Shown: piece after piece, positions 1 through 64,000 of the stretch
Layout of the letters: the number at the start of each line of letters is the position of its first letter
Position numbering within the stretch: the first letter of the stretch is position 1
Source: Acidobacteriota bacterium
GTDB taxonomy: Bacteria; Acidobacteriota; UBA4820; DSQY01
Direction: 5' to 3'
Assembly (NCBI GenBank): GCA_021787565.1
Contig: JAJYLT010000007.1
Span: forward strand, 1-64,000
DNA length: 64,000 nt
The notes under the pieces: generated by a model
Seen by the model: the letters and a program-made list of their open reading frames with translations, nothing else
Database searches by the model: none
Told to the model about the DNA's origin: nothing
Translations under genes and position numbers: made by a program

Positions 1-122
1 GGGAACGGGAGGAGGGCCGGAAAACGCAACCGAGTTGAAATCGAAAACGGTTATGATGTAGGTTATCCCTATCACAAGGAACCACTTACAACGAGTTGGC
101 CAACAAACAACCGGACAGTAGT

Positions 123-150
123 GAAGTAAGAAGTTAGAAGTAAGAAGTGA
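123..150. repeat. heptamer tandem repeat GAAGTNA x4
   Basis: Four consecutive 7-nt units (GAAGTAA, GAAGTTA, GAAGTAA, GAAGTGA). The same heptamer family recurs, inverted, at 452-493 and again at 21117-21151, always between genes. Confidence 0.8.
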
Positions 151-203
151 GAAGAGCGTTCCCGCGCGTCTCTCAAGTTCCGCGATGCGGAATTCCCGCC
201 GGT

Positions 204-267
204 GTGGGAGCCGTCGCCTGACGGCGACTTCCCCTCATTTCATTCGCGATCTGGCGATCGCTCCCAC
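204..267. repeat. REP-like palindromes, inverted pair
   Basis: A forward unit starts at 204 with GTGGGAGCCGTCGCC and closes with GACGGCGAC. A reverse unit at 244-267 reads, on the minus strand, GTGGGAGCGATCGCC and closes with GATCGCGA. Head GTRGGAG, a short stem-loop and a tail near CGCGA are typical of REP elements, and head-to-head pairs are their common arrangement. Related units lie at 21181, 41907-42000 and 59294-59385. Confidence 0.7.
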
Positions 268-334
268 GACCTGCCGGCCTTCCACCGCCCTCTCCTCGCC
301 CATCGCCGAATGGGGGCGTCTCGCGTCCACGCCG

Positions 335-398
335 TGATGAGGTGATGAGGCGATGCCGTGATGAGGTGATGAGGTGATGAGGTGATGAGGTGATGAGG
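335..398. repeat. octamer tandem repeat TGATGAGG, 8 units
   Basis: Eight 8-nt units; seven are exact TGATGAGG and the third (351-358) is CGATGCCG. It lies between the REP pair and the rhomboid gene. Confidence 0.85.
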
Positions 399-451
399 TG
401 AAGAAGCCCCCCTCCTTCGCCTCTCCCGTCTCACGTCTCGAGTCTTGCTCC

Positions 452-493
452 TCACTTCTTACTTCTCACTTCTCACTTCCCACTTCCCACTCC
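452..493. repeat. heptamer tandem repeat TCACTTC, 6 units
   Basis: Six units of TCACTTC with variants TTACTTC, CCACTTC and CCACTCC, the complement of the GAAGTGA heptamer. It ends seven bases before the extended -10 element of the rhomboid gene. Confidence 0.8.
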
Positions 494-499
494 GCCCAA

Positions 500-508
500 T
501 GCTACAAT
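500..508 (+). promoter_or_regulatory. extended -10 promoter of rhomboid gene
   Basis: TGCTACAAT (TG-N-TACAAT) 18 bases before the ATG at 526. No -35 match at 17-18 bases. It implies a very short leader containing AGGAGG at 516-521. Confidence 0.4.
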
Positions 509-525
509 GGCCGCCAGGAGGACGG

Positions 526-1167
526 ATGTCCCAGCAAGTCCGGTTCGGCGGCACCTGGACGAAGACCATCGGCTGGCTCATCGGTCTGAACGTGGGGATG
601 TTCCTGCTCCAGAACTTCTTCCCCCCGCTCACCCTCTGGCTGGGCCTCGTGCCGGGCAGGGTCTTCCCCGCCTACCTGTACACCCTGATCACCTACGCCT
701 TCCTGCACGGCGGGGTGGGACACATCTTCTTCAACATGCTCACCCTCTACTTCTTCGGGGGTGACCTGGATCTCTTCCTCGGGCGAAGGCGTTTCCTGAT
801 CCTCTACCTGGGCTCGGCGCTGGCCGGAGGCGTGGCCTCGGCGCTCTTCCCGAGCCCTCCGGTGATCGTGATCGGCGCGAGCGCCGGCATCTTCGGGCTC
901 ATCACCGCCTACGCCCTCTATTTCCCGAACACCGAGGTCCTGATCTGGTTCGTCCTCCCCATCAAGGTCTGGGTTCTGGCCCTGGTCTGGGGGGGCATCG
1001 CCCTCTTCTATTCGGTCTTCGGCTCCGGCGGCGGGATCGCCCACCTGGCCCACCTGGGCGGGGCCGTGTTCGCCCTCCTCTACGTCCAGCGCGTCTGGCG
1101 GTTCCGGAGCTTCGCCAGCGATCTCAAGCATCGCTGGCGCCGGCGCCGGTTCAAGCGAATCAAATGA
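526..1167 (+). CDS. rhomboid family intramembrane serine protease
   Basis: A 213-aa polytopic inner-membrane protease expected to cleave transmembrane segments of substrate proteins. The sequence shows hydrophobic helices throughout, the family loop HGGVGHIFFNML, the nucleophile motif GASAG (Ser about residue 119) and AHLGG with the partner His about residue 176, so the Ser-His dyad is intact. ATG 526 was chosen because AGGAGG sits at 516-521; the frame is open back to 445 but that stretch is tandem repeat. Its stop overlaps the next start (ATGA), suggesting translational coupling with the NFACT gene. The substrate is unknown. Confidence 0.93.
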   Translation: MSQQVRFGGTWTKTIGWLIGLNVGMFLLQNFFPPLTLWLGLVPGRVFPAYLYTLITYAFLHGGVGHIFFNMLTLYFFGGDLDLFLGRRRFLILYLGSALAGGVASALFPSPPVIVIGASAGIFGLITAYALYFPNTEVLIWFVLPIKVWVLALVWGGIALFYSVFGSGGGIAHLAHLGGAVFALLYVQRVWRFRSFASDLKHRWRRRRFKRIK

Positions 1168-2519
1168 ACCCCGATCTGGCCGAGGCGGTAGCCCGGCTCC
1201 TCGACGAACGCCTGCGGGGGCTGCGGATCCAGCACGTCCGCAGGCCGGACGCCTGGACCCTGGGGCTTCAGCTCCAGGATGGGGCCACGCTGGGGCTGTG
1301 CTGGGAGCCGTCGCGTCCCGCCGTCGGCCTCTGCTCCTGGGCCTGGCCCAAGGGCACGCCGCCCGACGTGCTCAAGACCCACCTCGCCTCCGCCCGGATC
1401 CTCGGCGTCACGAGCCTGCCGGGCGAGTCCCTGCTGAAGGTGGATCTCTCGGGCACGGGGGCCGCTTCGCTCGTGTGGGAGCCCCTGGGCCGCTCCGGAA
1501 ACTGCCTGCTCCTCGGGGAGGAGCGGCGCATCCTGTGGGCGGCGAGGGTCTTGGGAGGCGAGTTCCGCACCGGGCAGCCCGGGAGCCTCTGGCTTCCGCC
1601 TCCGGGCCGGAGGGAGCGGGCCGAGGAGGCACCCCCCGTCGGGGATCCCGGCGGGTACCTTAAGGGGCGGGGTCCCGAGGAACTCCGGGCGGGACTCCTG
1701 GATCGGGGGCGCCGCGCCGCGCTGGCGGCCCTCTTCAGGCGGGAAAAGGCCCTGCGCCGAAGACGGGAGGCGGTGCTCGGGGACCGGAACGAGGGCGAGG
1801 CTTGGGCGACCCTTTCGGGGCCGGCCCAGGCGCTGCTGGCCTCGGGAGGACTGAACCGGCGGGGCGAGAGCTCCAGGCGGGTGACGGACTACGGCTGCGA
1901 CCCGCCGCAGGAGGTGATGGTCGAAATGGATCCGGCCAGGACCGTCCTCGAGAATGCCCAACTCCTCTTCAAGCGGGCCCAGAAGGGCCAGGCCAGGCTC
2001 CGGGAGACGGGGCGGATCCTGGAACTCGTCGAAGATAACCTGCGGGCGCTTAGCGCGGAGCGAACCGAACTGGAGAGGTGCGAGGACCTGGCCAGGCTGT
2101 TTCAGGGTTCCGAACGCGTCTCGCCCAGGCCGGCGCCGCAGCGCCGAAGAGAGCTCCCTCCGGGCGTGGCGGCGGTTCCGCTGCCGCAGGAGTGCACGGG
2201 GTACGCGGGAAAGAACGCCCAGGCGAACGACCACGTCAGCTTCCGGATGGGCAGGGGCTCGGACTTCTGGTTTCACGCCGAGGACTACCACGGGTGCCAC
2301 GTGGTGGTGAAAAACCCCCGCCGGCTGGAGAAGCTGGCCCACGACGTGGAGCAGGCCGCGGCGAGATACGCCGCCGAACACAGCGGAGCCAAGCCCGGAA
2401 GCACGGTGGCCGTGCTGGTCTCGCAGTGCAAGCATCTCCGGAGGGTCCCGGGTTCGCCGGGCCTTGTCATGGTGGGCTCGGCGAGGCGCGTCTTCGTTGA
2501 CCTGCCTTGGGGCGGGTGA
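1164..2519 (+). CDS. NFACT-family protein (RqcH/FbpA/NEMF-like)
   Basis: A 451-aa cytosolic protein. Family members bind tRNA and obstructed 50S subunits in ribosome quality control, and RqcH also adds alanine tails. The clearest part is the C-terminal NFACT-R block starting near residue 366 with DFWFHAEDYHGCHVVVKNP and continuing with a basic patch before the end. The N-terminal half is weakly conserved by eye, and the middle has charged stretches suited to a coiled coil. It is about 100 aa shorter than typical RqcH (roughly 560-580 aa), so the helical arm may be reduced. It overlaps the rhomboid gene by 4 nt. A promoter for the next operon lies inside its last codons. Confidence 0.85.
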   Translation: MNPDLAEAVARLLDERLRGLRIQHVRRPDAWTLGLQLQDGATLGLCWEPSRPAVGLCSWAWPKGTPPDVLKTHLASARILGVTSLPGESLLKVDLSGTGAASLVWEPLGRSGNCLLLGEERRILWAARVLGGEFRTGQPGSLWLPPPGRRERAEEAPPVGDPGGYLKGRGPEELRAGLLDRGRRAALAALFRREKALRRRREAVLGDRNEGEAWATLSGPAQALLASGGLNRRGESSRRVTDYGCDPPQEVMVEMDPARTVLENAQLLFKRAQKGQARLRETGRILELVEDNLRALSAERTELERCEDLARLFQGSERVSPRPAPQRRRELPPGVAAVPLPQECTGYAGKNAQANDHVSFRMGRGSDFWFHAEDYHGCHVVVKNPRRLEKLAHDVEQAAARYAAEHSGAKPGSTVAVLVSQCKHLRRVPGSPGLVMVGSARRVFVDLPWGG

Positions 2520-2525
2520 TACTCT
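2497..2525 (+). promoter_or_regulatory. sigma70-type promoter for the sensory operon
   Basis: TTGACC (2497-2502), 17-nt spacer, TACTCT (2520-2525). It lies across the 3' end of the NFACT gene and would start transcription near 2532, just before the Shine-Dalgarno of the substrate-binding protein gene. Confidence 0.6.
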
Positions 2526-2552
2526 AAATACATTCAGCGCCTGGAGGTGGCA

Positions 2553-3467
2553 ATGGCAAGACACTGGATGATCGTGGCGGTGGCCGTGATGGCTCTGTTG
2601 GCCGGCGCCCATTCCACCATGGCGGGAGGGGTGGTCATCGTGTCGCGGACGGGTGTTCAGGCCTTCAAGGGGGCCGAGGCCGGCTTCATGCAGGCGGCCT
2701 ACTCCGTCCAGCTGCCCGGCTTCAACCCGAAGGTGGTGGAACTGGACGGGACCGCGGCCGACGACGCGGCCCTGGCGGCTCTCAAGGCGGAGAACCCCGA
2801 CGTGGTGTTCGCGGTGGGATCGTACGCCGCGAAGAAGGTCCGCCAGGTCCTGCCCACAGTCTGGATCGTGTACGGCATGGTGTACTACCCAGAGGTGGAG
2901 GGGCTGACCGGCGACCCCAGGATGGTGGGCATCGACTCCCTCGGTCCGCCCAAGGGCCTGGCCTCCCTCGTGAAGCCGATGAGCCGCAACAAGAGCCTGG
3001 TGGTGCTCCACTCCCAATCCATCATGGCTTCGGTCTCATCGCTGGTCTCGGCCCTCAATTCCGCCGGCTTCGATGCCCAGTCCAAGGCGGTGGCCTCCCC
3101 CGGCGACCTCCAGGGCGCCTTCCAGGCCGTCAAGGACCAGTTCAAGATCCTCCTGCTCCTGCCCGACCCCCTCACGGCCAATCCGGATGCCATGCGCTAC
3201 CTGATTTCGCAGTGCGTGGACGCGAAGATCCTCCCCGTGGCCCTGACCGAGTCCATGGTGGCCTCGGGCGCCCTCTGCGCCGTCACCTTCCAGCCGGAAT
3301 CGGTGGGAAGCCATGCCGCCAAGGTGGTCCAGCAGATCCTGGCGGGGAAGCCTCCCCAGGACCGCCTGGTGGAGCCCACCAGCTTCACCACCGTGATCAA
3401 CAAGGGGACCGCGAGCGCGCTGAAGATCAACATCTCCAAGGTCAACGCGGAGATCACCTATGAATAA
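2553..3467 (+). CDS. ABC-type substrate-binding protein (DUF534/TrpX-like), orphan
   Basis: A 304-aa periplasmic binding-protein fold of the ABC_sub_bind family (PF04392), whose members bind small solutes such as tryptophan. An N-terminal hydrophobic signal segment (about residues 5-24) is followed by a two-lobed pattern: VVIVSRTGVQAFKGAEAGF at the start, then a central segment with NPDVVFAVGSYAAKKV. ATG 2553 is preferred over GTG 2547 because GGAGG at 2543-2547 is correctly spaced only for the ATG. No permease or ATPase gene is nearby. The stop lies inside the chemoreceptor gene (8-nt overlap), so a ligand-presenting role in chemosensing is plausible; that is inference. Confidence 0.8.
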   Translation: MARHWMIVAVAVMALLAGAHSTMAGGVVIVSRTGVQAFKGAEAGFMQAAYSVQLPGFNPKVVELDGTAADDAALAALKAENPDVVFAVGSYAAKKVRQVLPTVWIVYGMVYYPEVEGLTGDPRMVGIDSLGPPKGLASLVKPMSRNKSLVVLHSQSIMASVSSLVSALNSAGFDAQSKAVASPGDLQGAFQAVKDQFKILLLLPDPLTANPDAMRYLISQCVDAKILPVALTESMVASGALCAVTFQPESVGSHAAKVVQQILAGKPPQDRLVEPTSFTTVINKGTASALKINISKVNAEITYE

Positions 3468-5616
3468 AGGCTTGGCGGGGCTCGTGGCGGCCCCGCTCCG
3501 GGGGAGCATCAAGAACCAGCTCATGGCCATGCTGGGAATTCTCCTTCTCGTGGGGTCCAGCGTGTTGGCCGTGGTGTTCTACCTCCAGGCGCGATCGGTG
3601 GCGCTCAGCCAGATGGAGAACTCCTACCGGAGCCTGGGGGACACGGTGGCCTCCCTCTCCGCGTACGACATCCAGTTCAACAGGAGCAACCTCAAGAATA
3701 CGGCGGCCGCCATGCTGAAGGCGGACCCCAATCTCCTCTGGGTGGAGTACGCCGACGCGAAGGGAAAGGTGCTTGAATCGGGGGGAACCCTCAAATTGCC
3801 CCCCACGCAGAATCTCACCGCCCTGGTTCAGCGGGCCAGTGAATCGCTGGTGGCTTCCTCGGCGGGACAGGCCCTGCTGGTGAGGGCCCCCATCGTCCAG
3901 GCGCAGGCCGCGCCCACCGGCTCGACGGGCGAGCTGGGCTTCGAGCCCTCCGCCCAGGCCGCTCCCGCCCGGGCCGCGTCCCTCGGAGAGCTTCGGTTGG
4001 TGGTGGGGCTGTCCCCCCTGGCCCAGCTCCGCCGCGGCTATCTCGGTTTCGGCCTCCTGGTGGTACTGCTGACGCTCCTGGTGGGGGCCGCGGTCTCCGT
4101 GGCCATGGTGCGCTACCTCATGGCTCCGCTGGGGGTGCTGACGGGCTACGCCTCGGAGGTGGCGGGAGGCAAGCTGACCGGCTTCAGGGGGAGGATGACC
4201 CGGCAGGACGAATTGGGCAGGCTCGTGGCCTCCTTCGAGGGGATGGCCGGCAACCTGAGCCAGATGATCCGGAAGATCCGGGATGCCTTCCGGCGGGTGG
4301 AGGAGGGGACGCAGAGCGTGAGTCGGCACCTGAACGCCACCCTGGCCAACACGCAGAACCAGGAGACCTCCACGCACCAGGTGCAGGGCCAGGTGGACTC
4401 CATCCAGAAGGCCGTCCAGCAGGTTTCCCGATTGATGGAGGACCTCTCCCAGCTCGCCGAGGAGGTGAGCTCGTCGGTGCTGGAAATGATCGCCAGCATC
4501 GACGAGATCGCGGCCAACACGGAGGGGCTGAACGGCGCGGTGAACACGGTTGCGAGCACGCTCTCCCAGAACGTGGCGGGCATCCGGCAGATCGACTCCT
4601 CGGCCGAAACCCTGAACACCTTCGTGGAGGAGACCTCGGCGGCCATGAACGAGATGGAGAGCAGCATCCGGCAGATCGAGGAGAACGCCATCGCGACCCG
4701 GAAGGCGACGGAACTCGTGGCCTCCGAGGCCCTGGCCGGGAACCAGTCGGCCCAGCACTCCAACGAGACCATCCAGAAGCTTCAGGTCTCCTTCGAGGCG
4801 ACCACGGGCGTCATGAAGCTCCTGGGTCAGCGCAGCGAGGAGGTGGGGAACATCCTCCAGGTCATCGACGAGGTGATGGAGCAGACCCACCTGCTGGCGC
4901 TCAACGCGGCCATCATCGCGGCCCAGGCGGGCGAGCACGGCAAGGCCTTCGCCGTGGTGGCCCAGGAGATCAAGGAGCTGGCCGGCAAGACCTCCGTCTC
5001 GACGCGGGAGATCGCGGGCCTCATCGACGCCGTCCAGCACGACGTTCGCAGGGCGGTGGAGACGGTGAACTCCCAGCGGTCCCTCGTGGACAACAGCGTC
5101 GCGGTGACCGGCGAGACCCGAAAGACCTTCGACCGCATCCAGGGGGCGGTGCGAACCTCCCTCCAGATGGTCCAGGAGATCGCCCGCGCCACCACCGAGC
5201 AGGCCAAGGGCGCCATGGGCATCGTCCGTTCCACGGAGAAGCTCCGGGACCTGGCCCAGCACCTGAGGCGGGGGACCAAGGAGCAGTCGCTGGGCAGCCA
5301 GCAGATCATCGAGGCCATGGATCGCATCCGCTCGCTTTCCGAGGAGATGAAGCGGGCCACCTCGGAGCAGAGCGAGGGCTCCGCGCTGATCCGCCAGGCC
5401 ATGGACCGGCTCACCGCGGCGGTGGCCGAGGTGCTGGCCCAGAACCAGGCCCAGGGTCAGGCCAGCAAGGAGGTCGAGCGGGTCATGGCGGATTTCGCCT
5501 CCGCGGGCCGTTCCAACCTCGCCAGCATCCGGGAGGCGACGGGCCAGGTGGACTCCCTCTCGCAGCGCGCGGAGGAGGTGGCCCGGGTGATCAGCCAGTT
5601 CCAGATCGAGGAATGA
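3460..5616 (+). CDS. methyl-accepting chemotaxis protein
   Basis: A 718-aa inner-membrane chemoreceptor. TM1 lies about residues 21-44, a periplasmic sensor of about 145 aa follows, TM2 is about 193-217, then HAMP (about 218-270) and a long helical signalling domain. The hairpin tip reads THLLALNAAIIAAQAGEHGK followed by AFAVVAQEIKELA. The usual Glu of LNAAIEAARAGE is Ile here, a variant I recall from other chemoreceptors. No C-terminal CheR-docking pentapeptide is seen. It overlaps the binding-protein gene by 8 nt and precedes cheW by 4 nt, so the three are very likely cotranscribed. No cheA is in the window. Confidence 0.95.
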   Translation: MNKGLAGLVAAPLRGSIKNQLMAMLGILLLVGSSVLAVVFYLQARSVALSQMENSYRSLGDTVASLSAYDIQFNRSNLKNTAAAMLKADPNLLWVEYADAKGKVLESGGTLKLPPTQNLTALVQRASESLVASSAGQALLVRAPIVQAQAAPTGSTGELGFEPSAQAAPARAASLGELRLVVGLSPLAQLRRGYLGFGLLVVLLTLLVGAAVSVAMVRYLMAPLGVLTGYASEVAGGKLTGFRGRMTRQDELGRLVASFEGMAGNLSQMIRKIRDAFRRVEEGTQSVSRHLNATLANTQNQETSTHQVQGQVDSIQKAVQQVSRLMEDLSQLAEEVSSSVLEMIASIDEIAANTEGLNGAVNTVASTLSQNVAGIRQIDSSAETLNTFVEETSAAMNEMESSIRQIEENAIATRKATELVASEALAGNQSAQHSNETIQKLQVSFEATTGVMKLLGQRSEEVGNILQVIDEVMEQTHLLALNAAIIAAQAGEHGKAFAVVAQEIKELAGKTSVSTREIAGLIDAVQHDVRRAVETVNSQRSLVDNSVAVTGETRKTFDRIQGAVRTSLQMVQEIARATTEQAKGAMGIVRSTEKLRDLAQHLRRGTKEQSLGSQQIIEAMDRIRSLSEEMKRATSEQSEGSALIRQAMDRLTAAVAEVLAQNQAQGQASKEVERVMADFASAGRSNLASIREATGQVDSLSQRAEEVARVISQFQIEE

Positions 5617-5620
5617 CGAC

Positions 5621-6139
5621 ATGGCTCAGTTTGCCACGAGCCTCTTTCACTTCAAGAAGGAGCACGCCGAGGAGGCCCCGGAGCGGACCTTCCTCGGCTT
5701 CGCCGTGGGGGATCAGAGCTACGCCCTGGATGTGGCGGCGGTCCGGGAGATCCTGAGGATCCCGCGGATCTACTCGCTCCCCAAGGTCCCCGTCTTCGTC
5801 AAGGGGCTCGTGGACCTGAGGGGCGAGATCCTTCCGCTCATGGACCTCAAGGAGCGGCTCGGGCTCGGCGGCGTGGACGCCAAGAAGGGCCGGATCGTGG
5901 TCATGCTTCCCGGGGCCAAACCCCTGGGATTGCTGGTGGACGCTGTTTTGGAGGTATTCCGGGTCAGGGCGGACGACATCAAGCCCTCCCCGGAGATGCC
6001 GGCATCGGAAAATCTGGAATTCCTAGAGGGCATCGTGAAGGTGGGGGAGAACCTCTACATGCTCCTGAAGGCAAGGGATCTCCTCACTCCCCAGGAACTG
6101 AAGGCCCTGGTCAGACAGCCCTGGGCGCCCGGGCGATAA
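5621..6139 (+). CDS. CheW-like coupling protein
   Basis: A 172-aa cytosolic adaptor that links chemoreceptors to the kinase CheA. A single CheW domain spans about residues 22-160: FAVGDQSYALDVAAVREILR opens the fold, VKGLVDLRGEILPLMDLKERLG is the core signature, and LGLLVDAVLEVFRV follows. The first 20 residues form a short charged extension. It starts 4 nt after the chemoreceptor stop and is almost certainly in the same transcript. The cognate CheA is elsewhere. Confidence 0.93.
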   Translation: MAQFATSLFHFKKEHAEEAPERTFLGFAVGDQSYALDVAAVREILRIPRIYSLPKVPVFVKGLVDLRGEILPLMDLKERLGLGGVDAKKGRIVVMLPGAKPLGLLVDAVLEVFRVRADDIKPSPEMPASENLEFLEGIVKVGENLYMLLKARDLLTPQELKALVRQPWAPGR

Positions 6140-6146
6140 ATCACCG

Positions 6147-6803
6147 ATGACGATGGACGAACCGATCCTCTCCAGGGTGGAGGCCAGCCTCCTGGACTCC
6201 GCCCTGTCCCTATCCGATGCCCGCCGCCGCCTGGAAGCCTGGCATGAGCTGGGGGTCCAGAGGGTAGTGGCCTACCCGGGCCTCCTGGAGGCCCTCGGGA
6301 TCGCGGCCTTTGTCGGGTTCGACGTGGCCGGAGCGGTCTCCTTCCCCAGCGGAGGCGACACGCTGGCCAACAAGCGGATGGGGCTCCTGGAGTGCGTCCG
6401 GCTCGGAGCGAAAGCCGCGTCGGTGGTGCTCAGCCCCCATCTCCTCGTCCAGGGGGATGCGGCCCTCCTGGAGCGCGAGATGCGGGCCCTCGTGGAAACG
6501 GCCCCCGAGATCGAGATCCGCTTCGTGGTGGAATTCGGCCGCCTTTCCGACGAGGCCGCCCTGGTGCTGATTCGGGTCCTGAGGGATTGCCGCCCCGCCT
6601 TCCTGGTGCCCTCCAGCGGCTCTTTTCCGCCCGCCCTTGGACCGGCTGGGGTAGAATCCGTCCGGAGGCGGCTCAACCGCAAGGTCGGCCTCCTGGTGGG
6701 AGAGGACGTGCGAGACCCCGCGCTGGCGGAACGGTACTTCACGGGCGGCGCCGACCGGATCACCTCCAGCGCTCCGGAGGAGCTGCGGGAGGGTGCGCCG
6801 TGA
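6147..6803 (+). CDS. DeoC-fold protein lacking aldolase catalytic residues
   Basis: A 218-aa protein aligning by eye over most of its length with deoxyribose-phosphate aldolase. Three DeoC blocks can be followed: VSFPSGGDTLANKRMGLLEC (substrate loop), EIRFVVEFGRLSDEAAL, and VRDPALAERYFTGGADRITS near the end. The catalytic positions are not kept: the Asp of E. coli DeoC (102) corresponds to Ser92, the Schiff-base Lys (167) to Val154 and the proton-relay Lys (201) to about Leu183. Normal aldolase chemistry is therefore not expected; a binding or structural role is inferred. Start 6147 or 6153 (ATG both). The stop overlaps the following GTG start. Confidence 0.7.
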   Translation: MTMDEPILSRVEASLLDSALSLSDARRRLEAWHELGVQRVVAYPGLLEALGIAAFVGFDVAGAVSFPSGGDTLANKRMGLLECVRLGAKAASVVLSPHLLVQGDAALLEREMRALVETAPEIEIRFVVEFGRLSDEAALVLIRVLRDCRPAFLVPSSGSFPPALGPAGVESVRRRLNRKVGLLVGEDVRDPALAERYFTGGADRITSSAPEELREGAP

Positions 6804-7846
6804 GGTGGAGGCCAGCCTACGCCTGGATCCTCAGCCTGCTGTTGGCGGCCGGCCTCCTCTACCTCTTTTTCGCCAAGGCGGATTTCAAGACCGTCCTCCA
6901 CGAGACCCGAGAGGCGGACCCAGCCTGGGTGGCGGCCGCCGTCCTCCTGGAGGTCCTCTCCATCCTGCTGAGGGCCTTCCGGTGGGGCGTCATGCTGCGA
7001 TCCGTGAGGGAACGCGTGCCCTACGCCCCCCTGCTGAAGGCGACGGTGGTCTCCTTCACCATGTCCGGCCTCGTGCCCGGCCGCCTGGGCGAGGTGGCCA
7101 AACCCTACCTGCTGTCGCGCTGGGAGAAGCTCCCCTTCGGGCCCCTCATGGTGTCGGTGGTCCTGGAGCGCGGGATGGACCTCGTGGCGCTGGTCGTGCT
7201 CTGGTTCACCTTCCTCTTCCTGGGGATGTCCGGCGTGTCGCCGGAGAGCGGGACGCTCATGAAGGTCTTCACCGACCTCTCCTACGTGCTGCTGGCCTTC
7301 GCCCTGCCCCTCGGGGCCTTCCTGCTCTGGCTGGTGCCCCGGAGGCGGATTCTGGACCGGGGTGCGAGGCGGAGCGAGCGCCTCGGGCGCCATCCCCTCC
7401 TCCTCCGGATCCTCAGGAGCCTGCTCCGGTTCGCCGAGGGGCTGGGCACCTTTCAGAAGAAGCGCACCATCGTTTACGTCACCTTCCTTTCCGTGGCCAT
7501 TTGGTCTCTCATTGCGGGCTCCTCCTGGGCGCTCATCAGGGCCCTCCACCTGCACCTTCCCTGGGGGGCCTCCATCCTGCTCCTGATGTTCATCTGCTTC
7601 GGGGCCGCCATTCCGACACCCGGGGGCATCGGCGGGGTGCACAAGGCGATCCAGCTCGCCCTCGTCAGCATCTACGGCGTGACGGAGGACATGGGGGTGA
7701 CGGCGGGCATCGTGGGCCACGCGGTCATGTTCTTCCCCGGCATCCTCTGGGGGCTGGGCTACCTCGCCCTCGGGAGGGTCCACCTCAAGGAGCTGCGCCA
7801 GGTCAGCCGGGAGTCACGAGAGGCCGAGAAGGCGGAGGAGGGGTGA
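6800..7846 (+). CDS. flippase-like membrane protein (UPF0104/LPG synthase TM region)
   Basis: A 348-aa polytopic protein of the lysylphosphatidylglycerol-synthase transmembrane family (COG0392), which includes lipid flippase domains. Family signatures: RAFRWGVMLRS, SGLVPGRLGEVAKPYLLSR, and PTPGGIGGVHKAIQLAL near residue 275. About eight hydrophobic segments are visible. There is no C-terminal aminoacyl-transferase domain, so this is the membrane module alone. GTG 6800 is chosen because GGGAGGG (6787-6793) is spaced 6 nt from it; GTGA overlaps the preceding stop. It is the last gene of the sensory operon. The lipid substrate is unknown. Confidence 0.88.
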   Translation: MRWRPAYAWILSLLLAAGLLYLFFAKADFKTVLHETREADPAWVAAAVLLEVLSILLRAFRWGVMLRSVRERVPYAPLLKATVVSFTMSGLVPGRLGEVAKPYLLSRWEKLPFGPLMVSVVLERGMDLVALVVLWFTFLFLGMSGVSPESGTLMKVFTDLSYVLLAFALPLGAFLLWLVPRRRILDRGARRSERLGRHPLLLRILRSLLRFAEGLGTFQKKRTIVYVTFLSVAIWSLIAGSSWALIRALHLHLPWGASILLLMFICFGAAIPTPGGIGGVHKAIQLALVSIYGVTEDMGVTAGIVGHAVMFFPGILWGLGYLALGRVHLKELRQVSRESREAEKAEEG

Positions 7847-7866
7847 GGGGAAAAGGCGGAAGAAGG

Positions 7867-7897
7867 GATTCACCACCAAGACACCACGGCACCAAGG
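7867..7897. repeat. dispersed motif GATTCACCACCAAGACACC
   Basis: GATTCACCACCAAGACACC followed by ACGGCACCAAGG. A near copy stands at 41773-41802 and an inverted one at 22874-22892; two of the three copies lie next to the 380-bp element. Confidence 0.65.
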
Positions 7898-7922
7898 TAT
7901 GGGGGGGTTATTGGCACTCATA

Positions 7923-8304
7923 CCTGTCCAAAGTAGGCCGCCTTGCCGGCTCCGAACCACGGCTGGGCCTTGGCCGCGCCGGTGGCGCGGCGCTGGGGGC
8001 CTGGTCCGGACGCGTCCACGCGGGCGTGGCCGCGCTCCGGCCGCAGGCCCTCCGCCGCCCTTCGGGCGCCAGCCCCAGCCTTTCCTGGTGTACACCGTCC
8101 CCCCCACCCTCCATGGGTGCGCCGGCGGCGACGGACCTCCTGCTTCGTCAGCTTTCGGCGTCCGCATCCTCAGCGTACAGGGAGTACGCTTGCGGTGCGG
8201 CCGCCTCAGCTTCCTTGCATGAGGCCCATCGGCGCCGGAACGCGCCTTCCTCCGCTTCGCTCCGGAAGGCAACCCACACATATGCGAGTTCAAAATGTTT
8301 GGGA
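7923..8304. mobile_element. 380-bp hairpin-rich element, copy A
   Basis: It matches 22475-22857 over about 380 bp with scattered differences. It begins CCTGTCCAAAGTAGG and contains several short palindromes also present in the other copy, for example CCGCGCC/GGCGCGG, CCACGC/GCGTGG and CGTAC/GTACG around variable loops. Its right end is degraded (TTTGGGAT where copy B has TTGGACAG). No ORF of convincing character is conserved between the copies. I read it as a non-autonomous MITE-like element or a mobile structured RNA. Confidence 0.6.
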
Positions 8305-8529
8305 TTAGGAAGGGCCCCCTCTTTGGGCGCTCCACCCTCCACCGATCGATGGCGGCATGGAGAAACGGTACGAGGCCGCGAGGCCCGTGGGAGTGGACTC
8401 CGGGGCGAGACGGGCGGAGGCGGAAAGGCCATCGGCCTCTCGCGTTCTTTCTCTCCCCAAATCTCCAGCTCCGCCCACTCCGTGCCTCCCTCACTCCTCA
8501 CTTCCCACTCCTCGCCCTTGCCAAGGCCC

Positions 8530-8558
8530 TTGAAGGGGGGGTGTCCATTGGGTACACT
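8530..8558 (+). promoter_or_regulatory. sigma70-type promoter of nrdR-hsp20-lon
   Basis: TTGAAG (8530-8535), 17-nt spacer, TACACT (8553-8558), with nrdR starting at 8576. No CIRCE-type operator is visible. Confidence 0.55.
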
Positions 8559-8575
8559 CGCCGTGGGGGTGTGAC

Positions 8576-9046
8576 ATGCGCTGTCCGTTCTGCGGTTTCC
8601 TGGAGGACAAGGTGGTGGACTCGCGCGAGGTCTCCGGTGGAACCAGCATCCGAAGGCGGAGGGAGTGCCTGGAGTGCCACCGGCGCTTCACCTCGTACGA
8701 GCGCATCGAGACCGTTCCATACCGCGTGATCAAGAAGGACGGAAGGCGCGAGAAGTTCGATCGGGACAAGCTCCTGAACGGCCTCCTGAAGGCCTGTGAG
8801 AAGCGCCCCGTGCCCACTTCCGCCCTCGAGACCATCGTGGAGGAGGTCGAGGGGCTCCTCCAGATCGCCGCGGACCGTGAGGTCTCCACGACCGACATCG
8901 GAAACCTCGTCATGGAGAGGCTGCGGGTGCTGGACGAGGTGGCCTACGTCCGGTTCGCGTCCGTCTACCGGCAGTTCGGGGACATCACGGAGTTCCTCGA
9001 GGAGGTCCGGCACCTTCTGGAGCCCAACAAAGGCGGGCCGGCCTGA
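8576..9046 (+). CDS. nrdR: transcriptional repressor NrdR
   Basis: A 156-aa nucleotide-responsive repressor of ribonucleotide reductase genes. The N-terminal zinc ribbon is complete: MRCPFCG, then ECLECHRRFTSYER, giving the four Cys ligands. The ATP-cone follows (VIKKDGRREKFDRDKLLNG and onwards) to about residue 140, ending with the usual VRFASVYRQFGDI motif. Length matches the family (about 150-160 aa). No ribonucleotide reductase gene is in the window. Its stop overlaps the next start (TGATG), so it is coupled with the small heat-shock gene. Confidence 0.97.
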   Translation: MRCPFCGFLEDKVVDSREVSGGTSIRRRRECLECHRRFTSYERIETVPYRVIKKDGRREKFDRDKLLNGLLKACEKRPVPTSALETIVEEVEGLLQIAADREVSTTDIGNLVMERLRVLDEVAYVRFASVYRQFGDITEFLEEVRHLLEPNKGGPA

Positions 9047-9495
9047 TGCGAAGCATGGTCTCCTCGTTTCTCGAGTTGGTCCGCCTCCAGTCGGAGATGA
9101 ACAAGCTCTTCGAGGCGCTCCAGCACCTTCAGAGCGATCAGGATTTGAGTCAGGTGGGCTTCGCCACCCCCTACGACATCCTGGAGGCGCCGGACGCCAT
9201 TCTCGTGGAGGTGGACCTTCCCGGGGTCGATCCGACCTCGCTCCAGGTGGAGATGAAGGGCCATGACCTCGTGATCCGGGGAGAGCACGAGCGGACCCCG
9301 GCCTCGGGCATCGTGGCCTACCACCTGATGGAGCGGAGCCGCGGCCCCTTCACCCGGCGGCTGCAGGTGGAGGGCTCGGTGGACAGCCACAAGGCCAGCG
9401 CCACGTATGCGGCGGGGGTCCTCACCATCCACCTGCCGCGCCTGCCCGAACGCAGGGGCCGGGTCACGCGCGTGCCCGTCCAGGTCAAGGGATGA
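9046..9495 (+). CDS. Hsp20/alpha-crystallin family small heat-shock protein
   Basis: A 149-aa ATP-independent holdase chaperone. The alpha-crystallin domain runs from about residue 42 (TPYDILEAPDAILVEVDLPGV) through EMKGHDLVIRGEHER to SATYAAGVLTIHLPRL, which contains the conserved A-x-x-x-G-V-L-x-I box. The short helical N-terminus suits oligomer assembly. The start overlaps the nrdR stop; ATG 9055 is an alternative. Placement directly before lon suggests a shared role in handling misfolded protein. Confidence 0.93.
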   Translation: MRSMVSSFLELVRLQSEMNKLFEALQHLQSDQDLSQVGFATPYDILEAPDAILVEVDLPGVDPTSLQVEMKGHDLVIRGEHERTPASGIVAYHLMERSRGPFTRRLQVEGSVDSHKASATYAAGVLTIHLPRLPERRGRVTRVPVQVKG

Positions 9496-9501
9496 TCCAT
9501 C

Positions 9502-11907
9502 ATGGCCAAAGATAGCGCCCTGCCCCTGGCCATTCCGGGGCGTCTTCCTGTCTGGGAGCTGGAGGAGCGGGTCGTCTTTCCCTACGCGGTCTCGACCCTC
9601 ACGCTGCCGCTGCCGGACAGCAAGGCCCTCCTCGAAGAGGCCCACGCCAACGGAGATCTGCTCGTACTGTTTCCGGTCCCCAAGGGACCGAGGAAGCCGG
9701 CTTCGGGCATCGGGGTCGTGGCCCTGCTCCTGCGCATGGGGCCCGGCGGGGCAGGAGAGGGCCTCCTGCTGGCCCAGGGTGCGGCCCGCGTGCGGGTCAC
9801 CCTCGGCAGGCGGCGGGGCGCGGTCCGGTGGGCCGAGATTCAGCCCCTCCCGGACGTCAGCGGGCCCACCTCCACCCTCACCTCCGCGGCCCTCCGGCGC
9901 AGCGTGCTGGAGAAGCTGGACCAGCTCTCGGGGACGCCCCGGGGCATCGGGAGCGACGTCCGGGAGTTTCTGGGAACCATTCAGGACCCGGGGCGACTGG
10001 CCGATCTGGTGGCCGCGCAGGTGGAGCTCCCGTTCGACCAAGCCCTGGGCCTCCTGGAACAGCCCGACGTCCTGGCGCGCCTGAACCTCCTGCTGAAATA
10101 CCTCTCCGCCGAGATGGAGATCGTGGCCATCCAGGAGCGGCTGAACCGCCAGACCCGCGACGAGATGGATAAGCGTCAGCGGGAGTACTACCTCCGGCAG
10201 CAGCTCGAAGCCATCCAGTCCGAACTCTCGGGCGAGGAGGGAGGCGAGGGCAACGGCGAGACCCTCTACCGCAAGCGGCTGGAGTCCGAGAGCATCTCGC
10301 CGGAGGCCCGGGCCATCCTGGAGAGGGAGGTCGCGAAGCTGGGGCGGTTCTCACCCTTCTCGGAGGAGCTCAGCCAGCTTCGGGCCTATCTCGACCTGGT
10401 CTTCGATCTTCCCTGGGGGGTGGTGACCCCCGACAATCTCGATCTGGTCAAGGCCCAGAAAGACCTGGACCGGGAGCACTACGGACTCAAGAAGGTCAAA
10501 GAACGCATCCTGGAATACCTGGCGGTCTGCAAGCTCAGGGGAGCGCATCCGGGTACGCTCTTCTGCTTCGTGGGTCCCCCCGGGGTGGGGAAGACGTCGC
10601 TCGGAAGGGCCATCGCCAGGACCCTCGGCCGCAAGTTCGTGCGCATGTCCCTGGGCGGCGTGCGCGACGAGGCGGAGATCCGGGGCCACCGGCGGACCTA
10701 CCTGGGGGCCATGCCCGGCCGCATCGTCCAGGGCATCAAGAATGCGGGAAGCATCAACCCCGTGTTCGTGCTGGACGAGGTGGACAAGATGGGCTCGGAC
10801 TGGCGGGGAGATCCCTCCTCCGCCCTGCTGGAGGCCCTCGATCCCGAACAGAACCGGGAGTACGTGGACCACTACCTCGGCTTCCCCTTCGACCTGTCCA
10901 GGGTCATGTTCATCGCCACGGCCAACACGCTCGACGGCATCCACCCGGCCTTGCTGGACCGGCTCGAGATCCTGGAACTCCCCGGCTACACCGAAGAGGA
11001 GAAGCTGGCCATCGCGCGAAGGCACCTGCTCCCCAAGCAGAAGACCGTCCACGGCCTCAAGGACGTGGAGCTGGAGCTCACGGACCCGGCCATCCTCTCA
11101 CTCATCCGCCGCTACACCCGGGAGGCCGGCGTGCGGGGTTTGGAACGGGGCTTGGAGAGCGTGCTGAGGAAGCTGGCGAGAAAGGTGGCGGGTGGCGGGA
11201 AGGGCCCCTTCCGGATCGAGCCGGCGGAGCTGCGGAGGCTCCTGGGACTACCGCGCTACCTGGAGGAGGAGCGGCTCCGAAGCGATGCCTCCGGGGTGGC
11301 GACAGGCCTGGCCTGGACCGAGACGGGGGGCGAACTCCTCTTCGTGGAGGCCACGGCCACCCCCGGCAGCGGCAGCCTGGCCCTCACGGGACAGCTCGGA
11401 GAGGTGATGCGGGAATCGGCCCAGGCGGCCCTCACCTACATCAAGGAGCACCTCGAGGAGTGGGGGATGGATCCCAAGCTGCTCTCCAAGAAAGACATCC
11501 ACGTCCACGTGCCGGAGGGGGCCATCCCCAAGGACGGCCCCTCGGCGGGGATCACCATCGCCACGGCCGTACTCTCCACCCTCTCGGGTCTCACCGTCTC
11601 TCGGAACACCGCCTTCACGGGTGAGATCACCCTGAGGGGCAAGGTGCTCCCCGTGGGCGGCCTGCGCGAGAAGCTCCTGGCGGCCCAGAGGGCGGGGCTC
11701 CAGCGCGTCATCCTTCCCTACGGCAACCGCCACGAGAGGAGGGAGTTTCCTCCATCCGTGGCCCGCTCACTGGAGCTGTTCTGGGCCAAGGACATGGGGG
11801 AGGTGTTCCGGGCGGCGCTGCCGGGCCTCGCCGATCTCAGGCGAAGGGGCAAGACCAAGGCCCACGGCGACGAAGCACCCTCCAAAGCGCGCAAGAAACG
11901 CGGGTGA
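9502..11907 (+). CDS. lon: ATP-dependent protease Lon
   Basis: An 801-aa cytosolic AAA+ protease. Order of parts: a divergent N-terminal substrate-recognition domain (about 1-200), a coiled-coil linker with [17 protein letters not shown], an AAA+ module with Walker A GPPGVGKT (357-364) and Walker [12 protein letters not shown], then the proteolytic domain with the Ser-Lys dyad in [14 protein letters not shown] (Ser about 680) and [14 protein letters not shown] (Lys about 723). The length is normal for LonA. A basic tail of about 25 residues ends the protein. It is the third gene of nrdR-hsp20-lon, 6 nt after the hsp20 stop. Confidence 0.98.
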
Positions 11908-11930
11908 GGCCCGCCCGCCTGTGGGGCCTC
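11906..11930 (+). terminator. hairpin after lon, no T-run
   Basis: GAGGCCC and GGGCCTC form a perfect 7-bp stem around an 11-nt loop between lon and the convergent DUF4388 gene. There is no poly-T tract, so it may be a transcript-end barrier rather than a classical terminator. Confidence 0.35.
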
Positions 11931-11986
11931 TCGCGGCGAGACATGAAAGGTCGTGATCTCAGGGTGTCCGCCGCCGGGCGTCCGTA

Positions 11987-13240
11987 TCACTCCGTGGTTT
12001 CTGCGGAAGAGAACATGAGGTCCTGAAGGAGTTCCCCGGAGGGGCCCCGGGCGGCCAGCGTGTAGCCGTTGCCCGTGGCCTGGTAGATCAGTGGGAAACG
12101 GTAGGCGTCCACCAGGTTCCTCGGAGGCAGGTTTTCCTCCTGGACGAGCACGGAGAGATTGGCCGGCAGGTGCCCCGTGCGGAGCTCGTATTCCCTGACG
12201 GATTGGCAGACGCGCTGGAGCTTGAGCCGCGTATCCAGGACCATGCGATCGCGCTGCGCGGAGCGGTCGGCCCAGGGCAGGTGATCGAGCGGGTGAAAGG
12301 GGAGGAGGAGGACGGAGAGTCCGATCCAGGCCCAGAAAAGCGGCATGGCCAAGTTCTCCAGGGCGGCCGGAGCAAGGAAGAACCGCCGTGGCGCGGGGAA
12401 GGCCTCCTCCTGAACGGGCAGGATGGGGCGGATGATCTGGCGGTTCAGGAGCTCGAAGAGCGACTTGCACGTCTCGAACTCGTTCAGGCCGCTGCGGTCG
12501 ATGATCTCCTGCACGGTGAAGACCCCGTTGACGTGCTGGTAGACGGCCATCTCCTCCTGGCTGAGCCTCAACTGGACCGCCGTGCCCTCGGCCGGTCCCG
12601 ATTGTTCCTGAGCGACGCTCCCCGGCGGCTGCTCCCCCAAGAGTCCATCGAGTCCACCGGGCGACAGGTCCACCCGGGTGTCGAGGATGGGCGGGGCCGG
12701 GAGGGAGATTTTCTCGAAGACCTTATCGAAGGTGGGGATCTTCTTCTCGATGAGGGGCCACTCGTCGAGCATCCGGATGCCTTCCATCAGGATGCTCTCG
12801 GCGGACATCGGGGTCACGTACTCCCGGTCGTACTCCACCGAATCGCGAGCTTCGAAGTTGTAGTCCCCGTCCTTCCACCTGAAGAGGCGGAAGATGGTCT
12901 GCTGCATCTGGATGGCCAGGGCCGTGCGGAGGCTCTCGGGATCGATGAAGTTCTCCGCCACGAGGATGTAGCCCAGGCGCTGGAGGGTCTGCTTCTGCAC
13001 CTCGAGGGCCTTGGCCAGCTCCTCCTTCGAGATCCTGGCGGTCTTCACCAGCACGTGGCCCAGCCGGTCCTCGATGCGCTTGTTCAGGGACTCGGCGCCC
13101 ACGACGGTCCCTTCGAGAAAGGTGACGGTGACCACGTCCTGGTCGCTTCTGAGGGTCAGGTACCCCGTCTTCTTTTGAAGCGAGATCAACTGGAAAATGT
13201 CGGCCAGGCTGAAGTCTTTCAGGGTTCCCGCGAGAGCCAT
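11987..13240 (-). CDS. DUF4388 domain protein with pseudopilin-like C-terminus
   Basis: A 417-aa protein. Residues 1-120 match DUF4388 (PATAN-type): MALAGTLKDFSLADIFQLIS and KKTGYLTLR, then a region with LGHVLVKTARISKEELAKAL. Such domains occur in signalling proteins of gliding and sensory systems. A winged-helix-like stretch (about 225-275) follows, then one hydrophobic helix (about 297-316) and a C-terminal segment with regularly spaced NLVDAYRFPLIYQATGNGYT, which resembles the GspG-type pseudopilin fold. It is last in a minus-strand run after the TPR protein (18-nt gap). Function unknown. Confidence 0.75.
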   Translation of the reverse strand: MALAGTLKDFSLADIFQLISLQKKTGYLTLRSDQDVVTVTFLEGTVVGAESLNKRIEDRLGHVLVKTARISKEELAKALEVQKQTLQRLGYILVAENFIDPESLRTALAIQMQQTIFRLFRWKDGDYNFEARDSVEYDREYVTPMSAESILMEGIRMLDEWPLIEKKIPTFDKVFEKISLPAPPILDTRVDLSPGGLDGLLGEQPPGSVAQEQSGPAEGTAVQLRLSQEEMAVYQHVNGVFTVQEIIDRSGLNEFETCKSLFELLNRQIIRPILPVQEEAFPAPRRFFLAPAALENLAMPLFWAWIGLSVLLLPFHPLDHLPWADRSAQRDRMVLDTRLKLQRVCQSVREYELRTGHLPANLSVLVQEENLPPRNLVDAYRFPLIYQATGNGYTLAARGPSGELLQDLMFSSAETTE

Positions 13241-13258
13241 GGTCTACCCCCGATAGGG

Positions 13259-15253
13259 CTACTTTCCGCTGAGCAGGGCTTGAAGCCCGAACAGGAGCCA
13301 GATGAGGGCAGCCAGCCCGCCGCCCACGAGCCACATGAGGGTGTGGAAGGGCGCCGTGCTCACCATCCCCGGTATGGGAAGGGGAAATCCGACGAACGGA
13401 AGGGCGAAGGCCACCAGCAGCCCGCACCACAGGAACAGCAGGAATATGGCCGAATAGGGACGGTCCTCGAGAAAGAGGTTGGCTCCCGGCGCCGCGAAGG
13501 CCAGCACCAGGCGCTGAACCCTCTGGAGTTTCAGGTGCCGCTCCACCTCATAGTTCTTCTTGATCCGCGCCTCGGGCGAGACGCCGTCCTGCCGGATGAA
13601 AAGGTGCACGCACTGGGAGCAGAAGGACTCGAATTCGAGGGAGGTCTTGCAGCGGCCGCAGAAGGGCTGTCCGCACTTGGCGCAGGCCCGAGCGAAATAG
13701 CCGGCCTTCTTGCTGAGGGCCAGGCCCAGGAAGGCCAGGGCGAAGACGAGCGCCATGAGGGAGAAGGGAGGAAGGAACAGGTACCCGGCCCAAGTATCGG
13801 CGCTCTTGACGGGACCCTTCAGGCTGCTCTCCGGCAGGTCAAGCCGCGCGGCGATGTCCGTCGTCTTGGTGAGGGGGAGCCAGACCGGGATGGGGCTCAG
13901 ATCCTCGGCCTCGGAGTTCCGGATGACGCCAAGGAGTCCCGCCTTGAGCGCCCCCGCCTTGTCCTGGTCGGTCTTGGAGGCCGAGAAGTCGAAGACCTTG
14001 TTCTCCGCGAAGGAGCGGTTCAGGTAGGCCACGGCAAGGTTCGGCTGGATGGCCGTCGCCTTGGTGAATGCCTGGATGGCCTCCTGGTAGCGGTTCTCGT
14101 AGTAGTAGATGCATCCCACGTTGTTGTAGACGCCGGCGTTGTCCGGCGAGTCCTTCAGGAGGCCCTGGTACAGGTTTTCAGCCTTCATGTAGCTGCCGTG
14201 CAGGAGGTAGCGGCTGGCGAGGATGTAGGTGTAGGTCCCGCGGAGGGGATCCTGGGCCCCGAGGTGCTCCACCAGGCCGGCGTCCAGACCCACGCCGATC
14301 CGGTGCGCGTAGCAGCGCAGGTTCGAGGCGTTGGGCGGGGCCGCGGTGAGGTAGAGCCGCTGCTGGTAAAACGTGTTGACGGCGCCGCTCAGCACGAAAA
14401 GGGCCACGGCGACGAGGATGACGGCCCGTTGGGGCCACCGGGCGTAGACCAGGAAGAGGCCCGCCCAGTAAATGATCCACCAGTAGCCCGAGAGGAAGAG
14501 CAGGGAGGGCAGGAAGAGGCCGATCAGCCCCGCCGCTTCGACCCACTGGGACTCTCCTCCTCCCAGCCACTCCCGAATGTCGTGGCGGAGAAGGGCCTGA
14601 TACTTGATCACGAGCATGAGCGCGAGCACGCCCAAGAGGAGGAAGGCGGTCAGACGGAGCCAGAGCCCCAGGTTCGCCAGGGCCGCCCACCGGGTCTCGA
14701 TGTTCTGCACGCTCAGGAAGAGGGCGGTCAGGGCTTCGTAGTAAAACTCACCCGAGAGGAGGCCGCCCTTGCTCCTCGCCGCCGCCGCCAGCGCCAGGTG
14801 CACGGCCGGATGGCCCGGATCGAAGGAGAGGGCGTAACGGCTGAGGCGCTGAAACTCCTCCATGTTCCCGTGGGCGCTGGCCCGGTAGGCCAGGGCCAGG
14901 AAAATTTCCGCCACGTCCGGCGAGGGCCGCAGTCCGCGTTCCACGCAGTAGTCCGTCAGCTCCGAGACCAGCTGATCCTGGTCCTCCGTGGTCTTCGCGT
15001 TCTTGAATGCCTCGATGTAGCGGGTGATGGTGGTCTGATTGTTGACGTCCACCAGGGATTCGTACGAACTGGCCATCTGCCGGCGAATCGCGTTCGGATC
15101 AAGCTGGATGGTCGGGCCCTGCGCCGAGGCGGGCGGGGCGGCCGTCGGGCGCACCTTCGCGCGGCCCTGTCCCCGGGCAGGGCAGGCCAGCGAGAGCAGG
15201 CACAAGGTCACCACCAGCACCGGAGCTGTCAGGGACGCCCGACGGGATCTCAT
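13259..15253 (-). CDS. TPR-containing membrane protein with double-CxxC motif
   Basis: A 664-aa protein. A signal/anchor segment starts at residue 10; a helical repeat region follows, then a bundle of hydrophobic helices (about 190-310), TPR units (about 355-440, e.g. AGVYNNVGCIYYYENRYQEA), another helix, and a cysteine cluster CAKCGQPFCGRCKTSLEFES with a further CSQC that could bind zinc, before two final membrane segments. ATG 15253 is the true start: it overlaps the DUF1844 stop (ATGA) and begins a signal-like sequence. Function unknown; the zinc ribbon and TPRs suggest protein-protein contacts at the membrane. Confidence 0.8.
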   Translation of the reverse strand: MRSRRASLTAPVLVVTLCLLSLACPARGQGRAKVRPTAAPPASAQGPTIQLDPNAIRRQMASSYESLVDVNNQTTITRYIEAFKNAKTTEDQDQLVSELTDYCVERGLRPSPDVAEIFLALAYRASAHGNMEEFQRLSRYALSFDPGHPAVHLALAAAARSKGGLLSGEFYYEALTALFLSVQNIETRWAALANLGLWLRLTAFLLLGVLALMLVIKYQALLRHDIREWLGGGESQWVEAAGLIGLFLPSLLFLSGYWWIIYWAGLFLVYARWPQRAVILVAVALFVLSGAVNTFYQQRLYLTAAPPNASNLRCYAHRIGVGLDAGLVEHLGAQDPLRGTYTYILASRYLLHGSYMKAENLYQGLLKDSPDNAGVYNNVGCIYYYENRYQEAIQAFTKATAIQPNLAVAYLNRSFAENKVFDFSASKTDQDKAGALKAGLLGVIRNSEAEDLSPIPVWLPLTKTTDIAARLDLPESSLKGPVKSADTWAGYLFLPPFSLMALVFALAFLGLALSKKAGYFARACAKCGQPFCGRCKTSLEFESFCSQCVHLFIRQDGVSPEARIKKNYEVERHLKLQRVQRLVLAFAAPGANLFLEDRPYSAIFLLFLWCGLLVAFALPFVGFPLPIPGMVSTAPFHTLMWLVGGGLAALIWLLFGLQALLSGK

Positions 15254-15711
15254 GGCCCGATCTTCTGCCTTACCTGCACGTACACCAGTTTGAGTTCGTA
15301 TAGGATCTTGTCCAGAACGTCCTTCTCGTAAGGATCGAGATTGCCCCGGGTCTTCCGCGCCAGCATCTCGAGAATGTCGATGTAGGAGGCGGCGGCCTCC
15401 AGGTTGACCTCGGAGAGGCCCCCGGAGGGTTCGGGGATCTGGCCCAGGCTCATGTAGCACGAGGTGCTCAGGGAGAGAACGAGCTCCGTGAAGACGGACG
15501 GCTGCCCGGGCTCCCGATTCCTGCCCGGCTTCTCCGGCTCAGGCTTGGGCTCGGGAACGGGAGCGGAGGAGGAAGCCGGGGCAGGCGCCGGCTGCCCGAT
15601 CGCGACCGGCTTCTCTTCCGGGGGGATCTCCTCTTCCTTCCGGCGGTCGCCTTCACGGGTGAAGTGCCGCCTGTCCAAGATCCTGACAGGGTTCTTGTCC
15701 TGCTCCTCCAA
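15250..15711 (-). CDS. DUF1844 family protein
   Basis: About 153 aa. The family core is at the C-terminus: SLSTSCYMSLGQIPEPSGG, EAAASYIDILEMLARKTRGN and the downstream LKLVYVQVRQK. The N-terminal third is a Pro/Glu/Ala-rich linker after VRILDRRHF, also typical of the family. I prefer TTG at 15711, which has AAAAGGAGG six bases upstream; GTG at 15741 would overlap the msbA-like stop by 4 nt and is the alternative. Function is unknown in the family. Confidence 0.85.
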   Translation of the reverse strand: MEEQDKNPVRILDRRHFTREGDRRKEEEIPPEEKPVAIGQPAPAPASSSAPVPEPKPEPEKPGRNREPGQPSVFTELVLSLSTSCYMSLGQIPEPSGGLSEVNLEAAASYIDILEMLARKTRGNLDPYEKDVLDKILYELKLVYVQVRQKIGP

Positions 15712-15737
15712 GAAGGGCCTCCTTTTGAGCCAGCTTA

Positions 15738-17609
15738 TCACCGGGCCATGGGGTCTTCAAGGGGGCGCGACGCCCGGAACTCCCGTTCGCAGAGCTGGGC
15801 GTACAGGCCGCCCCGGTCCAACAGCTCCTGGTGGGTCCCCTCCTCCACCACCCGCCCCCCGTCCAGGACCACGATCCTGTGGGCGTTCAGGATGGTGGCG
15901 AGGCGGTGCGCGATGACGAGCGTGGTCCGTCCCTTCAGGAGGTTGAAGAGGGCTTGCTGGACGAAGTACTCGCTCTCCGAATCGAGGTTCGAGGTGGCCT
16001 CGTCCAGAATGAGAATGGGAGGGTCCTTCAGCAGGGCGCGGGCGATGGCCAGGCGCTGGCGCTGCCCGCCGGACAGGGCGAACCCCCCCTCGCCGATCCG
16101 CGTCTGGTAGCCCTGGGGCATCTCCGCGATGAAATCGTGCGCCAGGGCCTGCCGGGCGGCCCGTTCGATGGCCTCCTGCGAGGCCGCCGGGTTCCCGTAG
16201 CCGATATTGGCCGCCACGCTGTCGTCGAAGAGGACGGTCTCTTGCGAGACCATGCCGATCTGGGAGCGCAGGCTCCTCAGCGAGACGTCCCGGATGTCGG
16301 CGCCGTCGATGCTCACCTGCCCCGCCTTGACGTCGAACAGCCGCGGAAGGAGGTTCACGAGGGTCGTCTTGCCCGCCCCGGAAGAGCCCACGATGGCCAG
16401 GATCTGCCCCTTGGGGATGTCCAGGTTCAGCTCGTCCAATATCCGGTGCTCGTCGTCATGGTAGGCGAAGACCACGTCGTGGAAGCGGATGCGATCCGAA
16501 AAGGGCGGCAGCTCCCCGGCGCCGGGCCGCTCCAGCACGGCCACCGGTCGGTCCAGGAGCTCCACGGAGCGCTCCGCCGCGGAGACGGCCTGCTGCACGA
16601 TGTTGTTGGACTGGCTCAATTTCTTTACGGGGACGTACATGGCGTACAGGGTGGCCAGGAAGGCGCTGAAGGCTCCCATGGTCGTGTGGCCGCTCAGGAT
16701 CCGGAAGTGGCCGTAGTACAGGATGCCCGCCACCGCGCAGCCCCCGATGAGCTCCATGAGCGGCGTGGTCAGCGCCATGACCCGAGTGGCCTTCAGGTTG
16801 GCGCGCAGGAGCTCGCGGTTGGATTTGGAAAAACGCTCCATCTCCTGCTGCTCCATCTGGAACATCTGGACGATGCGGATCCCCGAGACGGTCTCCTTCA
16901 TCCTCGTCGAGAGCACCGCCATCTGCTCCTGGCTCCGGCGGGAGGTGCCCCTGAGCTTCCGGGAGAACCGGGTGAGAGGGAGGGCCACCATGGGGACGGT
17001 CACCAGCGAGAGGAGGGTGAGGCGCCAGTCCTGCACGAAGGCGCTGATCAGCAAGGCGATCAGAGAAAAAATGGCGTTCGTGAGTTCGGTGAGCTTCTCG
17101 CTCACGGAGGTCTTGATCCACTCGATGTCCGAGATGAGGCGCGAGATGAGCATCCCGGTGGGATGATCGGCGAAGAAGTCGTGGCTCTGGGTCATGATCC
17201 GCTTGTACAGGGCATCCCGGAGGTCGGTGATGGTGCTCAGTCCCACGCGGTCCACGGAGTACTTGCCGAGGTAGCTGAAGATCCCCTTGAAGAAGAAGAT
17301 GAGGACCAGGGTGATGGGGATGTACAGGAACAACCGCTCCTGATCAATGGGAAAGAGGAGATTCAGGCGCAGCCGCTGCATGTAGTGCTGGAATGTACTC
17401 AGGCTGGTATTTTTTGAGGGGTTGAGGAGGCCGTCGAAGATGAAGCGGACCATGTAGATCTCGAAGGCGTAAAAGACGCTGGCCACCAGCAAGGCCAGGA
17501 GGCCGAAGGCGAATCGGGCCTTGTGGCGCCCCGCGAACTCCTTCCAGATCCTGGCCAGGGAGGCAAACCCCATGGTCCGCTTGGGTGCCACGCCCGCCCC
17601 TCTGGTCAT
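15738..17609 (-). CDS. MsbA-type lipid A/multidrug ABC exporter
   Basis: A 623-aa half-transporter with fused membrane and ATPase domains. Six hydrophobic helices lie in about residues 20-320, followed by the ATPase with Walker A VGSSGAGKTTL, signature LSGGQRQRLAIARALL, Walker B ILILDEATSNLD and the switch His in VIAHRLATI. MsbA flips lipid A-core across the inner membrane; related exporters move other lipids or drugs. I chose ATG 17609 (GGGAG upstream) over 17573. The neighbouring glycosyltransferase, and LPS-transport genes elsewhere in the window, support the lipid A assignment. Confidence 0.88.
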   Translation of the reverse strand: MTRGAGVAPKRTMGFASLARIWKEFAGRHKARFAFGLLALLVASVFYAFEIYMVRFIFDGLLNPSKNTSLSTFQHYMQRLRLNLLFPIDQERLFLYIPITLVLIFFFKGIFSYLGKYSVDRVGLSTITDLRDALYKRIMTQSHDFFADHPTGMLISRLISDIEWIKTSVSEKLTELTNAIFSLIALLISAFVQDWRLTLLSLVTVPMVALPLTRFSRKLRGTSRRSQEQMAVLSTRMKETVSGIRIVQMFQMEQQEMERFSKSNRELLRANLKATRVMALTTPLMELIGGCAVAGILYYGHFRILSGHTTMGAFSAFLATLYAMYVPVKKLSQSNNIVQQAVSAAERSVELLDRPVAVLERPGAGELPPFSDRIRFHDVVFAYHDDEHRILDELNLDIPKGQILAIVGSSGAGKTTLVNLLPRLFDVKAGQVSIDGADIRDVSLRSLRSQIGMVSQETVLFDDSVAANIGYGNPAASQEAIERAARQALAHDFIAEMPQGYQTRIGEGGFALSGGQRQRLAIARALLKDPPILILDEATSNLDSESEYFVQQALFNLLKGRTTLVIAHRLATILNAHRIVVLDGGRVVEEGTHQELLDRGGLYAQLCEREFRASRPLEDPMAR

Positions 17610-17891
17610 CTCCGCTCCCACGAGAAAATCGTCGCCGTTTGGACCATCGGAGGTCCGGCCGCGCCGCCGCCGGGGGAACTCCAGGCACGCCGAGGCCCGG
17701 AATCCCCGATCCATGAGCCATTATGCGGGATTGTCCGGGGCCGGACAAGGTGGCGGCGGGATGGTGGAGAGTGGAGAGTGGAGATGCGACGGGGGGGCGC
17801 GGACGCGAGGCGTGATGGGCTAGAGCCAGACGCTAGACGCGACAACGCCCAATCCCCTGGCCCTCCCGGCATCCCCCGAAAGCCCGCGAGG

Positions 17892-18749
17892 TCACGTGAG
17901 CGCGCGTTGCCGCCTCTGGAGATCCCAGAGCACGGCGTACTTCAGGAAGACGCTGTAGCTGGCCAGGCAGGCGTAGAGGATGCCGGGCATGCCGTCCAGG
18001 AACCCGCCCCTCCAGAGGAACTGCTTGAAGAAGCGATGCATCGGTCGGAGGAGAAGGGTCGGAAGAGCGGCGCGGACACCGTCGAGGTAGGCCTGCTGGC
18101 CGCTGAGGGCGACGTACCGGTGCATCTTTTCCATATAGTGGTCCCAATCGCGGAAGGTGTAGTGCATGAGGTGGCCGTCGAGAGAGCCCATGTGAGGGCC
18201 TCCGAGGATCTCCTCGTGCACCAGCCGGTTGTCGTACCGCATCTCCCTCCGAAAAAGCCGGGTGACGCGGTCGTTGGCCTGCCCCCCGTGCTTCAGCTCA
18301 CGGCCGAACATGACATTCCGGCGGTAAACTTGGTAGGCCTCCATGGGGGGGCCTTTCCGGAGAAGAGCCCGCACCGACGCCACGAGCGACTCGGAGGGCC
18401 GCTCGTCGGCGTCCATCATGAAGATCCATGGGTACGAGGCGGCCTCGATGGACCAGTTCCGCTGGGCGGCGTAGCCCTCGAAGGGATGCACCAGGGCCCG
18501 GACTCTCCCTCCGCAGGCCCGGGCCAGTTCCAGCGTGCCATCGGTGCTGGCCGAGTCCACCACCACGAGGATCTCGTCGGCCCATCGCAGCGCCTCTATG
18601 GCCCCCACGATCTGCTCCGCCTCGTTCTTGGCGATGAGGATTGCAGACAGGCGGCCCCGCCTTTCCTCGACCGTGCTTTCCTCGGACGGGATGGGGAGGC
18701 TGAGGTCCGCCTTTCCCCGGGGCGAACACTCCGCGTGGTCAAACCCCAT
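17892..18749 (-). CDS. family 2 glycosyltransferase (WaaE/LPS-core-like)
   Basis: A 285-aa cytosolic/peripheral GT2 enzyme. The GT-A fold is clear: LSAILIAKNEAEQIVGAIEA opens it, then ADEILVVVDSASTDGT, and the metal-binding DxD is in FMMDADERPSES. The C-terminal part has hydrophobic segments and HYTFRDWDHYMEKMHRY, as in KdtX/WaaE-type LPS core glucosyltransferases. GGAGGA is suitably placed before ATG 18749. It sits upstream of the msbA-like gene on the same strand, fitting LPS core synthesis. Confidence 0.88.
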   Translation of the reverse strand: MGFDHAECSPRGKADLSLPIPSEESTVEERRGRLSAILIAKNEAEQIVGAIEALRWADEILVVVDSASTDGTLELARACGGRVRALVHPFEGYAAQRNWSIEAASYPWIFMMDADERPSESLVASVRALLRKGPPMEAYQVYRRNVMFGRELKHGGQANDRVTRLFRREMRYDNRLVHEEILGGPHMGSLDGHLMHYTFRDWDHYMEKMHRYVALSGQQAYLDGVRAALPTLLLRPMHRFFKQFLWRGGFLDGMPGILYACLASYSVFLKYAVLWDLQRRQRALT

Positions 18750-18928
18750 GGATTATTCCTCCGCCCCTCCCCGTCTGTACCCACCAACACGCCCCGGGAA
18801 CGGTCTCCGTCCCCAGCGTCCCCCACTTAAGATACTTTCCGAAAATGACGGGAAAGTGACCCGAAGCGGCCCTTGATTCGGGCTCCATCTTCCCTCCTCT
18901 TTCAGCCGCCGGCCTCTCTCCTTTCGCC

Positions 18929-20905
18929 TCAGGAGTAGTACTTGATCAGCGCTTGGATGTAGGCGTCGGCGATCTTCTGGCGGTACGCGGGGTCGGCGAT
19001 GAGCTTGGCGTCCTTGGGGTTGTTCAGGTTGCAGACCTCGATGAGGACCGCGCAGGGCACGATCGTGTTCCGCAGCACGGCGGGGACCCACGAGCGGTGC
19101 CCCCTGACCACGTGGTCCCTCGTCGGGTCGTAGGGGTGGAGGAGCAGGCCGTCGGCCGAGAAGGATTTTTCGAGGTCCTCCGCGAACTCCTGGGAAAGCC
19201 CCTCGCTTCGCACCATTTCCCGGTCGGAGAGGCGATAGACGGGCTGCTTCCGGTACTCTTCGAAATCCCGGTAGAGGCTCCCGCTTGAAAGCCACCGCCT
19301 GCTCCGGTAGGCCGCGCCCGGAATGTAGAACATGGAGCCTCGCAGAGAGGGGTAGAGCGAATCGGCATGGATCGAGGTGAACACCACCCGGTGGGGATCC
19401 ACCCCCTCCTTCTGGAGCCGCAGGAAGTAGTGATTGGCCAGGTACCAGCGAAGGTTGACCTCCACGTGCGTCTCCCTGTCGGTGGTCTGGTGGAACCACG
19501 GGTGGGTGAGGATCACGGCACCCGTGTTAGGCGTCAGGCGCTCCTTGTCCTGGGGACGGTAGCCGAGCTGGGGATCCAGCAGGGTCATGAGCACGCGGGC
19601 CTTGGTCCGGCGCTCCAGCCCCTCGTGGATGCGGCAGGCGATGTCGTAGACGTAGGAGTCCTCCCACACGTTGTTGGCCATGGCCCCGCGGTCCAGTCCT
19701 CCGTGGCCCGGGTCCAGAATCACCACCACGCCGTCCAAGGCGGCGTTCTTGTAGGTGTTCGTGAACCGGGCGGCCTCGGCCTGCTGCTTGGCCCACGCCT
19801 GGTACTGGGAGCTGCCCGGCGGCAGGTACTGCGGCAGGAGATCATCGAGGGGGATCTTGACGGGATAGCCCACGGGGATGCCCGTCACGTGCTCGATGCC
19901 TGAGCGCTTGGCGATGGCCAAGGCCATGGCGTTCACGTCCTCCGCGTTCACGTTGCCGGTGAATCGCACGACCACCGAGCTGTAGAGCGCCTCGCCGGCC
20001 CTGAGACGGTACACCGCGTAAGGCCCCTGCGAATCGCGCCCGTAGGTCAACGGAGAGGCAGCCGGAGGCACGGGGCCGCCGGCTTGGCTGGCCGCCGTCT
20101 CGGGCGGCTGGGCCGGTTCTCCCCCTGGCGCCGCCGGAGGGGACTGCACGGCAGGGCCGGAGCCCGGAGAGGTTTGCTCCTCCGGAGTGGGAGGGCTGAT
20201 GATCTTGAGGGTTTCGGGAAGCGTTGCACCCGCCGCGCCCTTTTCCTCCGCTGACGGGACGGTCGGCTGAGGGGGCGCAGGCGGTTTCTCTCCGGCGGCA
20301 GGTTGCTGGTGCGGTGTGGGAGGCAGGCCGGGACCGGGCGGAGGCGGAGGACCTTTTATGGACCGGAGGTTGTCCAGGAGGAGGCCTTCGGGAATCAGCA
20401 CGTCCGTGCCTAGCCTCGGATGGGCTGGCAGCTTCGGATTCGCGTGCCTGAGTGAGCCCGCATTGCGGACCGAGCCCGTGAACCAAGCCGCCGCCTCCGT
20501 CCAGGTCTCCCTGCCTCCCGTGGAAGGTTGTCCCCAGACGTGCTCCCACCCTCCCGAGGTCCGTCTGTCTTTGGGAAAGAGGGCTTTGAGAGCTTCCGCG
20601 CGGTAGGCCGGGAGGAGGAGGTCCAAGGGGACCCTCACCTCCGTGAGACGGCGGTGGCGGGGCTTGGGATTGAATCGCTCGATGGCCGCCGCGTTCTCGT
20701 GGTCGCCGGTGTAACGGCGCGCAACCCAGGCGAATCCCCCGCGACGCGGCATGGGCACCCGCAGAAAGATGGCGCCTTCCAGGCAGGCCCTCCGCCCGTC
20801 CCGCGTTGGAACGGGCTGGGGCCGCGGCACCGCCGCCCGAGACCAGGGGAGGGCCATCATCAGAACGGCCAAGGAGACCAGGAGCCAGGCCATGGAGCGT
20901 CTCAT
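18929..20905 (-). CDS. N-acetylmuramoyl-L-alanine amidase (Amidase_3)
   Basis: A 658-aa periplasmic zinc amidase that cuts the stem peptide from peptidoglycan. A signal peptide begins at ATG 20905 (MRRSMAWLLVSLAVLMMA). Two related repeats (RYTGDHENAAAIERFN and RFTGNVNAEDVNAMALAIAK) flank a Pro-rich linker, and the catalytic domain starts at VVILDPGHGGLDRGAM. Zinc and catalytic residues are visible: His in DPGHGG, Glu in NVWEDS, His in SIHADS, and Glu in IEVCNLNN. It is larger than usual because of the N-terminal modules and linker. It likely acts in cell separation or wall turnover. Confidence 0.9.
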   Translation of the reverse strand: MRRSMAWLLVSLAVLMMALPWSRAAVPRPQPVPTRDGRRACLEGAIFLRVPMPRRGGFAWVARRYTGDHENAAAIERFNPKPRHRRLTEVRVPLDLLLPAYRAEALKALFPKDRRTSGGWEHVWGQPSTGGRETWTEAAAWFTGSVRNAGSLRHANPKLPAHPRLGTDVLIPEGLLLDNLRSIKGPPPPPGPGLPPTPHQQPAAGEKPPAPPQPTVPSAEEKGAAGATLPETLKIISPPTPEEQTSPGSGPAVQSPPAAPGGEPAQPPETAASQAGGPVPPAASPLTYGRDSQGPYAVYRLRAGEALYSSVVVRFTGNVNAEDVNAMALAIAKRSGIEHVTGIPVGYPVKIPLDDLLPQYLPPGSSQYQAWAKQQAEAARFTNTYKNAALDGVVVILDPGHGGLDRGAMANNVWEDSYVYDIACRIHEGLERRTKARVLMTLLDPQLGYRPQDKERLTPNTGAVILTHPWFHQTTDRETHVEVNLRWYLANHYFLRLQKEGVDPHRVVFTSIHADSLYPSLRGSMFYIPGAAYRSRRWLSSGSLYRDFEEYRKQPVYRLSDREMVRSEGLSQEFAEDLEKSFSADGLLLHPYDPTRDHVVRGHRSWVPAVLRNTIVPCAVLIEVCNLNNPKDAKLIADPAYRQKIADAYIQALIKYYS

Positions 20906-21116
20906 GCTGTCATCCTCAACCTTGGTGCCGACCGGCGCAGAAAGGGGGTGGCTATACAAGATTTGGTATCGGCCCGCGAGACGGCCACCGAAAGAAGGGT
21001 TGAAAGGGGAAGGAAACGGACGGCTGGGGTGAGGGTACGGGGCTGGTCCGGCAACCTCTGCATCTCGCCTCCTGCCTCACAGTATAGAAAAAGGCCGCCC
21101 TCAGGCCAAGGCCATA

Positions 21117-21151
21117 GAAGTGAGAAGTGAGAAGTGAGAAGTGAGAAGTGA
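21117..21151. repeat. heptamer tandem repeat GAAGTGA x5
   Basis: Five exact GAAGTGA units, 29 bases before a REP-like palindrome. Confidence 0.9.
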
Positions 21152-21180
21152 GGAGCAAGAACCCCCTCCCCATGACGGCC

Positions 21181-21207
21181 GTAGGAGCGCTCTCCAGAGC
21201 GCGATGG
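21181..21207 (+). repeat. REP-like palindrome
   Basis: GTAGGAGCGCTCTCC followed by AGAGCGCGATGG: a perfect 7-bp stem GCGCTCT/AGAGCGC with the REP head GTAGGAG and tail CGCGA. Confidence 0.7.
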
Positions 21208-21414
21208 GTGGAGGGGGCACCACGCAGCGGCTTCTGGTGACCGCCAGTGGGGAAGTGAGAAGAAGGGTGCGGAGGGCCATGAGGGCAGGCGGCCTCCTCG
21301 TCGTGGCCCGCAAGATCCCTTGTGCGCCATCACGGGACCGGGGCGGGACCGGAGCGAGCGCGGGAGGGGTTGAGAGCTGGGCCGGCCCAGGTGCACACTC
21401 TAAGGGGAGGCTTC

Positions 21415-22419
21415 ATGGCCAGAAAGCCCGGGTTTCTTGCCGATCTCAAGTCCCGGCGCGCGCTGTTCGAGGTGCGAGCGCGCTATCTCGGTGCGGTGAG
21501 GAGCTTTTTCCATCGCGGCGGCTTTCTGGAGGTGGACCCTCCTTGTCTGGTTCCGGCGGCCGGCATGGAACCGCACCTCGACCCCTTCCTCGTCCGCGGG
21601 TGGGCCTCGGGCCGGGAGGCCTACCTGCCCACCTCCCCAGAATTCTACCTGAAGAAGCTGCTGGCCTCGGGGGTCGATCGCTGTTTCGCCCTGGCGCCGG
21701 CCTTCCGGGACGAGCCGGCCTCCCACGGGCACAGCCCCGAATTCCTGATGCTCGAATGGTACCGGCGGGGTTCCTCGCGGCGTCATCTGATGCAGGATTG
21801 CGCGGGCTTGCTGTCGAAGCTGGGGAGAGGCTTTCTGCGGGGGGGGGCGCTGGAGCGCGAGGGCCGGAGGTACGAGCTGGACAAGGGCCTGGAGGTGCTC
21901 ACCCTGTCGGAGGCGTTCCAGCGCTTCGCCGGGTGCGACTGGCTCGAACCGGACTCCATCGAAGCATGGCGCAAGCTGGCCCGGCGCCACGGGGCCGAGG
22001 GGACCGAGGCGTGGGACGAGAACGACTGCTTCTCCTTCCTCATGCTCGTGAAGGTGGAACCGGGCTTGGCCCGCATACCGCGCCCGGCGGTCGTGGAGGG
22101 GTTTCCCGCATTCCAGGCGGCGCTGGCCAAGCTCAGGACGGGGGATTCTCGCATCGCGGAGCGCTTCGAGCTCTATCTGGCCGGCGTGGAGCTGGCCAAC
22201 GCCTATTCGGAATTGACCGATCCCATGGAGCAGCGGGAGCGGTACAAGCGATACCAGGAGGAGCGCCTCCGGCAGGGCAAGCCCGCCCACCCCGCCGATT
22301 CCCAGTTTTTCCGGGCGGTTGCCCACCTGCCGGAGTGCGTGGGGATCGCTCTCGGAGCGGACCGGCTGCTGGCGCTCCTGCTGGGCGAGAGCGTGCCTCG
22401 GGTAAGGCATGGATGTTGA
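21415..22419 (+). CDS. epmA: EF-P beta-lysine ligase EpmA (GenX/PoxA-type)
   Basis: A 334-aa class II aminoacyl-tRNA-synthetase-like enzyme that attaches beta-lysine to a lysine of elongation factor P. It keeps the catalytic core only, without the OB-fold anticodon domain of LysRS. Motif 2 region: APAFRDEPASHGHSPEFLML; substrate strand LANAYSELTDP; motif 3 GIALGADRLLALLLG. The length fits EpmA (about 325 aa). ATG 21415 has GGGGAGG upstream at 21404-21410. No EF-P or EpmB gene is nearby. Confidence 0.92.
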   Translation: MARKPGFLADLKSRRALFEVRARYLGAVRSFFHRGGFLEVDPPCLVPAAGMEPHLDPFLVRGWASGREAYLPTSPEFYLKKLLASGVDRCFALAPAFRDEPASHGHSPEFLMLEWYRRGSSRRHLMQDCAGLLSKLGRGFLRGGALEREGRRYELDKGLEVLTLSEAFQRFAGCDWLEPDSIEAWRKLARRHGAEGTEAWDENDCFSFLMLVKVEPGLARIPRPAVVEGFPAFQAALAKLRTGDSRIAERFELYLAGVELANAYSELTDPMEQRERYKRYQEERLRQGKPAHPADSQFFRAVAHLPECVGIALGADRLLALLLGESVPRVRHGC

Positions 22420-22471
22420 GCGAGGTGGAGGGTGAAGGGGAAGAGGGGGGCTTTTCCCTATACTCGTAATC

Positions 22472-22863
22472 ACCCCTGTCCAAAATAGGCCGCTTTACCG
22501 GCTCCGAACCACGGCTGGGTCTCGGCCGCGCCTTTGGCGCGGCGCTGGGGGCCTGGTCCGGGCGCGACCACGCGAGCGTGGCCGCGCTCCGTCCGCAGTC
22601 CCTCAGCCGCGCTTCGGGCACCAGCCCCAGCCTTGTCTGGGGTGGACCCTCCCCCCACCCTCCATGGGTGCGCCGGCGGCGACGGACCTCCTGCTTCGTC
22701 AGCCTTCGGCGTCCGCATCCTCAGCGTACGGGGAGTACGCTTGCGGTGCTGCCGCCTCGTCTTTCTCGCATGAGGCCCATCGGCGCCGGGACGCGCCTTC
22801 CTCCGCTTCGCTCCGGAAGGCAAAACGCACAAATGCGAGCTGAAATTGTCTTGGACAGCCATG
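22472..22863. mobile_element. 380-bp hairpin-rich element, copy B, with TIR and direct repeats
   Basis: The more complete copy. The left end holds CTGTCCAA and the right end its complement TTGGACAG, an 8-bp terminal inverted repeat. The 10-bp string ACTCGTAATC flanks it on both sides (22462-22471 and 22864-22873), as expected for a target duplication. Internal palindromes match those of copy A while their loops differ. It encodes no recognisable protein, so a transposase would have to act in trans. Confidence 0.65.
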
Positions 22864-22873
22864 ACTCGTAATC

Positions 22874-22892
22874 TTTGGTGTCTTGGTGGTGA
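22874..22892. repeat. dispersed motif, inverted copy
   Basis: TTTGGTGTCTTGGTGGTGA is the complement of the CACCACCAAGACACC motif seen at 7867 and 41773. It begins immediately after the right direct repeat of the element. Confidence 0.6.
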
Positions 22893-22905
22893 TGCTGTTC
22901 CTTTT

Positions 22906-24642
22906 CTAGCCCTTCGCTCCGCCCACGGCCGTCTTGACCAGCTCGGCGACCTCCGCTCCCGTTCTGGCCTTGAGCGCTTTCTTCGCCAGCTTCTGGCAGG
23001 CGCGCAGGGAGAGGTTCCGGATGTGGTTCTTGACCTCCAGGACGGAGGAGGGGGTCATGGAGAGCTCGGAGACGCCGAGACCCACCAGCAGCGGGGTCAT
23101 CATGGGATCGGCCGCGGCCTCGCCGCAGACGGTGACGGGCTTGCCCTCCGCCGCCGCCGCGTCGCACACATGGGCGATGCACTTGAGCACGGCCGGGTGC
23201 ATGGGATCGTAGAGGTGGGCCACGGAGTCGTTGTTCCGGTCGATGGCCAGCAGGTACTGGATGAGGTCGTTGGTGCCGATGCTGAAGAAGTCCACCAGGG
23301 GGGCGTAGGCCTCGGCGGTGAGGGCGCAGGAGGGCACCTCCACCATGATGCCCACGGGGATGTGCTCGTCGAAGGGGACGCCGTCGGCCTTGAGCTCCCG
23401 CTTGCAGGCCTCCAGGTGGTCCGAGGCCTGCTGGTACTCCTGCAGCGTGGTGATCATGGGGAAGAGGATCGCCAGGTTCTTGCGTTTGGACGCGCTCAGG
23501 ATGCCCCTGAGCTGGGTCCGGAAGATCTCGGGTTGCCTCAGGCAGAAGCGGATGGCCCTGACCCCGAGCACGGGGTTGCGCTCGGTGCGGTCCAGGACGG
23601 CGTGGAAGTACTTCTCGCCCCCGAGATCCAGGGTCCGGATGACCACGCGGTGGGGATAGAAGGCCTGGGCGATTCGGTCGTAATACCCGAGGTGATCCTC
23701 CTCCGTGGGCAGGTCGGGCGAGTGATCGAGGAAGAGGAACTCGCTGCGGTAGAGGCCCACGCCGCTGGCGCCCGCGGCCAGGGCGCTGCCGATCTCGTCC
23801 GTGAGGTCGAGGTTGGCCGTCACGCGGATCAGCGTGCCGTCGACCGTCCGGGCCTCCTTGCGGGCCTGTCCCAGAATGGCCTTGCGATGGCGCTGGTACG
23901 CCTCGGCCCGCCGTTCGTACTCGGCCAGCTCGGCTTCGCTCGGATTGAGGATGACCAGACCCTCAAGGCCGTCCACGATGACCGTCCCGTGGGACTCGGC
24001 GGTCTTGGTGAGGCCCTTGACGCCCACCACGGCTGGGATCTCCAGCGAGCGGGCGATGATGGCGGTGTGGGAGGTGCGGGCCCCGTGCTCCGTCGCGAAG
24101 GCCACGATGGGGGCGTTGTGGAGGGTGCTCGTCTCCGAGGGGGTGAGGGTGTCCGCCAGGATCACGACGCGCTCCCCGGACGTCCAGGTGGTCTTCTCCG
24201 GAAGGGGGCCAGCCAGGTGCTGCTGCACCCTGCGATGCAGCCCCTCCACGTCCATGGCCCTCTCCTGGAAATAGGGATCGTCCGTGGCCATCAGCCCCCG
24301 GACCATGTCCTGGATGGAACCCTGCAGGGCGTACTCGGCGTTGACCCCGCTCCGTTCGATGCGGGCCTTGGCCCCCCTCAATAGGGCCGGATCTTTCAGG
24401 ATGATGACGTGGGCGTCGAAGATGGCGAGGAAGTCTTCGCTCAACCGGCTTCGGGCCCGCTCCTTGAGGTTCTCCACGTCCCCGATCGTGGCCTCCAAGG
24501 CCTTTCTCAGGCGCTCCACCTCGCCGGAGGCGGCCTCCGGTGCGATGGAGGTCTTCACCACGGGGATCTCCTGAACCAGGATGATCTGCGAGGTTCCGAT
24601 GGCGATTCCCGGAGAGACGGGAGTCCCCGTGAGACGGGTCAT
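22906..24642 (-). CDS. ptsI: PTS enzyme I, phosphoenolpyruvate-protein phosphotransferase
   Basis: A 578-aa cytosolic enzyme that moves phosphate from PEP to HPr. The active His lies in GARTSHTAIIARSLEIPAVV, and the C-terminal PEP-binding barrel has the Cys motif in VTVCGEAAADPMMTPLLVG. An N-terminal HPr-binding helical domain is present (about 25-145). Normal length. ATG 24642 overlaps the HPr stop by 4 nt. No EIIB/EIIC sugar permease genes are linked, so it probably feeds a regulatory phosphorelay through HPr and the adjacent EIIA. Confidence 0.97.
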   Translation of the reverse strand: MTRLTGTPVSPGIAIGTSQIILVQEIPVVKTSIAPEAASGEVERLRKALEATIGDVENLKERARSRLSEDFLAIFDAHVIILKDPALLRGAKARIERSGVNAEYALQGSIQDMVRGLMATDDPYFQERAMDVEGLHRRVQQHLAGPLPEKTTWTSGERVVILADTLTPSETSTLHNAPIVAFATEHGARTSHTAIIARSLEIPAVVGVKGLTKTAESHGTVIVDGLEGLVILNPSEAELAEYERRAEAYQRHRKAILGQARKEARTVDGTLIRVTANLDLTDEIGSALAAGASGVGLYRSEFLFLDHSPDLPTEEDHLGYYDRIAQAFYPHRVVIRTLDLGGEKYFHAVLDRTERNPVLGVRAIRFCLRQPEIFRTQLRGILSASKRKNLAILFPMITTLQEYQQASDHLEACKRELKADGVPFDEHIPVGIMVEVPSCALTAEAYAPLVDFFSIGTNDLIQYLLAIDRNNDSVAHLYDPMHPAVLKCIAHVCDAAAAEGKPVTVCGEAAADPMMTPLLVGLGVSELSMTPSSVLEVKNHIRNLSLRACQKLAKKALKARTGAEVAELVKTAVGGAKG

Positions 24643-24908
24643 TCCCCCTCCCCGAAACGGTCCTGGATGAGATGCTCGATTTGGGACAGCGCCTCCGCCT
24701 CGTCGGGGCCGTCGACCTCGATGATCAGCGGCGTGTCCTTGGCCGCCGCGAGGGTCAGTACGCCGAGGATGGACTTGGCGTCGGCGCACATCTGGTTGGT
24801 GGTCAGGGAGACCTGCGCCTGAAACTGGTTGGCGATCTGGACGAGCTTGGCGGCGGCCCTGGCGTGCAGGCCCAGCCTGTTGCAGACCGTCACCTCTTTT
24901 CGAATCAT
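24639..24908 (-). CDS. ptsH: HPr phosphocarrier protein
   Basis: An 89-aa PTS phosphocarrier. The EI-dependent His is in NRLGLHARAAAK (about residue 15), and the Ser phosphorylated by HprK lies in DAKSILGVLTLAA. Both sites are kept, matching the hprK gene three genes upstream. A strong GGAGGGGAGGAGGG precedes ATG 24908. It overlaps both neighbours (EIIA stop and ptsI start) by 4 nt. Confidence 0.97.
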   Translation of the reverse strand: MIRKEVTVCNRLGLHARAAAKLVQIANQFQAQVSLTTNQMCADAKSILGVLTLAAAKDTPLIIEVDGPDEAEALSQIEHLIQDRFGEGE

Positions 24909-25330
24909 CCCTCCTCCCCTCCTTCGGGGCTCATCACTTCGCTCACCGAGACGATGGCGCCCTGGCCCTTCTCGCGCAGGAGCGCCACGGCCTCGGCCAG
25001 TGGCGTGCCCGCCTTGCGGGTGAGGATGGCCTTGATCAGCATGGGAAGGTTCATGCCCGTGAGAATCTCCACTTTGCCAGGCTGGTAGAGGGTCATGGCC
25101 AGATTGGTGGGCGTGCCGCCGAAGAGGTCGGTCAGGATCAGAACCCCCTCGCTCTTCTCCTGGACCTTCTTGAGCATCTTCCGGATCTTCTCTTTGGCGG
25201 CCGATGACTCCAGCTCCCAGGGGATGCAGACGGGACTCACCCCGCCGTCCGGGTCTCCCAAGATCCTGGAGGCCACGTCCACGAACTCCTGGGCCAGATT
25301 CCCGTGGCTCACGACCAGTATGCCTAGCAT
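24905..25330 (-). CDS. PTS EIIA component, mannose family type
   Basis: A 141-aa soluble EIIA. It opens with MLGILVVSHGNLAQEF, with the phospho-accepting His at residue 9, and continues with GVLILTDLFGGTPTNLAMTL, the family core. There are no linked EIIB or EIIC domains, so it probably serves regulation rather than sugar uptake. ATG 25330 has GAGGTGATC upstream and lies 2 bases before the rapZ stop; its own stop overlaps ptsH. Confidence 0.94.
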   Translation of the reverse strand: MLGILVVSHGNLAQEFVDVASRILGDPDGGVSPVCIPWELESSAAKEKIRKMLKKVQEKSEGVLILTDLFGGTPTNLAMTLYQPGKVEILTGMNLPMLIKAILTRKAGTPLAEAVALLREKGQGAIVSVSEVMSPEGGEEG

Positions 25331-25332
25331 GA

Positions 25333-26208
25333 TCACCTCGCGCGGTCTCGGTGGTGGAGGTTGACGAGGAGACCGCATTCCTCCCGGAAGATATCATACA
25401 AGCGCCGGGCCACCGCAACGGAGCGGTGGCGTCCGCCGGTGCAGCCGATGGCCACCGTCAGGTAGGCCTTGCCCTCCTTCTGGTAGCGCGGCACCAGGTA
25501 CCGCAGGAAGCTCTCGATCCGCTCCAGGAACTCCTTTCCCTCGGGGGACCCGCAGACGAAGTCGAAGACCGCCGGGTCCTCTCCGTTCAGGGGGCGAAGC
25601 TCCGGGATGAAGTGGGGATTGGGAAGGAAGCGAACGTCGAAGACCAGGGTGGCTTCGGGCGGAAGGCCGTAGGCGAAGCCGAAGGAGGTCAGGTTCACGG
25701 TCAGCTTGCGGCTGCCGGCCAGGGAGGCCAGGCCCTCCTCGATGACCGTCTTGAGCTGGTGGATGGTGAGGGAGCTGGTGTCCACGATCCAGTCGGATCT
25801 CTCCCGGATGAGCTCCAGGCGGGCCCGCTCCAGCTGGATCCCCTCCTCCACCGAGCCCTTCGGGGTGAGGGGATGGGGCCTTCGGGTCTCGGAGAAGCGC
25901 CTGAGAAGGACGTCGTCGCTCGCCTCGACGAAGAGGATCCGCACGTCCAGCGGCGATTTTTTTAGGACGTCGTAGAGCGTGGGGAACCTCTCGTCGAGCT
26001 TCTCTTCCCGCAGGTCGAGGCCCAGCGCCACCAGGGGGCCGAGCTCGCCGCCGGCCCCTTCGATGAGTTCGAGAAACTTGGAGAAGAGCTCCAGGGGAAG
26101 GCGCTCCACGCAGTAGAATCCCGCGTCCTCAAGGGTCCGGATGACCTGGCTCTTGCCGGCGCCCGACATGCCGGTGACGATGATGAGGGTTCTATGGCTC
26201 GGGTTCAT
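25333..26208 (-). CDS. rapZ: RNase adapter / nucleotide-binding protein RapZ
   Basis: A 291-aa P-loop protein. The N-terminal Walker A is VTGMSGAGKSQVIRTLED; the C-terminal domain carries LTSFGFAYGLPPEATLVFDV and TVAIGCTGGRHRSVAVA, the family signatures. In enterobacteria RapZ directs RNase E to the sRNA GlmZ and so tunes glucosamine-6-phosphate synthesis; here only the family can be stated. ATG 26208 starts 17 nt inside hprK. Linkage with hprK, EIIA and ptsH is common and suggests a link between PTS state and envelope precursor supply. Confidence 0.95.
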   Translation of the reverse strand: MNPSHRTLIIVTGMSGAGKSQVIRTLEDAGFYCVERLPLELFSKFLELIEGAGGELGPLVALGLDLREEKLDERFPTLYDVLKKSPLDVRILFVEASDDVLLRRFSETRRPHPLTPKGSVEEGIQLERARLELIRERSDWIVDTSSLTIHQLKTVIEEGLASLAGSRKLTVNLTSFGFAYGLPPEATLVFDVRFLPNPHFIPELRPLNGEDPAVFDFVCGSPEGKEFLERIESFLRYLVPRYQKEGKAYLTVAIGCTGGRHRSVAVARRLYDIFREECGLLVNLHHRDRAR

Positions 26209-27163
26209 CGACGTTCGCCTCGAGCATCTGCTGCAGCCGCCGGGTGAAGTCCTTGGCGGAGTGGACACCCTTTCGTTTCAGCAGGAGGTTGCGGACCGCC
26301 ACCTCCAGCAGGATGGTGATGTTTCGGCCGGGGGCCACGGGCATCAGGAGGTAGGGGACGGGCAGGCCCAGGATGGAGATGGTCAGTTCGTCCAGCCCGA
26401 GGCGGTCGTAGTTGCCGCTCTCCCGCCAGTGCTCCAGCTCCACCACCAGCTCGACCTCCACCTGCGAGCGGGTGGCGACCACGCCGAACAGCTCCTTGAT
26501 GTTGATGATCCCCAGTCCGCGAAGCTCCATGTGGTAGCGGAGCAGCTCGGGGGCCGTGCCGGTGAGGTGGTCGGCCTGCCGCCGGATCTCCACGACGTCG
26601 TCGCTCACCAGCCGGTGCCCGCGGACGATGAGGTCCAGGGCGCTCTCCGACTTGCCGATGGAGCCGCGGCCAATGATGAGCAGCCCCACGCCGTATACGT
26701 CCACCAGCACGCCGTGGACCGACAGGACGGGGGCCAGGGCCGACATCAGCACGTCGGTGACCTGGTTGATGACGAGCGAGGATTTCTCGGTGGAGGTCAG
26801 GAGGGGAGTATCCGTGCCTTCCGCCAGGGTGACCAGCTCTTCGGGCGGGGGGAGTCCCTTGGTGAGCAGGAAGCAGCAGATCCCGCGCTCGAAGATGGGC
26901 TGCAGGATCTTGAGCCGATCCTCCCCGCTCCACCGGTTCAGGTAGGAGATCTCGGTCTCGCCCAGGATCTGGATGCGCTCGGGGTGGATGTACTCGTGGA
27001 CCCCCGCCAGCGCGAGGCCCGGCTTCTGGATCCGGGGGCTTTCGATCTCCCTGTCCAGGCCGCCCCGGCCGGCCGTCACGCTTATGCGCAGAGAGGAGAA
27101 GAGGTCCACGAACTGGTGGACCGACATGCGGGGGTGGATCTCCTGCCCGGCGAGGGTCTTCAT
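26192..27163 (-). CDS. hprK: HPr kinase/phosphorylase
   Basis: A 323-aa bifunctional enzyme that phosphorylates and dephosphorylates HPr at its regulatory Ser. The catalytic domain has VLVDVYGVGLLIIGRGSIGK (P-loop GRGSIGKS; the family usually has GxSGxGKS), then VRGHRLVSDDVVEI and the signature MELRGLGIINIKELFG. The N-terminal DRTGG-like domain covers about residues 1-130. AAGAGGTGA precedes ATG 27163. The P-loop Gly-to-Ser change is worth checking, but the key Lys-Ser is kept. Confidence 0.95.
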   Translation of the reverse strand: MKTLAGQEIHPRMSVHQFVDLFSSLRISVTAGRGGLDREIESPRIQKPGLALAGVHEYIHPERIQILGETEISYLNRWSGEDRLKILQPIFERGICCFLLTKGLPPPEELVTLAEGTDTPLLTSTEKSSLVINQVTDVLMSALAPVLSVHGVLVDVYGVGLLIIGRGSIGKSESALDLIVRGHRLVSDDVVEIRRQADHLTGTAPELLRYHMELRGLGIINIKELFGVVATRSQVEVELVVELEHWRESGNYDRLGLDELTISILGLPVPYLLMPVAPGRNITILLEVAVRNLLLKRKGVHSAKDFTRRLQQMLEANVDEPEP

Positions 27164-27358
27164 GCGGAGTCACCTCTTAGAGGGGAGCGTGGCCGCTGAG
27201 TGGAGAGTGCCGCCATGGAGACTCCGGGGGACAAGGGACAGGGGATAGGAGAGACCCGCGGCACCGCCCGCCCGTTCCTTTCGGCATCTCCTCATCTCCT
27301 CTTCTCGGGGGACGCGAGGCGCGAGAACCCCCCATTCCAAATCCCTCCGGCTTCCGGA

Positions 27359-27916
27359 TTATCTCTTGTGCGGCGGCTCCACGAGGGAGATCCGGCCAGC
27401 CTTGTCGCGGAAGAGCACGCACAACCTCCCCGTGACGGGGTCCTGGAAGACCACCACCGGGTCGTCCTGCTCGGCGAGCCGCAGGGCCGCGTCGGGCAGG
27501 CTCATGGGTTTGGGATTGAAGAGATCGTCGCGCCGGCGAACCCGCGGGACCTTCCTGGTCTTTGCGGGGCCCTCCTCATCCTCCTCCTCGGCCTCCTTTG
27601 GAGCGGCCGGGGCCACGGTCTTGCTCCGGCCTGCCATGCGCTTGTCCTTGTCCTTCTTGGACTGCTGTTCGATGGCGTCGGCCGCGTCGTTGATGGCCAT
27701 GTACATGTCCTCGGCCAGGCCCTTGGCCTTGTAGATCCGGTCGTGACCGCAATGGACCATCAGGGTCACGCGGTGCAGGTGGCGCTCCACCTCGAAGGAA
27801 GCGTGGGCTGATACGATTGATCCGGTGAACCGCTCCAGCTTGGCGATCTTCTTCTCGGCCTTGTTTCGCAGGGCGTCGGTGATGGACAGGTTCTTTCCCG
27901 AAAATTCCAGTCGCAT
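27359..27916 (-). CDS. hpf: long-form ribosome hibernation promoting factor
   Basis: A 185-aa protein that dimerises idle 70S ribosomes into 100S particles. The S30AE N-domain runs from MRLEFSGKNLSITDALRNKA to about residue 95; an acidic/basic linker follows; the C-terminal dimerisation domain begins at FNPKPMSLPDAALRLAEQ and ends near ISLVEPPHK. Presence of the C-domain makes it the long form. It lies directly after rpoN (19-nt gap), the frequent rpoN-hpf order. Confidence 0.95.
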   Translation of the reverse strand: MRLEFSGKNLSITDALRNKAEKKIAKLERFTGSIVSAHASFEVERHLHRVTLMVHCGHDRIYKAKGLAEDMYMAINDAADAIEQQSKKDKDKRMAGRSKTVAPAAPKEAEEEDEEGPAKTRKVPRVRRRDDLFNPKPMSLPDAALRLAEQDDPVVVFQDPVTGRLCVLFRDKAGRISLVEPPHKR

Positions 27917-27935
27917 CGCTCGCTCCTTATGAAGA

Positions 27936-29372
27936 CTATCGTGACTTTCTCCGTCCCGAAGATGGAATGTTCAGCTCCTCCCGGTACTTGGCCACGGTCC
28001 GGCGGGCCAGCAGGATGCCCTCCCTCTTGAGCAGGTCGGCCAGCACCTGATCGCTCAAGGGGTGCCTCGGGTCCTCCACGTCCACAAGGCTTTTCAGCCG
28101 CTCCTTCACGCGCATGGCGGAGACGTCGCCGCCGTCCATGGTGCCGATGCCGGTGTTAAAGAAGTACTTCATGGGGAGGATGCCCCGCGGCGTCTGCATG
28201 TACTTGTTGGACACCACCCGGCTCACGGTGGACTCATGAACCCCCACCCTCTCGGCCACATCCCGGAGGATCAAGGGGCGCATGTGGGCGCGGCCCTTGT
28301 CGAGGAAATCCCGCTGGAACTCCACGATCTGGGTGGCCACCTTGTAGATGGTGCGCTGGCGTTCCTCCAGGCTCTTGAGGAACCACAGGGCCGAACGCAT
28401 CTTCTCCTTCAGGTAGGTGAGGGTCTCCTGGCTCTCCTCGGCCGATCCCTCCTCCGCCATGGAGCGGTAACGGTTGCTGATGCGGAGGTGGGGCATGCCG
28501 TCCTCGTTCAGCAGGACGCGGTAGCCGTCGCCCTCCTTCTCGACGACCACCTCGGGCACGATCGTGGGGTTCACGGGGTTGTTGTAGCGCAGGCCCGGCT
28601 TGGGGTCGAGGTGGCGGATGAGGTCCAGCGCCTCCTCCAGGCGATCCTCCGTGACGCCCAGCCGGGAGGCGAGCTGGGCGGGCCTCTCCCGCTCCAGGAG
28701 GGGCAGGAATTCCTCGACGATCCGCAGGGCCAGTTCGTCGGGCTCCTCAAGCGCCATGAGCTGGATCCTCAGGCACTCTTTCAGGTCCCGGGCTGCCACG
28801 CCGACGGGGTCCATGTGCTGGACCACCCGCAGCACCGACTCCGCGTCTTCAGGAGTCGCGCCCGTGGCGGCGCAGACGTCCTCCAGACTCACCATGAGGT
28901 AGCCGTCCTCCCGGAGGTTCCCCGTGATGACCTGGGCCACCTCCCGCTCAGTGGGGGAGAGACGGCTCAGGCTCACCTGCCATTCCAGGTGTTCGGCGAG
29001 GCTCTCGGGGGCGCTCAGGTAGCGCTCCGTGTCCGGGGCCTCCTCCGGGCTTTCCCGCTGGGTACCGCGGTACTTCAGGCTGGTCTCGAGGTAGTCCTGG
29101 AAGTAGGACTCGACGTCGATCTTCTCCTCGTACTTGTCCATGGGGTTCTCCTCCGCCGTCTCGCGGAGGGCCGCCTCCTCCTCAGATGGGGCGGAGACGG
29201 GCTCTTCGATGGTGGTGGCATCCTCCAGGACCGGGTTGATCTGGAGTTCCTGGCTCACCTCCTGGACGAGTTCGAGCCGGGTCAACTGCAGCAGGCGGAT
29301 GGCTTGCTGGAGCGTCGGCGTGAGGACCATTTTCTGCTGAAGTTTCAGGGAGAGCTTCTGCTGCAGACTCAT
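27936..29372 (-). CDS. rpoN: RNA polymerase sigma-54 factor RpoN
   Basis: A 478-aa sigma54. Region I is glutamine-rich: MSLQQKLSLKLQQKMVLTPT. An acidic stretch follows, then the core-binding domain and the C-terminal DNA-binding part with VAERVGVHESTVSRVVSNKY and the RpoN box ARRTVAKYRE. Full length. It lies between lptB and hpf, a classical order. Enhancer-binding activators are not in the window. Confidence 0.98.
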   Translation of the reverse strand: MSLQQKLSLKLQQKMVLTPTLQQAIRLLQLTRLELVQEVSQELQINPVLEDATTIEEPVSAPSEEEAALRETAEENPMDKYEEKIDVESYFQDYLETSLKYRGTQRESPEEAPDTERYLSAPESLAEHLEWQVSLSRLSPTEREVAQVITGNLREDGYLMVSLEDVCAATGATPEDAESVLRVVQHMDPVGVAARDLKECLRIQLMALEEPDELALRIVEEFLPLLERERPAQLASRLGVTEDRLEEALDLIRHLDPKPGLRYNNPVNPTIVPEVVVEKEGDGYRVLLNEDGMPHLRISNRYRSMAEEGSAEESQETLTYLKEKMRSALWFLKSLEERQRTIYKVATQIVEFQRDFLDKGRAHMRPLILRDVAERVGVHESTVSRVVSNKYMQTPRGILPMKYFFNTGIGTMDGGDVSAMRVKERLKSLVDVEDPRHPLSDQVLADLLKREGILLARRTVAKYREELNIPSSGRRKSR

Positions 29373-29540
29373 CGGTGGACTTCCATTCGAATGCGTGCCA
29401 GCGCTGGTTGATGATCTCGTGGGGCCCCCGCGCGGGACCCATCCTCCCCGTCGGCTCTCATCGGCGGAACACCACCCCTCCGGACGGCGACCGAAAGCCC
29501 ATCCACCGCCGGCAGGGCCCTCATCCCTCCTCCGGAGAGG

Positions 29541-30350
29541 TCAGTCCAAGCTGAATGCTTCACCCAAGTAGACCCTCCGGACCTCCGGGTCCTCGGCCAG
29601 TTCTCCGGGAGAACCGTGACGGAAAATGGAACCATGACTAATGATATAGGCCTCATCCGTGATTTTCAACGTTTCCCGGACGTTGTGATCGGACACCACG
29701 ACGCCGATGCCCCGCTCCTTCAGGTGGAGGATGATGCCCTGGATGTCGGCCACGGCGATGGGGTCGATGCCGGCGAAGGGCTCGTCCAGGAGGAAGAAGC
29801 GAGGAGACAGAACCAGTGCCCTCGCGATCTCCACCCTCCGGCGTTCACCCCCCGAAAGGGTGTACGCCCTAGCGGTGGCGAGCCTGCGGATGTTGAGCTC
29901 CTCCAGCGCCGCTTCGGCGCGCGATACCCGCTCGCTGGCGGAAAGCCCCGCGAACTCCAGGATGGCCATGAGGTTCTCCTCCACCGTCATCTTGCGGAAG
30001 ATGGAGGGTTCCTGGGGAAGGTAGGCGATACCTGTCCGGGCTCGAAGGAACATGGGGGTGGAGGTGATGTCCTGCCCGTTTAAAAGAATGGATCCCGACG
30101 TGGGGGGCACCAAGCCCACCACCATGTAGAAGGTCGTGGTCTTGCCCGCCCCGTTGGGCCCCAGTAGCCCGACCACCCGGCCGGACCGGAAGCGGAGGTC
30201 TACACCGCACACCACCTCCTTGCGGCCGTAAGACTTCCGCAGTCCGCGCGTGGAGAGTTCGTGGGAATCTTCAATAGCGGGGGCGGGCCGGGCATCGGCG
30301 ACGGCGCCTTCGACGTCCTTGGCGGGTTGCTGCTGCCGCCGGGCGCTCAT
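29541..30350 (-). CDS. lptB: LPS export ATPase LptB
   Basis: A 269-aa cytosolic ATPase of the LptB2FG complex that extracts LPS from the inner membrane. Walker A GPNGAGKTTTFYMVVGLV; the family-typical IAYLPQEPSIFRKMTVEENL; signature LSGGERRRVEIARAL; Walker B FFLLDEPFAGIDP; and the H-loop in VVVSDHNVRETL. An N-terminal extension of about 35 residues precedes the ATPase fold. The start overlaps the stop of the upstream LptC/OstA-like gene by 4 nt. Confidence 0.97.
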   Translation of the reverse strand: MSARRQQQPAKDVEGAVADARPAPAIEDSHELSTRGLRKSYGRKEVVCGVDLRFRSGRVVGLLGPNGAGKTTTFYMVVGLVPPTSGSILLNGQDITSTPMFLRARTGIAYLPQEPSIFRKMTVEENLMAILEFAGLSASERVSRAEAALEELNIRRLATARAYTLSGGERRRVEIARALVLSPRFFLLDEPFAGIDPIAVADIQGIILHLKERGIGVVVSDHNVRETLKITDEAYIISHGSIFRHGSPGELAEDPEVRRVYLGEAFSLD

Positions 30351-32173
30351 GGGCGTTTCCCCTTTGCGGGTTGCGGCGGCGGGCCCTTGGGAGGCTGCAC
30401 GCCCTCCAGGGTTCCCCGGACCATGGCGGAGGCTCCCCTCGACACCTCCAGGCGCTTGGGTCCGAAGAGGACCGCCGGCCCCTCCACCCGCCGAAAGGGC
30501 TTCTTCTGCACGACGACGGCGTTTCGGTTCGGCCCGAAGGCCTCTCCGACGCGCGTGGCGGGATCGTAGCTCAATCGTTCACCCTCACCCGAATAGTCGG
30601 TTCCATCGAAGTGGCAGTTCCCGCTTCCCTCGTACCGGATCGGCCGGTTCTGGGCGTCCAGAAGAGCCGTGACCTGATTCCCCGTGAGCGTGTAGCCCCG
30701 GCCGGTCACCTTGGCCTCCCCTTCCGCCCGGGCGCGGTGCCGGGTCCCATCATACCTCAGGGTTTGGGAGGTGACCGTGTCCAGTCCTCCCGCCGCCTCC
30801 TTCCATCGCCCCGTGGCGCCGCCCTCGGCCACGGCGTCCTGGGCGTCCTGCACGGTCACCGAGGGGGCTTCGATGGTCATTCCTCCCCGCACGAGAACGG
30901 CCTTCCCCTCTAGCTTGGCGGGGTAGCCGGTGGGGCCCGCCTCGGCTCGCAGGGCGGTGAAGGTGAGGTCCGGTGCCCCCGGCGTCTTTCGCAGGCCGTG
31001 CACGTCCCCCTCGCTCAGCGTCGAGCCGTCGGCGCGGCGGGTGATTCGGTCCGCGGTCAAGGTATCGCCGGCCCGGTCCACTCTCGCGTGTCCCGTCAGC
31101 GTCCACGCCTCCGCCGTCAGCTCAGCCGCTTCCCCCGAGAAGGTGCCGCGGGGGTCTTTCCCGTTCACGGGCCCCGTGAGCCGGGCGGTCCAGGAGCCTT
31201 TGTCGGGAAGGGTGCCCCTGCCGGAGGGGGCCGTCACGAGGGCCCCCTCACGGTCGACCTCGAGGGGATCGGGGGCGCTCCAGTCCCAACCGACCTCGGG
31301 ATGCGGCGTGAAATCCACCAGGCGCGTGTGAAGCGTACTGGCGGGAGGACCGGGCGTGGAGATCTCCGCCTCCTCCTGGAGGTGGATGGCCGTAATCTGG
31401 CCGTCCTTTCCGAGGTCCGCCTGGAGGGTGCGCGCGGTGAAGGAGGCCTTTAGGCCCTGGCCCACGCAGGGCGTGCCCAGAACAACCCCCTTGAGGCGGT
31501 TGTCGGACCCCAGCAGGAGCGTGCCCTGGGGCGCCCTCACGACGCCCTGCTTCCCCGTGAGCACCACGGGGCCGCTCAGGTGGCCCGTGTGCGTTTTAAA
31601 ATCGGCCTGCACGCGCTGGCAGGCCATGGTGGATTCCCCCTGACGAAAGCGGACGCTCCCCTCCAGGTTGGCCATCTGGCTGTCGCGGTTGTAGCGGAGC
31701 AGCTCGGCGCTGCCGGATAGGGCCCCGCGCGTGATCCGCACGGGCCCCTCGGAAACCATCTCCCCTTCCGGCGTTACCCGGAAGGCCGAGGAGGCCGCCT
31801 CCCACCCCCCCGCGTGGTCCAGCCTGGCGTCGTCCCAGATCCGACAGGTCTTCGCCGCCGGGTCGAAGCTCCCCTTCCGGCCGGTGGCCTTCCCCTGCCC
31901 GGGGAAGACGATCACGGGATCCTCCAGCAACTTGCCGCCGTCCTTGGCTTCGGTGACCCGCTTGGCGGTGAGGTCGTAGGCCACGCTACTCCCGTTTTCC
32001 TCGACGAAGCGGAATCCGGTGGCGCTGATGCTGCCCTCGACGCCCCGGCCGCCCTCGGGCGGCGGCGCGGGCGCCGGCATCTCCTGCTGGGGTTTGAACT
32101 TGAGGACGAGGACCAGGAGGAAGAGGACGAACAGGGCTCCGAGGATGCCCTGGACCAGCTTGCGCCTACCCAC
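30347..32173 (-). CDS. LptC/OstA-like LPS transport protein (fused)
   Basis: A 608-aa protein anchored by one N-terminal helix (about residues 8-25) with a long periplasmic part. It carries LptC-type features early (VEGSISATGFRFVEENGSSV with DLTAKRVTEAKDGGK) and beta-jellyroll OstA-type repeats later, e.g. TLRYDGTRHRARAEGEAKVT and GNQVTALLDAQNRPI. LptC is usually about 190 aa and LptA about 180 aa, so this looks like LptC extended by several OstA-like segments, possibly making the periplasmic bridge by itself. Start is GTG 32173 after GGGAGGAGG. It is immediately upstream of lptB. Confidence 0.75.
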   Translation of the reverse strand: MGRRKLVQGILGALFVLFLLVLVLKFKPQQEMPAPAPPPEGGRGVEGSISATGFRFVEENGSSVAYDLTAKRVTEAKDGGKLLEDPVIVFPGQGKATGRKGSFDPAAKTCRIWDDARLDHAGGWEAASSAFRVTPEGEMVSEGPVRITRGALSGSAELLRYNRDSQMANLEGSVRFRQGESTMACQRVQADFKTHTGHLSGPVVLTGKQGVVRAPQGTLLLGSDNRLKGVVLGTPCVGQGLKASFTARTLQADLGKDGQITAIHLQEEAEISTPGPPASTLHTRLVDFTPHPEVGWDWSAPDPLEVDREGALVTAPSGRGTLPDKGSWTARLTGPVNGKDPRGTFSGEAAELTAEAWTLTGHARVDRAGDTLTADRITRRADGSTLSEGDVHGLRKTPGAPDLTFTALRAEAGPTGYPAKLEGKAVLVRGGMTIEAPSVTVQDAQDAVAEGGATGRWKEAAGGLDTVTSQTLRYDGTRHRARAEGEAKVTGRGYTLTGNQVTALLDAQNRPIRYEGSGNCHFDGTDYSGEGERLSYDPATRVGEAFGPNRNAVVVQKKPFRRVEGPAVLFGPKRLEVSRGASAMVRGTLEGVQPPKGPPPQPAKGKRP

Positions 32174-32260
32174 GGGCCTCCTCCCTCCGGAGGAAAGAAC
32201 CGAAGGGGGAACGCCAACCGTGGAAAGGGGCGCGGCGTCTTGCTCGTGAGCGATTCACCC

Positions 32261-32289
32261 TTGCAATTCTCCTCTCCGGACTGTAGCAT
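32261..32289 (+). promoter_or_regulatory. promoter of MscS-like gene, sharing -10 with lpt promoter
   Basis: TTGCAA (32261-32266), 17-nt spacer, TAGCAT (32284-32289). It predicts a leader of about 180 nt before ATG 32480. Its -10 overlaps the -10 of the opposing promoter. Confidence 0.5.
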
Positions 32290-32313
32290 AGACGCGGCTC
32301 GGCACGTAGTCAA
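32285..32313 (-). promoter_or_regulatory. promoter of the lpt-rpoN-pts cluster
   Basis: Minus strand: TTGACT (32313-32308), 17-nt spacer, TATGCT (32290-32285). It would drive the LptC/OstA-like gene at 32173 and possibly the whole downstream run. The rest of the 306-bp divergent region 32174-32479 shows no gene. Confidence 0.6.
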
Positions 32314-32479
32314 CGAAGGGGCGCAGTGGCGGTCATGGGCCGGGCAACGACCTTCGGTGGGCGGGGGTGGCTGGCCCCAGGCCCGCGGGTCGTCACGAAG
32401 GGACAGAGGTGGCGTCCGGGCCTCGGTTCGAAGCGGCTGCTCGCACGGATTTCGGCGGAGGACCTGAAGGAGGAAGTCT

Positions 32480-34057
32480 ATGGAAACCGTCACCCAGAAC
32501 ATGGTGGGGTTCCTCGGAGCAGGGGCAGCCTGGGTCGTAAAGTTCTTTCTGGCCATCCTGATCCTCATCCTGGGGTGGTTTATCTCCAAGATCGTTGCCC
32601 GGATCGTACGACAGATCCTGATCACCGAAGATTTTGACCAGCGGCTGGGCCGGATGCTGGGCCTGGATGCCCTCGCGGAGGCCGGCGACCGACCCAAGCG
32701 GCGGTTGGCCTCGGTAGTGGAGACGGTGGTCTACTACATCCTCCTTCTGATCGTGGTGATCATCGCCCTCGAGGTACTGGGGGATCAGGCCATCCGCTCG
32801 GTCCTTCAGGAGAATATCCTCGGCAAGCTGACGCTCGCCATCCCCAAGATCCTCAAGGCCACCCTCGTGTTGGTGGGCGGCTGGATCGTCGCGCTCGTGG
32901 CGAAATTCCTGGTCATGAAGGGGATGCGCAAGCTGGAGCTGGGAGAGAGGCTGGATAAGGCGCTCGCCGTGGAGGGGGAGCCGGAAAAGAGCGAGAAACG
33001 CGACGTCACTGAGTCCTTCGGCAACTTCGTCTTCTACTTCATCATCATGTTCTCGCTCCTCGCGTTCCTCGAGAGCCTCGATCTGGAGGCCCTCGTGGAT
33101 CCCCTCAAGGGGATGTTCACGAAGGTCTTCGCCTACGTCCCGAACCTGCTCTCGGGCGGGGTGGTGCTGGTGCTGGGCTACTTCCTGGCCCGGCTGGCCG
33201 AACGGATCACCACCAATTTCGCGCTGGCCGCGGGGGTCAACCGGTTCGTGGAGGGGATGCGCTTCGAGACGGTCCTGAAATCCCTCAACATCGCCCGAAT
33301 CCTCGGCACCATGGTCTTTCTGGTGATCATGGTCCCCGTCCTCGGCGCGACCTTCAACATCCTGGACCTGCCCGTCATCACGGGCGCCTTCGGCACCATG
33401 ATGAACGGGGTCGCCGCGTCGGTGCCGGGGATCCTGGCGGCCTTTATCCTGATGATCATCGGCCTCATCGCCGGCCGCTACCTGGGGGATTTCGTCGCCC
33501 AGATCCTCCAGGACGTGGGATTCGACGTGCTCCTGAGCCGCCTGGGGCTGGAGCGCCTGGAGGGGAGGGCCGATGACTCCGGCCGGCCCACCTACTCTCT
33601 CTCCCGCGTCGGTGGCAACATCGTCATGGCCGTGGTCGTTCTGGTTTTCCTGATGGAGGGGTTCCGGCTGATGCACCTCCCCCTCATCGCCGACGCCGTG
33701 GACCGCCTCATCCTGTACCTGCCCAACGTCCTGGTGGCCTTCGTCGTGCTCGGGCTGGGCTTCTACCTGGCCAGGGTGGTCGGAGAGATGGCCCAGCGCG
33801 GATTCGCCAGCGACAGGAGCTTCGAGGGCGATATCGTGGGCCTCGTCATCCGCTACGCCATCATCGTCTTCGCCTTCTTCATGGCCTTCGACCAGCTCAA
33901 GATCGCCCACTCCATCGTCGTCAATGCCTTCACCATTCTGCTGGGCACCGTCGGACTGGGACTGGCCCTGGCCTTCGGCCTCGGAGCCAAGGATCACGCC
34001 GGAGAGTACATCGAGAGCCTGAAGAAGCGAAAACCGAGCAAGCGCAAGGAGAACTAG
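32480..34057 (+). CDS. mechanosensitive-channel-type membrane protein with TM_helix repeats
   Basis: A 525-aa polytopic protein. Repeated segments of about 100 aa, each with an amphipathic helix like IPKILKATLVLVGGWIVALV or YVPNLLSGGVVLVLGYFLAR, match the conserved TM_helix repeat found next to MscS domains (CmpX-like proteins). The last repeat ends with GTVGLGLALAFGLGAKDHAG, reminiscent of the MscS pore helix, but no beta-rich MscS middle domain follows; a basic tail ends the protein. It probably has a role in osmotic or membrane-tension response; channel activity is uncertain. Confidence 0.82.
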   Translation: METVTQNMVGFLGAGAAWVVKFFLAILILILGWFISKIVARIVRQILITEDFDQRLGRMLGLDALAEAGDRPKRRLASVVETVVYYILLLIVVIIALEVLGDQAIRSVLQENILGKLTLAIPKILKATLVLVGGWIVALVAKFLVMKGMRKLELGERLDKALAVEGEPEKSEKRDVTESFGNFVFYFIIMFSLLAFLESLDLEALVDPLKGMFTKVFAYVPNLLSGGVVLVLGYFLARLAERITTNFALAAGVNRFVEGMRFETVLKSLNIARILGTMVFLVIMVPVLGATFNILDLPVITGAFGTMMNGVAASVPGILAAFILMIIGLIAGRYLGDFVAQILQDVGFDVLLSRLGLERLEGRADDSGRPTYSLSRVGGNIVMAVVVLVFLMEGFRLMHLPLIADAVDRLILYLPNVLVAFVVLGLGFYLARVVGEMAQRGFASDRSFEGDIVGLVIRYAIIVFAFFMAFDQLKIAHSIVVNAFTILLGTVGLGLALAFGLGAKDHAGEYIESLKKRKPSKRKEN

Positions 34058-34068
34058 GCGCAGCGCCC

Positions 34069-34097
34069 TTGACCGGAAGGGCGGGATTGGGTACACT
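34069..34097 (+). promoter_or_regulatory. promoter of tRNA-Asn
   Basis: TTGACC (34069-34074), 17-nt spacer, TACACT (34092-34097), 14 bases before the first tRNA base. Confidence 0.7.
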
Positions 34098-34111
34098 TGG
34101 CTCCGCTCTGC

Positions 34112-34188
34112 TCCCCGGTAGCTCAGCTGGTCAGAGCGGGTGACTGTTAATCACTAGGTCGGGGGTTCAAATCCCTCCCGGGGAGCCA
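34112..34188 (+). tRNA. tRNA-Asn (GTT)
   Basis: A complete cloverleaf: acceptor stem TCCCCGG/CCGGGGA with discriminator G and encoded CCA (34186-34188); D arm GCTC/GAGC; anticodon stem GGTGA/TCACT with loop CTGTTAA and anticodon GTT at 34146-34148; T loop GTTCAAATC. It is flanked by its own promoter and terminator, so it is a single-gene transcript. Confidence 0.98.
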
Positions 34189-34208
34189 ATAAAATCAAGA
34201 ACTTACGG

Positions 34209-34229
34209 GGCCGCCTTCGGGCGGCCTTT
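34209..34229 (+). terminator. rho-independent terminator after tRNA-Asn
   Basis: GGCCGCC-TTCG-GGCGGCC, a perfect 7-bp stem with a UUCG tetraloop, followed by TTT. Confidence 0.8.
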
Positions 34230-34476
34230 CCGTTGCGTCCAGAGACGTCACATCCGGAGCGAGAAGAAACGGGGCCGTGGGCTTCGAAGTGGGAAGGTCC
34301 GGGTGGTGGGGCGGACTTGGGCGCCCCGTATTGGACAGGCATGGGGCGTCAAGTACTAGGGAGGGATCGGTGATGGCGCTGACGGGTGGGCCGGAAGCGC
34401 GGGACAGCGCCAACGTGAAGGACTGGCCCGCACCCCGATGAAATAGGGCCGAGGGCCCTGCGTGCGACGAGAAGTC

Positions 34477-34869
34477 CTATTTCTGCCTCGTCGTGTCGGG
34501 GTTCTCCTTGCTCAATTTCCTCAGGTCCCCTCTCCAGATATGCCCCTTCATGGGGTTGTCGGCCGGGCCGTTGAGGGTCTGCCAACTGTGGGTCGCTTGG
34601 TTGTAGGTGATCAGAAACAGTTGGTTGTTGAACTCCACGGTCTTCCCGTCGTAGGGCACCTGGAAGCTGGCGGTCACCTGGTAGGAGTCGCCGGCCTGCG
34701 AGCGCTGGATGCTCGTGATGGTGAGGTTGCGGACGGAATAGCCCTTCAAACACTCGCGAAGACAGCGTTCCGCCTGGGTCGTCCCGAAGCTCTTGTCGGA
34801 GCAGGCGGCCAGCGCGGTCAGCAGCGCCAGTGCCACCACCACGAGAAGCCTTGTGCATCGTGTGTTCAT
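34477..34869 (-). CDS. putative lipoprotein of unknown function
   Basis: 130 aa. A lipoprotein signal peptide ends in LTALAACS, with the lipobox Cys about residue 23. The mature part (about 108 aa) contains three more Cys-free beta-like strands, e.g. SYQVTASFQVPYDGKTVEFN and a segment ending SWQTLNGPADNP, suggesting a small beta-sheet domain; CLRECLKG near the start of the mature protein could form a disulphide. I do not recognise the family. GGGAGGAGG lies just before ATG 34869. It is monocistronic with its own promoter. Confidence 0.7.
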   Translation of the reverse strand: MNTRCTRLLVVVALALLTALAACSDKSFGTTQAERCLRECLKGYSVRNLTITSIQRSQAGDSYQVTASFQVPYDGKTVEFNNQLFLITYNQATHSWQTLNGPADNPMKGHIWRGDLRKLSKENPDTTRQK

Positions 34870-35175
34870 GGACCCTCCTCCCTGGGAACTGCCCGCCGGA
34901 CCTTATCCGCGGCGGTTGCCGCGCTTTCGGGCGGCCATCCCGCGTCTGCACCTACCCGCGCAAGCATACGTCACGAAGGCCCGCCGTCCAAGATGGGCTC
35001 ACCCCCCCGCGGACCAGAGCTTTGCAGAGGGCTCTCTCTCAGCGTTTCGTGAGGCGCGTGGCCGGGCCAGGAGCAGCAGGAGCCCGGACCGCCGGAGACA
35101 TCCTCCTGCGAATGGACCGGATGAATGATTGGCCAGGATCGCGCGAGGCCTTTCCCAGGGGGGGCCCGCGGAGGC
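34870..35175. other. intergenic region
   Basis: Spacer between the lipoprotein gene and the 3' end of the asparagine synthetase gene, both minus strand. Apart from the lipoprotein promoter at 34962-34990 I see no gene or repeat. Confidence 0.5.
34962..34990 (-). promoter_or_regulatory. candidate promoter of lipoprotein gene
   Basis: Minus strand: TTGGAC (34990-34985), 17-nt spacer, TATGCT (34967-34962). The leader would be about 85 nt. Confidence 0.45.
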
Positions 35176-36228
35176 TCACACGGCGATCCTGGCTTCGGCC
35201 ATCCGTGGGAAGGGGTAGACCTCGTGGATATCCTTGAGGCCAAGGATGGCGTAGGTGAGCCGCTCGATGCCGAACCCTGCGCCGGAACACGTGATGGCGC
35301 CGTGGCCCTGGTCGAGGGAGGCGAAGAGCTCGAAGAACGGCGCGAAGTAGGCCATGGGATAGCGCAAGTCGCGCATCCGCCGCTCCAGGTCAACGAGAGA
35401 GCGCGTACGCTCGGCCCCCGAGAGGCACTCCACGGGATGGGGGTTCTCGCCGGAAGGCGGCACCACCACGTCGTAATTCAGGAAGCGTCCCCGTTCGGCG
35501 TCGAAGCAGTCGTACGCTTCCCGCCTGAGGTTCACCAGAAGGAATGGGCGTCCTCCCGTCTGTGATGAGGCCCACCGCTCCACGGCGTCGTCGTCGCGCA
35601 GTCCGCGGGCCGCTTTGGCCTCCTCCGCGTCGAACAGGGGCAGGGGAGAGGCGATCTCGGGAAGCGGCGCTCCCCTCAGGCGAGAGACGACCTCCCCGCA
35701 GCGGTCCGAGAGGTGGGCGTACAGCCTCGCCACGAGGTCCGATACCAGGGCCAGGACCTGTTCGTAGGTGCCGCCGCGCTGCTCGAAGTCCACCTGCATG
35801 AACTCGGAGGCGTACTTGTATTCGCGGCGGTTGATCCGCATCTCCAGCCGGATGTTCGGCGAGGCCCAGAAGACTTTGCCGGCGGGCGAGAGCATCACCA
35901 TGAGCATCTTCTGGAGGATGAGGGACTGGGTGACGGAGACTTCCTCCCCGTAATAGTTGAGCCGCGCCGGATAGGTCCAGTGGTTCAGGGGGTCCGTACA
36001 GCCGGAGAGCATGGCCACGGGGGGGTGAACGAACCCCATCTCGGCCAGGGCGTTGCAGAGAAACTGTTGGATGGCGGTCCGGACGGTGAGGACATCCAAT
36101 AGCCTGGGATTGCTCAGGGCGCGCCTCGCCTGCTCCAGAGCGGCGAGGACCGAGGGATCCTGAAGGTTGACGGGTTCGATCCGCTGGATTCCGAGGGTGA
36201 GGGGCAGGTCTTCCTCTCGCATGGCCAT
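35176..36228 (-). CDS. archaeal-type asparagine synthetase related to AsnRS
   Basis: A 350-aa class II synthetase core. Motif 2 region: SPNIRLEMRINRREYKYASE then FMQVDFE; motif 3: GAGFGIERLTYAILGLKDIH then EVYPFPR, close to AsnRS (ERL...G...I.DV.PFPR). The OB-fold anticodon-binding domain present in AsnRS is absent. Family members of this type in Pyrococcus make asparagine from aspartate and ammonia or glutamine-derived nitrogen without tRNA. The divergent AsnC/Lrp-type gene supports amino-acid synthesis rather than tRNA charging. AAGGAGGA precedes the start. The alternative is a truncated AsnRS. Confidence 0.8.
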   Translation of the reverse strand: MAMREEDLPLTLGIQRIEPVNLQDPSVLAALEQARRALSNPRLLDVLTVRTAIQQFLCNALAEMGFVHPPVAMLSGCTDPLNHWTYPARLNYYGEEVSVTQSLILQKMLMVMLSPAGKVFWASPNIRLEMRINRREYKYASEFMQVDFEQRGGTYEQVLALVSDLVARLYAHLSDRCGEVVSRLRGAPLPEIASPLPLFDAEEAKAARGLRDDDAVERWASSQTGGRPFLLVNLRREAYDCFDAERGRFLNYDVVVPPSGENPHPVECLSGAERTRSLVDLERRMRDLRYPMAYFAPFFELFASLDQGHGAITCSGAGFGIERLTYAILGLKDIHEVYPFPRMAEARIAV

Positions 36229-36294
36229 GGTGTCCTCCTTGTGCGTGGATGCCGCGGCGCACCGAAGACCCGCAGCCTCGTTCGCAATGATACT

Positions 36295-36323
36295 ATGCTA
36301 GCACTAATGTAACTGAAATGCAA
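36295..36323 (-). promoter_or_regulatory. candidate promoter of the asparagine synthetase gene
   Basis: Minus strand: TTGCAT (36323-36318), 17-nt spacer, TAGCAT (36300-36295). It lies in an AT-rich divergent region (about 36280-36400) suited to Lrp/AsnC-type binding. Confidence 0.5.
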
Positions 36324-36360
36324 TGATGTTATCGATCATATTGTTTTGCTGATGAATAGA

Positions 36361-36389
36361 TTGAAAGGCACTATATGATATAATATATT
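36361..36389 (+). promoter_or_regulatory. candidate promoter of the AsnC/Lrp gene
   Basis: TTGAAA (36361-36366), 17-nt spacer, TATATT (36384-36389). A perfect TATAAT also occurs at 36379-36384 but without a matched -35. Confidence 0.45.
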
Positions 36390-36415
36390 GATATTTCACT
36401 GTAGGAGTATGGGCC

Positions 36416-36871
36416 ATGGACTATGAAATCGATGACGTGGACCGGGCGATCTTGCGGGCCCTTCAAGCCGACGCGCGGACTCCATTCCTGGAGATCGCCA
36501 GAGCCCTGGGAGTCTCGGGGGGAACCATCCACCTGAGGGTGGGCCGCATGAAGGAGGCGGGCCTTCTCAAGGGAACGCAAGTGGTCCTGGACCACGAAAA
36601 GCTGGGTTACGGCGTGTCGGCCTTCGTCGGGATCATCCTGTCCAAGGCCGGGGCCAGCGTCGAGACGCAGCAGCGTCTGCGGGCCATCCCCGAGATCGTG
36701 GAGGTCCACTACACGACGGGCACCTACGGCCTTCTGGCGAAGGTGGTGGTCAGAACCATCCCCGACCTCTATGCTTTTCTCTCCGAAAAACTCCAGGCCA
36801 TCGAGGAGATCCAGTCCACGGAGACCTTCGTCATCCTCCACAGCTCGGTGGGCCGCGATGTGAGCCTCTAA
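36416..36871 (+). CDS. AsnC/Lrp family transcriptional regulator
   Basis: A 151-aa regulator. The N-terminal helix-turn-helix is typical: DVDRAILRALQADARTPFLE, then IARALGVSGGTIHLRVGRMK. The C-terminal RAM ligand-binding domain runs from about residue 62 (GYGVSAFVGIILSKAG) to the end. AGGAG (36403-36407) precedes the ATG by 8 nt. Divergent placement beside an asparagine synthetase gene mirrors the E. coli asnC-asnA pair, so control by asparagine is likely though inferred. Confidence 0.93.
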   Translation: MDYEIDDVDRAILRALQADARTPFLEIARALGVSGGTIHLRVGRMKEAGLLKGTQVVLDHEKLGYGVSAFVGIILSKAGASVETQQRLRAIPEIVEVHYTTGTYGLLAKVVVRTIPDLYAFLSEKLQAIEEIQSTETFVILHSSVGRDVSL

Positions 36872-36949
36872 CCCCGTGACAACGGGGAGGGCAAGCGAAT
36901 CGCTGGCCGAGCGCCTTCCCGTTCTGGGGTTGCACGCGGAGGCCGGAGG

Positions 36950-38281
36950 TTACGAATCCCTAAGGACGGGGAAGGTGGCGCCGCCTTCGGGAAAGACGGC
37001 CACCTCGGCGTTCCTCCGCAGCCGCCGTGCAGCCAGGGCGATGACCTCCTGCGGCTCTGCCGTGTGCCGGAAAAAACCGAGGCGGCGGACCGATTGGGCG
37101 TCCAGCGTGGGAACGTAGAGGAACAGGTCGTGCTGGCGCATGAGCTGCATCGTGTAGTAGGCGAGGAACTTCTCCTCCACGCTCAGGCCCGGGCGGACCC
37201 TCTCCAGCAGACTCATGACGCGCGAGGGGCCTAGAAGGCGCAGGAGCCGCCGCACGAGCCAGAGGGGCTTCGCGTTCTCGGGGACCTTCACGTCGTCGAT
37301 GCCGCGCTCTGCGCGGAGAAAGCCCATGACGACGCCGTGGGGCTTGAGGGCGGGGAGGGCGTTGCCGACGCACTTCATGCTCTGCTTGAAGTTGATGTCC
37401 ATGGGATGGGAGGCGGTGATGACGCCGTCCACGCGGTGCCCCATCAGACGGCCCGAGAGGCCGCGGTTGAAGGCCGCGGCGGCGCGGTGACAGGCCACCG
37501 GGTCTCCAGCGAAGGCCGCAAGGATGGCCCCGGCGTGATCGAGCACCACGTTGAGGCAGAAGATGGGGACGCCGACCATGGCGCCCACCTCCTCCAGATC
37601 CTCCCGGAAGGAATTGGCCCCGGGGTCCATCCCCACGCGGTTGAAGAGGTAGGGCGGCTCCGCGATGATGCCGTGGTGGGCGGCGATGGTCTCGGCGTGG
37701 GCCACGCCGGGAAGGATGTTCTTGAGGCCGCCGCCGAAGCCCGCCCAGAGATGGGGCTCGACCATGCCCACGAGCACCACGAGGCCGGCGTCTTCGATGT
37801 GCCGGTTCAGCCAGACGGGCGTCCCGCGGCGCGTCTCGCCGAAATAGCGATTGGCCTCCTTCCGGAAGGCGTCGTGGTTCTCCCAGGCAACGCGGGCGAG
37901 GTTCGCGGCGCCGACCTTCGCCTCCATTTCCTGCTGGGCCATGGGCGTGTGGATGCCTAGGGCGGGGATGAGAAGGACGTCGCGCGCGGGTTTTCCCGCC
38001 CCATCGAGTTCATCGAGGAGGAGGTCCAGGAAGCGGCGGGCCGGCGTGGGGCGGGTGTTGTCGTCCACGATGAGGAGGACCTTGCCGCGTCGGGGGCGGA
38101 TCTCCGCCAGGCGGGGGCTTCCGATGGGCCGCCGAAGGGCGACCATCACGCGTTGCCTCTCGTCCGGGGCTTCCCCTTCCGGGGGGCCCGGCGAGGGAGC
38201 CGGTGCAGGAAAGCTCAGCCTCCAGGAGTCCGGCACCTGAAGCGCCAGGCTCGAATCCCCCCACGGCAGACGAATCTCCAC
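36950..38281 (-). CDS. larA: LarA-family (DUF2088) nickel-pincer racemase-like protein
   Basis: 443 aa. LarA enzymes racemise lactate or other 2-hydroxy acids using a nickel-pincer cofactor bound to a lysine. Visible motifs: LIVDDNTRPTPARRFLD, the His of ALGIHTPMAQQEM, and MVEPHLWAGFGGGLKNILPG, which holds both a metal-site His and the cofactor-carrying Lys. No larB, larC or larE maturation genes are in the window. Many LarA homologues have substrates other than lactate, so specificity is open. Length is normal. Confidence 0.82.
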   Translation of the reverse strand: MEIRLPWGDSSLALQVPDSWRLSFPAPAPSPGPPEGEAPDERQRVMVALRRPIGSPRLAEIRPRRGKVLLIVDDNTRPTPARRFLDLLLDELDGAGKPARDVLLIPALGIHTPMAQQEMEAKVGAANLARVAWENHDAFRKEANRYFGETRRGTPVWLNRHIEDAGLVVLVGMVEPHLWAGFGGGLKNILPGVAHAETIAAHHGIIAEPPYLFNRVGMDPGANSFREDLEEVGAMVGVPIFCLNVVLDHAGAILAAFAGDPVACHRAAAAFNRGLSGRLMGHRVDGVITASHPMDINFKQSMKCVGNALPALKPHGVVMGFLRAERGIDDVKVPENAKPLWLVRRLLRLLGPSRVMSLLERVRPGLSVEEKFLAYYTMQLMRQHDLFLYVPTLDAQSVRRLGFFRHTAEPQEVIALAARRLRRNAEVAVFPEGGATFPVLRDS

Positions 38282-38666
38282 GGCCTTCTCCTCGCCTCTT
38301 GCGGGACCGCGTGCGCACCTTCCTTAGTATAATGAACGTCGGTCCACGCTGGAAACCCGTCTGCAGGCTGGTGGGCGGCGTGAACAATGGCCCGAACTAC
38401 GCGCTGCTGGGACGCCGGATCACCCTCGGCGCGTCCAAGCTTCCCTCCGAAAAGTCGTAGGCGCGGCCGTGCCTAGTGTTGTGTCCCCGTCCTGTGTTTA
38501 CAAAGGCCTTTTCCCGGGACACAACACTTCCCAAGGGGCTCCGCCCCTAGGGCGCCCGCCTGCGGCGGGCTGTTACCCCGAAAGAGCGGGGAGGCTTCCT
38601 CCCCGCACCCCTCCGTGTGCTGTCTGTCACCTGCTTCCATTGTGAATCTATCACTGAGACAGCACA
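38282..38666. other. intergenic region with a hairpin cluster
   Basis: Spacer between the anti-sigma gene's 3' end and the larA-like start, both minus strand. A minus-strand TATACT at 38331-38326 may serve larA, with only a weak -35. From 38475 onward there is a run of strong hairpins: a 13-bp inverted repeat (38475-38528), AGGGGC/GCCCCT, GCCCGCC/GGCGGGC and the 87-bp repeat. A 42-codon open frame at 38333-38460 shows no sign of being a gene. Confidence 0.55.
38475..38528. repeat. 13-bp perfect inverted repeat
   Basis: AGTGTTGTGTCCC (38475-38487) and GGGACACAACACT (38516-38528) enclose 28 nt. Such termini suit a small insertion element or a strong transcript-end hairpin. Confidence 0.8.
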
Positions 38667-38670
38667 CTAG
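38584..38670. repeat. 87-bp inverted-repeat element, copy 1
   Basis: It matches 44968-45054 over 87 bp. A first hairpin GCGGGGAG/CTCCCCGC is followed by a second long stem GTGTGCTGTCT/AGACAGCACAC. The right end CACTAG supplies the minus-strand stop codon (CTA at 38667-38669) of the anti-sigma gene. Confidence 0.8.
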
Positions 38671-39623
38671 CCGTTGGCCCGCCGGAGGCTGTACCGGCCG
38701 GGCGGCGGGTGCAGGGGGGCCAGCACGCTCTCGATGCCGCCCTGGGGGTCCGCCAGTGCTTGGCCGCGGGCATCCGTGATCTGGATCCCCCCATTCCGAT
38801 GGACGACCACCCACCAGCGTGTGTCGCTGGGGGGAGCGGCCGTCGCCGGGAGGCTCACGACGATGGGGCTCCCGTTGTCCTCCGATTGGAGAGAGCAGAG
38901 GACATAGAAGATGCCCTGGGCGGCGTCCTCCTCCTGCTCCAGTTGGGTGGGATTGTGGGGGGCGGCGGAACCCGTGGGGGCCGATTGGGCCAGGGGACCC
39001 TCGGCGGCCGGGGGCGCGCTCCGCCTGGACTCCCCGGTGGCGGGGAAGGGGCCGCCTGCGAGGGGAACGGGAGCCGCCAGCCCCGGCCCGGGCGGTTCCG
39101 CCGGGCGGGCCGGTGGTGCCGCCTCCCGCGGCCGGCCCTCGTTCATCCCCTGGGCGGAAGGCTGGCCCAAGTCCGCCTTGCCGGCGGCCCGATCCATGGG
39201 TGCGGCTGCTTCCCGAGGCGCCTCGGCCTTGGCTTCGGTCTGGGGCGCGGGACGGGCGACGGGCGGCGCGGGGAGACGTGCCATCTTACGGAAGGGCTGG
39301 AGTTCATGGAGAACGGCCCATCCGCCGAGCGCCGCGAAGAGGACCACCGCCGCGATGGGGCCCGCCCACGCGGCGCGGAACCAGCGGGAGCGTCCCGCCC
39401 GCCGCGGCCCGCTCTCCGGCTCGGCCCGCACGCGGGCCATGATGAGGCCGTGCAGATCGGCGGGAGCCTCCCCGTCGCTCATCGCCCGGAACTCCCCGCG
39501 CACCGAGAGGAACTCGTCGAAGGCCCTCCGGCACGCCTGGCAGGAGGCCAGGTGGGCCCCGGCGTCGCCCGACTGGACGGGGCCGTCCTCATCCATCACC
39601 CGAAGGAATTCTTCGCACCTCAT
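38667..39623 (-). CDS. anti-sigma factor with zinc-finger-type N-terminus
   Basis: A 318-aa single-pass membrane protein. Its N-terminal cytoplasmic anti-sigma domain has the HxxxCxxC motif (HLASCQACRRAF) after MRCEEFLRVMDEDG; a hydrophobic helix lies about residues 88-108; then a Pro/Ala-rich periplasmic linker and a C-terminal domain with FYVLCSLQSEDNG and RWWVVVHRNGGIQI, of unknown fold. ATG 39623 overlaps the ECF sigma stop (ATGA), the usual sigma/anti-sigma arrangement. Its own stop is formed by the end of an 87-bp repeat, so the last residues may have been altered. Confidence 0.85.
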   Translation of the reverse strand: MRCEEFLRVMDEDGPVQSGDAGAHLASCQACRRAFDEFLSVRGEFRAMSDGEAPADLHGLIMARVRAEPESGPRRAGRSRWFRAAWAGPIAAVVLFAALGGWAVLHELQPFRKMARLPAPPVARPAPQTEAKAEAPREAAAPMDRAAGKADLGQPSAQGMNEGRPREAAPPARPAEPPGPGLAAPVPLAGGPFPATGESRRSAPPAAEGPLAQSAPTGSAAPHNPTQLEQEEDAAQGIFYVLCSLQSEDNGSPIVVSLPATAAPPSDTRWWVVVHRNGGIQITDARGQALADPQGGIESVLAPLHPPPGRYSLRRANG

Positions 39624-40267
39624 GGCCAGACGCCCTCGAGGGCCTCCCTCAGGGCCTGCCGGGCCCTGCAAAGCCTGGACTTCACCGTTCCATGGGCACA
39701 GCCGAGAGCCTGCCCCAGTTCCTCGTACTCCATGCCCTGGATCTCCCGAAGGATGAGGATCTCGCGGTGCTCGGGCGAGACCTGGCCGAGGGCGCGTTCC
39801 AGGGCCTGCCGCAGCTCGCCGCCAAGGGCCTCGGCCTCTGGGTCCGGACGCCGGTCCGGAGGATCGACCGCGTTCATCTCGCCCTCGTCATCCGCCTTGA
39901 CCAGGGCCATCTCCCTTCGCCGCATCCTCTCCCGCCCGCTGACGATCCTGCTTCGACAAAGGTTGAGAAGGATTCCCACGGCCCAGGTCCGGAAGGCCGC
40001 ATCGCCCCGAAAATCCTTCAGTGATCGAAAGATTCGGAGAAAGGTCTCCTGCACCGCCTCCATGGCGTCTTCCCGCCTCCCCAGCATGCGCAGGGCGATC
40101 TGGTAAAGCTGGCGCTCGTGGCGCAGCACCAGCGCTTCGAAGGCGGACTCGTCCCCCTCGCGAAATCGGAGCACATCTCGCCCGTCAGCATCGCGCACCG
40201 TCACGGGCATGGATTGAGCGCGCTCGGTCCTGTCCATGGGCCCAAGATATACCGCTTCGGGCACCAT
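39620..40267 (-). CDS. ECF-type RNA polymerase sigma factor
   Basis: A 215-aa sigma70-family factor. Region 2 spans FREGDESAFEALVLRHERQL to VQETFLRIFRSLKDFRGDAA; region 4 spans VSPEHREILILREIQGMEYE to GCAHGTVKSRLCRARQALRE, including the helix-turn-helix. ATG 40267 has GGAGGG seven bases upstream; ATG 40237 would give a more usual 205 aa. It is held inactive, presumably, by the following anti-sigma factor. The signal and regulon are unknown. Confidence 0.9.
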   Translation of the reverse strand: MVPEAVYLGPMDRTERAQSMPVTVRDADGRDVLRFREGDESAFEALVLRHERQLYQIALRMLGRREDAMEAVQETFLRIFRSLKDFRGDAAFRTWAVGILLNLCRSRIVSGRERMRRREMALVKADDEGEMNAVDPPDRRPDPEAEALGGELRQALERALGQVSPEHREILILREIQGMEYEELGQALGCAHGTVKSRLCRARQALREALEGVWP

Positions 40268-40326
40268 CTCAACGCCCTCCGCCCCATGAGACCCTGGAGG
40301 GGCGAAAAGGTTCCGGGAGAGTGGGA

Positions 40327-41700
40327 TCAGCAGCCCGCTTCCTGGGTGGCGCGCTTGCAGCCCGCGGGGTAGGCGCCGGTGAAGCAGGCGTAGCAGAAGT
40401 GGCTGGCATTCCGCACGCACGAGCGGAGGCCCTCCAGGCTCAGGTAGCGGAGGGAGTTGGCGCCCAGCTGGTCCGCCACTTCGGGGGCGGCCCGGTGGGC
40501 GGCCACCAGGCGCTCCCGGTCCGGGGTGTCGATCCCGTAGTAGCAGGAGTAGCGGATGGGCGGTGAGCCGATGCGGAGGTGGACCTCCCGCGCGCCGTTC
40601 TCACGGAGCATCCGTACGAGCTTGCGGATGGTGGTGCCCCGCACGATGGAGTCGTCCACGAGGACCACGCTCTTCCCCCGGAAGAAGCCCGGCAGCGGGT
40701 TGAACTTCAGGCGCACGGCGTCATCGCGCATGACCTGGTCCGGGGCGATGAAGGAGCGCCCCACGTAATGGTTCCGGACAAGTCCGAAGACGAGCGGAAT
40801 CCCCCTGGCATTCGCGTAGGAGAGGCCGATGTAGTTGGCCGAGTCGGGGATCGGCACCACCGCGTCTGCCGCCACGTCGTCTCCGTCCGCCAAGGCCTCG
40901 CCGATGCGACGGCGGACATCGAACACGGACTCTCCGAAGACTTGGCTGTCGGGCCTGGCGAAGTAAATGTGCTCGAAGATGCAGTGGTGACGGGCGCCGC
41001 CTTCGACGCCGCGGAGACGACTCAGACCGTCGGGTCCCCAGCGGAGGATGCCGCCCGGCTCAACGGTCCCCGTGAACCGAGCGCGAATAATGTCCAGGGC
41101 CACCGACTCGCTGGCCACCACCACCCCGCCCTCCTTCTCGCCGGTGCACATGGGGCGAAATCCGTGCGGATCGCGGAAGGCGTAGAGTTCGGTGGGGGTG
41201 AGCAACACCGTGGAGTAGGCCCCCGATCCGCGCTCCATCCACCGGCGGATGGCCGCCTCCAGGCCCAACCCGTCGTCGAAGGCCCACACCCCGATGGTCT
41301 TGGCGATCACCTCGGCGTCGTTGGTGCCCTCCAGAACGTAGCCGCGGGCCTCGATTTCGCGCCCCAGCTCGGGGAGGTTGGTGATGTCGCCGTTGCTGGC
41401 GAGAGCGAAAAGCGGCCGGCCCTCCTTCACGAAGAGGTGGGGCTGCGAGTTCTCGATGCGGGCGGCCCCCTGGGTGGGGTACCGGACGTGGCCCACGGCG
41501 GAGCTCCCCTGAAGGGTGTGCAGAACTTCGGGTTTCAGCACGTCCCGGACCAGCCCCATGCCCCGAAATCGATGGAGCGTCTCCCCGTCGGAGGTGGCCA
41601 GCCCGCACGAATCCTGCCCCCGGTGCTGCTGGGCGAAGAGGCCCTCGCAGGCTGGAATAGCGGCGTCTTGAAGTCCGTAGAGCCCCATGATCCCGCACAT
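40327..41700 (-). CDS. purF: amidophosphoribosyltransferase PurF
   Basis: A 457-aa enzyme of the first committed step of purine synthesis, making phosphoribosylamine from PRPP and glutamine. The N-terminal nucleophile Cys follows the start Met (MCGIMGLYG), with QQHRGQDSCGLA; the phosphoribosyltransferase loop is VVLVDDSIVRGTTIRKLVR. Cys residues in HHCIFEHIYFA, RYSCYYGIDTP and SHFCYACFTGAYP match the iron-sulphur ligands of the Bacillus-type enzyme. Normal length. It is upstream of the ECF sigma gene but probably not functionally linked. Confidence 0.97.
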   Translation of the reverse strand: MCGIMGLYGLQDAAIPACEGLFAQQHRGQDSCGLATSDGETLHRFRGMGLVRDVLKPEVLHTLQGSSAVGHVRYPTQGAARIENSQPHLFVKEGRPLFALASNGDITNLPELGREIEARGYVLEGTNDAEVIAKTIGVWAFDDGLGLEAAIRRWMERGSGAYSTVLLTPTELYAFRDPHGFRPMCTGEKEGGVVVASESVALDIIRARFTGTVEPGGILRWGPDGLSRLRGVEGGARHHCIFEHIYFARPDSQVFGESVFDVRRRIGEALADGDDVAADAVVPIPDSANYIGLSYANARGIPLVFGLVRNHYVGRSFIAPDQVMRDDAVRLKFNPLPGFFRGKSVVLVDDSIVRGTTIRKLVRMLRENGAREVHLRIGSPPIRYSCYYGIDTPDRERLVAAHRAAPEVADQLGANSLRYLSLEGLRSCVRNASHFCYACFTGAYPAGCKRATQEAGC

Positions 41701-41772
41701 GAGCGATGGAGTATAGCACGCGAGATTCGGATTTCGGAATTCGGAGAGCGGACAATTCGGAGAGCGGAAAAT

Positions 41773-41802
41773 GATTCACCACCAAGACGCCAAGGCACAA
41801 AG
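41773..41802. repeat. dispersed motif GATTCACCACCAAGACGCC
   Basis: GATTCACCACCAAGACGCC then AAGGCACAAAG; near copies at 7867-7897 and, inverted, 22874-22892. Confidence 0.65.
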
Positions 41803-41906
41803 AACTGGGGTTTTGGGATGGCGAATGGCGAATTGAAAAAAGCGAGCCACAGGAACACCGAGGCAGGCAGAAACCTGGAACCAGAGCCGGGGCTTCGGCT
41901 CTTCTT

Positions 41907-42000
41907 GTGGGAGGCGCCTCCCGGCGGCGACCGGTCGCGATAAGGCAATCGCTCCCAGAACCTCGCGCCGTGCGTCGTGGGAGCCGTCGCCCGACGGCGA
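41907..42000. repeat. three REP-like palindromes (+, -, +)
   Basis: Plus unit 41907-41930 (GTGGGAGGCGCC...GGCGGCGA), minus unit 41935-41957 (minus strand TGGGAGCGATTGCC...TCGCGA) and plus unit 41977-42000 (GTGGGAGCCGTCGCC...GACGGCGA). The last is nearly identical to the unit at 204. Confidence 0.7.
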
Positions 42001-42007
42001 CGCTCCC

Positions 42008-42055
42008 TCATCTATCATCTATCATCTATCATCCCTCTATCATCTATCATCCCTC
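42008..42055. repeat. heptamer tandem repeat CATCTAT with variants
   Basis: About six 7-nt units of CATCTAT/CATCCCT type, starting 8 bases after the last REP unit and ending just before the lpdA stop region. Confidence 0.8.
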
Positions 42056-42075
42056 CGGCGCCTAGCCAGCGTCCC

Positions 42076-43494
42076 TCACCGGTTCAGCACGTGGATGGCC
42101 TCGCCGAGGGCGGCTTCCACCGATTCCAGGAGCCCCTCGCTCATGGTGGGGTGGGGATGGATGGTCTGGCTCAGGTCGTCCAGGAAGGCCCCCATTTCGA
42201 TGGCCAGGGCCGCCTCGCCGATCATCTCGCTGGCGTCCGCTCCCACGATGTGCACGCCCAGGATCCGCTTGGTCTCCGCGTCCGCCACGGTCTTCACGAA
42301 GCCCTCCGTGGCGTTGAGGGTCATGGCGCGGCCCGAGGCGTGGAAGGGGAAGGTGCCCGTGACGACCTTGTAGCCCTGGGCCTTGGCCTCCATCTCGGAG
42401 AGGCCGGCCCAGGCGATTTCGGGGTCGGTGTAGATGACCGCGGGGATCACCACGTTGTCGAAGGCGGAGGCCTCGCCGGCGATCACCTCGGCGGCCACCT
42501 TGGCCTCCCGGTAGGCCTTGTGGGCCAGCAGCGGCCCGCCCACCACGTCGCCGATGGCGTAGATGCCGGGCACGTTGGTCTCCATGCGATGATTGACCCG
42601 GATGAAGCCCTTGGGCTCCTGCTGAACACCGGCCTCCTTGAGCCCGAGCCCCTCCACGTTGGGAACCCGGCCCACCGAGACGAGGATCTTGTCCGCCTCC
42701 AGCAGGGTCTCGTTGTCGTCGCGGCCCTGGATGCGCACCTTGTTGGGGCGTCCCTTCTTGTAGCCCATCGCGCGCTGGCCAAGGTAGAGCTCGATGCCCA
42801 GGTTCTTGAGCCTTCTCGTGATGACTTCGCGCAGCTCGGGATCGTGCTGGGTGAGGAGCTCGGGGAAGAACTCCACGATGGCCACCTCCGAGCCCAGCCG
42901 CCGGTAGACCGACCCGAGCTCGAGGCCGATGTAGCCACCGCCGATCACCACGAGCCTCTTCGGCACTTCCCTGAGGGTGAGTGCCTCCTTGGAGCCGATC
43001 ACCCTCTCCCCGTCCACGGGGAAGCCGGGGAGCGGAAAGGGGATGGAGCCCGTGGCGATGACCGCCTGCTCGAACTCCACGAGCTGGGGTCCCGATTCGG
43101 TAGCCACCTCCAGCTTGCGGTCGCTGAGGAAGCGGGCGCGCCCCTGCAGGATGTCGGCGCCGTTCTTGGTGGAGAGGAACCGGACCCCGTCGGTGAGCTT
43201 CTTGACGATCTGGTCCTTCCAGTCCACGAGCTTGCCGAGGTCCACGCCCACGACGTTGACCGTCACGCCCATCCTGGAGGCGAACTGGGTCTGCTCCACG
43301 AAATCCGCGGCGTGGATCATGGCCTTGCTGGGGATGCACCCCTCGTTGAGGCAGATGCCGCCCAGGCTCTTCTCGGCCTCGATGAGGAGGACGTCCTTCT
43401 TGAGCTGGGCGAGGCGGATGGCGGCCAGATAGCCGCCCGGTCCGGAGCCGATGACGGCCACTTGGCAGCCCTTGCTAAAGGATCCCACGACCAT
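42076..43494 (-). CDS. lpdA: dihydrolipoamide dehydrogenase (E3)
   Basis: A 472-aa FAD enzyme that reoxidises the lipoyl groups of E2 with NAD. FAD-binding VAVIGSGPGGYLAAIRLAQL; redox disulphide GGICLNEGCIPSKAM; NAD-binding VVIGGGYIGLELGSVYRRLG; C-terminal dimer motif with the active-site His in TIHPHPTMSEGLLES. Normal length. It follows the E2 gene by about 126 nt on the same strand, completing the pyruvate dehydrogenase set. Confidence 0.98.
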   Translation of the reverse strand: MVVGSFSKGCQVAVIGSGPGGYLAAIRLAQLKKDVLLIEAEKSLGGICLNEGCIPSKAMIHAADFVEQTQFASRMGVTVNVVGVDLGKLVDWKDQIVKKLTDGVRFLSTKNGADILQGRARFLSDRKLEVATESGPQLVEFEQAVIATGSIPFPLPGFPVDGERVIGSKEALTLREVPKRLVVIGGGYIGLELGSVYRRLGSEVAIVEFFPELLTQHDPELREVITRRLKNLGIELYLGQRAMGYKKGRPNKVRIQGRDDNETLLEADKILVSVGRVPNVEGLGLKEAGVQQEPKGFIRVNHRMETNVPGIYAIGDVVGGPLLAHKAYREAKVAAEVIAGEASAFDNVVIPAVIYTDPEIAWAGLSEMEAKAQGYKVVTGTFPFHASGRAMTLNATEGFVKTVADAETKRILGVHIVGADASEMIGEAALAIEMGAFLDDLSQTIHPHPTMSEGLLESVEAALGEAIHVLNR

Positions 43495-43620
43495 GACTTT
43501 CTCCTCTGAAAAGATGCTTCGGCGAGGCCCGCCGGGAGATCATCGGACCCAGGAGGGGCCATCCCGGAGGGATCCCGCGTTTCCCCCGTGGTCCATGTCA
43601 CCCGATCTGGTTCGGTCGCC

Positions 43621-44886
43621 TCACAGACTGACCATGAGGAGCCCCGGGTTCTCGAGCAGGCGCACCAGGTCGGTGGCCGCCCTCGCCCCCTCGGCCCCGT
43701 CGATGATGCGGTGGTCGAAGCTGATGGCGATGTTCATGAGCTTGCGCGGTACGACCGCGCCGCCCACCACGGCCGGCCTCTCCTTGATGGCGAAGAAGGC
43801 CGCGATGGCCAGCTCGGGCTGGTGAATGATGGGCGTGGCGATGAGGCCCCCGATGGGCCCAATGTTGGTGATGGTGAAGGAGCCGCCCTTGAGCTCGTCG
43901 AGGGAGAGGCGGCGCTCCCGCGCCCGCTGGGCCACGTCGGCGATCTCGCGGGCCAGCTCGAGCATGTCCTTCCGATCGGCGTTCTTGAGCACCGGGACGA
44001 TGAGGCCGTCGGGCGTATCCACCGCCATGCCGATGTGGTAGTAGCGCTTGAGGACGATCTCCCCCCTGGCCTCGTCGTAGCTGGCGTTGAGCAGCGGGTG
44101 TCTCTCGAGCATGGCCACCACCGCCTTGACGAAGATGGGCATGAGGGAGAACTTGGTCCCGCCGTTCGCCTCCACGGCGCCCTTCACCTTGCGGTAGAGC
44201 TCCACCAGGTCGGTGACGTCGGCCTCGTCCACGTGGGTCACGTGGGCGGAGGTGCGCTTGCTCGCCGCCATGGCCTCCGCGATCACCTTGCGCAGGTGGG
44301 AGATGGGTTCTCGGGTCACGGGGCCCACCTCGGTGATCTCGACCGGCGCCGAGGGGGCCGCGGGAGCGGAGCTCGGCGGGGCCGGCGCGGCTTGGAAGCC
44401 GGCGGTCGTGGAGCCCTTCAGGGCGCGGTCCACGTCCTCGTCGGTGATGCGGCCGCCCTTGCCGGTGGGAGCGGCCGAGGCGAGGTCCACGCCCAGCTTG
44501 CGCGCGTAGGCCCGCGTGTGGGGAGTGGCGAGGATTTTCCCCGAGTGCGATGGGGGAAGAGCGGCGGACCGAGGCACGACCGCGGGCGCGGCTGGAAGGG
44601 CGGGAGCCGCCGGAGCCGCGGCGGCGGATGCCCTGGCGCCGTTCTCGCCCGGGGCACCGAACACGGCGATCACGTCTCCCACGTGGATCGTCTCCCCGGC
44701 GGCGAACCGCAGGGCCAGAACGCCGCCGGCCTTGGGAGCGGGCAGGTCCACCACGGCCTTGTCGGTCTCCACCTTGACGAAGGGCTGGTCCACGGCTACC
44801 GCGTCGCCCTCCTTGACCAGCCACTGCACGATCTTGCCTTCGTGGATCCCCTCCCCGACGTCGGGGAATCTGAATTCAAGCGACAT
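43621..44886 (-). CDS. pdhC: dihydrolipoamide acyltransferase (E2) of pyruvate dehydrogenase
   Basis: A 421-aa core subunit. One lipoyl domain (about 1-80) with lipoyl-lysine 43 in VETDKAVVDLP; an Ala/Pro linker; the subunit-binding domain ILATPHTRAYARKLGVDLAS; a second linker; and the trimeric catalytic domain with IAISFDHRIIDGAEGARA, containing the DHRxxDG active site. The single lipoyl domain is typical of Gram-positive-type and branched-chain complexes. An 87-bp repeat element separates it from pdhB, so the locus may be split into two transcripts. Confidence 0.95.
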   Translation of the reverse strand: MSLEFRFPDVGEGIHEGKIVQWLVKEGDAVAVDQPFVKVETDKAVVDLPAPKAGGVLALRFAAGETIHVGDVIAVFGAPGENGARASAAAAPAAPALPAAPAVVPRSAALPPSHSGKILATPHTRAYARKLGVDLASAAPTGKGGRITDEDVDRALKGSTTAGFQAAPAPPSSAPAAPSAPVEITEVGPVTREPISHLRKVIAEAMAASKRTSAHVTHVDEADVTDLVELYRKVKGAVEANGGTKFSLMPIFVKAVVAMLERHPLLNASYDEARGEIVLKRYYHIGMAVDTPDGLIVPVLKNADRKDMLELAREIADVAQRARERRLSLDELKGGSFTITNIGPIGGLIATPIIHQPELAIAAFFAIKERPAVVGGAVVPRKLMNIAISFDHRIIDGAEGARAATDLVRLLENPGLLMVSL

Positions 44887-44967
44887 CCTCGGCCTCTCCT
44901 CATGGATTGCTCGGTACCTACCTTAGCACGCTCGGCGCGCAGCGGTGTTCGCGGGGCATCGGGCCGA

Positions 44968-45054
44968 GAGCGGGGAGGCTTCCTCCCCGCACCCCTCCGT
45001 GTGCTGTCCGTCGCCTGCTTCCATGGTGAACCTATCACTGGGACAGCGCACTAG
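44968..45054. repeat. 87-bp inverted-repeat element, copy 2
   Basis: Same layout as 38584-38670. In the second stem GTGTGCTGTCC pairs with GGACAGCGCAC, a changed C-G pair where copy 1 has T-A, so the pairing is kept. Its right end again supplies the minus-strand stop codon (45051-45053), here of pdhB. Confidence 0.8.
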
Positions 45055-46091
45055 AATTCGAGCGCGCGCTTGGCGGCGGCCACGACCCGCTCGCGGTTGG
45101 GGAGGTAGTGGTTCTCCAGCAGGGCGTGGGGGAAGACGACGTCGTACCCGGCGACCCGCTCCACGGGGGCCTTCAGGTGAACCAACGCGCGTTCGTTGAT
45201 GAGGGCCACGATCTCCGCCCCGAAGCCGCCCGTCCGCGGCGCCTCGTGGACGACCACGGCCCGGCCCGTCTTGGTCACCGATTCGATGATGGTCCCCGCG
45301 TCCACGGGGCTGAGGGTCCGAAGGTCCACCACCTCGGCCGAGATCCCGTCGCGGGCCAAGGCGTCGTGGGCCTCCAGGGCCTGCCGCACCATGGAGCCGT
45401 AGGCGATGATCGTTAGATCCGTGCCCGTTTTGACGACCTTGGCCTTGCCGATGGGGACGGTGTACGGCTCGGAGGGGACCTCCTCCCGGAAGGCGCGGTA
45501 GATGCGCTTGGGTTCCAGGAAGACGACGGGGTCCTCGTCTCGGATGGCCGAGGCCAGGAGCCCCTTGGCGTCGTACGGAGTGGAGGGGACCACCACCTTG
45601 AGGCCGGGGGTGTTCACTAGGAGCGCCTCATAGGACTCGGAGTGGTGCTCCGGCGGGTGGATGCCCCCGCCGTAGGGCATGCGCACCACCATGGGCAGGT
45701 GGGTGCGGCCCCTGGAGCGGTTCCGCATCCGGGCCGCGTGGGCGAAGAGCTGGTTCAGGGCGGGGTAGAGGAAGCCCATGAACTGGATCTCCGCCACCGG
45801 GCGGAAGCCCGCCGCGGCCAGGCCGATGGAGAAGCCCACGATGCCGCTCTCGGCCAGCGGCGTGTCCATCACCCGCTCGCTACCGAAGGCATCGAGCAGC
45901 CCCTCGGTGACCCGGAACACGCCCCCGTCCCTGCCCACGTCCTCGCCCAGGACCAGGACCGTCTCGTCCCGTTCCATCTCCGCCTTGAGGGCCTGGTTGA
46001 TCGCCTGCACCATGGTCAGGCGCTCGGCTGGGCTCTCCACGGCCCTGAGGCTCCGTTCCTGCTGGCTCGCCGCCGCCTGTTGCCGGGTCAT
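45051..46091 (-). CDS. pdhB: pyruvate dehydrogenase E1 beta subunit
   Basis: A 346-aa subunit of the thiamine-dependent E1 component. Typical blocks: ETVLVLGEDVGRDGGVFRVT, DTPLAESGIVGFSIGLAAAG, VAEIQFMGFLYPALNQL, MPYGGGIHPPEHHSES and AVVVHEAPRTGGFGAEI. Length about 20 aa over the common 325 because of an N-terminal extension. It overlaps the E1alpha stop by 4 nt. Its stop codon is formed by the end of an 87-bp repeat, so the natural C-terminus may once have been different. Confidence 0.95.
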   Translation of the reverse strand: MTRQQAAASQQERSLRAVESPAERLTMVQAINQALKAEMERDETVLVLGEDVGRDGGVFRVTEGLLDAFGSERVMDTPLAESGIVGFSIGLAAAGFRPVAEIQFMGFLYPALNQLFAHAARMRNRSRGRTHLPMVVRMPYGGGIHPPEHHSESYEALLVNTPGLKVVVPSTPYDAKGLLASAIRDEDPVVFLEPKRIYRAFREEVPSEPYTVPIGKAKVVKTGTDLTIIAYGSMVRQALEAHDALARDGISAEVVDLRTLSPVDAGTIIESVTKTGRAVVVHEAPRTGGFGAEIVALINERALVHLKAPVERVAGYDVVFPHALLENHYLPNRERVVAAAKRALEF

Positions 46092-47161
46092 CGTCCCACC
46101 TCCCTCGCCATCTCGTCACGCTGTTCCTGAAGGTTCCAGGGCATCTGCGCGTACATGGTCTCGAACATCTCTACCGGAGAGGGTGCGGGCATGGCCTCCA
46201 GCCGTTCGACCTCGGCCTCGATGGCCGCCGCGGCCTCCTCGGCGAGGGCGACCTCCTTCTTGTCGTTCCAGAGTTTTCGGCTCACGAGGAACTTCCGCAT
46301 TCGGTCGATGGGGTCGCGCTCTCTCCAGTAGAGGAGCTCCTCTGCGGGGCGGTACCGAATGGCGTCGTCCGCCGTAGTGTGGTTCTCCATGCGGTAAGTG
46401 AGCGCCTCGACGAGCGTGGGCCCCCCGCCGGAGCGGGCCCGATCCACCGCCTCCTTCGCCGCGGCGTAGACCGCCAGCACGTCGTTCCCGTCCACCTGGA
46501 TGCCCTGGATGCCATAGGCGTGGGCTTTCTGGGCGATGGAGTCGGCGGCCGTCTGGCGTTTGAAGGGCACGGAGATGGCCCACTGGTTGTTCTGGATCAG
46601 AAACACGGTCTGGGTCTGAAAGATCCCCGCGAAATTCAGCGCCTCGTGGAAGTCGCCCTCCGAGGAGGCTCCGTCGCCGGCGAAGCCCACCGCCACGGCG
46701 GCCGCTTGGCGCAGCTTGAGGGCCATTCCCACGCCCGCCGCGTGGAGCAGCTGACTGCCCACGGGTATGGAGGGCGGCAGGCAGTTCACGCCCTCGGGGA
46801 ACAGGTCTCCGCGCTCGTCGCCCTTCCAGAAGGCGTAGATGAGGTGCGCGGGGATGCCCCTGAGCGTCATGATGCCGTGCTCTCGAAAGGAGGGGACGAG
46901 CCAGTCCTGGGGCTCCATGGCCAGGGCCATACCCGCCTGGCAGGCCTCCTGTCCGCGCAGGGAGGCATAGGTCCCCGTGCGGCCCTGTCGCTGGAGGTTG
47001 AGCGCCTTTTCGTCCAGCTTGCGCATCTGGATCATCATGCGGTAGAGCGTCAGCAACTGGTCATCCGAGAGGTCCGGCAGGAGGGTCTTGTCCACCCTGC
47101 CGTCCTTGTCCAGTATCTCCAGCCGCTCGGTCACGGCCTGGTGAATGATCTTCCTCGGCAT
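46088..47161 (-). CDS. pdhA: pyruvate dehydrogenase E1 alpha subunit
   Basis: A 357-aa subunit that binds thiamine diphosphate. The GDG...NN cofactor motif is in VGFAGDGASSEGDFHEALNF and FLIQNNQWAISVP. The phosphorylation-loop region reads MENHTTADDAIRYRP, and the C-terminus MFETMYAQMPWNLQEQ resembles Bacillus PdhA more than branched-chain E1alpha. ATG 47161 has AGAGGAG upstream. Forms an alpha2beta2 tetramer with pdhB. Confidence 0.95.
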   Translation of the reverse strand: MPRKIIHQAVTERLEILDKDGRVDKTLLPDLSDDQLLTLYRMMIQMRKLDEKALNLQRQGRTGTYASLRGQEACQAGMALAMEPQDWLVPSFREHGIMTLRGIPAHLIYAFWKGDERGDLFPEGVNCLPPSIPVGSQLLHAAGVGMALKLRQAAAVAVGFAGDGASSEGDFHEALNFAGIFQTQTVFLIQNNQWAISVPFKRQTAADSIAQKAHAYGIQGIQVDGNDVLAVYAAAKEAVDRARSGGGPTLVEALTYRMENHTTADDAIRYRPAEELLYWRERDPIDRMRKFLVSRKLWNDKKEVALAEEAAAAIEAEVERLEAMPAPSPVEMFETMYAQMPWNLQEQRDEMAREVGR

Positions 47162-47283
47162 TCGCGCTCTCCTCTTCGATTCCGGTCCATCCGGGGTGGA
47201 GCCCCCCTCGGACGCAACCACCTGCCCTTTGTAAGCAAGAGTCTTGCCGTGGCGGTGCCGGGGTACGCCCGGTGGGCGACCGA

Positions 47284-48120
47284 CTAGGGGACGATCACCC
47301 AGCGCGGATCGGTCTCCCGCGCCTCGGACCCTGGCGGGAGGGGAAGCAGCGCGGGTTCGGGCTTCAGAGGGGAGGTGAGGTCAGAGGCTATTCCCCCGGC
47401 CAGCGCCGGGGCGAGAGCGTCGGCGCCCTCTGGCGACGGGCAGGGCAGCGTCCCCATGGCGGCTTCGATGCGGGCCGCGGGCACGCCGAAGATCCGGGCC
47501 TGGACCTCGGCATCCAGGCGAAAGAGGAGCGTGCCGTGCACCAGCACCGACCGGTTCCTGCGGGCCTGAGCGCACCCCAGCACCTTCCGGCCCCCCAGGA
47601 GCAGCGTCTCCGTGCGGTGGTCCTCGAAGCAGATGGGGGAGCGGACCGTAGGAGAGGGCGGACGGACGGCCAGCCGCTCCGTGAGGATTCCGGCGGCCGC
47701 CAGCCCGGTGCGCACGGATCCGGCGAAGGCGTCGTAGAGCCCCTGGATTCCTTGCGCCCAAGGGTGGGAGGCCGGAAGACAGAGGCAGAGCGAGAGGGCT
47801 CCGTGGTGGTAGACGGCCGTTCCCCCGGTGCTCCGCCGCAATACCGGAATGCCCTTCCGCCCGCAGAAGTCCAGGTCCACCACCCCTTCCGGGTTCTGTC
47901 CGTAGCCCAGCACGAGAACCGGCCCGGCCCAGGCGTAGGTGAGCAGATTCAGAGATCCCTGGCCCGCTTCATCGAGCAGGAGTTCCTCCAGGAGCAGGTC
48001 CGAGAGGGGCCGGTTGTTGGGGGAATGCCACCAGTGCAGGACGGGCTCGGCCTCCAAGGTCCGCCTCCATGCTCCCGGCGAGTCTATCAGAACGGACCAA
48101 GGAGGCCCACGTTGTTTCAT
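47284..48120 (-). CDS. lplA: lipoate-protein ligase A family protein
   Basis: A 278-aa enzyme of the biotin/lipoate ligase fold that attaches lipoate to E2 lysines. Core motifs: VLRRSTGGTAVYHHGALSLC (substrate-binding loop) and GGRKVLGCAQARRNRSVLVH with the catalytic Lys. The small C-terminal accessory domain of E. coli LplA is not evident, so it could instead be an octanoyltransferase-type enzyme (LipM-like). ATG 48120 is preferred. Proximity to the pyruvate dehydrogenase genes suggests that E2 is its substrate. Confidence 0.85.
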   Translation of the reverse strand: MKQRGPPWSVLIDSPGAWRRTLEAEPVLHWWHSPNNRPLSDLLLEELLLDEAGQGSLNLLTYAWAGPVLVLGYGQNPEGVVDLDFCGRKGIPVLRRSTGGTAVYHHGALSLCLCLPASHPWAQGIQGLYDAFAGSVRTGLAAAGILTERLAVRPPSPTVRSPICFEDHRTETLLLGGRKVLGCAQARRNRSVLVHGTLLFRLDAEVQARIFGVPAARIEAAMGTLPCPSPEGADALAPALAGGIASDLTSPLKPEPALLPLPPGSEARETDPRWVIVP

Positions 48121-48325
48121 GGGCGTTTCATCGGTGCAACTTCGGCTGGCAGGGTCCCTCCCTCCGAAACGTCGCCGGGGCCCAGGCGGGGCGAAACCAG
48201 GGAGGGGAGGGCTCTCCGGGGTTGACCGAGGCCGTGCGAGCTGGGAAACGGCTCCATGCAAGAGGTCGATGTCGCCGCTCTTTTTTGTGGAATGCGAGGG
48301 AGTTTTGTGTGTTTCCCTGAAGCTC

Positions 48326-48354
48326 TTGACTATCCCAGCGCGGGGATGTAATTT
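48326..48354 (+). promoter_or_regulatory. sigma70-type promoter of the PKD protein gene
   Basis: TTGACT (48326-48331), 17-nt spacer, TAATTT (48349-48354). Predicted start about 48361, giving a leader of about 100 nt. Confidence 0.65.
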
Positions 48355-48361
48355 GATAATC

Positions 48362-48413
48362 GTGGTTAAAGAACTCCTTGTCAGCTGGTGCGCGAAGCAG
48401 GTTGAGTAACCAC
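48362..48413 (+). promoter_or_regulatory. candidate structured 5' leader
   Basis: GTGGTTA (48362-48368) pairs perfectly with TAACCAC (48407-48413), enclosing 38 nt that begin right at the predicted transcript start. It matches no riboswitch class I know. Confidence 0.35.
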
Positions 48414-48463
48414 AACAGGGGGTTGGGAGTCCTACAGATCGAGGTTAGGAAGAGGAGGCAGGC

Positions 48464-51142
48464 ATGTCAGAGGCCCACCGTGTAAGCGGGTTGTGCGAGA
48501 CCGCGAAAGGGAGAGGGGGTACCCGCCTCGTCCGTTTCGCATCGGCCCTTCTGGCCCTGGGGGCGCTCCTCTGGTTCGCTCCCGTGCAGGCAGGTCCGGC
48601 TGAGCCGGCTGCCGTCGGCCTTGCTCCGCTGCCGTCGGCGACCTCCTCTTCGGGACTGGCCTCCAAGGGAATTTACCCTTTCCAGTCCGCCGTGCAGGGA
48701 GGCGCGGAGCGGACCATGCCCGCCGCCTTCGACCTGCGGGCCGGGGCCCCGCTGCCGCGCCTCGAGGCGCTGGGCCAGCAGCCGTCAGATCCCTGGGTTT
48801 CCGCGCTCTGGACGGGCGTGGCTCTCCAGCTCCAGGGCAGCGCGACGATCCCGGATCCCTCGGCGGCAAGCGCCTTCCGACACGATGCGCCGGGAAGCGT
48901 GGCGTCGGCCGTAAACCTCTGGGCTCAGGTCGGGCTGAAGACCCTGTCGGGCGAGCGGATGGTGCCCGAAGGCTGGCGGGCTCTGCCCCGCGGTGATCGG
49001 GCTATCCAGGAGGCTCTCCTGGGCGGGACGCCGGTTTTCTCGCTCATGGCCAGCGGATTCTCGGGCTTTGCGACCTACGATGGCAGGAGCGTGCTCAGCT
49101 ATGAGGGTGAGGCCGCGGCTGACCGATCCGTGGTCATCCTAGGCTGGAGCGACGATGCCCTCGGTACCGGACAGGGCGCCTGGCTGGTCTACAGCGGCGA
49201 TCCGAGTTGGGGCGACGGTGGCATCGGGTACGTGGCCTACGGCTCCGCGGGCATCGGTACGGCCGCCACGGCCATCACGGGATTCCGCGCGGCTTCGCGA
49301 GGAGAGAGCCTCTACCTTCAGGATTACGCCGGGCCAGACCGGCTGGCGGGGTTCGGCCGGCCGGGAGCCTGGGCCGCCGAGCGCTACGTGGCCCGCGGGA
49401 ATGAGGCTCTCAAGGCGGTAGAATTCTGGCTCCCCGAGCCGGGCGCGAGCTACACGATCCGAATTTATCGGGACATTCAGGGTGGACGGCCCCAGCACCT
49501 GCTGCTGAAGCAGTCGGGCAGTGCGCAGGACTCGGGGTACGCGAGCGTGGCCCTGAACAGCCCGATCCAAGTCCAACGGGGCCAACCCTTCGTGGTGGTG
49601 CTGGGCCTTGAAGGGGCCGCAGCAACCGGCTACCCGCTGGCGGTGGACACCCGGGACGCCGGCATGCCTTCGGACGGGGCCTACTTCAGTGCGGACGGGT
49701 TACATTTCGCGGTCTCCGAACTCCTCCGCCCCGGGTTGCGCGTGAGGGCCGTGGCCGAACAGGGAGTACCCGAGGCCACCTCGATCCTCACCTTCACCGC
49801 CAGTTCGCCGGTGGTGGCGGCGAGCCCCATGACCTTCAGCTTTGAGGCCCAGGGGACCAACGCTGCCGACGCGTTGACCTACACCCTGGACTTCGGTGAT
49901 GGTACGGCCAAAGATACAGGCGCCTTGACGGCCAACACCCTGACCACCGCGGACCACACCTACGACAAGGCGGGGAGCTACGTGGCCACTTTGACGGTCA
50001 CGGATACGGTGGATAACACCACCGCCACGGCCTCCCTCACGGTCACGGTGCTGATCTCCGTCACCGCCACCTCCGACGTCAACTGCGGGCTTGCCGCGCT
50101 CAACGTCTGCTTTACCGGCGGCGCCAGTAATGGCACGCCACCCTATACCTACCTCTGGACCTTTGGAGACGGTGCTACCTCTTCAGATGCCTCCACGTGC
50201 CACGCATACCTCAAGCCGGGCACTTACTCTGCCGTACTGTCGGTCCGTGACGCGGCCGGAGCCACGGGGCAGGGCCCTGCCCTCACCATATCGGTGAGCA
50301 CCCCTATGACGGTCTCTATCCAAGCCAGCACCTTGGATGGTATTGATCCAACAGTGGTGAATTTTACGGCTTCTGTAACCGGGGGCCTACAGCCCTACAG
50401 CTACACCTGGGACTTCGGCGATGGCTCCACGGCTCCTCCCCCTACCGTCAACAATCCGCAACATGCCTTCAACGCAGGCACCAGCACCAGTTCGGGAACG
50501 CCCAACTGCTTTACGGTCACCCTTTCGGTCACCGACAACTGCCAACAGACGGTGAGCGCCAGCTCGGTGACGGTGCGTGTTCACCCGGTTCCTTGGGTCC
50601 AGATTACCTCCCCGGCGGCCGGAACCGTGGGCCACGCGAGCATCACGATCGCGGCCAATCCGGTGACCACGGCCGGCGCTACGATCACTCGCGTGGACTT
50701 CTACGTCAACGGCACCTATCTGGGCTCGGCCACCGCTCCGCCGTGGGCCATCGTCTGGGACGCCCGCGGCCTCAATGAGTCGGCCAACATCACCGCCACG
50801 GCTTACGACTCCCTGGGTAACAGCGCTAGCTCGGACGAGGACCCCTGCTCCACGGCCTCGGTCCCGGTTACCATCACCGTATCCAACCCCGCTCTGAACG
50901 GCCAGGTCCAGGCCAAGAAGGGGCCCTTCCGTGTGCGGGTCTTCGGGCTTGGCTTCATGCGCGGCTCGACGGTGTACATCAACAACGTGGCCGTCCCGCA
51001 TTCCGTGGCGAAGGGCACCACGCTCGTGGTGGCGAAGGGCGGCAAGGCCTTGAAGGCCATGATCCCGCCCGGCGTACCGGTGATCCTCACGGTGAAGAAC
51101 CCCGACGGGGGAGAATCCCTGAGCGTAACCTTCACGCGCTGA
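48464..51142 (+). CDS. secreted papain-fold protein (catalytic residues absent) with PKD domains
   Basis: 892 aa. A signal peptide ends about residue 44. Residues 85-275 follow a papain (C1) fold: FDLR opening, ADRSVVILGWSDDALGTGQG where papains have the catalytic His, and WLVYSGDPSWGDGGIGYVAY where they have the Asn. The His is Ser222, the Asn is lost, and there is no Cys between residues 45 and 280, so it cannot be a Cys protease. Then a jelly-roll-like segment (about 280-440), three PKD domains (YTLDFGDGTAKDTG, YLWTFGDGATSSD and YTWDFGDGSTAPPP), one Ig-like domain with VDFYVNGTYLGSATAPPWAI, and an IPT-like C-terminus. It is probably an adhesin or binding protein. Confidence 0.78.
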   Translation: MSEAHRVSGLCETAKGRGGTRLVRFASALLALGALLWFAPVQAGPAEPAAVGLAPLPSATSSSGLASKGIYPFQSAVQGGAERTMPAAFDLRAGAPLPRLEALGQQPSDPWVSALWTGVALQLQGSATIPDPSAASAFRHDAPGSVASAVNLWAQVGLKTLSGERMVPEGWRALPRGDRAIQEALLGGTPVFSLMASGFSGFATYDGRSVLSYEGEAAADRSVVILGWSDDALGTGQGAWLVYSGDPSWGDGGIGYVAYGSAGIGTAATAITGFRAASRGESLYLQDYAGPDRLAGFGRPGAWAAERYVARGNEALKAVEFWLPEPGASYTIRIYRDIQGGRPQHLLLKQSGSAQDSGYASVALNSPIQVQRGQPFVVVLGLEGAAATGYPLAVDTRDAGMPSDGAYFSADGLHFAVSELLRPGLRVRAVAEQGVPEATSILTFTASSPVVAASPMTFSFEAQGTNAADALTYTLDFGDGTAKDTGALTANTLTTADHTYDKAGSYVATLTVTDTVDNTTATASLTVTVLISVTATSDVNCGLAALNVCFTGGASNGTPPYTYLWTFGDGATSSDASTCHAYLKPGTYSAVLSVRDAAGATGQGPALTISVSTPMTVSIQASTLDGIDPTVVNFTASVTGGLQPYSYTWDFGDGSTAPPPTVNNPQHAFNAGTSTSSGTPNCFTVTLSVTDNCQQTVSASSVTVRVHPVPWVQITSPAAGTVGHASITIAANPVTTAGATITRVDFYVNGTYLGSATAPPWAIVWDARGLNESANITATAYDSLGNSASSDEDPCSTASVPVTITVSNPALNGQVQAKKGPFRVRVFGLGFMRGSTVYINNVAVPHSVAKGTTLVVAKGGKALKAMIPPGVPVILTVKNPDGGESLSVTFTR

Positions 51143-51178
51143 TAGAGCGGGTGGTTTCCGCGATCAATTAACAGCCGA

Positions 51179-51205
51179 GGGAGGGGCTGCAAAGCCCCTC
51201 CCTTT
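51179..51205 (+). terminator. rho-independent terminator after the PKD gene
   Basis: GGGAGGGGCT-GCAA-AGCCCCTCCC, a perfect 10-bp stem followed by TTTCAT. It lies between the two convergent genes; the T-run favours the plus strand. Confidence 0.8.
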
Positions 51206-51219
51206 CATATCTGTAACTC

Positions 51220-53157
51220 TTACCGGATCACGATGGGGTAGGTCAGGTTGGTCTTAACGGGGACGCCGTCCTTGAGCGCCGGGGAGTAGCGCACCCGCAT
51301 CGCGGCCTCGCGGCAGGCCTCGTTCATCCCGTAGTCCGGGGTCAGCCCCCGGACGATCTTCGCGTCGGTGACGCGCCCCGTCTCGTCGATGGTGACCTGC
51401 ACGTAGATCGTTCCGTGCAGGCCATTTTGGATGGCCATGGGCGTGGCCTTGATGGACGGCTCTCCGATCTGTTTGGGGCGCGCATCCACGGCCCAGAGCT
51501 CCACGAAATCGCCGGCCTTGGTCTGCTTTGCGGGGGGGGCCTCCGCCCCGGTCTTCGCTGCAGCAGGGCTGGTGCCGGGTGAAGCCGTCGCAGGTTCGGC
51601 CGGAGATCCCGACGCGGCTGGCGAGGCGGTTCCGGCGGAGGGCGATCCCTTGCTCCCCGCCGGGGCAGGTGCGGGAGGAGGGGCGGCGGACTCTTTCGCC
51701 GGAGCGGCTGGGTGGGTCGATCCCTCGGCCGGCCGGGCGCTGGATTCGGTGAGCTGCCGCTGGGCCTCCTGCTGGACCTTCAGGCGCTTCTGGGCCTCCT
51801 CCAGGGCCTTCTGGGCCTGTGCCTTCTCCGTGGTCGTCTTGGCCGTCTGGGACTTCTGAAGGAGGGCGTCGCGCTCCTGCTGGAGGTCCTGGATCTTCTT
51901 GTTCATCTCCTCCTGCTGTGCCTTCAACTGGCTTCGCTCCGCGCTGATCTGCGCGAGCTGCTGCTGGGCTTGGATCTCCGCCTTGGAGGGACCCCTCGGC
52001 CTGAAAAAGGCCACGTAGACCAGACCGGCCACCACCAGCAGCGCCGCTGCCACTCCGAGGCCGATGAAGAGTCCCTTGCGGCTGGGCTCCGGTTCGAGGC
52101 CGAAGGTGGACTCCTCGACGGTCGGGGAAGCAACCGGCTGGGATTCGATCGGCGCGGGCGGAGCGGGAGCCGCCGGGATCGCCGGGGCCGGTTCGGGTTT
52201 CGGCTCCGACTTGGGGTGGTAAGGTGCGCGGTCCAGCGTCCGCATGGTTTCGTCCGTGGAGGCGTCGGCCTCATCCTCTCCCCGAAAAAGGGAGTGCATG
52301 AGGAAGGCGATGTTGAAGGTAGTGGGGCTATACTCTCCCGAGGCGATGAGCTGGTCCAGGTCCCCCTTCATGGAGGCCAGCTCGGTGTAGGCCCCGGGCT
52401 GGTCCGGCAATAGGCTCTTTCTCAGGATGGCACAGAGGTTTCCCGGGAGGGCATCGCTGGGGCCGAGGCCCTTTTCAGCCTCGCCGATGCGCGCCTCCGC
52501 GTCGAAGGGATAGCTCCCCGTGTGGAACGGCTCTCTGAGCAAGAGCTGGAAGAAGATGGCTCCCAGCGCGTAGATGTCCGCATTGGGACGGGCCGGCTTC
52601 CCTCCGGCCAGGCTTCCGGGCAGATGCCCCAGGAGTGTTTGCAGGATAGGGTCGGCCAGCAAGGGGGTGGTCTGGAGGTCGCGGCAGAGGCCGGGGACGA
52701 CCTTCACTTCGCCCTCGAAGGTCACCAGCACGCTTTCGGGAGAGAGGGCCCCGTGGAACAGCCCGCCGCCGGAGTGGGACAGGAGCGCTCCGGCCAGCCG
52801 TTCGGCCAGGTAGACCGACTGGTCGTGAGCGAGCGGCAGCCCCTCGGCCCGGCTCCTTTCGAGAAGGTCGGAGAGGAGGCGTCCGGGGCAGTGCTCGATG
52901 GCCGCGTAGGGAGTTCCGTCCACAAGGCCCGAGGCCATCAGGTTGAGCGTGTGAAGATCCCGCACGCCCGACCACTGTTTGGCATTTCTCTGGATGAGCT
53001 TGACGGCCTCCGGCGCCTTGACCACCGCAGGCGCGGGCACGAAGACGAGGCGAAGCTCCTGAGGGCCATCCAGGGGCACGGCCCGGAAGACCTCGCCCAG
53101 CGACGTCCGGGAAAAGCTCTCACCGAGGAGAAAGGCTCCAAAGGTCCGCGGCTTCAT
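51220..53157 (-). CDS. pseudokinase-TonB C-terminal domain fusion
   Basis: 645 aa. Residues 1-275 have the outline of a bacterial Ser/Thr kinase (GEVFRAV, then LAERLAGALLSHSGGGLFHG, later ADIYALGAIFFQLLLREPFH), but the catalytic parts are replaced: HRDLKPEN is HGALSPES (135-142), DFG is VPG (154-156), and no VAIK Lys is evident. A single membrane helix is at 363-385, a Gln/Lys-rich coiled coil at 390-470, a Pro/Ala linker at 475-548, and a TonB C-terminal domain at about 565-645 (GTIYVQVTIDETGRVTDAKI and MRVRYSPALKDGVPVK). The topology places the pseudokinase inside and TonB outside the inner membrane. Convergent with the PKD gene. Confidence 0.85.
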   Translation of the reverse strand: MKPRTFGAFLLGESFSRTSLGEVFRAVPLDGPQELRLVFVPAPAVVKAPEAVKLIQRNAKQWSGVRDLHTLNLMASGLVDGTPYAAIEHCPGRLLSDLLERSRAEGLPLAHDQSVYLAERLAGALLSHSGGGLFHGALSPESVLVTFEGEVKVVPGLCRDLQTTPLLADPILQTLLGHLPGSLAGGKPARPNADIYALGAIFFQLLLREPFHTGSYPFDAEARIGEAEKGLGPSDALPGNLCAILRKSLLPDQPGAYTELASMKGDLDQLIASGEYSPTTFNIAFLMHSLFRGEDEADASTDETMRTLDRAPYHPKSEPKPEPAPAIPAAPAPPAPIESQPVASPTVEESTFGLEPEPSRKGLFIGLGVAAALLVVAGLVYVAFFRPRGPSKAEIQAQQQLAQISAERSQLKAQQEEMNKKIQDLQQERDALLQKSQTAKTTTEKAQAQKALEEAQKRLKVQQEAQRQLTESSARPAEGSTHPAAPAKESAAPPPAPAPAGSKGSPSAGTASPAASGSPAEPATASPGTSPAAAKTGAEAPPAKQTKAGDFVELWAVDARPKQIGEPSIKATPMAIQNGLHGTIYVQVTIDETGRVTDAKIVRGLTPDYGMNEACREAAMRVRYSPALKDGVPVKTNLTYPIVIR

Positions 53158-53316
53158 GGTGAACCCCCTTTGAAGCGAGTGTAATCGCCCGCCGGACGGG
53201 CTGTCAACGGAGCGCGCCGCAAGCCGGGGGAGGCGCGAATCGTGGCGAGGGGAGGGGGACGGCCTCGCCCCCCACGGTGCCGTGGGAGAGGGCGAGCCCG
53301 TCCCTCCATCGCCGGC

Positions 53317-54615
53317 TCACTTGGCGGGGGTGCAGCGGGCGAGCACGTCCTTCACGAAGCTCTTGTTGACCATGTAGGTGAGCATTTTGAGCTTCACGTA
53401 GTCGTCGCGGTAGTAGAAGTAGCCGTCGGGCGGCACGCGCCGCGAGGCCCTGGCCGAATCCTTGATGAGGAACCAGTCGTGGCCGCCCATGCGCGCGTAC
53501 CCCACGAGATGGATGCCGTGGTCGTCCGAGGTGGCCCCGTCTTCAAACCGGAGCTCCCTCGCATCCTGGTTGATGTCGCGCCGGGGGATATCGAAGCTCG
53601 GGATGACGGCGATCTTGTTGGCGCTGGAATATCCCGGCTCGCTCACGTCGCCGCCGATGGCCACGGTGGAGCCCGCCTTGACGGCCTTCACCAGGGCGTC
53701 GTACCAGACCTCCAGGGGCACGTTGTAGTAGCTCTTGTCGTGCCACCAGTTGTCCTCCACCTTGTACTCGCCCTGGGTCCAGAAGGGGACGGACTCGGTG
53801 GACATGAAGCTCACGTAGTCATCGAGCTGAAGCTTCAGCACCTCGGTCAGGAACTGCTGAGGCGTGTAGGTCCGGCCCCCCCACTTCACCTTGGTGGGAG
53901 GAGCGCCCATGTATTTGTTCATGATCAGCTTCAGGGTGTCCAGAATTTGAGCCTCGTCCCAGCAGTCGTGGTCCTTGCAGTAGGCCAGGTAGTCCTGCAT
54001 CTCCTTGAGCATCTGGGAGTGGTCGTAGCGACCGTCGGGGCTGAGGACGCCGGGGTAGGCCGACTCGGGGACGATGCCGTAGATCTTCCAGATGCGGGGA
54101 AGGGCCTCCGACTCCGAGCCCTCCTCGAAGACCGAATGGCCGCGGGTTTCGATGTACCGCTTGGCCTTCTCCAGGTATTCGTGGTAGACCGTCCACATCT
54201 CGCTGAGCTTGATCTTCTGGCCCGTCAGCCTCTCGACTTCCGACTCGAAATAGGAGGTGGTGGAGAAGGACCAGCAGGTGCCCGTGAGGTACTGGGCGAC
54301 CGGGGGGAAATGCCAGCCCTGCACCTTGAAGTCGGCGGGCGAAGAGGGCCGCGCGATCTTGCTCATGTCGAAGGTGAGGTCCTTGCGCTGCGCCTCCTCC
54401 TGCTTGGCGAGGGCCTCCTGGGCGTCGTCTATGGCCCTGGTCTTCGCCTCCCTGGCCTCCGCCGCCTTGCGGTCCGCCGCTTCCATCTGGTCCAGGACGG
54501 GGTCGCTGTAGTGGGGGACGTAGTAGGCCTTGTCCGGAGGCGGAGGGGGGGCGGTCGCGGGAAGGAGCAGCGGGAACAGTGTGGCCAGTGCGGCGGTGAG
54601 AGCCAGTCGCTTCAT
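53317..54615 (-). CDS. secreted C1-family (bleomycin-hydrolase-like) cysteine peptidase
   Basis: 432 aa. A signal peptide (about 1-22), a charged helical segment (about 40-82), then the peptidase: QYLTGTCWSFSTTSYFESEV with the nucleophile Cys 114, and DDHGIHLVGYARMGGHDWFL with the catalytic His. The next block is LIKDSARASRRVPPDGYFYY and then YVKLKMLTYMVNK. The usual Asn of C1 enzymes is Asp here, which I recall from related aminopeptidase-C-like proteins, so activity is still likely. Export distinguishes it from cytosolic PepC. It lies next to the pseudokinase-TonB gene on the same strand. Confidence 0.86.
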   Translation of the reverse strand: MKRLALTAALATLFPLLLPATAPPPPPDKAYYVPHYSDPVLDQMEAADRKAAEAREAKTRAIDDAQEALAKQEEAQRKDLTFDMSKIARPSSPADFKVQGWHFPPVAQYLTGTCWSFSTTSYFESEVERLTGQKIKLSEMWTVYHEYLEKAKRYIETRGHSVFEEGSESEALPRIWKIYGIVPESAYPGVLSPDGRYDHSQMLKEMQDYLAYCKDHDCWDEAQILDTLKLIMNKYMGAPPTKVKWGGRTYTPQQFLTEVLKLQLDDYVSFMSTESVPFWTQGEYKVEDNWWHDKSYYNVPLEVWYDALVKAVKAGSTVAIGGDVSEPGYSSANKIAVIPSFDIPRRDINQDARELRFEDGATSDDHGIHLVGYARMGGHDWFLIKDSARASRRVPPDGYFYYRDDYVKLKMLTYMVNKSFVKDVLARCTPAK

Positions 54616-54726
54616 GCATGCCTCCTGTGCGGGAGGCCGCCACCGGGGCCGGCGGATCCGGGTGCCCCCGGGGGGCCAAAGGGAAGGCTACCACCGGGGC
54701 GGGCGAATCCCCAAGGGCCGTTTGCC

Positions 54727-54864
54727 TCAGGCCGGTAGGGTGCGCGTCTCGAAAGCGGGGGGATCTTCCGGCGTGCGCTTGACGGCACACATCTCCGCCG
54801 CCCGGACCACGGCCTCCCTGTACTTCTCGGGGAAGCCTTCGGGCAGGTGGATGTCGAATTCCAT
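54727..54864 (-). CDS. 45-aa OsmC C-terminus-like mini-protein
   Basis: A short ORF with GAGGAG seven bases before its ATG. It opens MEFDIHLPEGFPEKYREAVV and continues RAAEMCAVKRTPEDPPAFET, closely resembling only the last 40 or so residues of OsmC/Ohr-type peroxide-reducing proteins, including the C-terminal active Cys motif (CAVK). The N-terminal two thirds of OsmC (about 95 aa) are absent: an in-frame TGA stands about 45 bases upstream and no OsmC sequence appears in other frames. It could be a decayed remnant or a real microprotein. Confidence 0.5.
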   Translation of the reverse strand: MEFDIHLPEGFPEKYREAVVRAAEMCAVKRTPEDPPAFETRTLPA

Positions 54865-54948
54865 GACGGATCTCCTCGGGGCTCCTACCGCCGGAGCCGT
54901 ATGCGCTCAGAGATGCGACGACGGGGGGCAAGGTAACGCATTCGGCAC

Positions 54949-54977
54949 TTGACCGCAAGTATGTACTTACTTACACT
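54949..54977 (+). promoter_or_regulatory. promoter with spacer operator for acyl-CoA dehydrogenase gene
   Basis: TTGACC (54949-54954), 17-nt spacer, TACACT (54972-54977). The spacer contains the inverted repeat AAGTA-TG-TACTT (54957-54968), well placed for a repressor such as a TetR-type regulator of fatty-acid genes. The leader is about 138 nt. Confidence 0.6.
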
Positions 54978-55122
54978 TGGCATGGAAGCCGCCGGGTTGC
55001 CGGCTCCAAGGGGAGGGTGCACAATAACCTGATGAGCGAGTTCTTAGGGTCGGGGGATCGTGGTGACAGAGTCCGAAGAAGCGGCGGCCGTCCCCGCCGG
55101 CTCGGGCATGGAGGCGTGAGCG

Positions 55123-56961
55123 ATGGATTACAAAGACGACCTGCGAGACGTGAAGTTCAACCTGTTCGAGTGGCTGCCGCTGAATAAGGTGCTCGCCTCG
55201 GAGCGCTACAGCGCCTTCGAACGCCCCGACCTGGAGATGATCCTCGACGAGGCGCTCAAGCTGGCCCAGGGCGAGCTCGCCCCGACCAACGAGGAGGGAG
55301 ACCGGATCGGCGCCCGTTTCGTGGACGGCAAGGTCATCATGCCCGAGTGCTTCCGCAAGGCTTATCAAACCGTGGCCGCGGGCGGCTACATCGGCGCCTC
55401 AGCCGATCCGGAGCTCGGGGGCATGGGGCTCCCCGACAGCGTGGGGACAGCCGTCAACGAGTTCATCATGGGCGCCAACGTGGCGCTCGGCCTCACCCTC
55501 ATCCTGGGCCGGGGCACGGGGCACCTCATCGAGACCTTCGGCACCGATGAGATGAAGTCCCTCTACTGCGAGAAGCTCTACAGCGGCCAGTGGGGAGGCA
55601 CCATGTGCCTCACCGAGCCCGGCGCCGGCAGCGACGTGGGGGCCAGCAAGACCCGGGCGGTCAAGACCGGCGAGGGCAGGTACAAGATCACGGGCGAGAA
55701 GATCTTCATCACGTCCGGCGACCACGACCTGGCGCCCAACATCATCCACGCCGTGCTGGCGCGAACCCCCGACGCTCCTCCCGGAACCAAGGGGCTGAGC
55801 CTCTTCATCGTGCCCAAGATCCGCATCAAGCCGGACGGCTCCCTCGGCGAACCCAACGACGTGGCGGTGGGCAACATCGAGCACAAGCTGGGCATCCACG
55901 GCTCACCCACCTGCGCCATGGTCTTCGGGGCCAACGACGGCTGCGAGGGCGTCATCCTCGGCGAAGAGAGCCAGGGCATGACGGAGATGTTCCAGATGAT
56001 GAACGCGGCCCGTTACGAAGTGGGGCTGCAGAACATGGCCGTGGCCTCCACCGCCTACCAGCACGCCCTGGCTTACGCCAAGGAGCGCCTCCAGGGCAAG
56101 CACTTCAAGGACCGCTCGCCGGACGGCCCGCAGGTGCCCATCGTGGAGCATCCCGACGTGCGCCGCATGCTGCTCACCCAGATGTCTTACGTCCAGGCCA
56201 TGAGGGCGCTCCTCTACTTCACGGCCTGGAGCATGGACATGGCGCGCATCACGGAGGGCGAGGAGCGCAACCTGCATCAGGGCTACCTCGAACTCCTCAC
56301 GCCCATCTGCAAGGCTTGGTGCACCGACTGGGGCGTCAAGGTGGCGGATCTGGCGGTGCAGTGCTTCGGCGGCTACGGCTACACCATGGAGTACCCGGCG
56401 GAGCAGTACCTGCGGGATGCCCGCATCGCCCCCATCTACGAGGGGACCAACGGCATCCAGGCCCTGGACCTCTGCTTCCGCAAGCTCAGGATGCAGGACG
56501 GCAAGCCCATCAAGACCCTGCTCCAGCGCGTGGCGGAGGCGGTGCAGGACAACGTCACCGACACCGAATTGGGCGCCTCGGCCATGCACCTCGGCGCCGC
56601 CCTGAAGGAGCTCACCTCGGTCATGAACATGCTCCAGAGCCGGATGGACGCTCCCCTGATCATGCTCTCCAACGCGGTCTCCCTGCTGGACATGATCGGC
56701 CACGTCTTCGCCGGAAGCCTCCTGCTGGAGCAGGCGGTCATGGCGCGCAAGCGGCTCTCAGCCATCTGCCGCGAGAAGGATGTGGACACCACCGACAAGA
56801 AGGCCTACCATGCCTTCCTGAAGGAGAACGGCGAGGCGCAGTTCTACCACAACAAGGTGCAGGCGGCGGTCCACTTCATGCACCGCGGCGTGCCCCTCGT
56901 TCTGGCCGAGGCGGTGGCCATCAAGACCGCCGAGCCGTCGGTCTACGACGTCTCCTTCTGA
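55123..56961 (+). CDS. acyl-CoA dehydrogenase, long (about 600-aa) type
   Basis: A 612-aa flavoenzyme that introduces a 2,3 double bond into acyl-CoA. Blocks: MCLTEPGAGSDVGASKTRAV, KITGEKIFITSGDHDLAPNI, QCFGGYGYTMEYPAEQYLRD and IAPIYEGTNGIQALDL, with the catalytic Glu about residue 440 in YEGTNGIQ. Compared with classic 380-400-aa enzymes it has an N-terminal extension and a C-terminal helical domain of about 150 aa, as in DmdC-like or FadE-type long dehydrogenases; the exact acyl chain is unknown. No electron-transfer flavoprotein gene is linked. Confidence 0.94.
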   Translation: MDYKDDLRDVKFNLFEWLPLNKVLASERYSAFERPDLEMILDEALKLAQGELAPTNEEGDRIGARFVDGKVIMPECFRKAYQTVAAGGYIGASADPELGGMGLPDSVGTAVNEFIMGANVALGLTLILGRGTGHLIETFGTDEMKSLYCEKLYSGQWGGTMCLTEPGAGSDVGASKTRAVKTGEGRYKITGEKIFITSGDHDLAPNIIHAVLARTPDAPPGTKGLSLFIVPKIRIKPDGSLGEPNDVAVGNIEHKLGIHGSPTCAMVFGANDGCEGVILGEESQGMTEMFQMMNAARYEVGLQNMAVASTAYQHALAYAKERLQGKHFKDRSPDGPQVPIVEHPDVRRMLLTQMSYVQAMRALLYFTAWSMDMARITEGEERNLHQGYLELLTPICKAWCTDWGVKVADLAVQCFGGYGYTMEYPAEQYLRDARIAPIYEGTNGIQALDLCFRKLRMQDGKPIKTLLQRVAEAVQDNVTDTELGASAMHLGAALKELTSVMNMLQSRMDAPLIMLSNAVSLLDMIGHVFAGSLLLEQAVMARKRLSAICREKDVDTTDKKAYHAFLKENGEAQFYHNKVQAAVHFMHRGVPLVLAEAVAIKTAEPSVYDVSF

Positions 56962-56971
56962 CGGGAGGCGC

Positions 56972-59179
56972 ATGCAAACGGGAGAGCATCGGCCCAGGGC
57001 CGGCTCTGCGAATCGGGGCGCCCGGGGGATCTCCCGGGCGCTCCTGCGTTGGGCCGCCGCTCTGCTCGCGCTCGGCGCCACGGCGGTCCCGCGCGCGGCC
57101 GCGGCAGGGAGCGAAGCCCCTTCCGGCAACCTGGCGGAAGCGGCTCACTTGAGGCGGGCCGGGGAGTGGCCGGCGGCGGAGGCGCTCTTCAAGCAGCTCT
57201 GGATCGGGGAGCCCGAGGGCGAGCGCCTGCGGACCGAGGCGCTGGCCTACGGCCGCATGGCCCTCCTGTGCGACCACGCCGCCGACGCGCAGGCGCCCCT
57301 GCGGGAGACGGCCGACGCGTCCGGCCCGCTGGCCCCTTACGGGCGTCTGCTCCTCGGGGAGTGCCTGCTGAAGCTGGCCAAGCCATCGGAGGCCGCCTCC
57401 GAGGCGCGTCGCCTCCTGGGAGCCCCCCATCCGGACGACCTGGACCGCCGCGCCCTCGAGCTGCTCGCCGAGGCCGAGAGCGACGCGGGAAGACCCGCGG
57501 CTGCGGCGCGGGCCTACCGCAGGCTGCTCGCCCTGCGCCTTCCCAAGGACGAGCAGGACGAAGCGAACTTCGAGCTCGCTTCGCTCCTCGACCGGATGGG
57601 CCGCCGCCGGCAGGCCTTCGCCCTCTACCGTGCCCTCTACCAGAGGCCCGCCTGCCCGTACGGCCGCGCCTCCGGCGAGCGCATGCGGCGGCTGGCGGCA
57701 GAGGGCGTCTCCAAGCTGCCGCTTCGATCGCCCGCGCAGGCCCTCGAATTCGCCCGCAGGCTTCTGGCGGCGGGCCGCCGGGAGGATGCCCTTCAGGTGC
57801 TGTCCGCAATCGGCGGCCCCGCCCTCAAGGGTGAAGCGGCGGAGCGGGAAGCCCTGCTGAGGGTTTCCATTCTGTATGCCCTCAGGGAGAACGCGGCCAC
57901 GGTGGAGGCCGCCGACCGCATGCTGGCGCGCTTCGGACCGAATAAGGAGAGCCTTGCGGCCTCTCTCAAGGCCGCCTGGGCCCTCCTCCGGACGGGGGAC
58001 CACGAGGCCGTGGTGGCGCGATGCCGGGCCTTGCTGGAGAAGGCGGGTGACGAGGGGGCCCTCAAGCTTGAGGCCCTTCACTGCATGGGAACCTCCGCCT
58101 ACGTGCACGGACTTTTCGAGGAGGCCGCGCGGGATTTCGGTGACGCGGAGGGGATGGCCGGATCGGCCGCCACCGCCGTCTCCACCTCCTACAAACGGGC
58201 CTGGTGCCTCTTCCGGCTCGGGGACTACGCCGGAGCCGGGCGGCTCTTTCTCGGAGCCGCCTCGGGCCGCGGTGACGCCGGTTACGAGGGGCCTTCGGCC
58301 TACTGGGCGGCGCGGTCGGCCCTCCGCACGGGCGACCGTCCCGCCGCCATCGGCGGACTGGTCCGCCTGGCCGAATCCCCGGCGGGCTACTGGGCCTGGC
58401 AGGCCCGCCTCGCGCTCCAGGGGATGGGGATTCCGCTGCCGGCGACCCCGGTACCGGCTCTGCCCTCGCCATGGGAGCCCTCCCTCGCTTCGGACCAGAC
58501 CGCCCTGGCCCGCAGCCTCGACTTGGCGGGCATGGAGGTGGACGCCGCGCGGGCCTTCGAATCTTACTATCGGAAGCACCGCAAGGATCCCGACGCGGCC
58601 CTCACCATGGCCACCCTCCTGGCCAGGGCCGGCCGTCAGGCCTCGGCGCAGGCCATCCTCCGGATCTCCTTCCCCGGAGTCCCCGACCGCTTGGCCATCC
58701 CCCCGCAAGCCCTGGCGGTGGAGTATCCGGCACGGGAGCTGGGGCGGATCCGCCCCCTGGCCGTCCGGGTGGGCCTCGCGCCGGCCCTCGTGCTGGCCGT
58801 CATCCGCCAGGAGAGCGGGTTCGACGAGCGGGCCCTCTCCACAGCGGGGGCCGAAGGCCTCATGCAGCTCATGCCCGATACGGCGGAGGACCTCGCCGGG
58901 CCATCGCGAGGAGACCCCTCCTCGCCGGATCTCATGAATCCCCAGGTGAACCTGGAGCTGGGCATACGCTACCTGGGTACCCTGGCGAAGCGCTTTCCCA
59001 CGGCCCCCGCCGTGGCCAGCTACAACGCCGGCGAAGAGATCGTGGCGGGGTGGATCGAGGCCTTCGGCGCCCAGGATGAACCGGAGTTCGTGGCCATGAT
59101 TCCCTACCGCGAAACGCGGATCTACACGGCGCGCGTGCTCTGGAACCTGCACCGGTATCAGGAGGCTGTGGGACGCTAG
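56972..59179 (+). CDS. soluble lytic murein transglycosylase (Slt70-like)
   Basis: A 735-aa periplasmic enzyme that cleaves the glycan strand, forming anhydro-muramic ends. A signal peptide (about 20-45) is followed by a long superhelical repeat region (about 55-560) and the SLT domain: VLAVIRQESGFDERALSTAG (catalytic Glu about residue 613), GLMQLMPDTAEDLAG, LELGIRYLGTLAKRF and AVASYNAGEEIVAGWI. Ends with YRETRIYTARVLWNLHRY. Layout and size match Slt70. It starts 10 nt after the acyl-CoA dehydrogenase stop, so it is probably cotranscribed, though no functional link is obvious. Confidence 0.93.
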   Translation: MQTGEHRPRAGSANRGARGISRALLRWAAALLALGATAVPRAAAAGSEAPSGNLAEAAHLRRAGEWPAAEALFKQLWIGEPEGERLRTEALAYGRMALLCDHAADAQAPLRETADASGPLAPYGRLLLGECLLKLAKPSEAASEARRLLGAPHPDDLDRRALELLAEAESDAGRPAAAARAYRRLLALRLPKDEQDEANFELASLLDRMGRRRQAFALYRALYQRPACPYGRASGERMRRLAAEGVSKLPLRSPAQALEFARRLLAAGRREDALQVLSAIGGPALKGEAAEREALLRVSILYALRENAATVEAADRMLARFGPNKESLAASLKAAWALLRTGDHEAVVARCRALLEKAGDEGALKLEALHCMGTSAYVHGLFEEAARDFGDAEGMAGSAATAVSTSYKRAWCLFRLGDYAGAGRLFLGAASGRGDAGYEGPSAYWAARSALRTGDRPAAIGGLVRLAESPAGYWAWQARLALQGMGIPLPATPVPALPSPWEPSLASDQTALARSLDLAGMEVDAARAFESYYRKHRKDPDAALTMATLLARAGRQASAQAILRISFPGVPDRLAIPPQALAVEYPARELGRIRPLAVRVGLAPALVLAVIRQESGFDERALSTAGAEGLMQLMPDTAEDLAGPSRGDPSSPDLMNPQVNLELGIRYLGTLAKRFPTAPAVASYNAGEEIVAGWIEAFGAQDEPEFVAMIPYRETRIYTARVLWNLHRYQEAVGR

Positions 59180-59507
59180 AGAAGAAGAGGTTCGGGCAGT
59201 GGGGCGGGCGCCCTCGCCCGCCAAGGGTCATCAGGCGCTGGACGCTACCCCTTCCGGTCCAACAGCTTCTGGATCTCCGATGGAATTTGGCGCGTAGGAG
59301 CGCCGCCCCCGGCGCGATGGGCCGCTCATGGGAACCGCATCGTCTCAGCGGGTTCCCCCGGATCGCGGCGAGGCGCCGCTCCTACAGAGGGGTTGCGCCT
59401 CCATCGCGGAATTTCGGCGGGCGCGCCGAGCTTCCGGCGAGCGATGCCGTCATGCTAGAGTGGCCGGCTTGGGGCCTTTCCGGCGGGCGCCGGCGAGGGG
59501 TTGCCCC
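59180..59507. other. intergenic region with REP pair
   Basis: Between the transglycosylase and the MFS gene (both plus). It contains the REP-like inverted pair at 59294-59385; otherwise nothing is recognised. Open frames here are upstream extensions of the MFS frame. Confidence 0.55.
59294..59385. repeat. REP-like palindromes, inverted pair
   Basis: Plus unit from 59294: GTAGGAGCGCCG...CGGCGCGATG. Minus unit 59363-59385, read on the minus strand: GTAGGAGCGGCG...CGCCGCGA. Heads point outward; about 45 bases separate the units. Confidence 0.75.
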
Positions 59508-60974
59508 ATGGAGGAGGTGGGCATCGTGAGCGAGGAAGCGAAGACCCCAGCAGCCGCCGAAGATCCCCAGCTTTCACCGTTTCGCGAGGTGGTCCAGCCC
59601 TTCATCGACCTCGTCCACGCCTCCAGGGCCCTCTGGGCCGTGAATGTCTCCTACTTCCTCGAGGGGCTCATCTACTTCGGCTGGCTGTCGCTCCTGGCCC
59701 TCTTCTGCAACCGGTTCGTGGGGATGAACGACCTGCACGCGGACTGGATGGTCAGCTTCCTCACGGCCGGCATCACTCTCTCCATGCTCTTTTTCGGCGG
59801 GGTGGCCGACAAGATAGGGGTCCGCAAGGCCCTGATTTTGTCTGTCTTTCTCATGCTCGTGGGCCGGCTGATCATGGTGTCCGCCGTCGGCCTCTTCCCC
59901 GGCGCCCAGGGGACGCTCTTCTGGACGACGGTGCTGGGCATCATGGGGGTGGTGCTCGGATACGGCCTCTACCAGCCCGCCGCGTACACGGCCGTGCGGG
60001 AGTACTGCGACGAGCGCACGGCGGCCATGGGCTACGCCATGCTCTACGCCCTGATGAACCTCGGCGGGGCGCTGCCCGGCTTCATCTCCCCGCCCATCCG
60101 CATGAAGTGGGACATCCCCGGCGTCTTCTGGACCTACGTGGGGCTCACGGGGCTGGGGCTCCTGCTCCTCTTCATCATTCTGACCAAGCGGGTGGAGCGC
60201 GAAACGCTGGCCGCCGTGGCCGGTTACCGGAAGGTCCACGAAAAGGAGAGCGCCGACAAGGACCAGAAGGAGCTGGACGAAGCGGCGGCCGAGAAGGCCG
60301 CACTGGCGGGCAGGCCGTGGATCGAAAGGGCCTGGTACTGGATCAGGAACCACCCGCTGGCGGACCCCAAGTTCGCCTTCTTCATCTTCTGCCTGATCCC
60401 CGTGCAGACGCTCTTCGCGCACAACTGGCTCACCCTGCCGCAGTACGTCTACAGGGCCATGGGCAGCGTGGGGCACCACTACATGGAGTTCTTCGTCAAC
60501 TTCATCAACCCCACGCTCATCTTCATCCTCACCCCGTCCATCGCCGCCCTGACGCGCAAGCGGAACGTCTACAACATGATGATCGCCGGCACCTTCGTGA
60601 TGGCCATCCCCACCTTCCTGCTCTCCATCCACGCGACCCCGAACGGCCGGATCTGGCTGCTGCTCGGCTACCTCGTCGTGACCTCCGTGGGCGAAGCCAT
60701 GTGGCAACCCCGCTTCCTGCAGTACGCGGCGGAGATCGCCCCCAAGGGTCGCACCGGCGCCTACATGGGCGTGGCCCAGTTCCCCTGGTTCCTCACCAAG
60801 GTCATCACGGGCCTCTACGCCGGCTGGTTCCTCATGCGCTACTGCCCGGCCAAGGGACCGGTCCATCCGGAGATGATGTGGTTCATCTACGCCTGCATCG
60901 CCATGGCCTCCACCGTCATGCTCATCCTCGCCAAGGGCTGGCTCGGCAAGGATTTCAAGACGAAGAAGGAGTGA
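59508..60974 (+). CDS. MFS transporter
   Basis: A 488-aa major-facilitator-type protein with about 12 membrane helices and a charged central loop (about residues 225-285). The family signature between TM2 and TM3 is GGVADKIGVRKALILS; GYGLYQPAAYTAVREYCDER and the following MGYAMLYALMNLGGALPGF recall peptide/POT-like members. The last helices include GEAMWQPRFLQYAAEIAPKG. Start at ATG 59508 (GAGGGG upstream) or GTG 59526 (GGAGGAGG upstream); both are plausible. Substrate unknown. Confidence 0.85.
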   Translation: MEEVGIVSEEAKTPAAAEDPQLSPFREVVQPFIDLVHASRALWAVNVSYFLEGLIYFGWLSLLALFCNRFVGMNDLHADWMVSFLTAGITLSMLFFGGVADKIGVRKALILSVFLMLVGRLIMVSAVGLFPGAQGTLFWTTVLGIMGVVLGYGLYQPAAYTAVREYCDERTAAMGYAMLYALMNLGGALPGFISPPIRMKWDIPGVFWTYVGLTGLGLLLLFIILTKRVERETLAAVAGYRKVHEKESADKDQKELDEAAAEKAALAGRPWIERAWYWIRNHPLADPKFAFFIFCLIPVQTLFAHNWLTLPQYVYRAMGSVGHHYMEFFVNFINPTLIFILTPSIAALTRKRNVYNMMIAGTFVMAIPTFLLSIHATPNGRIWLLLGYLVVTSVGEAMWQPRFLQYAAEIAPKGRTGAYMGVAQFPWFLTKVITGLYAGWFLMRYCPAKGPVHPEMMWFIYACIAMASTVMLILAKGWLGKDFKTKKE

Positions 60975-61038
60975 CGAGGGGCGGACCCGGCAACCTCCCT
61001 ACCTTCCCGTGCGTACAAGGAGGTGAGGAGGTGACACC

Positions 61039-61653
61039 ATGGCCATCCAATGGGTTCGTCGCGGTCTCGTCGCCGTGCTGGTCGCTGCGCTTCTGTCCGC
61101 CGCCCTGCCGCTTCTGGCCCAGAGCAGGTCCGACGAAGTGGTCCAGTTCCGCATCCAGGGTGAGCGGGACGGCGCCGTCATCGAGATGCCCCTGAAGGTC
61201 CTCGAATTCCTCGACCAGCACAAGGTGGAAAAGGGATTGCGGGGATGCCGCGTGGAGGGCCAGCAGGTCACGCTGGACCTCGGCAAGGTGCTCGATGCGC
61301 TCAAGAAGGAGAACAAGGGCGGGGAGAGCCAGCTCTTCACGGTGGAGGAGCACGGCCGCAAGAGCTCGGTCACGGTCGGCTTTGCCCCCTCAGCCCAGCC
61401 GAGGCCCGGCAAGGCCCCCACGAACTTCGTGCTGCAGGCCAGGGACAAGGGCGAGGTCGGTGAGGGGACCCGAATCTCCGTGCCCCTTTCCACCGTTCAG
61501 TCCCTTCTGTCGGGGCTCAAGGTCGAGGGCAAGGGGCCGGTGGATGCCGAGGCCCTCTTCGCCCAGCTCGTCCCCTTCGCCAGGCAGCTCGGCACCGGCC
61601 TGCTCGCCCGCGTCGTCAGCAACGACGGAGAGGTCACGCTGAGCCTGGAGTAG
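61039..61653 (+). CDS. secreted protein with duplicated domain, unknown function
   Basis: 204 aa. A signal peptide ends about residue 28. The mature part appears to be two copies of one fold: VQFRIQGERDGAVIEMPLKV, and later NFVLQARDKGEVGEGTRISV, each followed by a helix (LEFLDQHKVE, and SLLSGLKVEG), a second helix and a closing strand (SVTVGF and EVTLSL). AAGGAGGTGAGGAGGTGA precedes the ATG, an unusually strong ribosome site that predicts high expression. Its own terminator follows. I do not recognise the family. Confidence 0.7.
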   Translation: MAIQWVRRGLVAVLVAALLSAALPLLAQSRSDEVVQFRIQGERDGAVIEMPLKVLEFLDQHKVEKGLRGCRVEGQQVTLDLGKVLDALKKENKGGESQLFTVEEHGRKSSVTVGFAPSAQPRPGKAPTNFVLQARDKGEVGEGTRISVPLSTVQSLLSGLKVEGKGPVDAEALFAQLVPFARQLGTGLLARVVSNDGEVTLSLE

Positions 61654-61680
61654 GATTTTTTCGGACCGCGCCGAGAAATG

Positions 61681-61712
61681 AGGGGCGGTGCCCGCGAGGT
61701 GCCGCCCCTTTT
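61681..61712 (+). terminator. rho-independent terminator
   Basis: AGGGGCGG/CCGCCCCT stem (8 bp, extended by weaker pairs) followed by TTTT, 28 bases after the stop of the duplicated-domain gene. Confidence 0.75.
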
Positions 61713-61779
61713 CCCCTGGCCTGTCAGCGATCTCTGGCGGCCTGGAGGTGAGCACTCAGGCCAAAGGCCTGGGCCGGCC

Positions 61780-63654
61780 TCAGGCCGCGAGCATGCGTCT
61801 GCCCCAGTGGGCGAGGACCACGAGGTTCCAGAGGAGCAGACCCCTGTCCTTTCCGTCGAGGTGTTCCTGCAAGACCCGGCGCACCTCGGCGGTGTGGAAG
61901 TAGTCGGCCATCCAGTCGGCGCCGTCCAGGGTCTCCTCCACGAAGCCCTTCAGCGGGCCGCGGATCCAGCCGTTCCACGGCACGGGGAAGCCCAGCTTCC
62001 TGCGGTAGGCCACGCCGTGGGGGATCCCCGCCTTCACGGCATACCGCTTGAGCAGGTACTTGGTGATCCCTCGGTTGATCTTCAGGCGCTGAGGCAGATG
62101 GAAGCAGAAGGTGAGCAAATCGACGTCGAGGAAGGGGACGCGCATCTCCAAGCCATGGGCCATGGACATGCGGTCGGAGTGGTTGAGCAGGTTGTCCGGG
62201 AGCCAACCCTTGCAGAGGGTCGAGAGAATGGCGTCCAGGGGGCCTCTGTGGCTGGGCACCTCGGTGTAGAAGGCATCGAGCGTACGGTCGTAGGGGGGTG
62301 GCATGCAGTCCTTCAGGAGCCGGTTCATGGTTGCCGGAGGCAGGGGCATCGTGAGGTCATACCGGATCTTGCCGGGGAGCTGGCCGGGCACGGCGCGCCG
62401 GATCTCCTCCCAGCGGGCCAGCTGCGCCCTCTTGTGGTCCCGCCTTGCGATGGCGGCGGCCGCCGCCCGTGCCCCGGGGAGCCCCCTGAGCAGGACGATG
62501 GAGCGGATCTGCCTGAGCACGCGGTCCAGGTGATAGCCCCCGAGGACCTCGTCGGCCCCCTGTCCCGAAAGGAGCACCTTCACGCTGGAAGAGGCCAGGC
62601 CGCACACGTGGTAGAGCGGGATCACGGCCACGTCGGCCACGGGGTCGTCCAGGCGGGAGAGCACGGTGCCCAGAGAGTCCGCGAAGCGCTCCGGCGTGAT
62701 CGTGACCTCGTGGTGGTCCGTCTCGAGCTGCTGGGCCACGGCCTTGGCCCAGCTCCTCTCGTCGTGGCCCTGCTCCTCGAAGGCCACGGTGAAGGTGGCC
62801 ATGCGCTCCTGGCCGCATTGGCGCAGGGCCGCCGCCAGGGCCGAGGAGTCCACGCCGCCCGACAGCAGGAGCCCCACGGGCACGTCGGAGATGAGGCGCC
62901 GCCGGACCGAGGCCTCGAAGAGTTCGCGGAACCGCTCCAGCGCCTCCGCCTCCCCCATCTTGTGGATCCGGTCGCCGATGGGCAGCCGCCAGTAGGGGGA
63001 GATGCGGATCCCCTCCGCGGAGGCCGTGAGGAGGTGGCCGGGAGGCAGCTTCTGCACCGATTTCAGCAAGGTGCGGGGGGCCAGGACGTAGCGGCAGGCC
63101 ACCTGCTCGGCCAGGGCCCGGGGGTTCAGCTCCCGGCTGACCTCGGGGTGCCGGAGGAGGGGCGGGATCTCGGAGGCGAAGACCAGCCCGTCTCTGACCC
63201 TCGACCAGTAGAGGGGCTTGATGCCGAGGCGGTCGCGGCAGAGCAGGAGCTTCCGCTCCGAGCGGTCCCACAGGGCGAAGGCCCACATGCCGTTGAACCG
63301 GTTCAGCGCATCCCTTCCCCAAACCATGAAGGCCCTAAGGAGGACCTCCGTGTCGGACCGGGTGGAGAAGGTCTCCCCGAGGCGCTCCAGATCGGCGCGC
63401 AGCTCCGGATGGTTGTAGATCTCTCCGTTGTAGACGATGACGTAGCGGCCGTCGGGGCTGACCATGGGCTGGGCGGCGGCGGGCGTGAGGTCGATGATGG
63501 AGAGCCTGCGGTGCCCCAGGGACACCCCCGCCTCGTGCAGGAAGCCTTCGCCGTCCGGGCCGCGGTGGGCGATCTGCTCCGCCATCCTCTCCGTGGTACC
63601 GGGGCGCACGAGGGAAGGCTCGCCGAACCCCACCTCCCCGCAGATACCGCACAT
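61780..63654 (-). CDS. asnB: glutamine-hydrolysing asparagine synthetase AsnB
   Basis: A 624-aa two-domain enzyme. The glutaminase domain starts with the nucleophile Cys after Met (MCGICGEVGFG) and holds HRGPDGEGF and IVYNGEIYNHPELRADL. The synthetase domain has the ATP-binding LLLSGGVDSSALAAALRQ and LLSGQGADEVLGGYH, then MRVPFLDVDLLTFCFHLPQR. ATG 63654 places Cys at position 2, as required for activity. Homologues also amidate cell-surface sugars or peptides, so the product may not be free asparagine. This is the second asparagine-forming enzyme in the window. Confidence 0.93.
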   Translation of the reverse strand: MCGICGEVGFGEPSLVRPGTTERMAEQIAHRGPDGEGFLHEAGVSLGHRRLSIIDLTPAAAQPMVSPDGRYVIVYNGEIYNHPELRADLERLGETFSTRSDTEVLLRAFMVWGRDALNRFNGMWAFALWDRSERKLLLCRDRLGIKPLYWSRVRDGLVFASEIPPLLRHPEVSRELNPRALAEQVACRYVLAPRTLLKSVQKLPPGHLLTASAEGIRISPYWRLPIGDRIHKMGEAEALERFRELFEASVRRRLISDVPVGLLLSGGVDSSALAAALRQCGQERMATFTVAFEEQGHDERSWAKAVAQQLETDHHEVTITPERFADSLGTVLSRLDDPVADVAVIPLYHVCGLASSSVKVLLSGQGADEVLGGYHLDRVLRQIRSIVLLRGLPGARAAAAAIARRDHKRAQLARWEEIRRAVPGQLPGKIRYDLTMPLPPATMNRLLKDCMPPPYDRTLDAFYTEVPSHRGPLDAILSTLCKGWLPDNLLNHSDRMSMAHGLEMRVPFLDVDLLTFCFHLPQRLKINRGITKYLLKRYAVKAGIPHGVAYRRKLGFPVPWNGWIRGPLKGFVEETLDGADWMADYFHTAEVRRVLQEHLDGKDRGLLLWNLVVLAHWGRRMLAA

Positions 63655-63720
63655 GGGCTCCTCCCCGAGCATTGTAGAGGTGCGGGGGTGGGCTGTCCAG
63701 GAGGAAGGAGCGTGAACTGG

Positions 63721-63896
63721 GGGACTAGGGGACTAGGGGACTAGGGGACTAGGGGACTAGGAGACTAGGGGACTAGGGGACTAGGAGACTAGGAGACTAG
63801 GGGACTAGGAGACTAGGTGACTAGGGGACTAGGGGACTAGGGGACTAGGGGACTAGGAGACTAGGAGACTAGGAGACTAGGGGACTAGGAGACTAG
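63721..63896. repeat. octamer tandem array, 22 units of GGGACTAG type
   Basis: 22 consecutive 8-nt units: 13 GGGACTAG, 8 GAGACTAG and 1 GTGACTAG. Only the second base varies. Each unit contains CTAG, a tetranucleotide that is rare in many bacterial genomes. It lies upstream of asnB. From 63897 to 64000 I see only a TTGACT at 63976, possibly a -35 whose -10 is outside the window. Confidence 0.95.
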
Positions 63897-64000
63897 GGAA
63901 AGAAGGCCGTGCAGGCGTCTCCTGGGTGAGGCGAGCAAGGTGTGAATCGAGCTGAGGCCCGCCTCCCCAGACGGGTTGACTTTGGGCTTTTCGCCAGCGC

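Follow-up and report, generated by a model that had tools for sequence, protein, structure and literature searches.

A probable IS630-type miniature transposon that settles at CTAG, often on amber stop codons, in an Acidobacteriota genome

Introduction

Within a 64,000-nucleotide stretch of an Acidobacteriota genome (the window; contig JAJYLT010000007.1, positions 1 to 64,000), two similar repeats each end exactly on the stop codon of a gene, and the two genes are unrelated. How does a repeat come to end so precisely on the stops of genes that have nothing in common? The first-pass annotation read the repeat as an 87-bp unit that may insert at stop codons or bring its own stop, that keeps its stems by compensatory changes and that may serve as a 3'-end stabiliser or terminator. 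Here the repeat is followed through G000, the genome that contains the window (3.47 Mb, 77 contigs), its sister species G001, which together form genus g1, and genus g2 (G002, G005 and G007).

Results

Architecture of the element

A repeat search of the window recovers the pair at 38583-38670 and 44967-45054, 88 nt each. The two are highly similar, at an identity of 93% rather than the near-identity first reported, and the matching stretch is real but forms only one end of an element of about 198 bp, so that 87 bp is not the unit. CTAG closes both copies as described, and its minus-strand TAG is the stop of an anti-sigma-like ORF and of pdhB.

Copy 1 (L044), on the minus strand at 38473..38670, is full length: it matches the whole 198-bp consensus at 96%, including a CTAG at each end, and has an empty counterpart in G001. 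The element proper, 192 bp at 38476-38667, lies between two TA dinucleotides. The left-end CTAG (38667..38670, minus strand) holds the TAG stop of the anti-sigma-like ORF, and the right-end CTAG (38473..38476, minus strand) holds the TA of the target-site duplication at 38474-38475. Read along the minus strand, the order is CTAG, a terminal stem-loop, three GC-rich core hairpins, a second terminal stem-loop and CTAG. The left terminal stem-loop (38615..38667, stem GTGTGCTGTC / GACAGCACAC) and the first core hairpin (38586..38606, GCGGGGAGG / CCTCCCCGC) are predicted by folding and correspond to covariation helices 1 and 2. Helices 3 and 4 are the core hairpins at 38554..38570 (GCCCGCC / GGCGGGC) and at 38530..38552 (around GGGGC / GCCCC), and helix 5 is the right terminal stem-loop at 38476..38527 (stem GTGTTGTGTCCC / GGGACACAACAC). 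The tips in the genus g1 version read GTGTGCTGTC / GTGTTGTGTC. Terminal inverted repeats are present but imperfect, positions 1-34 matching the opposite end at 79% over 34 nt in blastn. The element is thus gene-less, short (198 bp with its flanking CTAGs) and multi-copy.

Copy 2 (L014), at 44967..45054 on the minus strand, is cut after consensus position 88. It keeps the left part, 1-88 of 198, comprising the left terminal stem-loop and the first core hairpin, and is 97% identical to the consensus; the TAG of its left-end CTAG (45051..45054, minus strand) is the pdhB stop. The host genes lie on the same strand: the anti-sigma-like ORF at 38667..39671, with a Pfam match to DUF2275 only, and pdhB at 45051..46091, encoding E1-beta, with Transket_pyr and Transketolase_C.

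Copies and relatives

A search with the 198-nt consensus finds 21 separate copies in G000, reduced from 27 matches by the removal of three right tips of counted copies and three weak matches. The 21 matches in G001 represent 19 copies: L114 and L113 belong to one copy, and L115, a weak match, was dropped. From G002, 4 of 13 matches were removed (L124, L126-L128), and from G005, 3 of 11 (two second pieces and L139); G007, searched with the g1 query only, holds at least four copies among the matches listed. Across 100 relatives, eight match at E<=0.001. Six of these belong to the same family (nine genomes, the window's own included), and two distant short matches are taken as chance. The exact core pattern occurs in six stretches of the named genome collection, all titled Acidobacteria MAGs, and has no match in viral contigs; a plasmid search for the element gives no match.

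The core is common to both genera (89-91% in the best g2 copies) and is more conserved between them than the ends, the tips differing between genera. G001 also carries one g2-like copy, L108. Intact copies in G000 have CTAG at the right end in 11 of 11 cases and at the left end in 7 of 11.

Three further G000 copies (L051, L052, L054) are lengthened by a second repeat family lodged inside the loop of the right hairpin, in L051 in the opposite orientation. This family is about 400-490 bp long, with many hairpins and tips like ATGGCTGTCCAAAA, and pieces of it are scattered widely through G000, including L005/L065, L066 and window positions 7909-8304 and 22461-22855. At the start of contig C76 of G000 (L075, 58-129), the end of a group II intron adjoins the right hairpin of an element copy; the match to RF00029 (37.2 bits, E 3e-6) falls just below the gathering score of 40. 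The window also contains short repeats with a 7-bp period (GAAGTGA type), direct and inverted, at 123-154, 448-486 and 21117-21160.

Empty sites and target duplication

The joined flanks of all 21 G000 copies were sought in G001 (four by the right flank only), and the flanks of 11 of the 19 G001 copies were sought in G000. Precise empty sites with a single CTAG are found for five of the 21 (L042, L043, L044, L046, L052), and in the reverse direction for three of the 11 (L084 and L102 at CTAG, L092 at GTAG). At the site of copy 1, the anti-sigma-like gene of G001 ends ...GCCAACGGCTAG with no insertion. L105, L099 and L088 also show CTAG at the empty site, with a caveat of length or flank. Because the orthologous empty sites carry a single CTAG, and once GTAG, the stop codons predate insertion, and the suggestion that the element brings its own stop does not hold.

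Two insertions are common to both species (L048/L077 and L050/L113). The remaining 14 of the 21 G000 junctions are imprecise or unplaced and yield neither an insertion common to the two species nor an empty site aligned precisely at CTAG. Among these, L040 aligns across the junction in G001 with CCAA at the site. A TGA stop occupies the empty site of L041 and that of L014 (copy 2), the site of L057 reads GTAG followed by six bases, and at L020 CTAG is accompanied by extra DNA. These five sites speak neither for nor against the model.

Seven of the eight precise empty sites are CTAG and alone cannot separate a duplication of TA from one of CTAG; the separation comes from L092. Its target reads GTAG in both species and its occupied site reads GTAG-element-CTAG. 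Duplication of four bases would leave GTAG on either side, whereas duplication of TA by an element with G first and C last gives the observed arrangement. The combination of GTAG and CTAG ends recurs in L048/L077. In addition, among 36 two-ended copies, base 4 of the left flank is G in 36 of 36 and base 1 of the right flank is C in 36 of 36, while the other flanking positions vary. The L092 pair and the invariant inner G and C thus indicate that TA, not four base pairs, is duplicated. A TA duplication inside a preferred CTAG fits the IS630 (Tc1/mariner) signature. Tenzen and Ohtsubo reportedly observed in 1991 that IS630 prefers the TA in CTAG. TA target duplication is described for IS630 of Shigella sonnei and for ISY100 in the available text of PMC2170065.

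A related IS630 transposon

The DDE_3 transposase domain (PF13358) is present in one of the nine family genomes, G007, where it occurs three times. None is found in G000 at E<=0.001; the element may therefore lack a partner in that genome and be stranded, or the assembly may not include the partner. One of the three G007 loci, L224, is a transposon of 1194 bp whose inverted ends, GTGTCCTGTAACAG / ATGTCCTATAACAG, are imperfect and stand in a C-TA...TA-G context. The two halves of its transposase match the NCBIfam IS630 transposase NF033545 with 118.5 and 110.9 bits, and the transposase carries an in-frame stop. The outermost 25 nt at the left tip of L224, counting CTAG, agree exactly with the left end of the g2 element (25/25, E 2.5e-9), and the right ends agree at 18/30 only. 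The g1 ends are not matched directly, resembling the G007 transposon weakly (16/30 left, 12/30 right); g1 is linked to IS630 by way of the core that it has in common with the g2 element. By tip similarity, no autonomous partner is found in G002, G005, G003 (L081) or the viral contigs, where four matches of a 16-mer are taken as chance. As a separate observation, the IS630 transposon at L224 1333-2531 has a transposase frame that ends on the terminal CAC-TAG, and the tip doubles as the transposon's own stop codon.

Enrichment at stop codons

Genes were accepted as real with at least 80 open codons, GC3 of at least 0.75 and GC3>GC1>GC2. This criterion agrees with Pfam in nine of ten scanned ORFs, L042 having no Pfam match; pdhB is supported separately. 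In G000, 12 of the 21 copies abut a stop, 8 of them at the left end and 4 at the right. The background comprises 172 CTAGs in 464 kb of G000, with 70 CTAGs in tandem arrays left out: 26 are stops, 99 are non-coding and 47 are coding. Excluding the 47 coding sites, stops account for 12/21 insertions against 26/125 tolerable background CTAGs (one-sided Fisher p=0.001), an enrichment that would be overstated to the extent that the non-coding class includes missed short genes; with the coding sites included, the comparison is 12/21 against 26/172. A smaller background of 162 kb (6 stop and 38 non-coding CTAGs) gave a stronger enrichment and is superseded by the 464 kb. At window positions 63716-63898, a tandem array of an 8-bp unit (GGGGACTA) offers about 22 CTAGs and contains no inserted element.

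Elsewhere, copies abut a stop in 6/19 cases in G001, 3/9 in G002, 3/8 in G005 and 0/4 of the matches listed in G007, none of them significant singly against the G000 background. A genome-wide count thus gives a divided answer: in G000 most copies lie at stops, and in the five genomes pooled most lie away from them (24/61 at a stop, the G007 copies being those among the matches listed). In the five genomes, 16 stops abut the left end and 8 the right, which shows no clear orientation bias. Insertion at stop codons, as first proposed, is correct in that the element enters CTAG sites, and amber stops make up many of these. The enrichment can arise from survival, since CTAG is restored when the element enters a stop and the encoded protein stays intact.

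In all four right-stop copies of G000 (L051, L052, L054 and L058; contigs C62, C49, C67 and C76), the right hairpin contains or adjoins an insertion, and none is seen in the other 17 copies, an arrangement expected 1 time in 5985 by chance when counted post hoc. The right-stop copy of G001, L099, is intact.

Hairpins and compensatory changes

On the minus strand, both window copies fold better than shuffled sequences (z -5.6 for copy 1 and -3.1 for copy 2). Covariation was assessed in 30 copies of nearly full length drawn from five genomes, with truncated and size-shifted ones excluded. Over the five helices, 94.2% of cells pair, against 41-53% in slid controls. Changes on both sides occur in 17 of 48 pairs, a value reached by 0 of 500 shuffles; most of these double changes separate the two genera and thus reflect few events. 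Compensatory change between genera is therefore real in all five helices, though mostly in pairs other than the one originally quoted. At that second-stem pair (columns 14/48), the T-A versus C-G difference between the window copies is confirmed, but the pair is not kept, being unpaired in 17 of the 30 full-length copies.

The hairpins are kept by compensatory changes, so the structure matters or is templated. Template-switch correction of palindromes could also produce compensatory changes without selection, and the conservation may stem either from selection on RNA or DNA structure or from such correction. The conserved tip hairpins, and a core kept better than the tips, are the best hints of a role. 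Rfam covariance models over 38300-45200, spanning both copies, give no match.

The proposed terminator role finds no support in these sites. A scan of 38300-38800 returns one match, at 38458-38475 on the plus strand, located at the element's edge and near shuffle level, and copy 1 lacks the GC-rich hairpin with a T run that is the hallmark of an intrinsic terminator. Copy 2 sits between pdhB and the next same-strand pdh gene (E2, named by eye from sequence), and a strong terminator there would be expected to hurt the pdh genes.

Discussion

Origin of the element

The element is very probably a miniature transposon (MITE) of the IS630 (Tc1/mariner-like) type that does not move on its own, and in the tests run here it has the features that define one. 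What is directly shown comprises the copies and their boundaries, the empty sites, an inner G and C that never vary, and an IS630 transposon in a relative whose tip matches. A transposase supplied in trans would cut out the 192-bp element (GTGT...ACAC) and join it to a TA, with a preference for the one within CTAG, and the TA would be duplicated. With G as its first base and C as its last, the element would restore CTAG at both ends on entering C-TA-G, and where that CTAG holds an amber stop, the gene would keep its stop and the protein would be unchanged. We infer the transposase step, and likewise that survival at stop sites reflects the harmlessness of insertion there. Hairpins at both tips are not a known feature of IS630 MITEs, and this counts against the reading, as do the lack of a DDE_3 match in G000, the in-frame stop of the G007 transposase, the weak resemblance of the g1 ends to that transposon, the 18/30 agreement at the g2 right end and the 14 G000 junctions that yield no precise CTAG empty site and no insertion common to both species.

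Two other origins have been weighed, and both are very unlikely. The element could be REPIN-like, a pair of palindromes in inverted orientation that carry a tetranucleotide tag and travel in single-stranded form by means of a Y1/HUH (RAYT) transposase. Both ends are indeed stem-loops directly after a tetranucleotide, the stems covary, and G000 has seven Y1_Tnp matches; the available text of PMC3733652 adds that GTAG REPs often give a TAG stop to flanking ORFs. However, none of the seven Y1 loci has the element within its 500-nt flanks, the nearest case being the divergent copy L056, about 1.3 kb past the Y1 gene L068. The Y1 genes at L073 and L074 adjoin palindromes of other repeat families, the tag is CTAG at 7 of 11 intact left ends and 11 of 11 right ends rather than the GTAG/CGTC of REPs, and the IS630 tip identity and the TA duplication point elsewhere. 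L073 and L074 (contigs C24 and C48), with their flanking palindromes, are apparently REP/RAYT loci in their own right, and repeats resembling the second of these palindrome kinds (GTGGGAGC...) also occur in the window at 204-238 and 41977-42011. IS481 and IS5 have CTAG targets, and IS481 combines CTAG with TGT ends. A MITE of such a DDE family (IS481- or IS5-like), duplicating the four bases CTAG, would account for CTAG at both ends of most copies, and a four-nucleotide duplication of CTAG/YTAA is given for MITEPsy1 in the text available of PMC3189936. Such a duplication is at odds with GTAG on the left and CTAG on the right in L092 and L048/L077, and with an inner G and C that never vary. An IS481 origin was considered and rejected: G000 has only two rve matches, an orphan 170-aa ORF and one match under the cut-off.

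A different question is whether the element is retained for a job at gene 3' ends, as a terminator or mRNA 3'-end stabiliser; this competes with neutrality only and not with a MITE origin. The stop enrichment in G000, the strong folding with compensatory changes in five helices and the better conservation of the core speak for such a job. The lack of a terminator-like site in copy 1, the position of copy 2 between same-strand pdh genes, the absence of a clear orientation bias and an enrichment that is not significant in the other four genomes singly speak against it, and on balance we regard it as unlikely. Less probable still is a mobile 3'-UTR module, in which CTAG targeting would settle the element on amber stops, its hairpins would act on the 3' ends of host messages, and selection would keep position and structures across genera.

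An IS630-type MITE offers a simple way for a repeat to end precisely on a stop codon: the target holds the amber stop, and the ends rebuild it. Where a genome has few CTAGs inside its genes, stop codons become a safe landing place. The empty and filled orthologous sites in sister species form a natural data set on transcript 3'-end effects. Should the hairpins be functional, the element would be a mobile 3'-UTR; if not, it would be a good case for the maintenance of palindromes by template switching.

Comparison with known systems

In the open-access literature searched, as far as its available text goes, neither the element nor a link between CTAG stops and IS630 is described. Repeats located at stop codons have precedent, since REP ends that supply TAG stops are in print (PMC3733652, available text). 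GTAG-tagged REPs and REPINs resemble the element in their tagged palindromes and in ends that often supply a TAG stop (PMC3733652, same text), and differ from it in that the element has no linked Y1 transposase, duplicates TA and carries an IS630-like tip. IS630 of Shigella sonnei and ISY100 share the TA target duplication (PMC2170065, available text), but are autonomous and encode a transposase, whereas the element has no gene. MITEPsy1 of Pseudomonas syringae is likewise a MITE with a CTAG target; in the portion available of PMC3189936 it is put down to the IS5-like ISPsy2, and it differs in its length of 100 nt, its four-base duplication and its tips. The element works in the manner of RUP and its partner IS630-Spn1. 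RUP is also a short non-coding repeat with TA ends, and it shares its tips with an IS630 transposon that is its presumed mover in trans, a likeness that the element shows too (PMC2229807, PMC3049150, available text). According to the same sources, RUP is 107 bp long, AT-rich and present in about 108-110 copies in one species. The element described here, in contrast, is about 192 bp long, GC-rich and present in about 20 copies; both of its tips form hairpins, and at stops it stands in a CTAG context.
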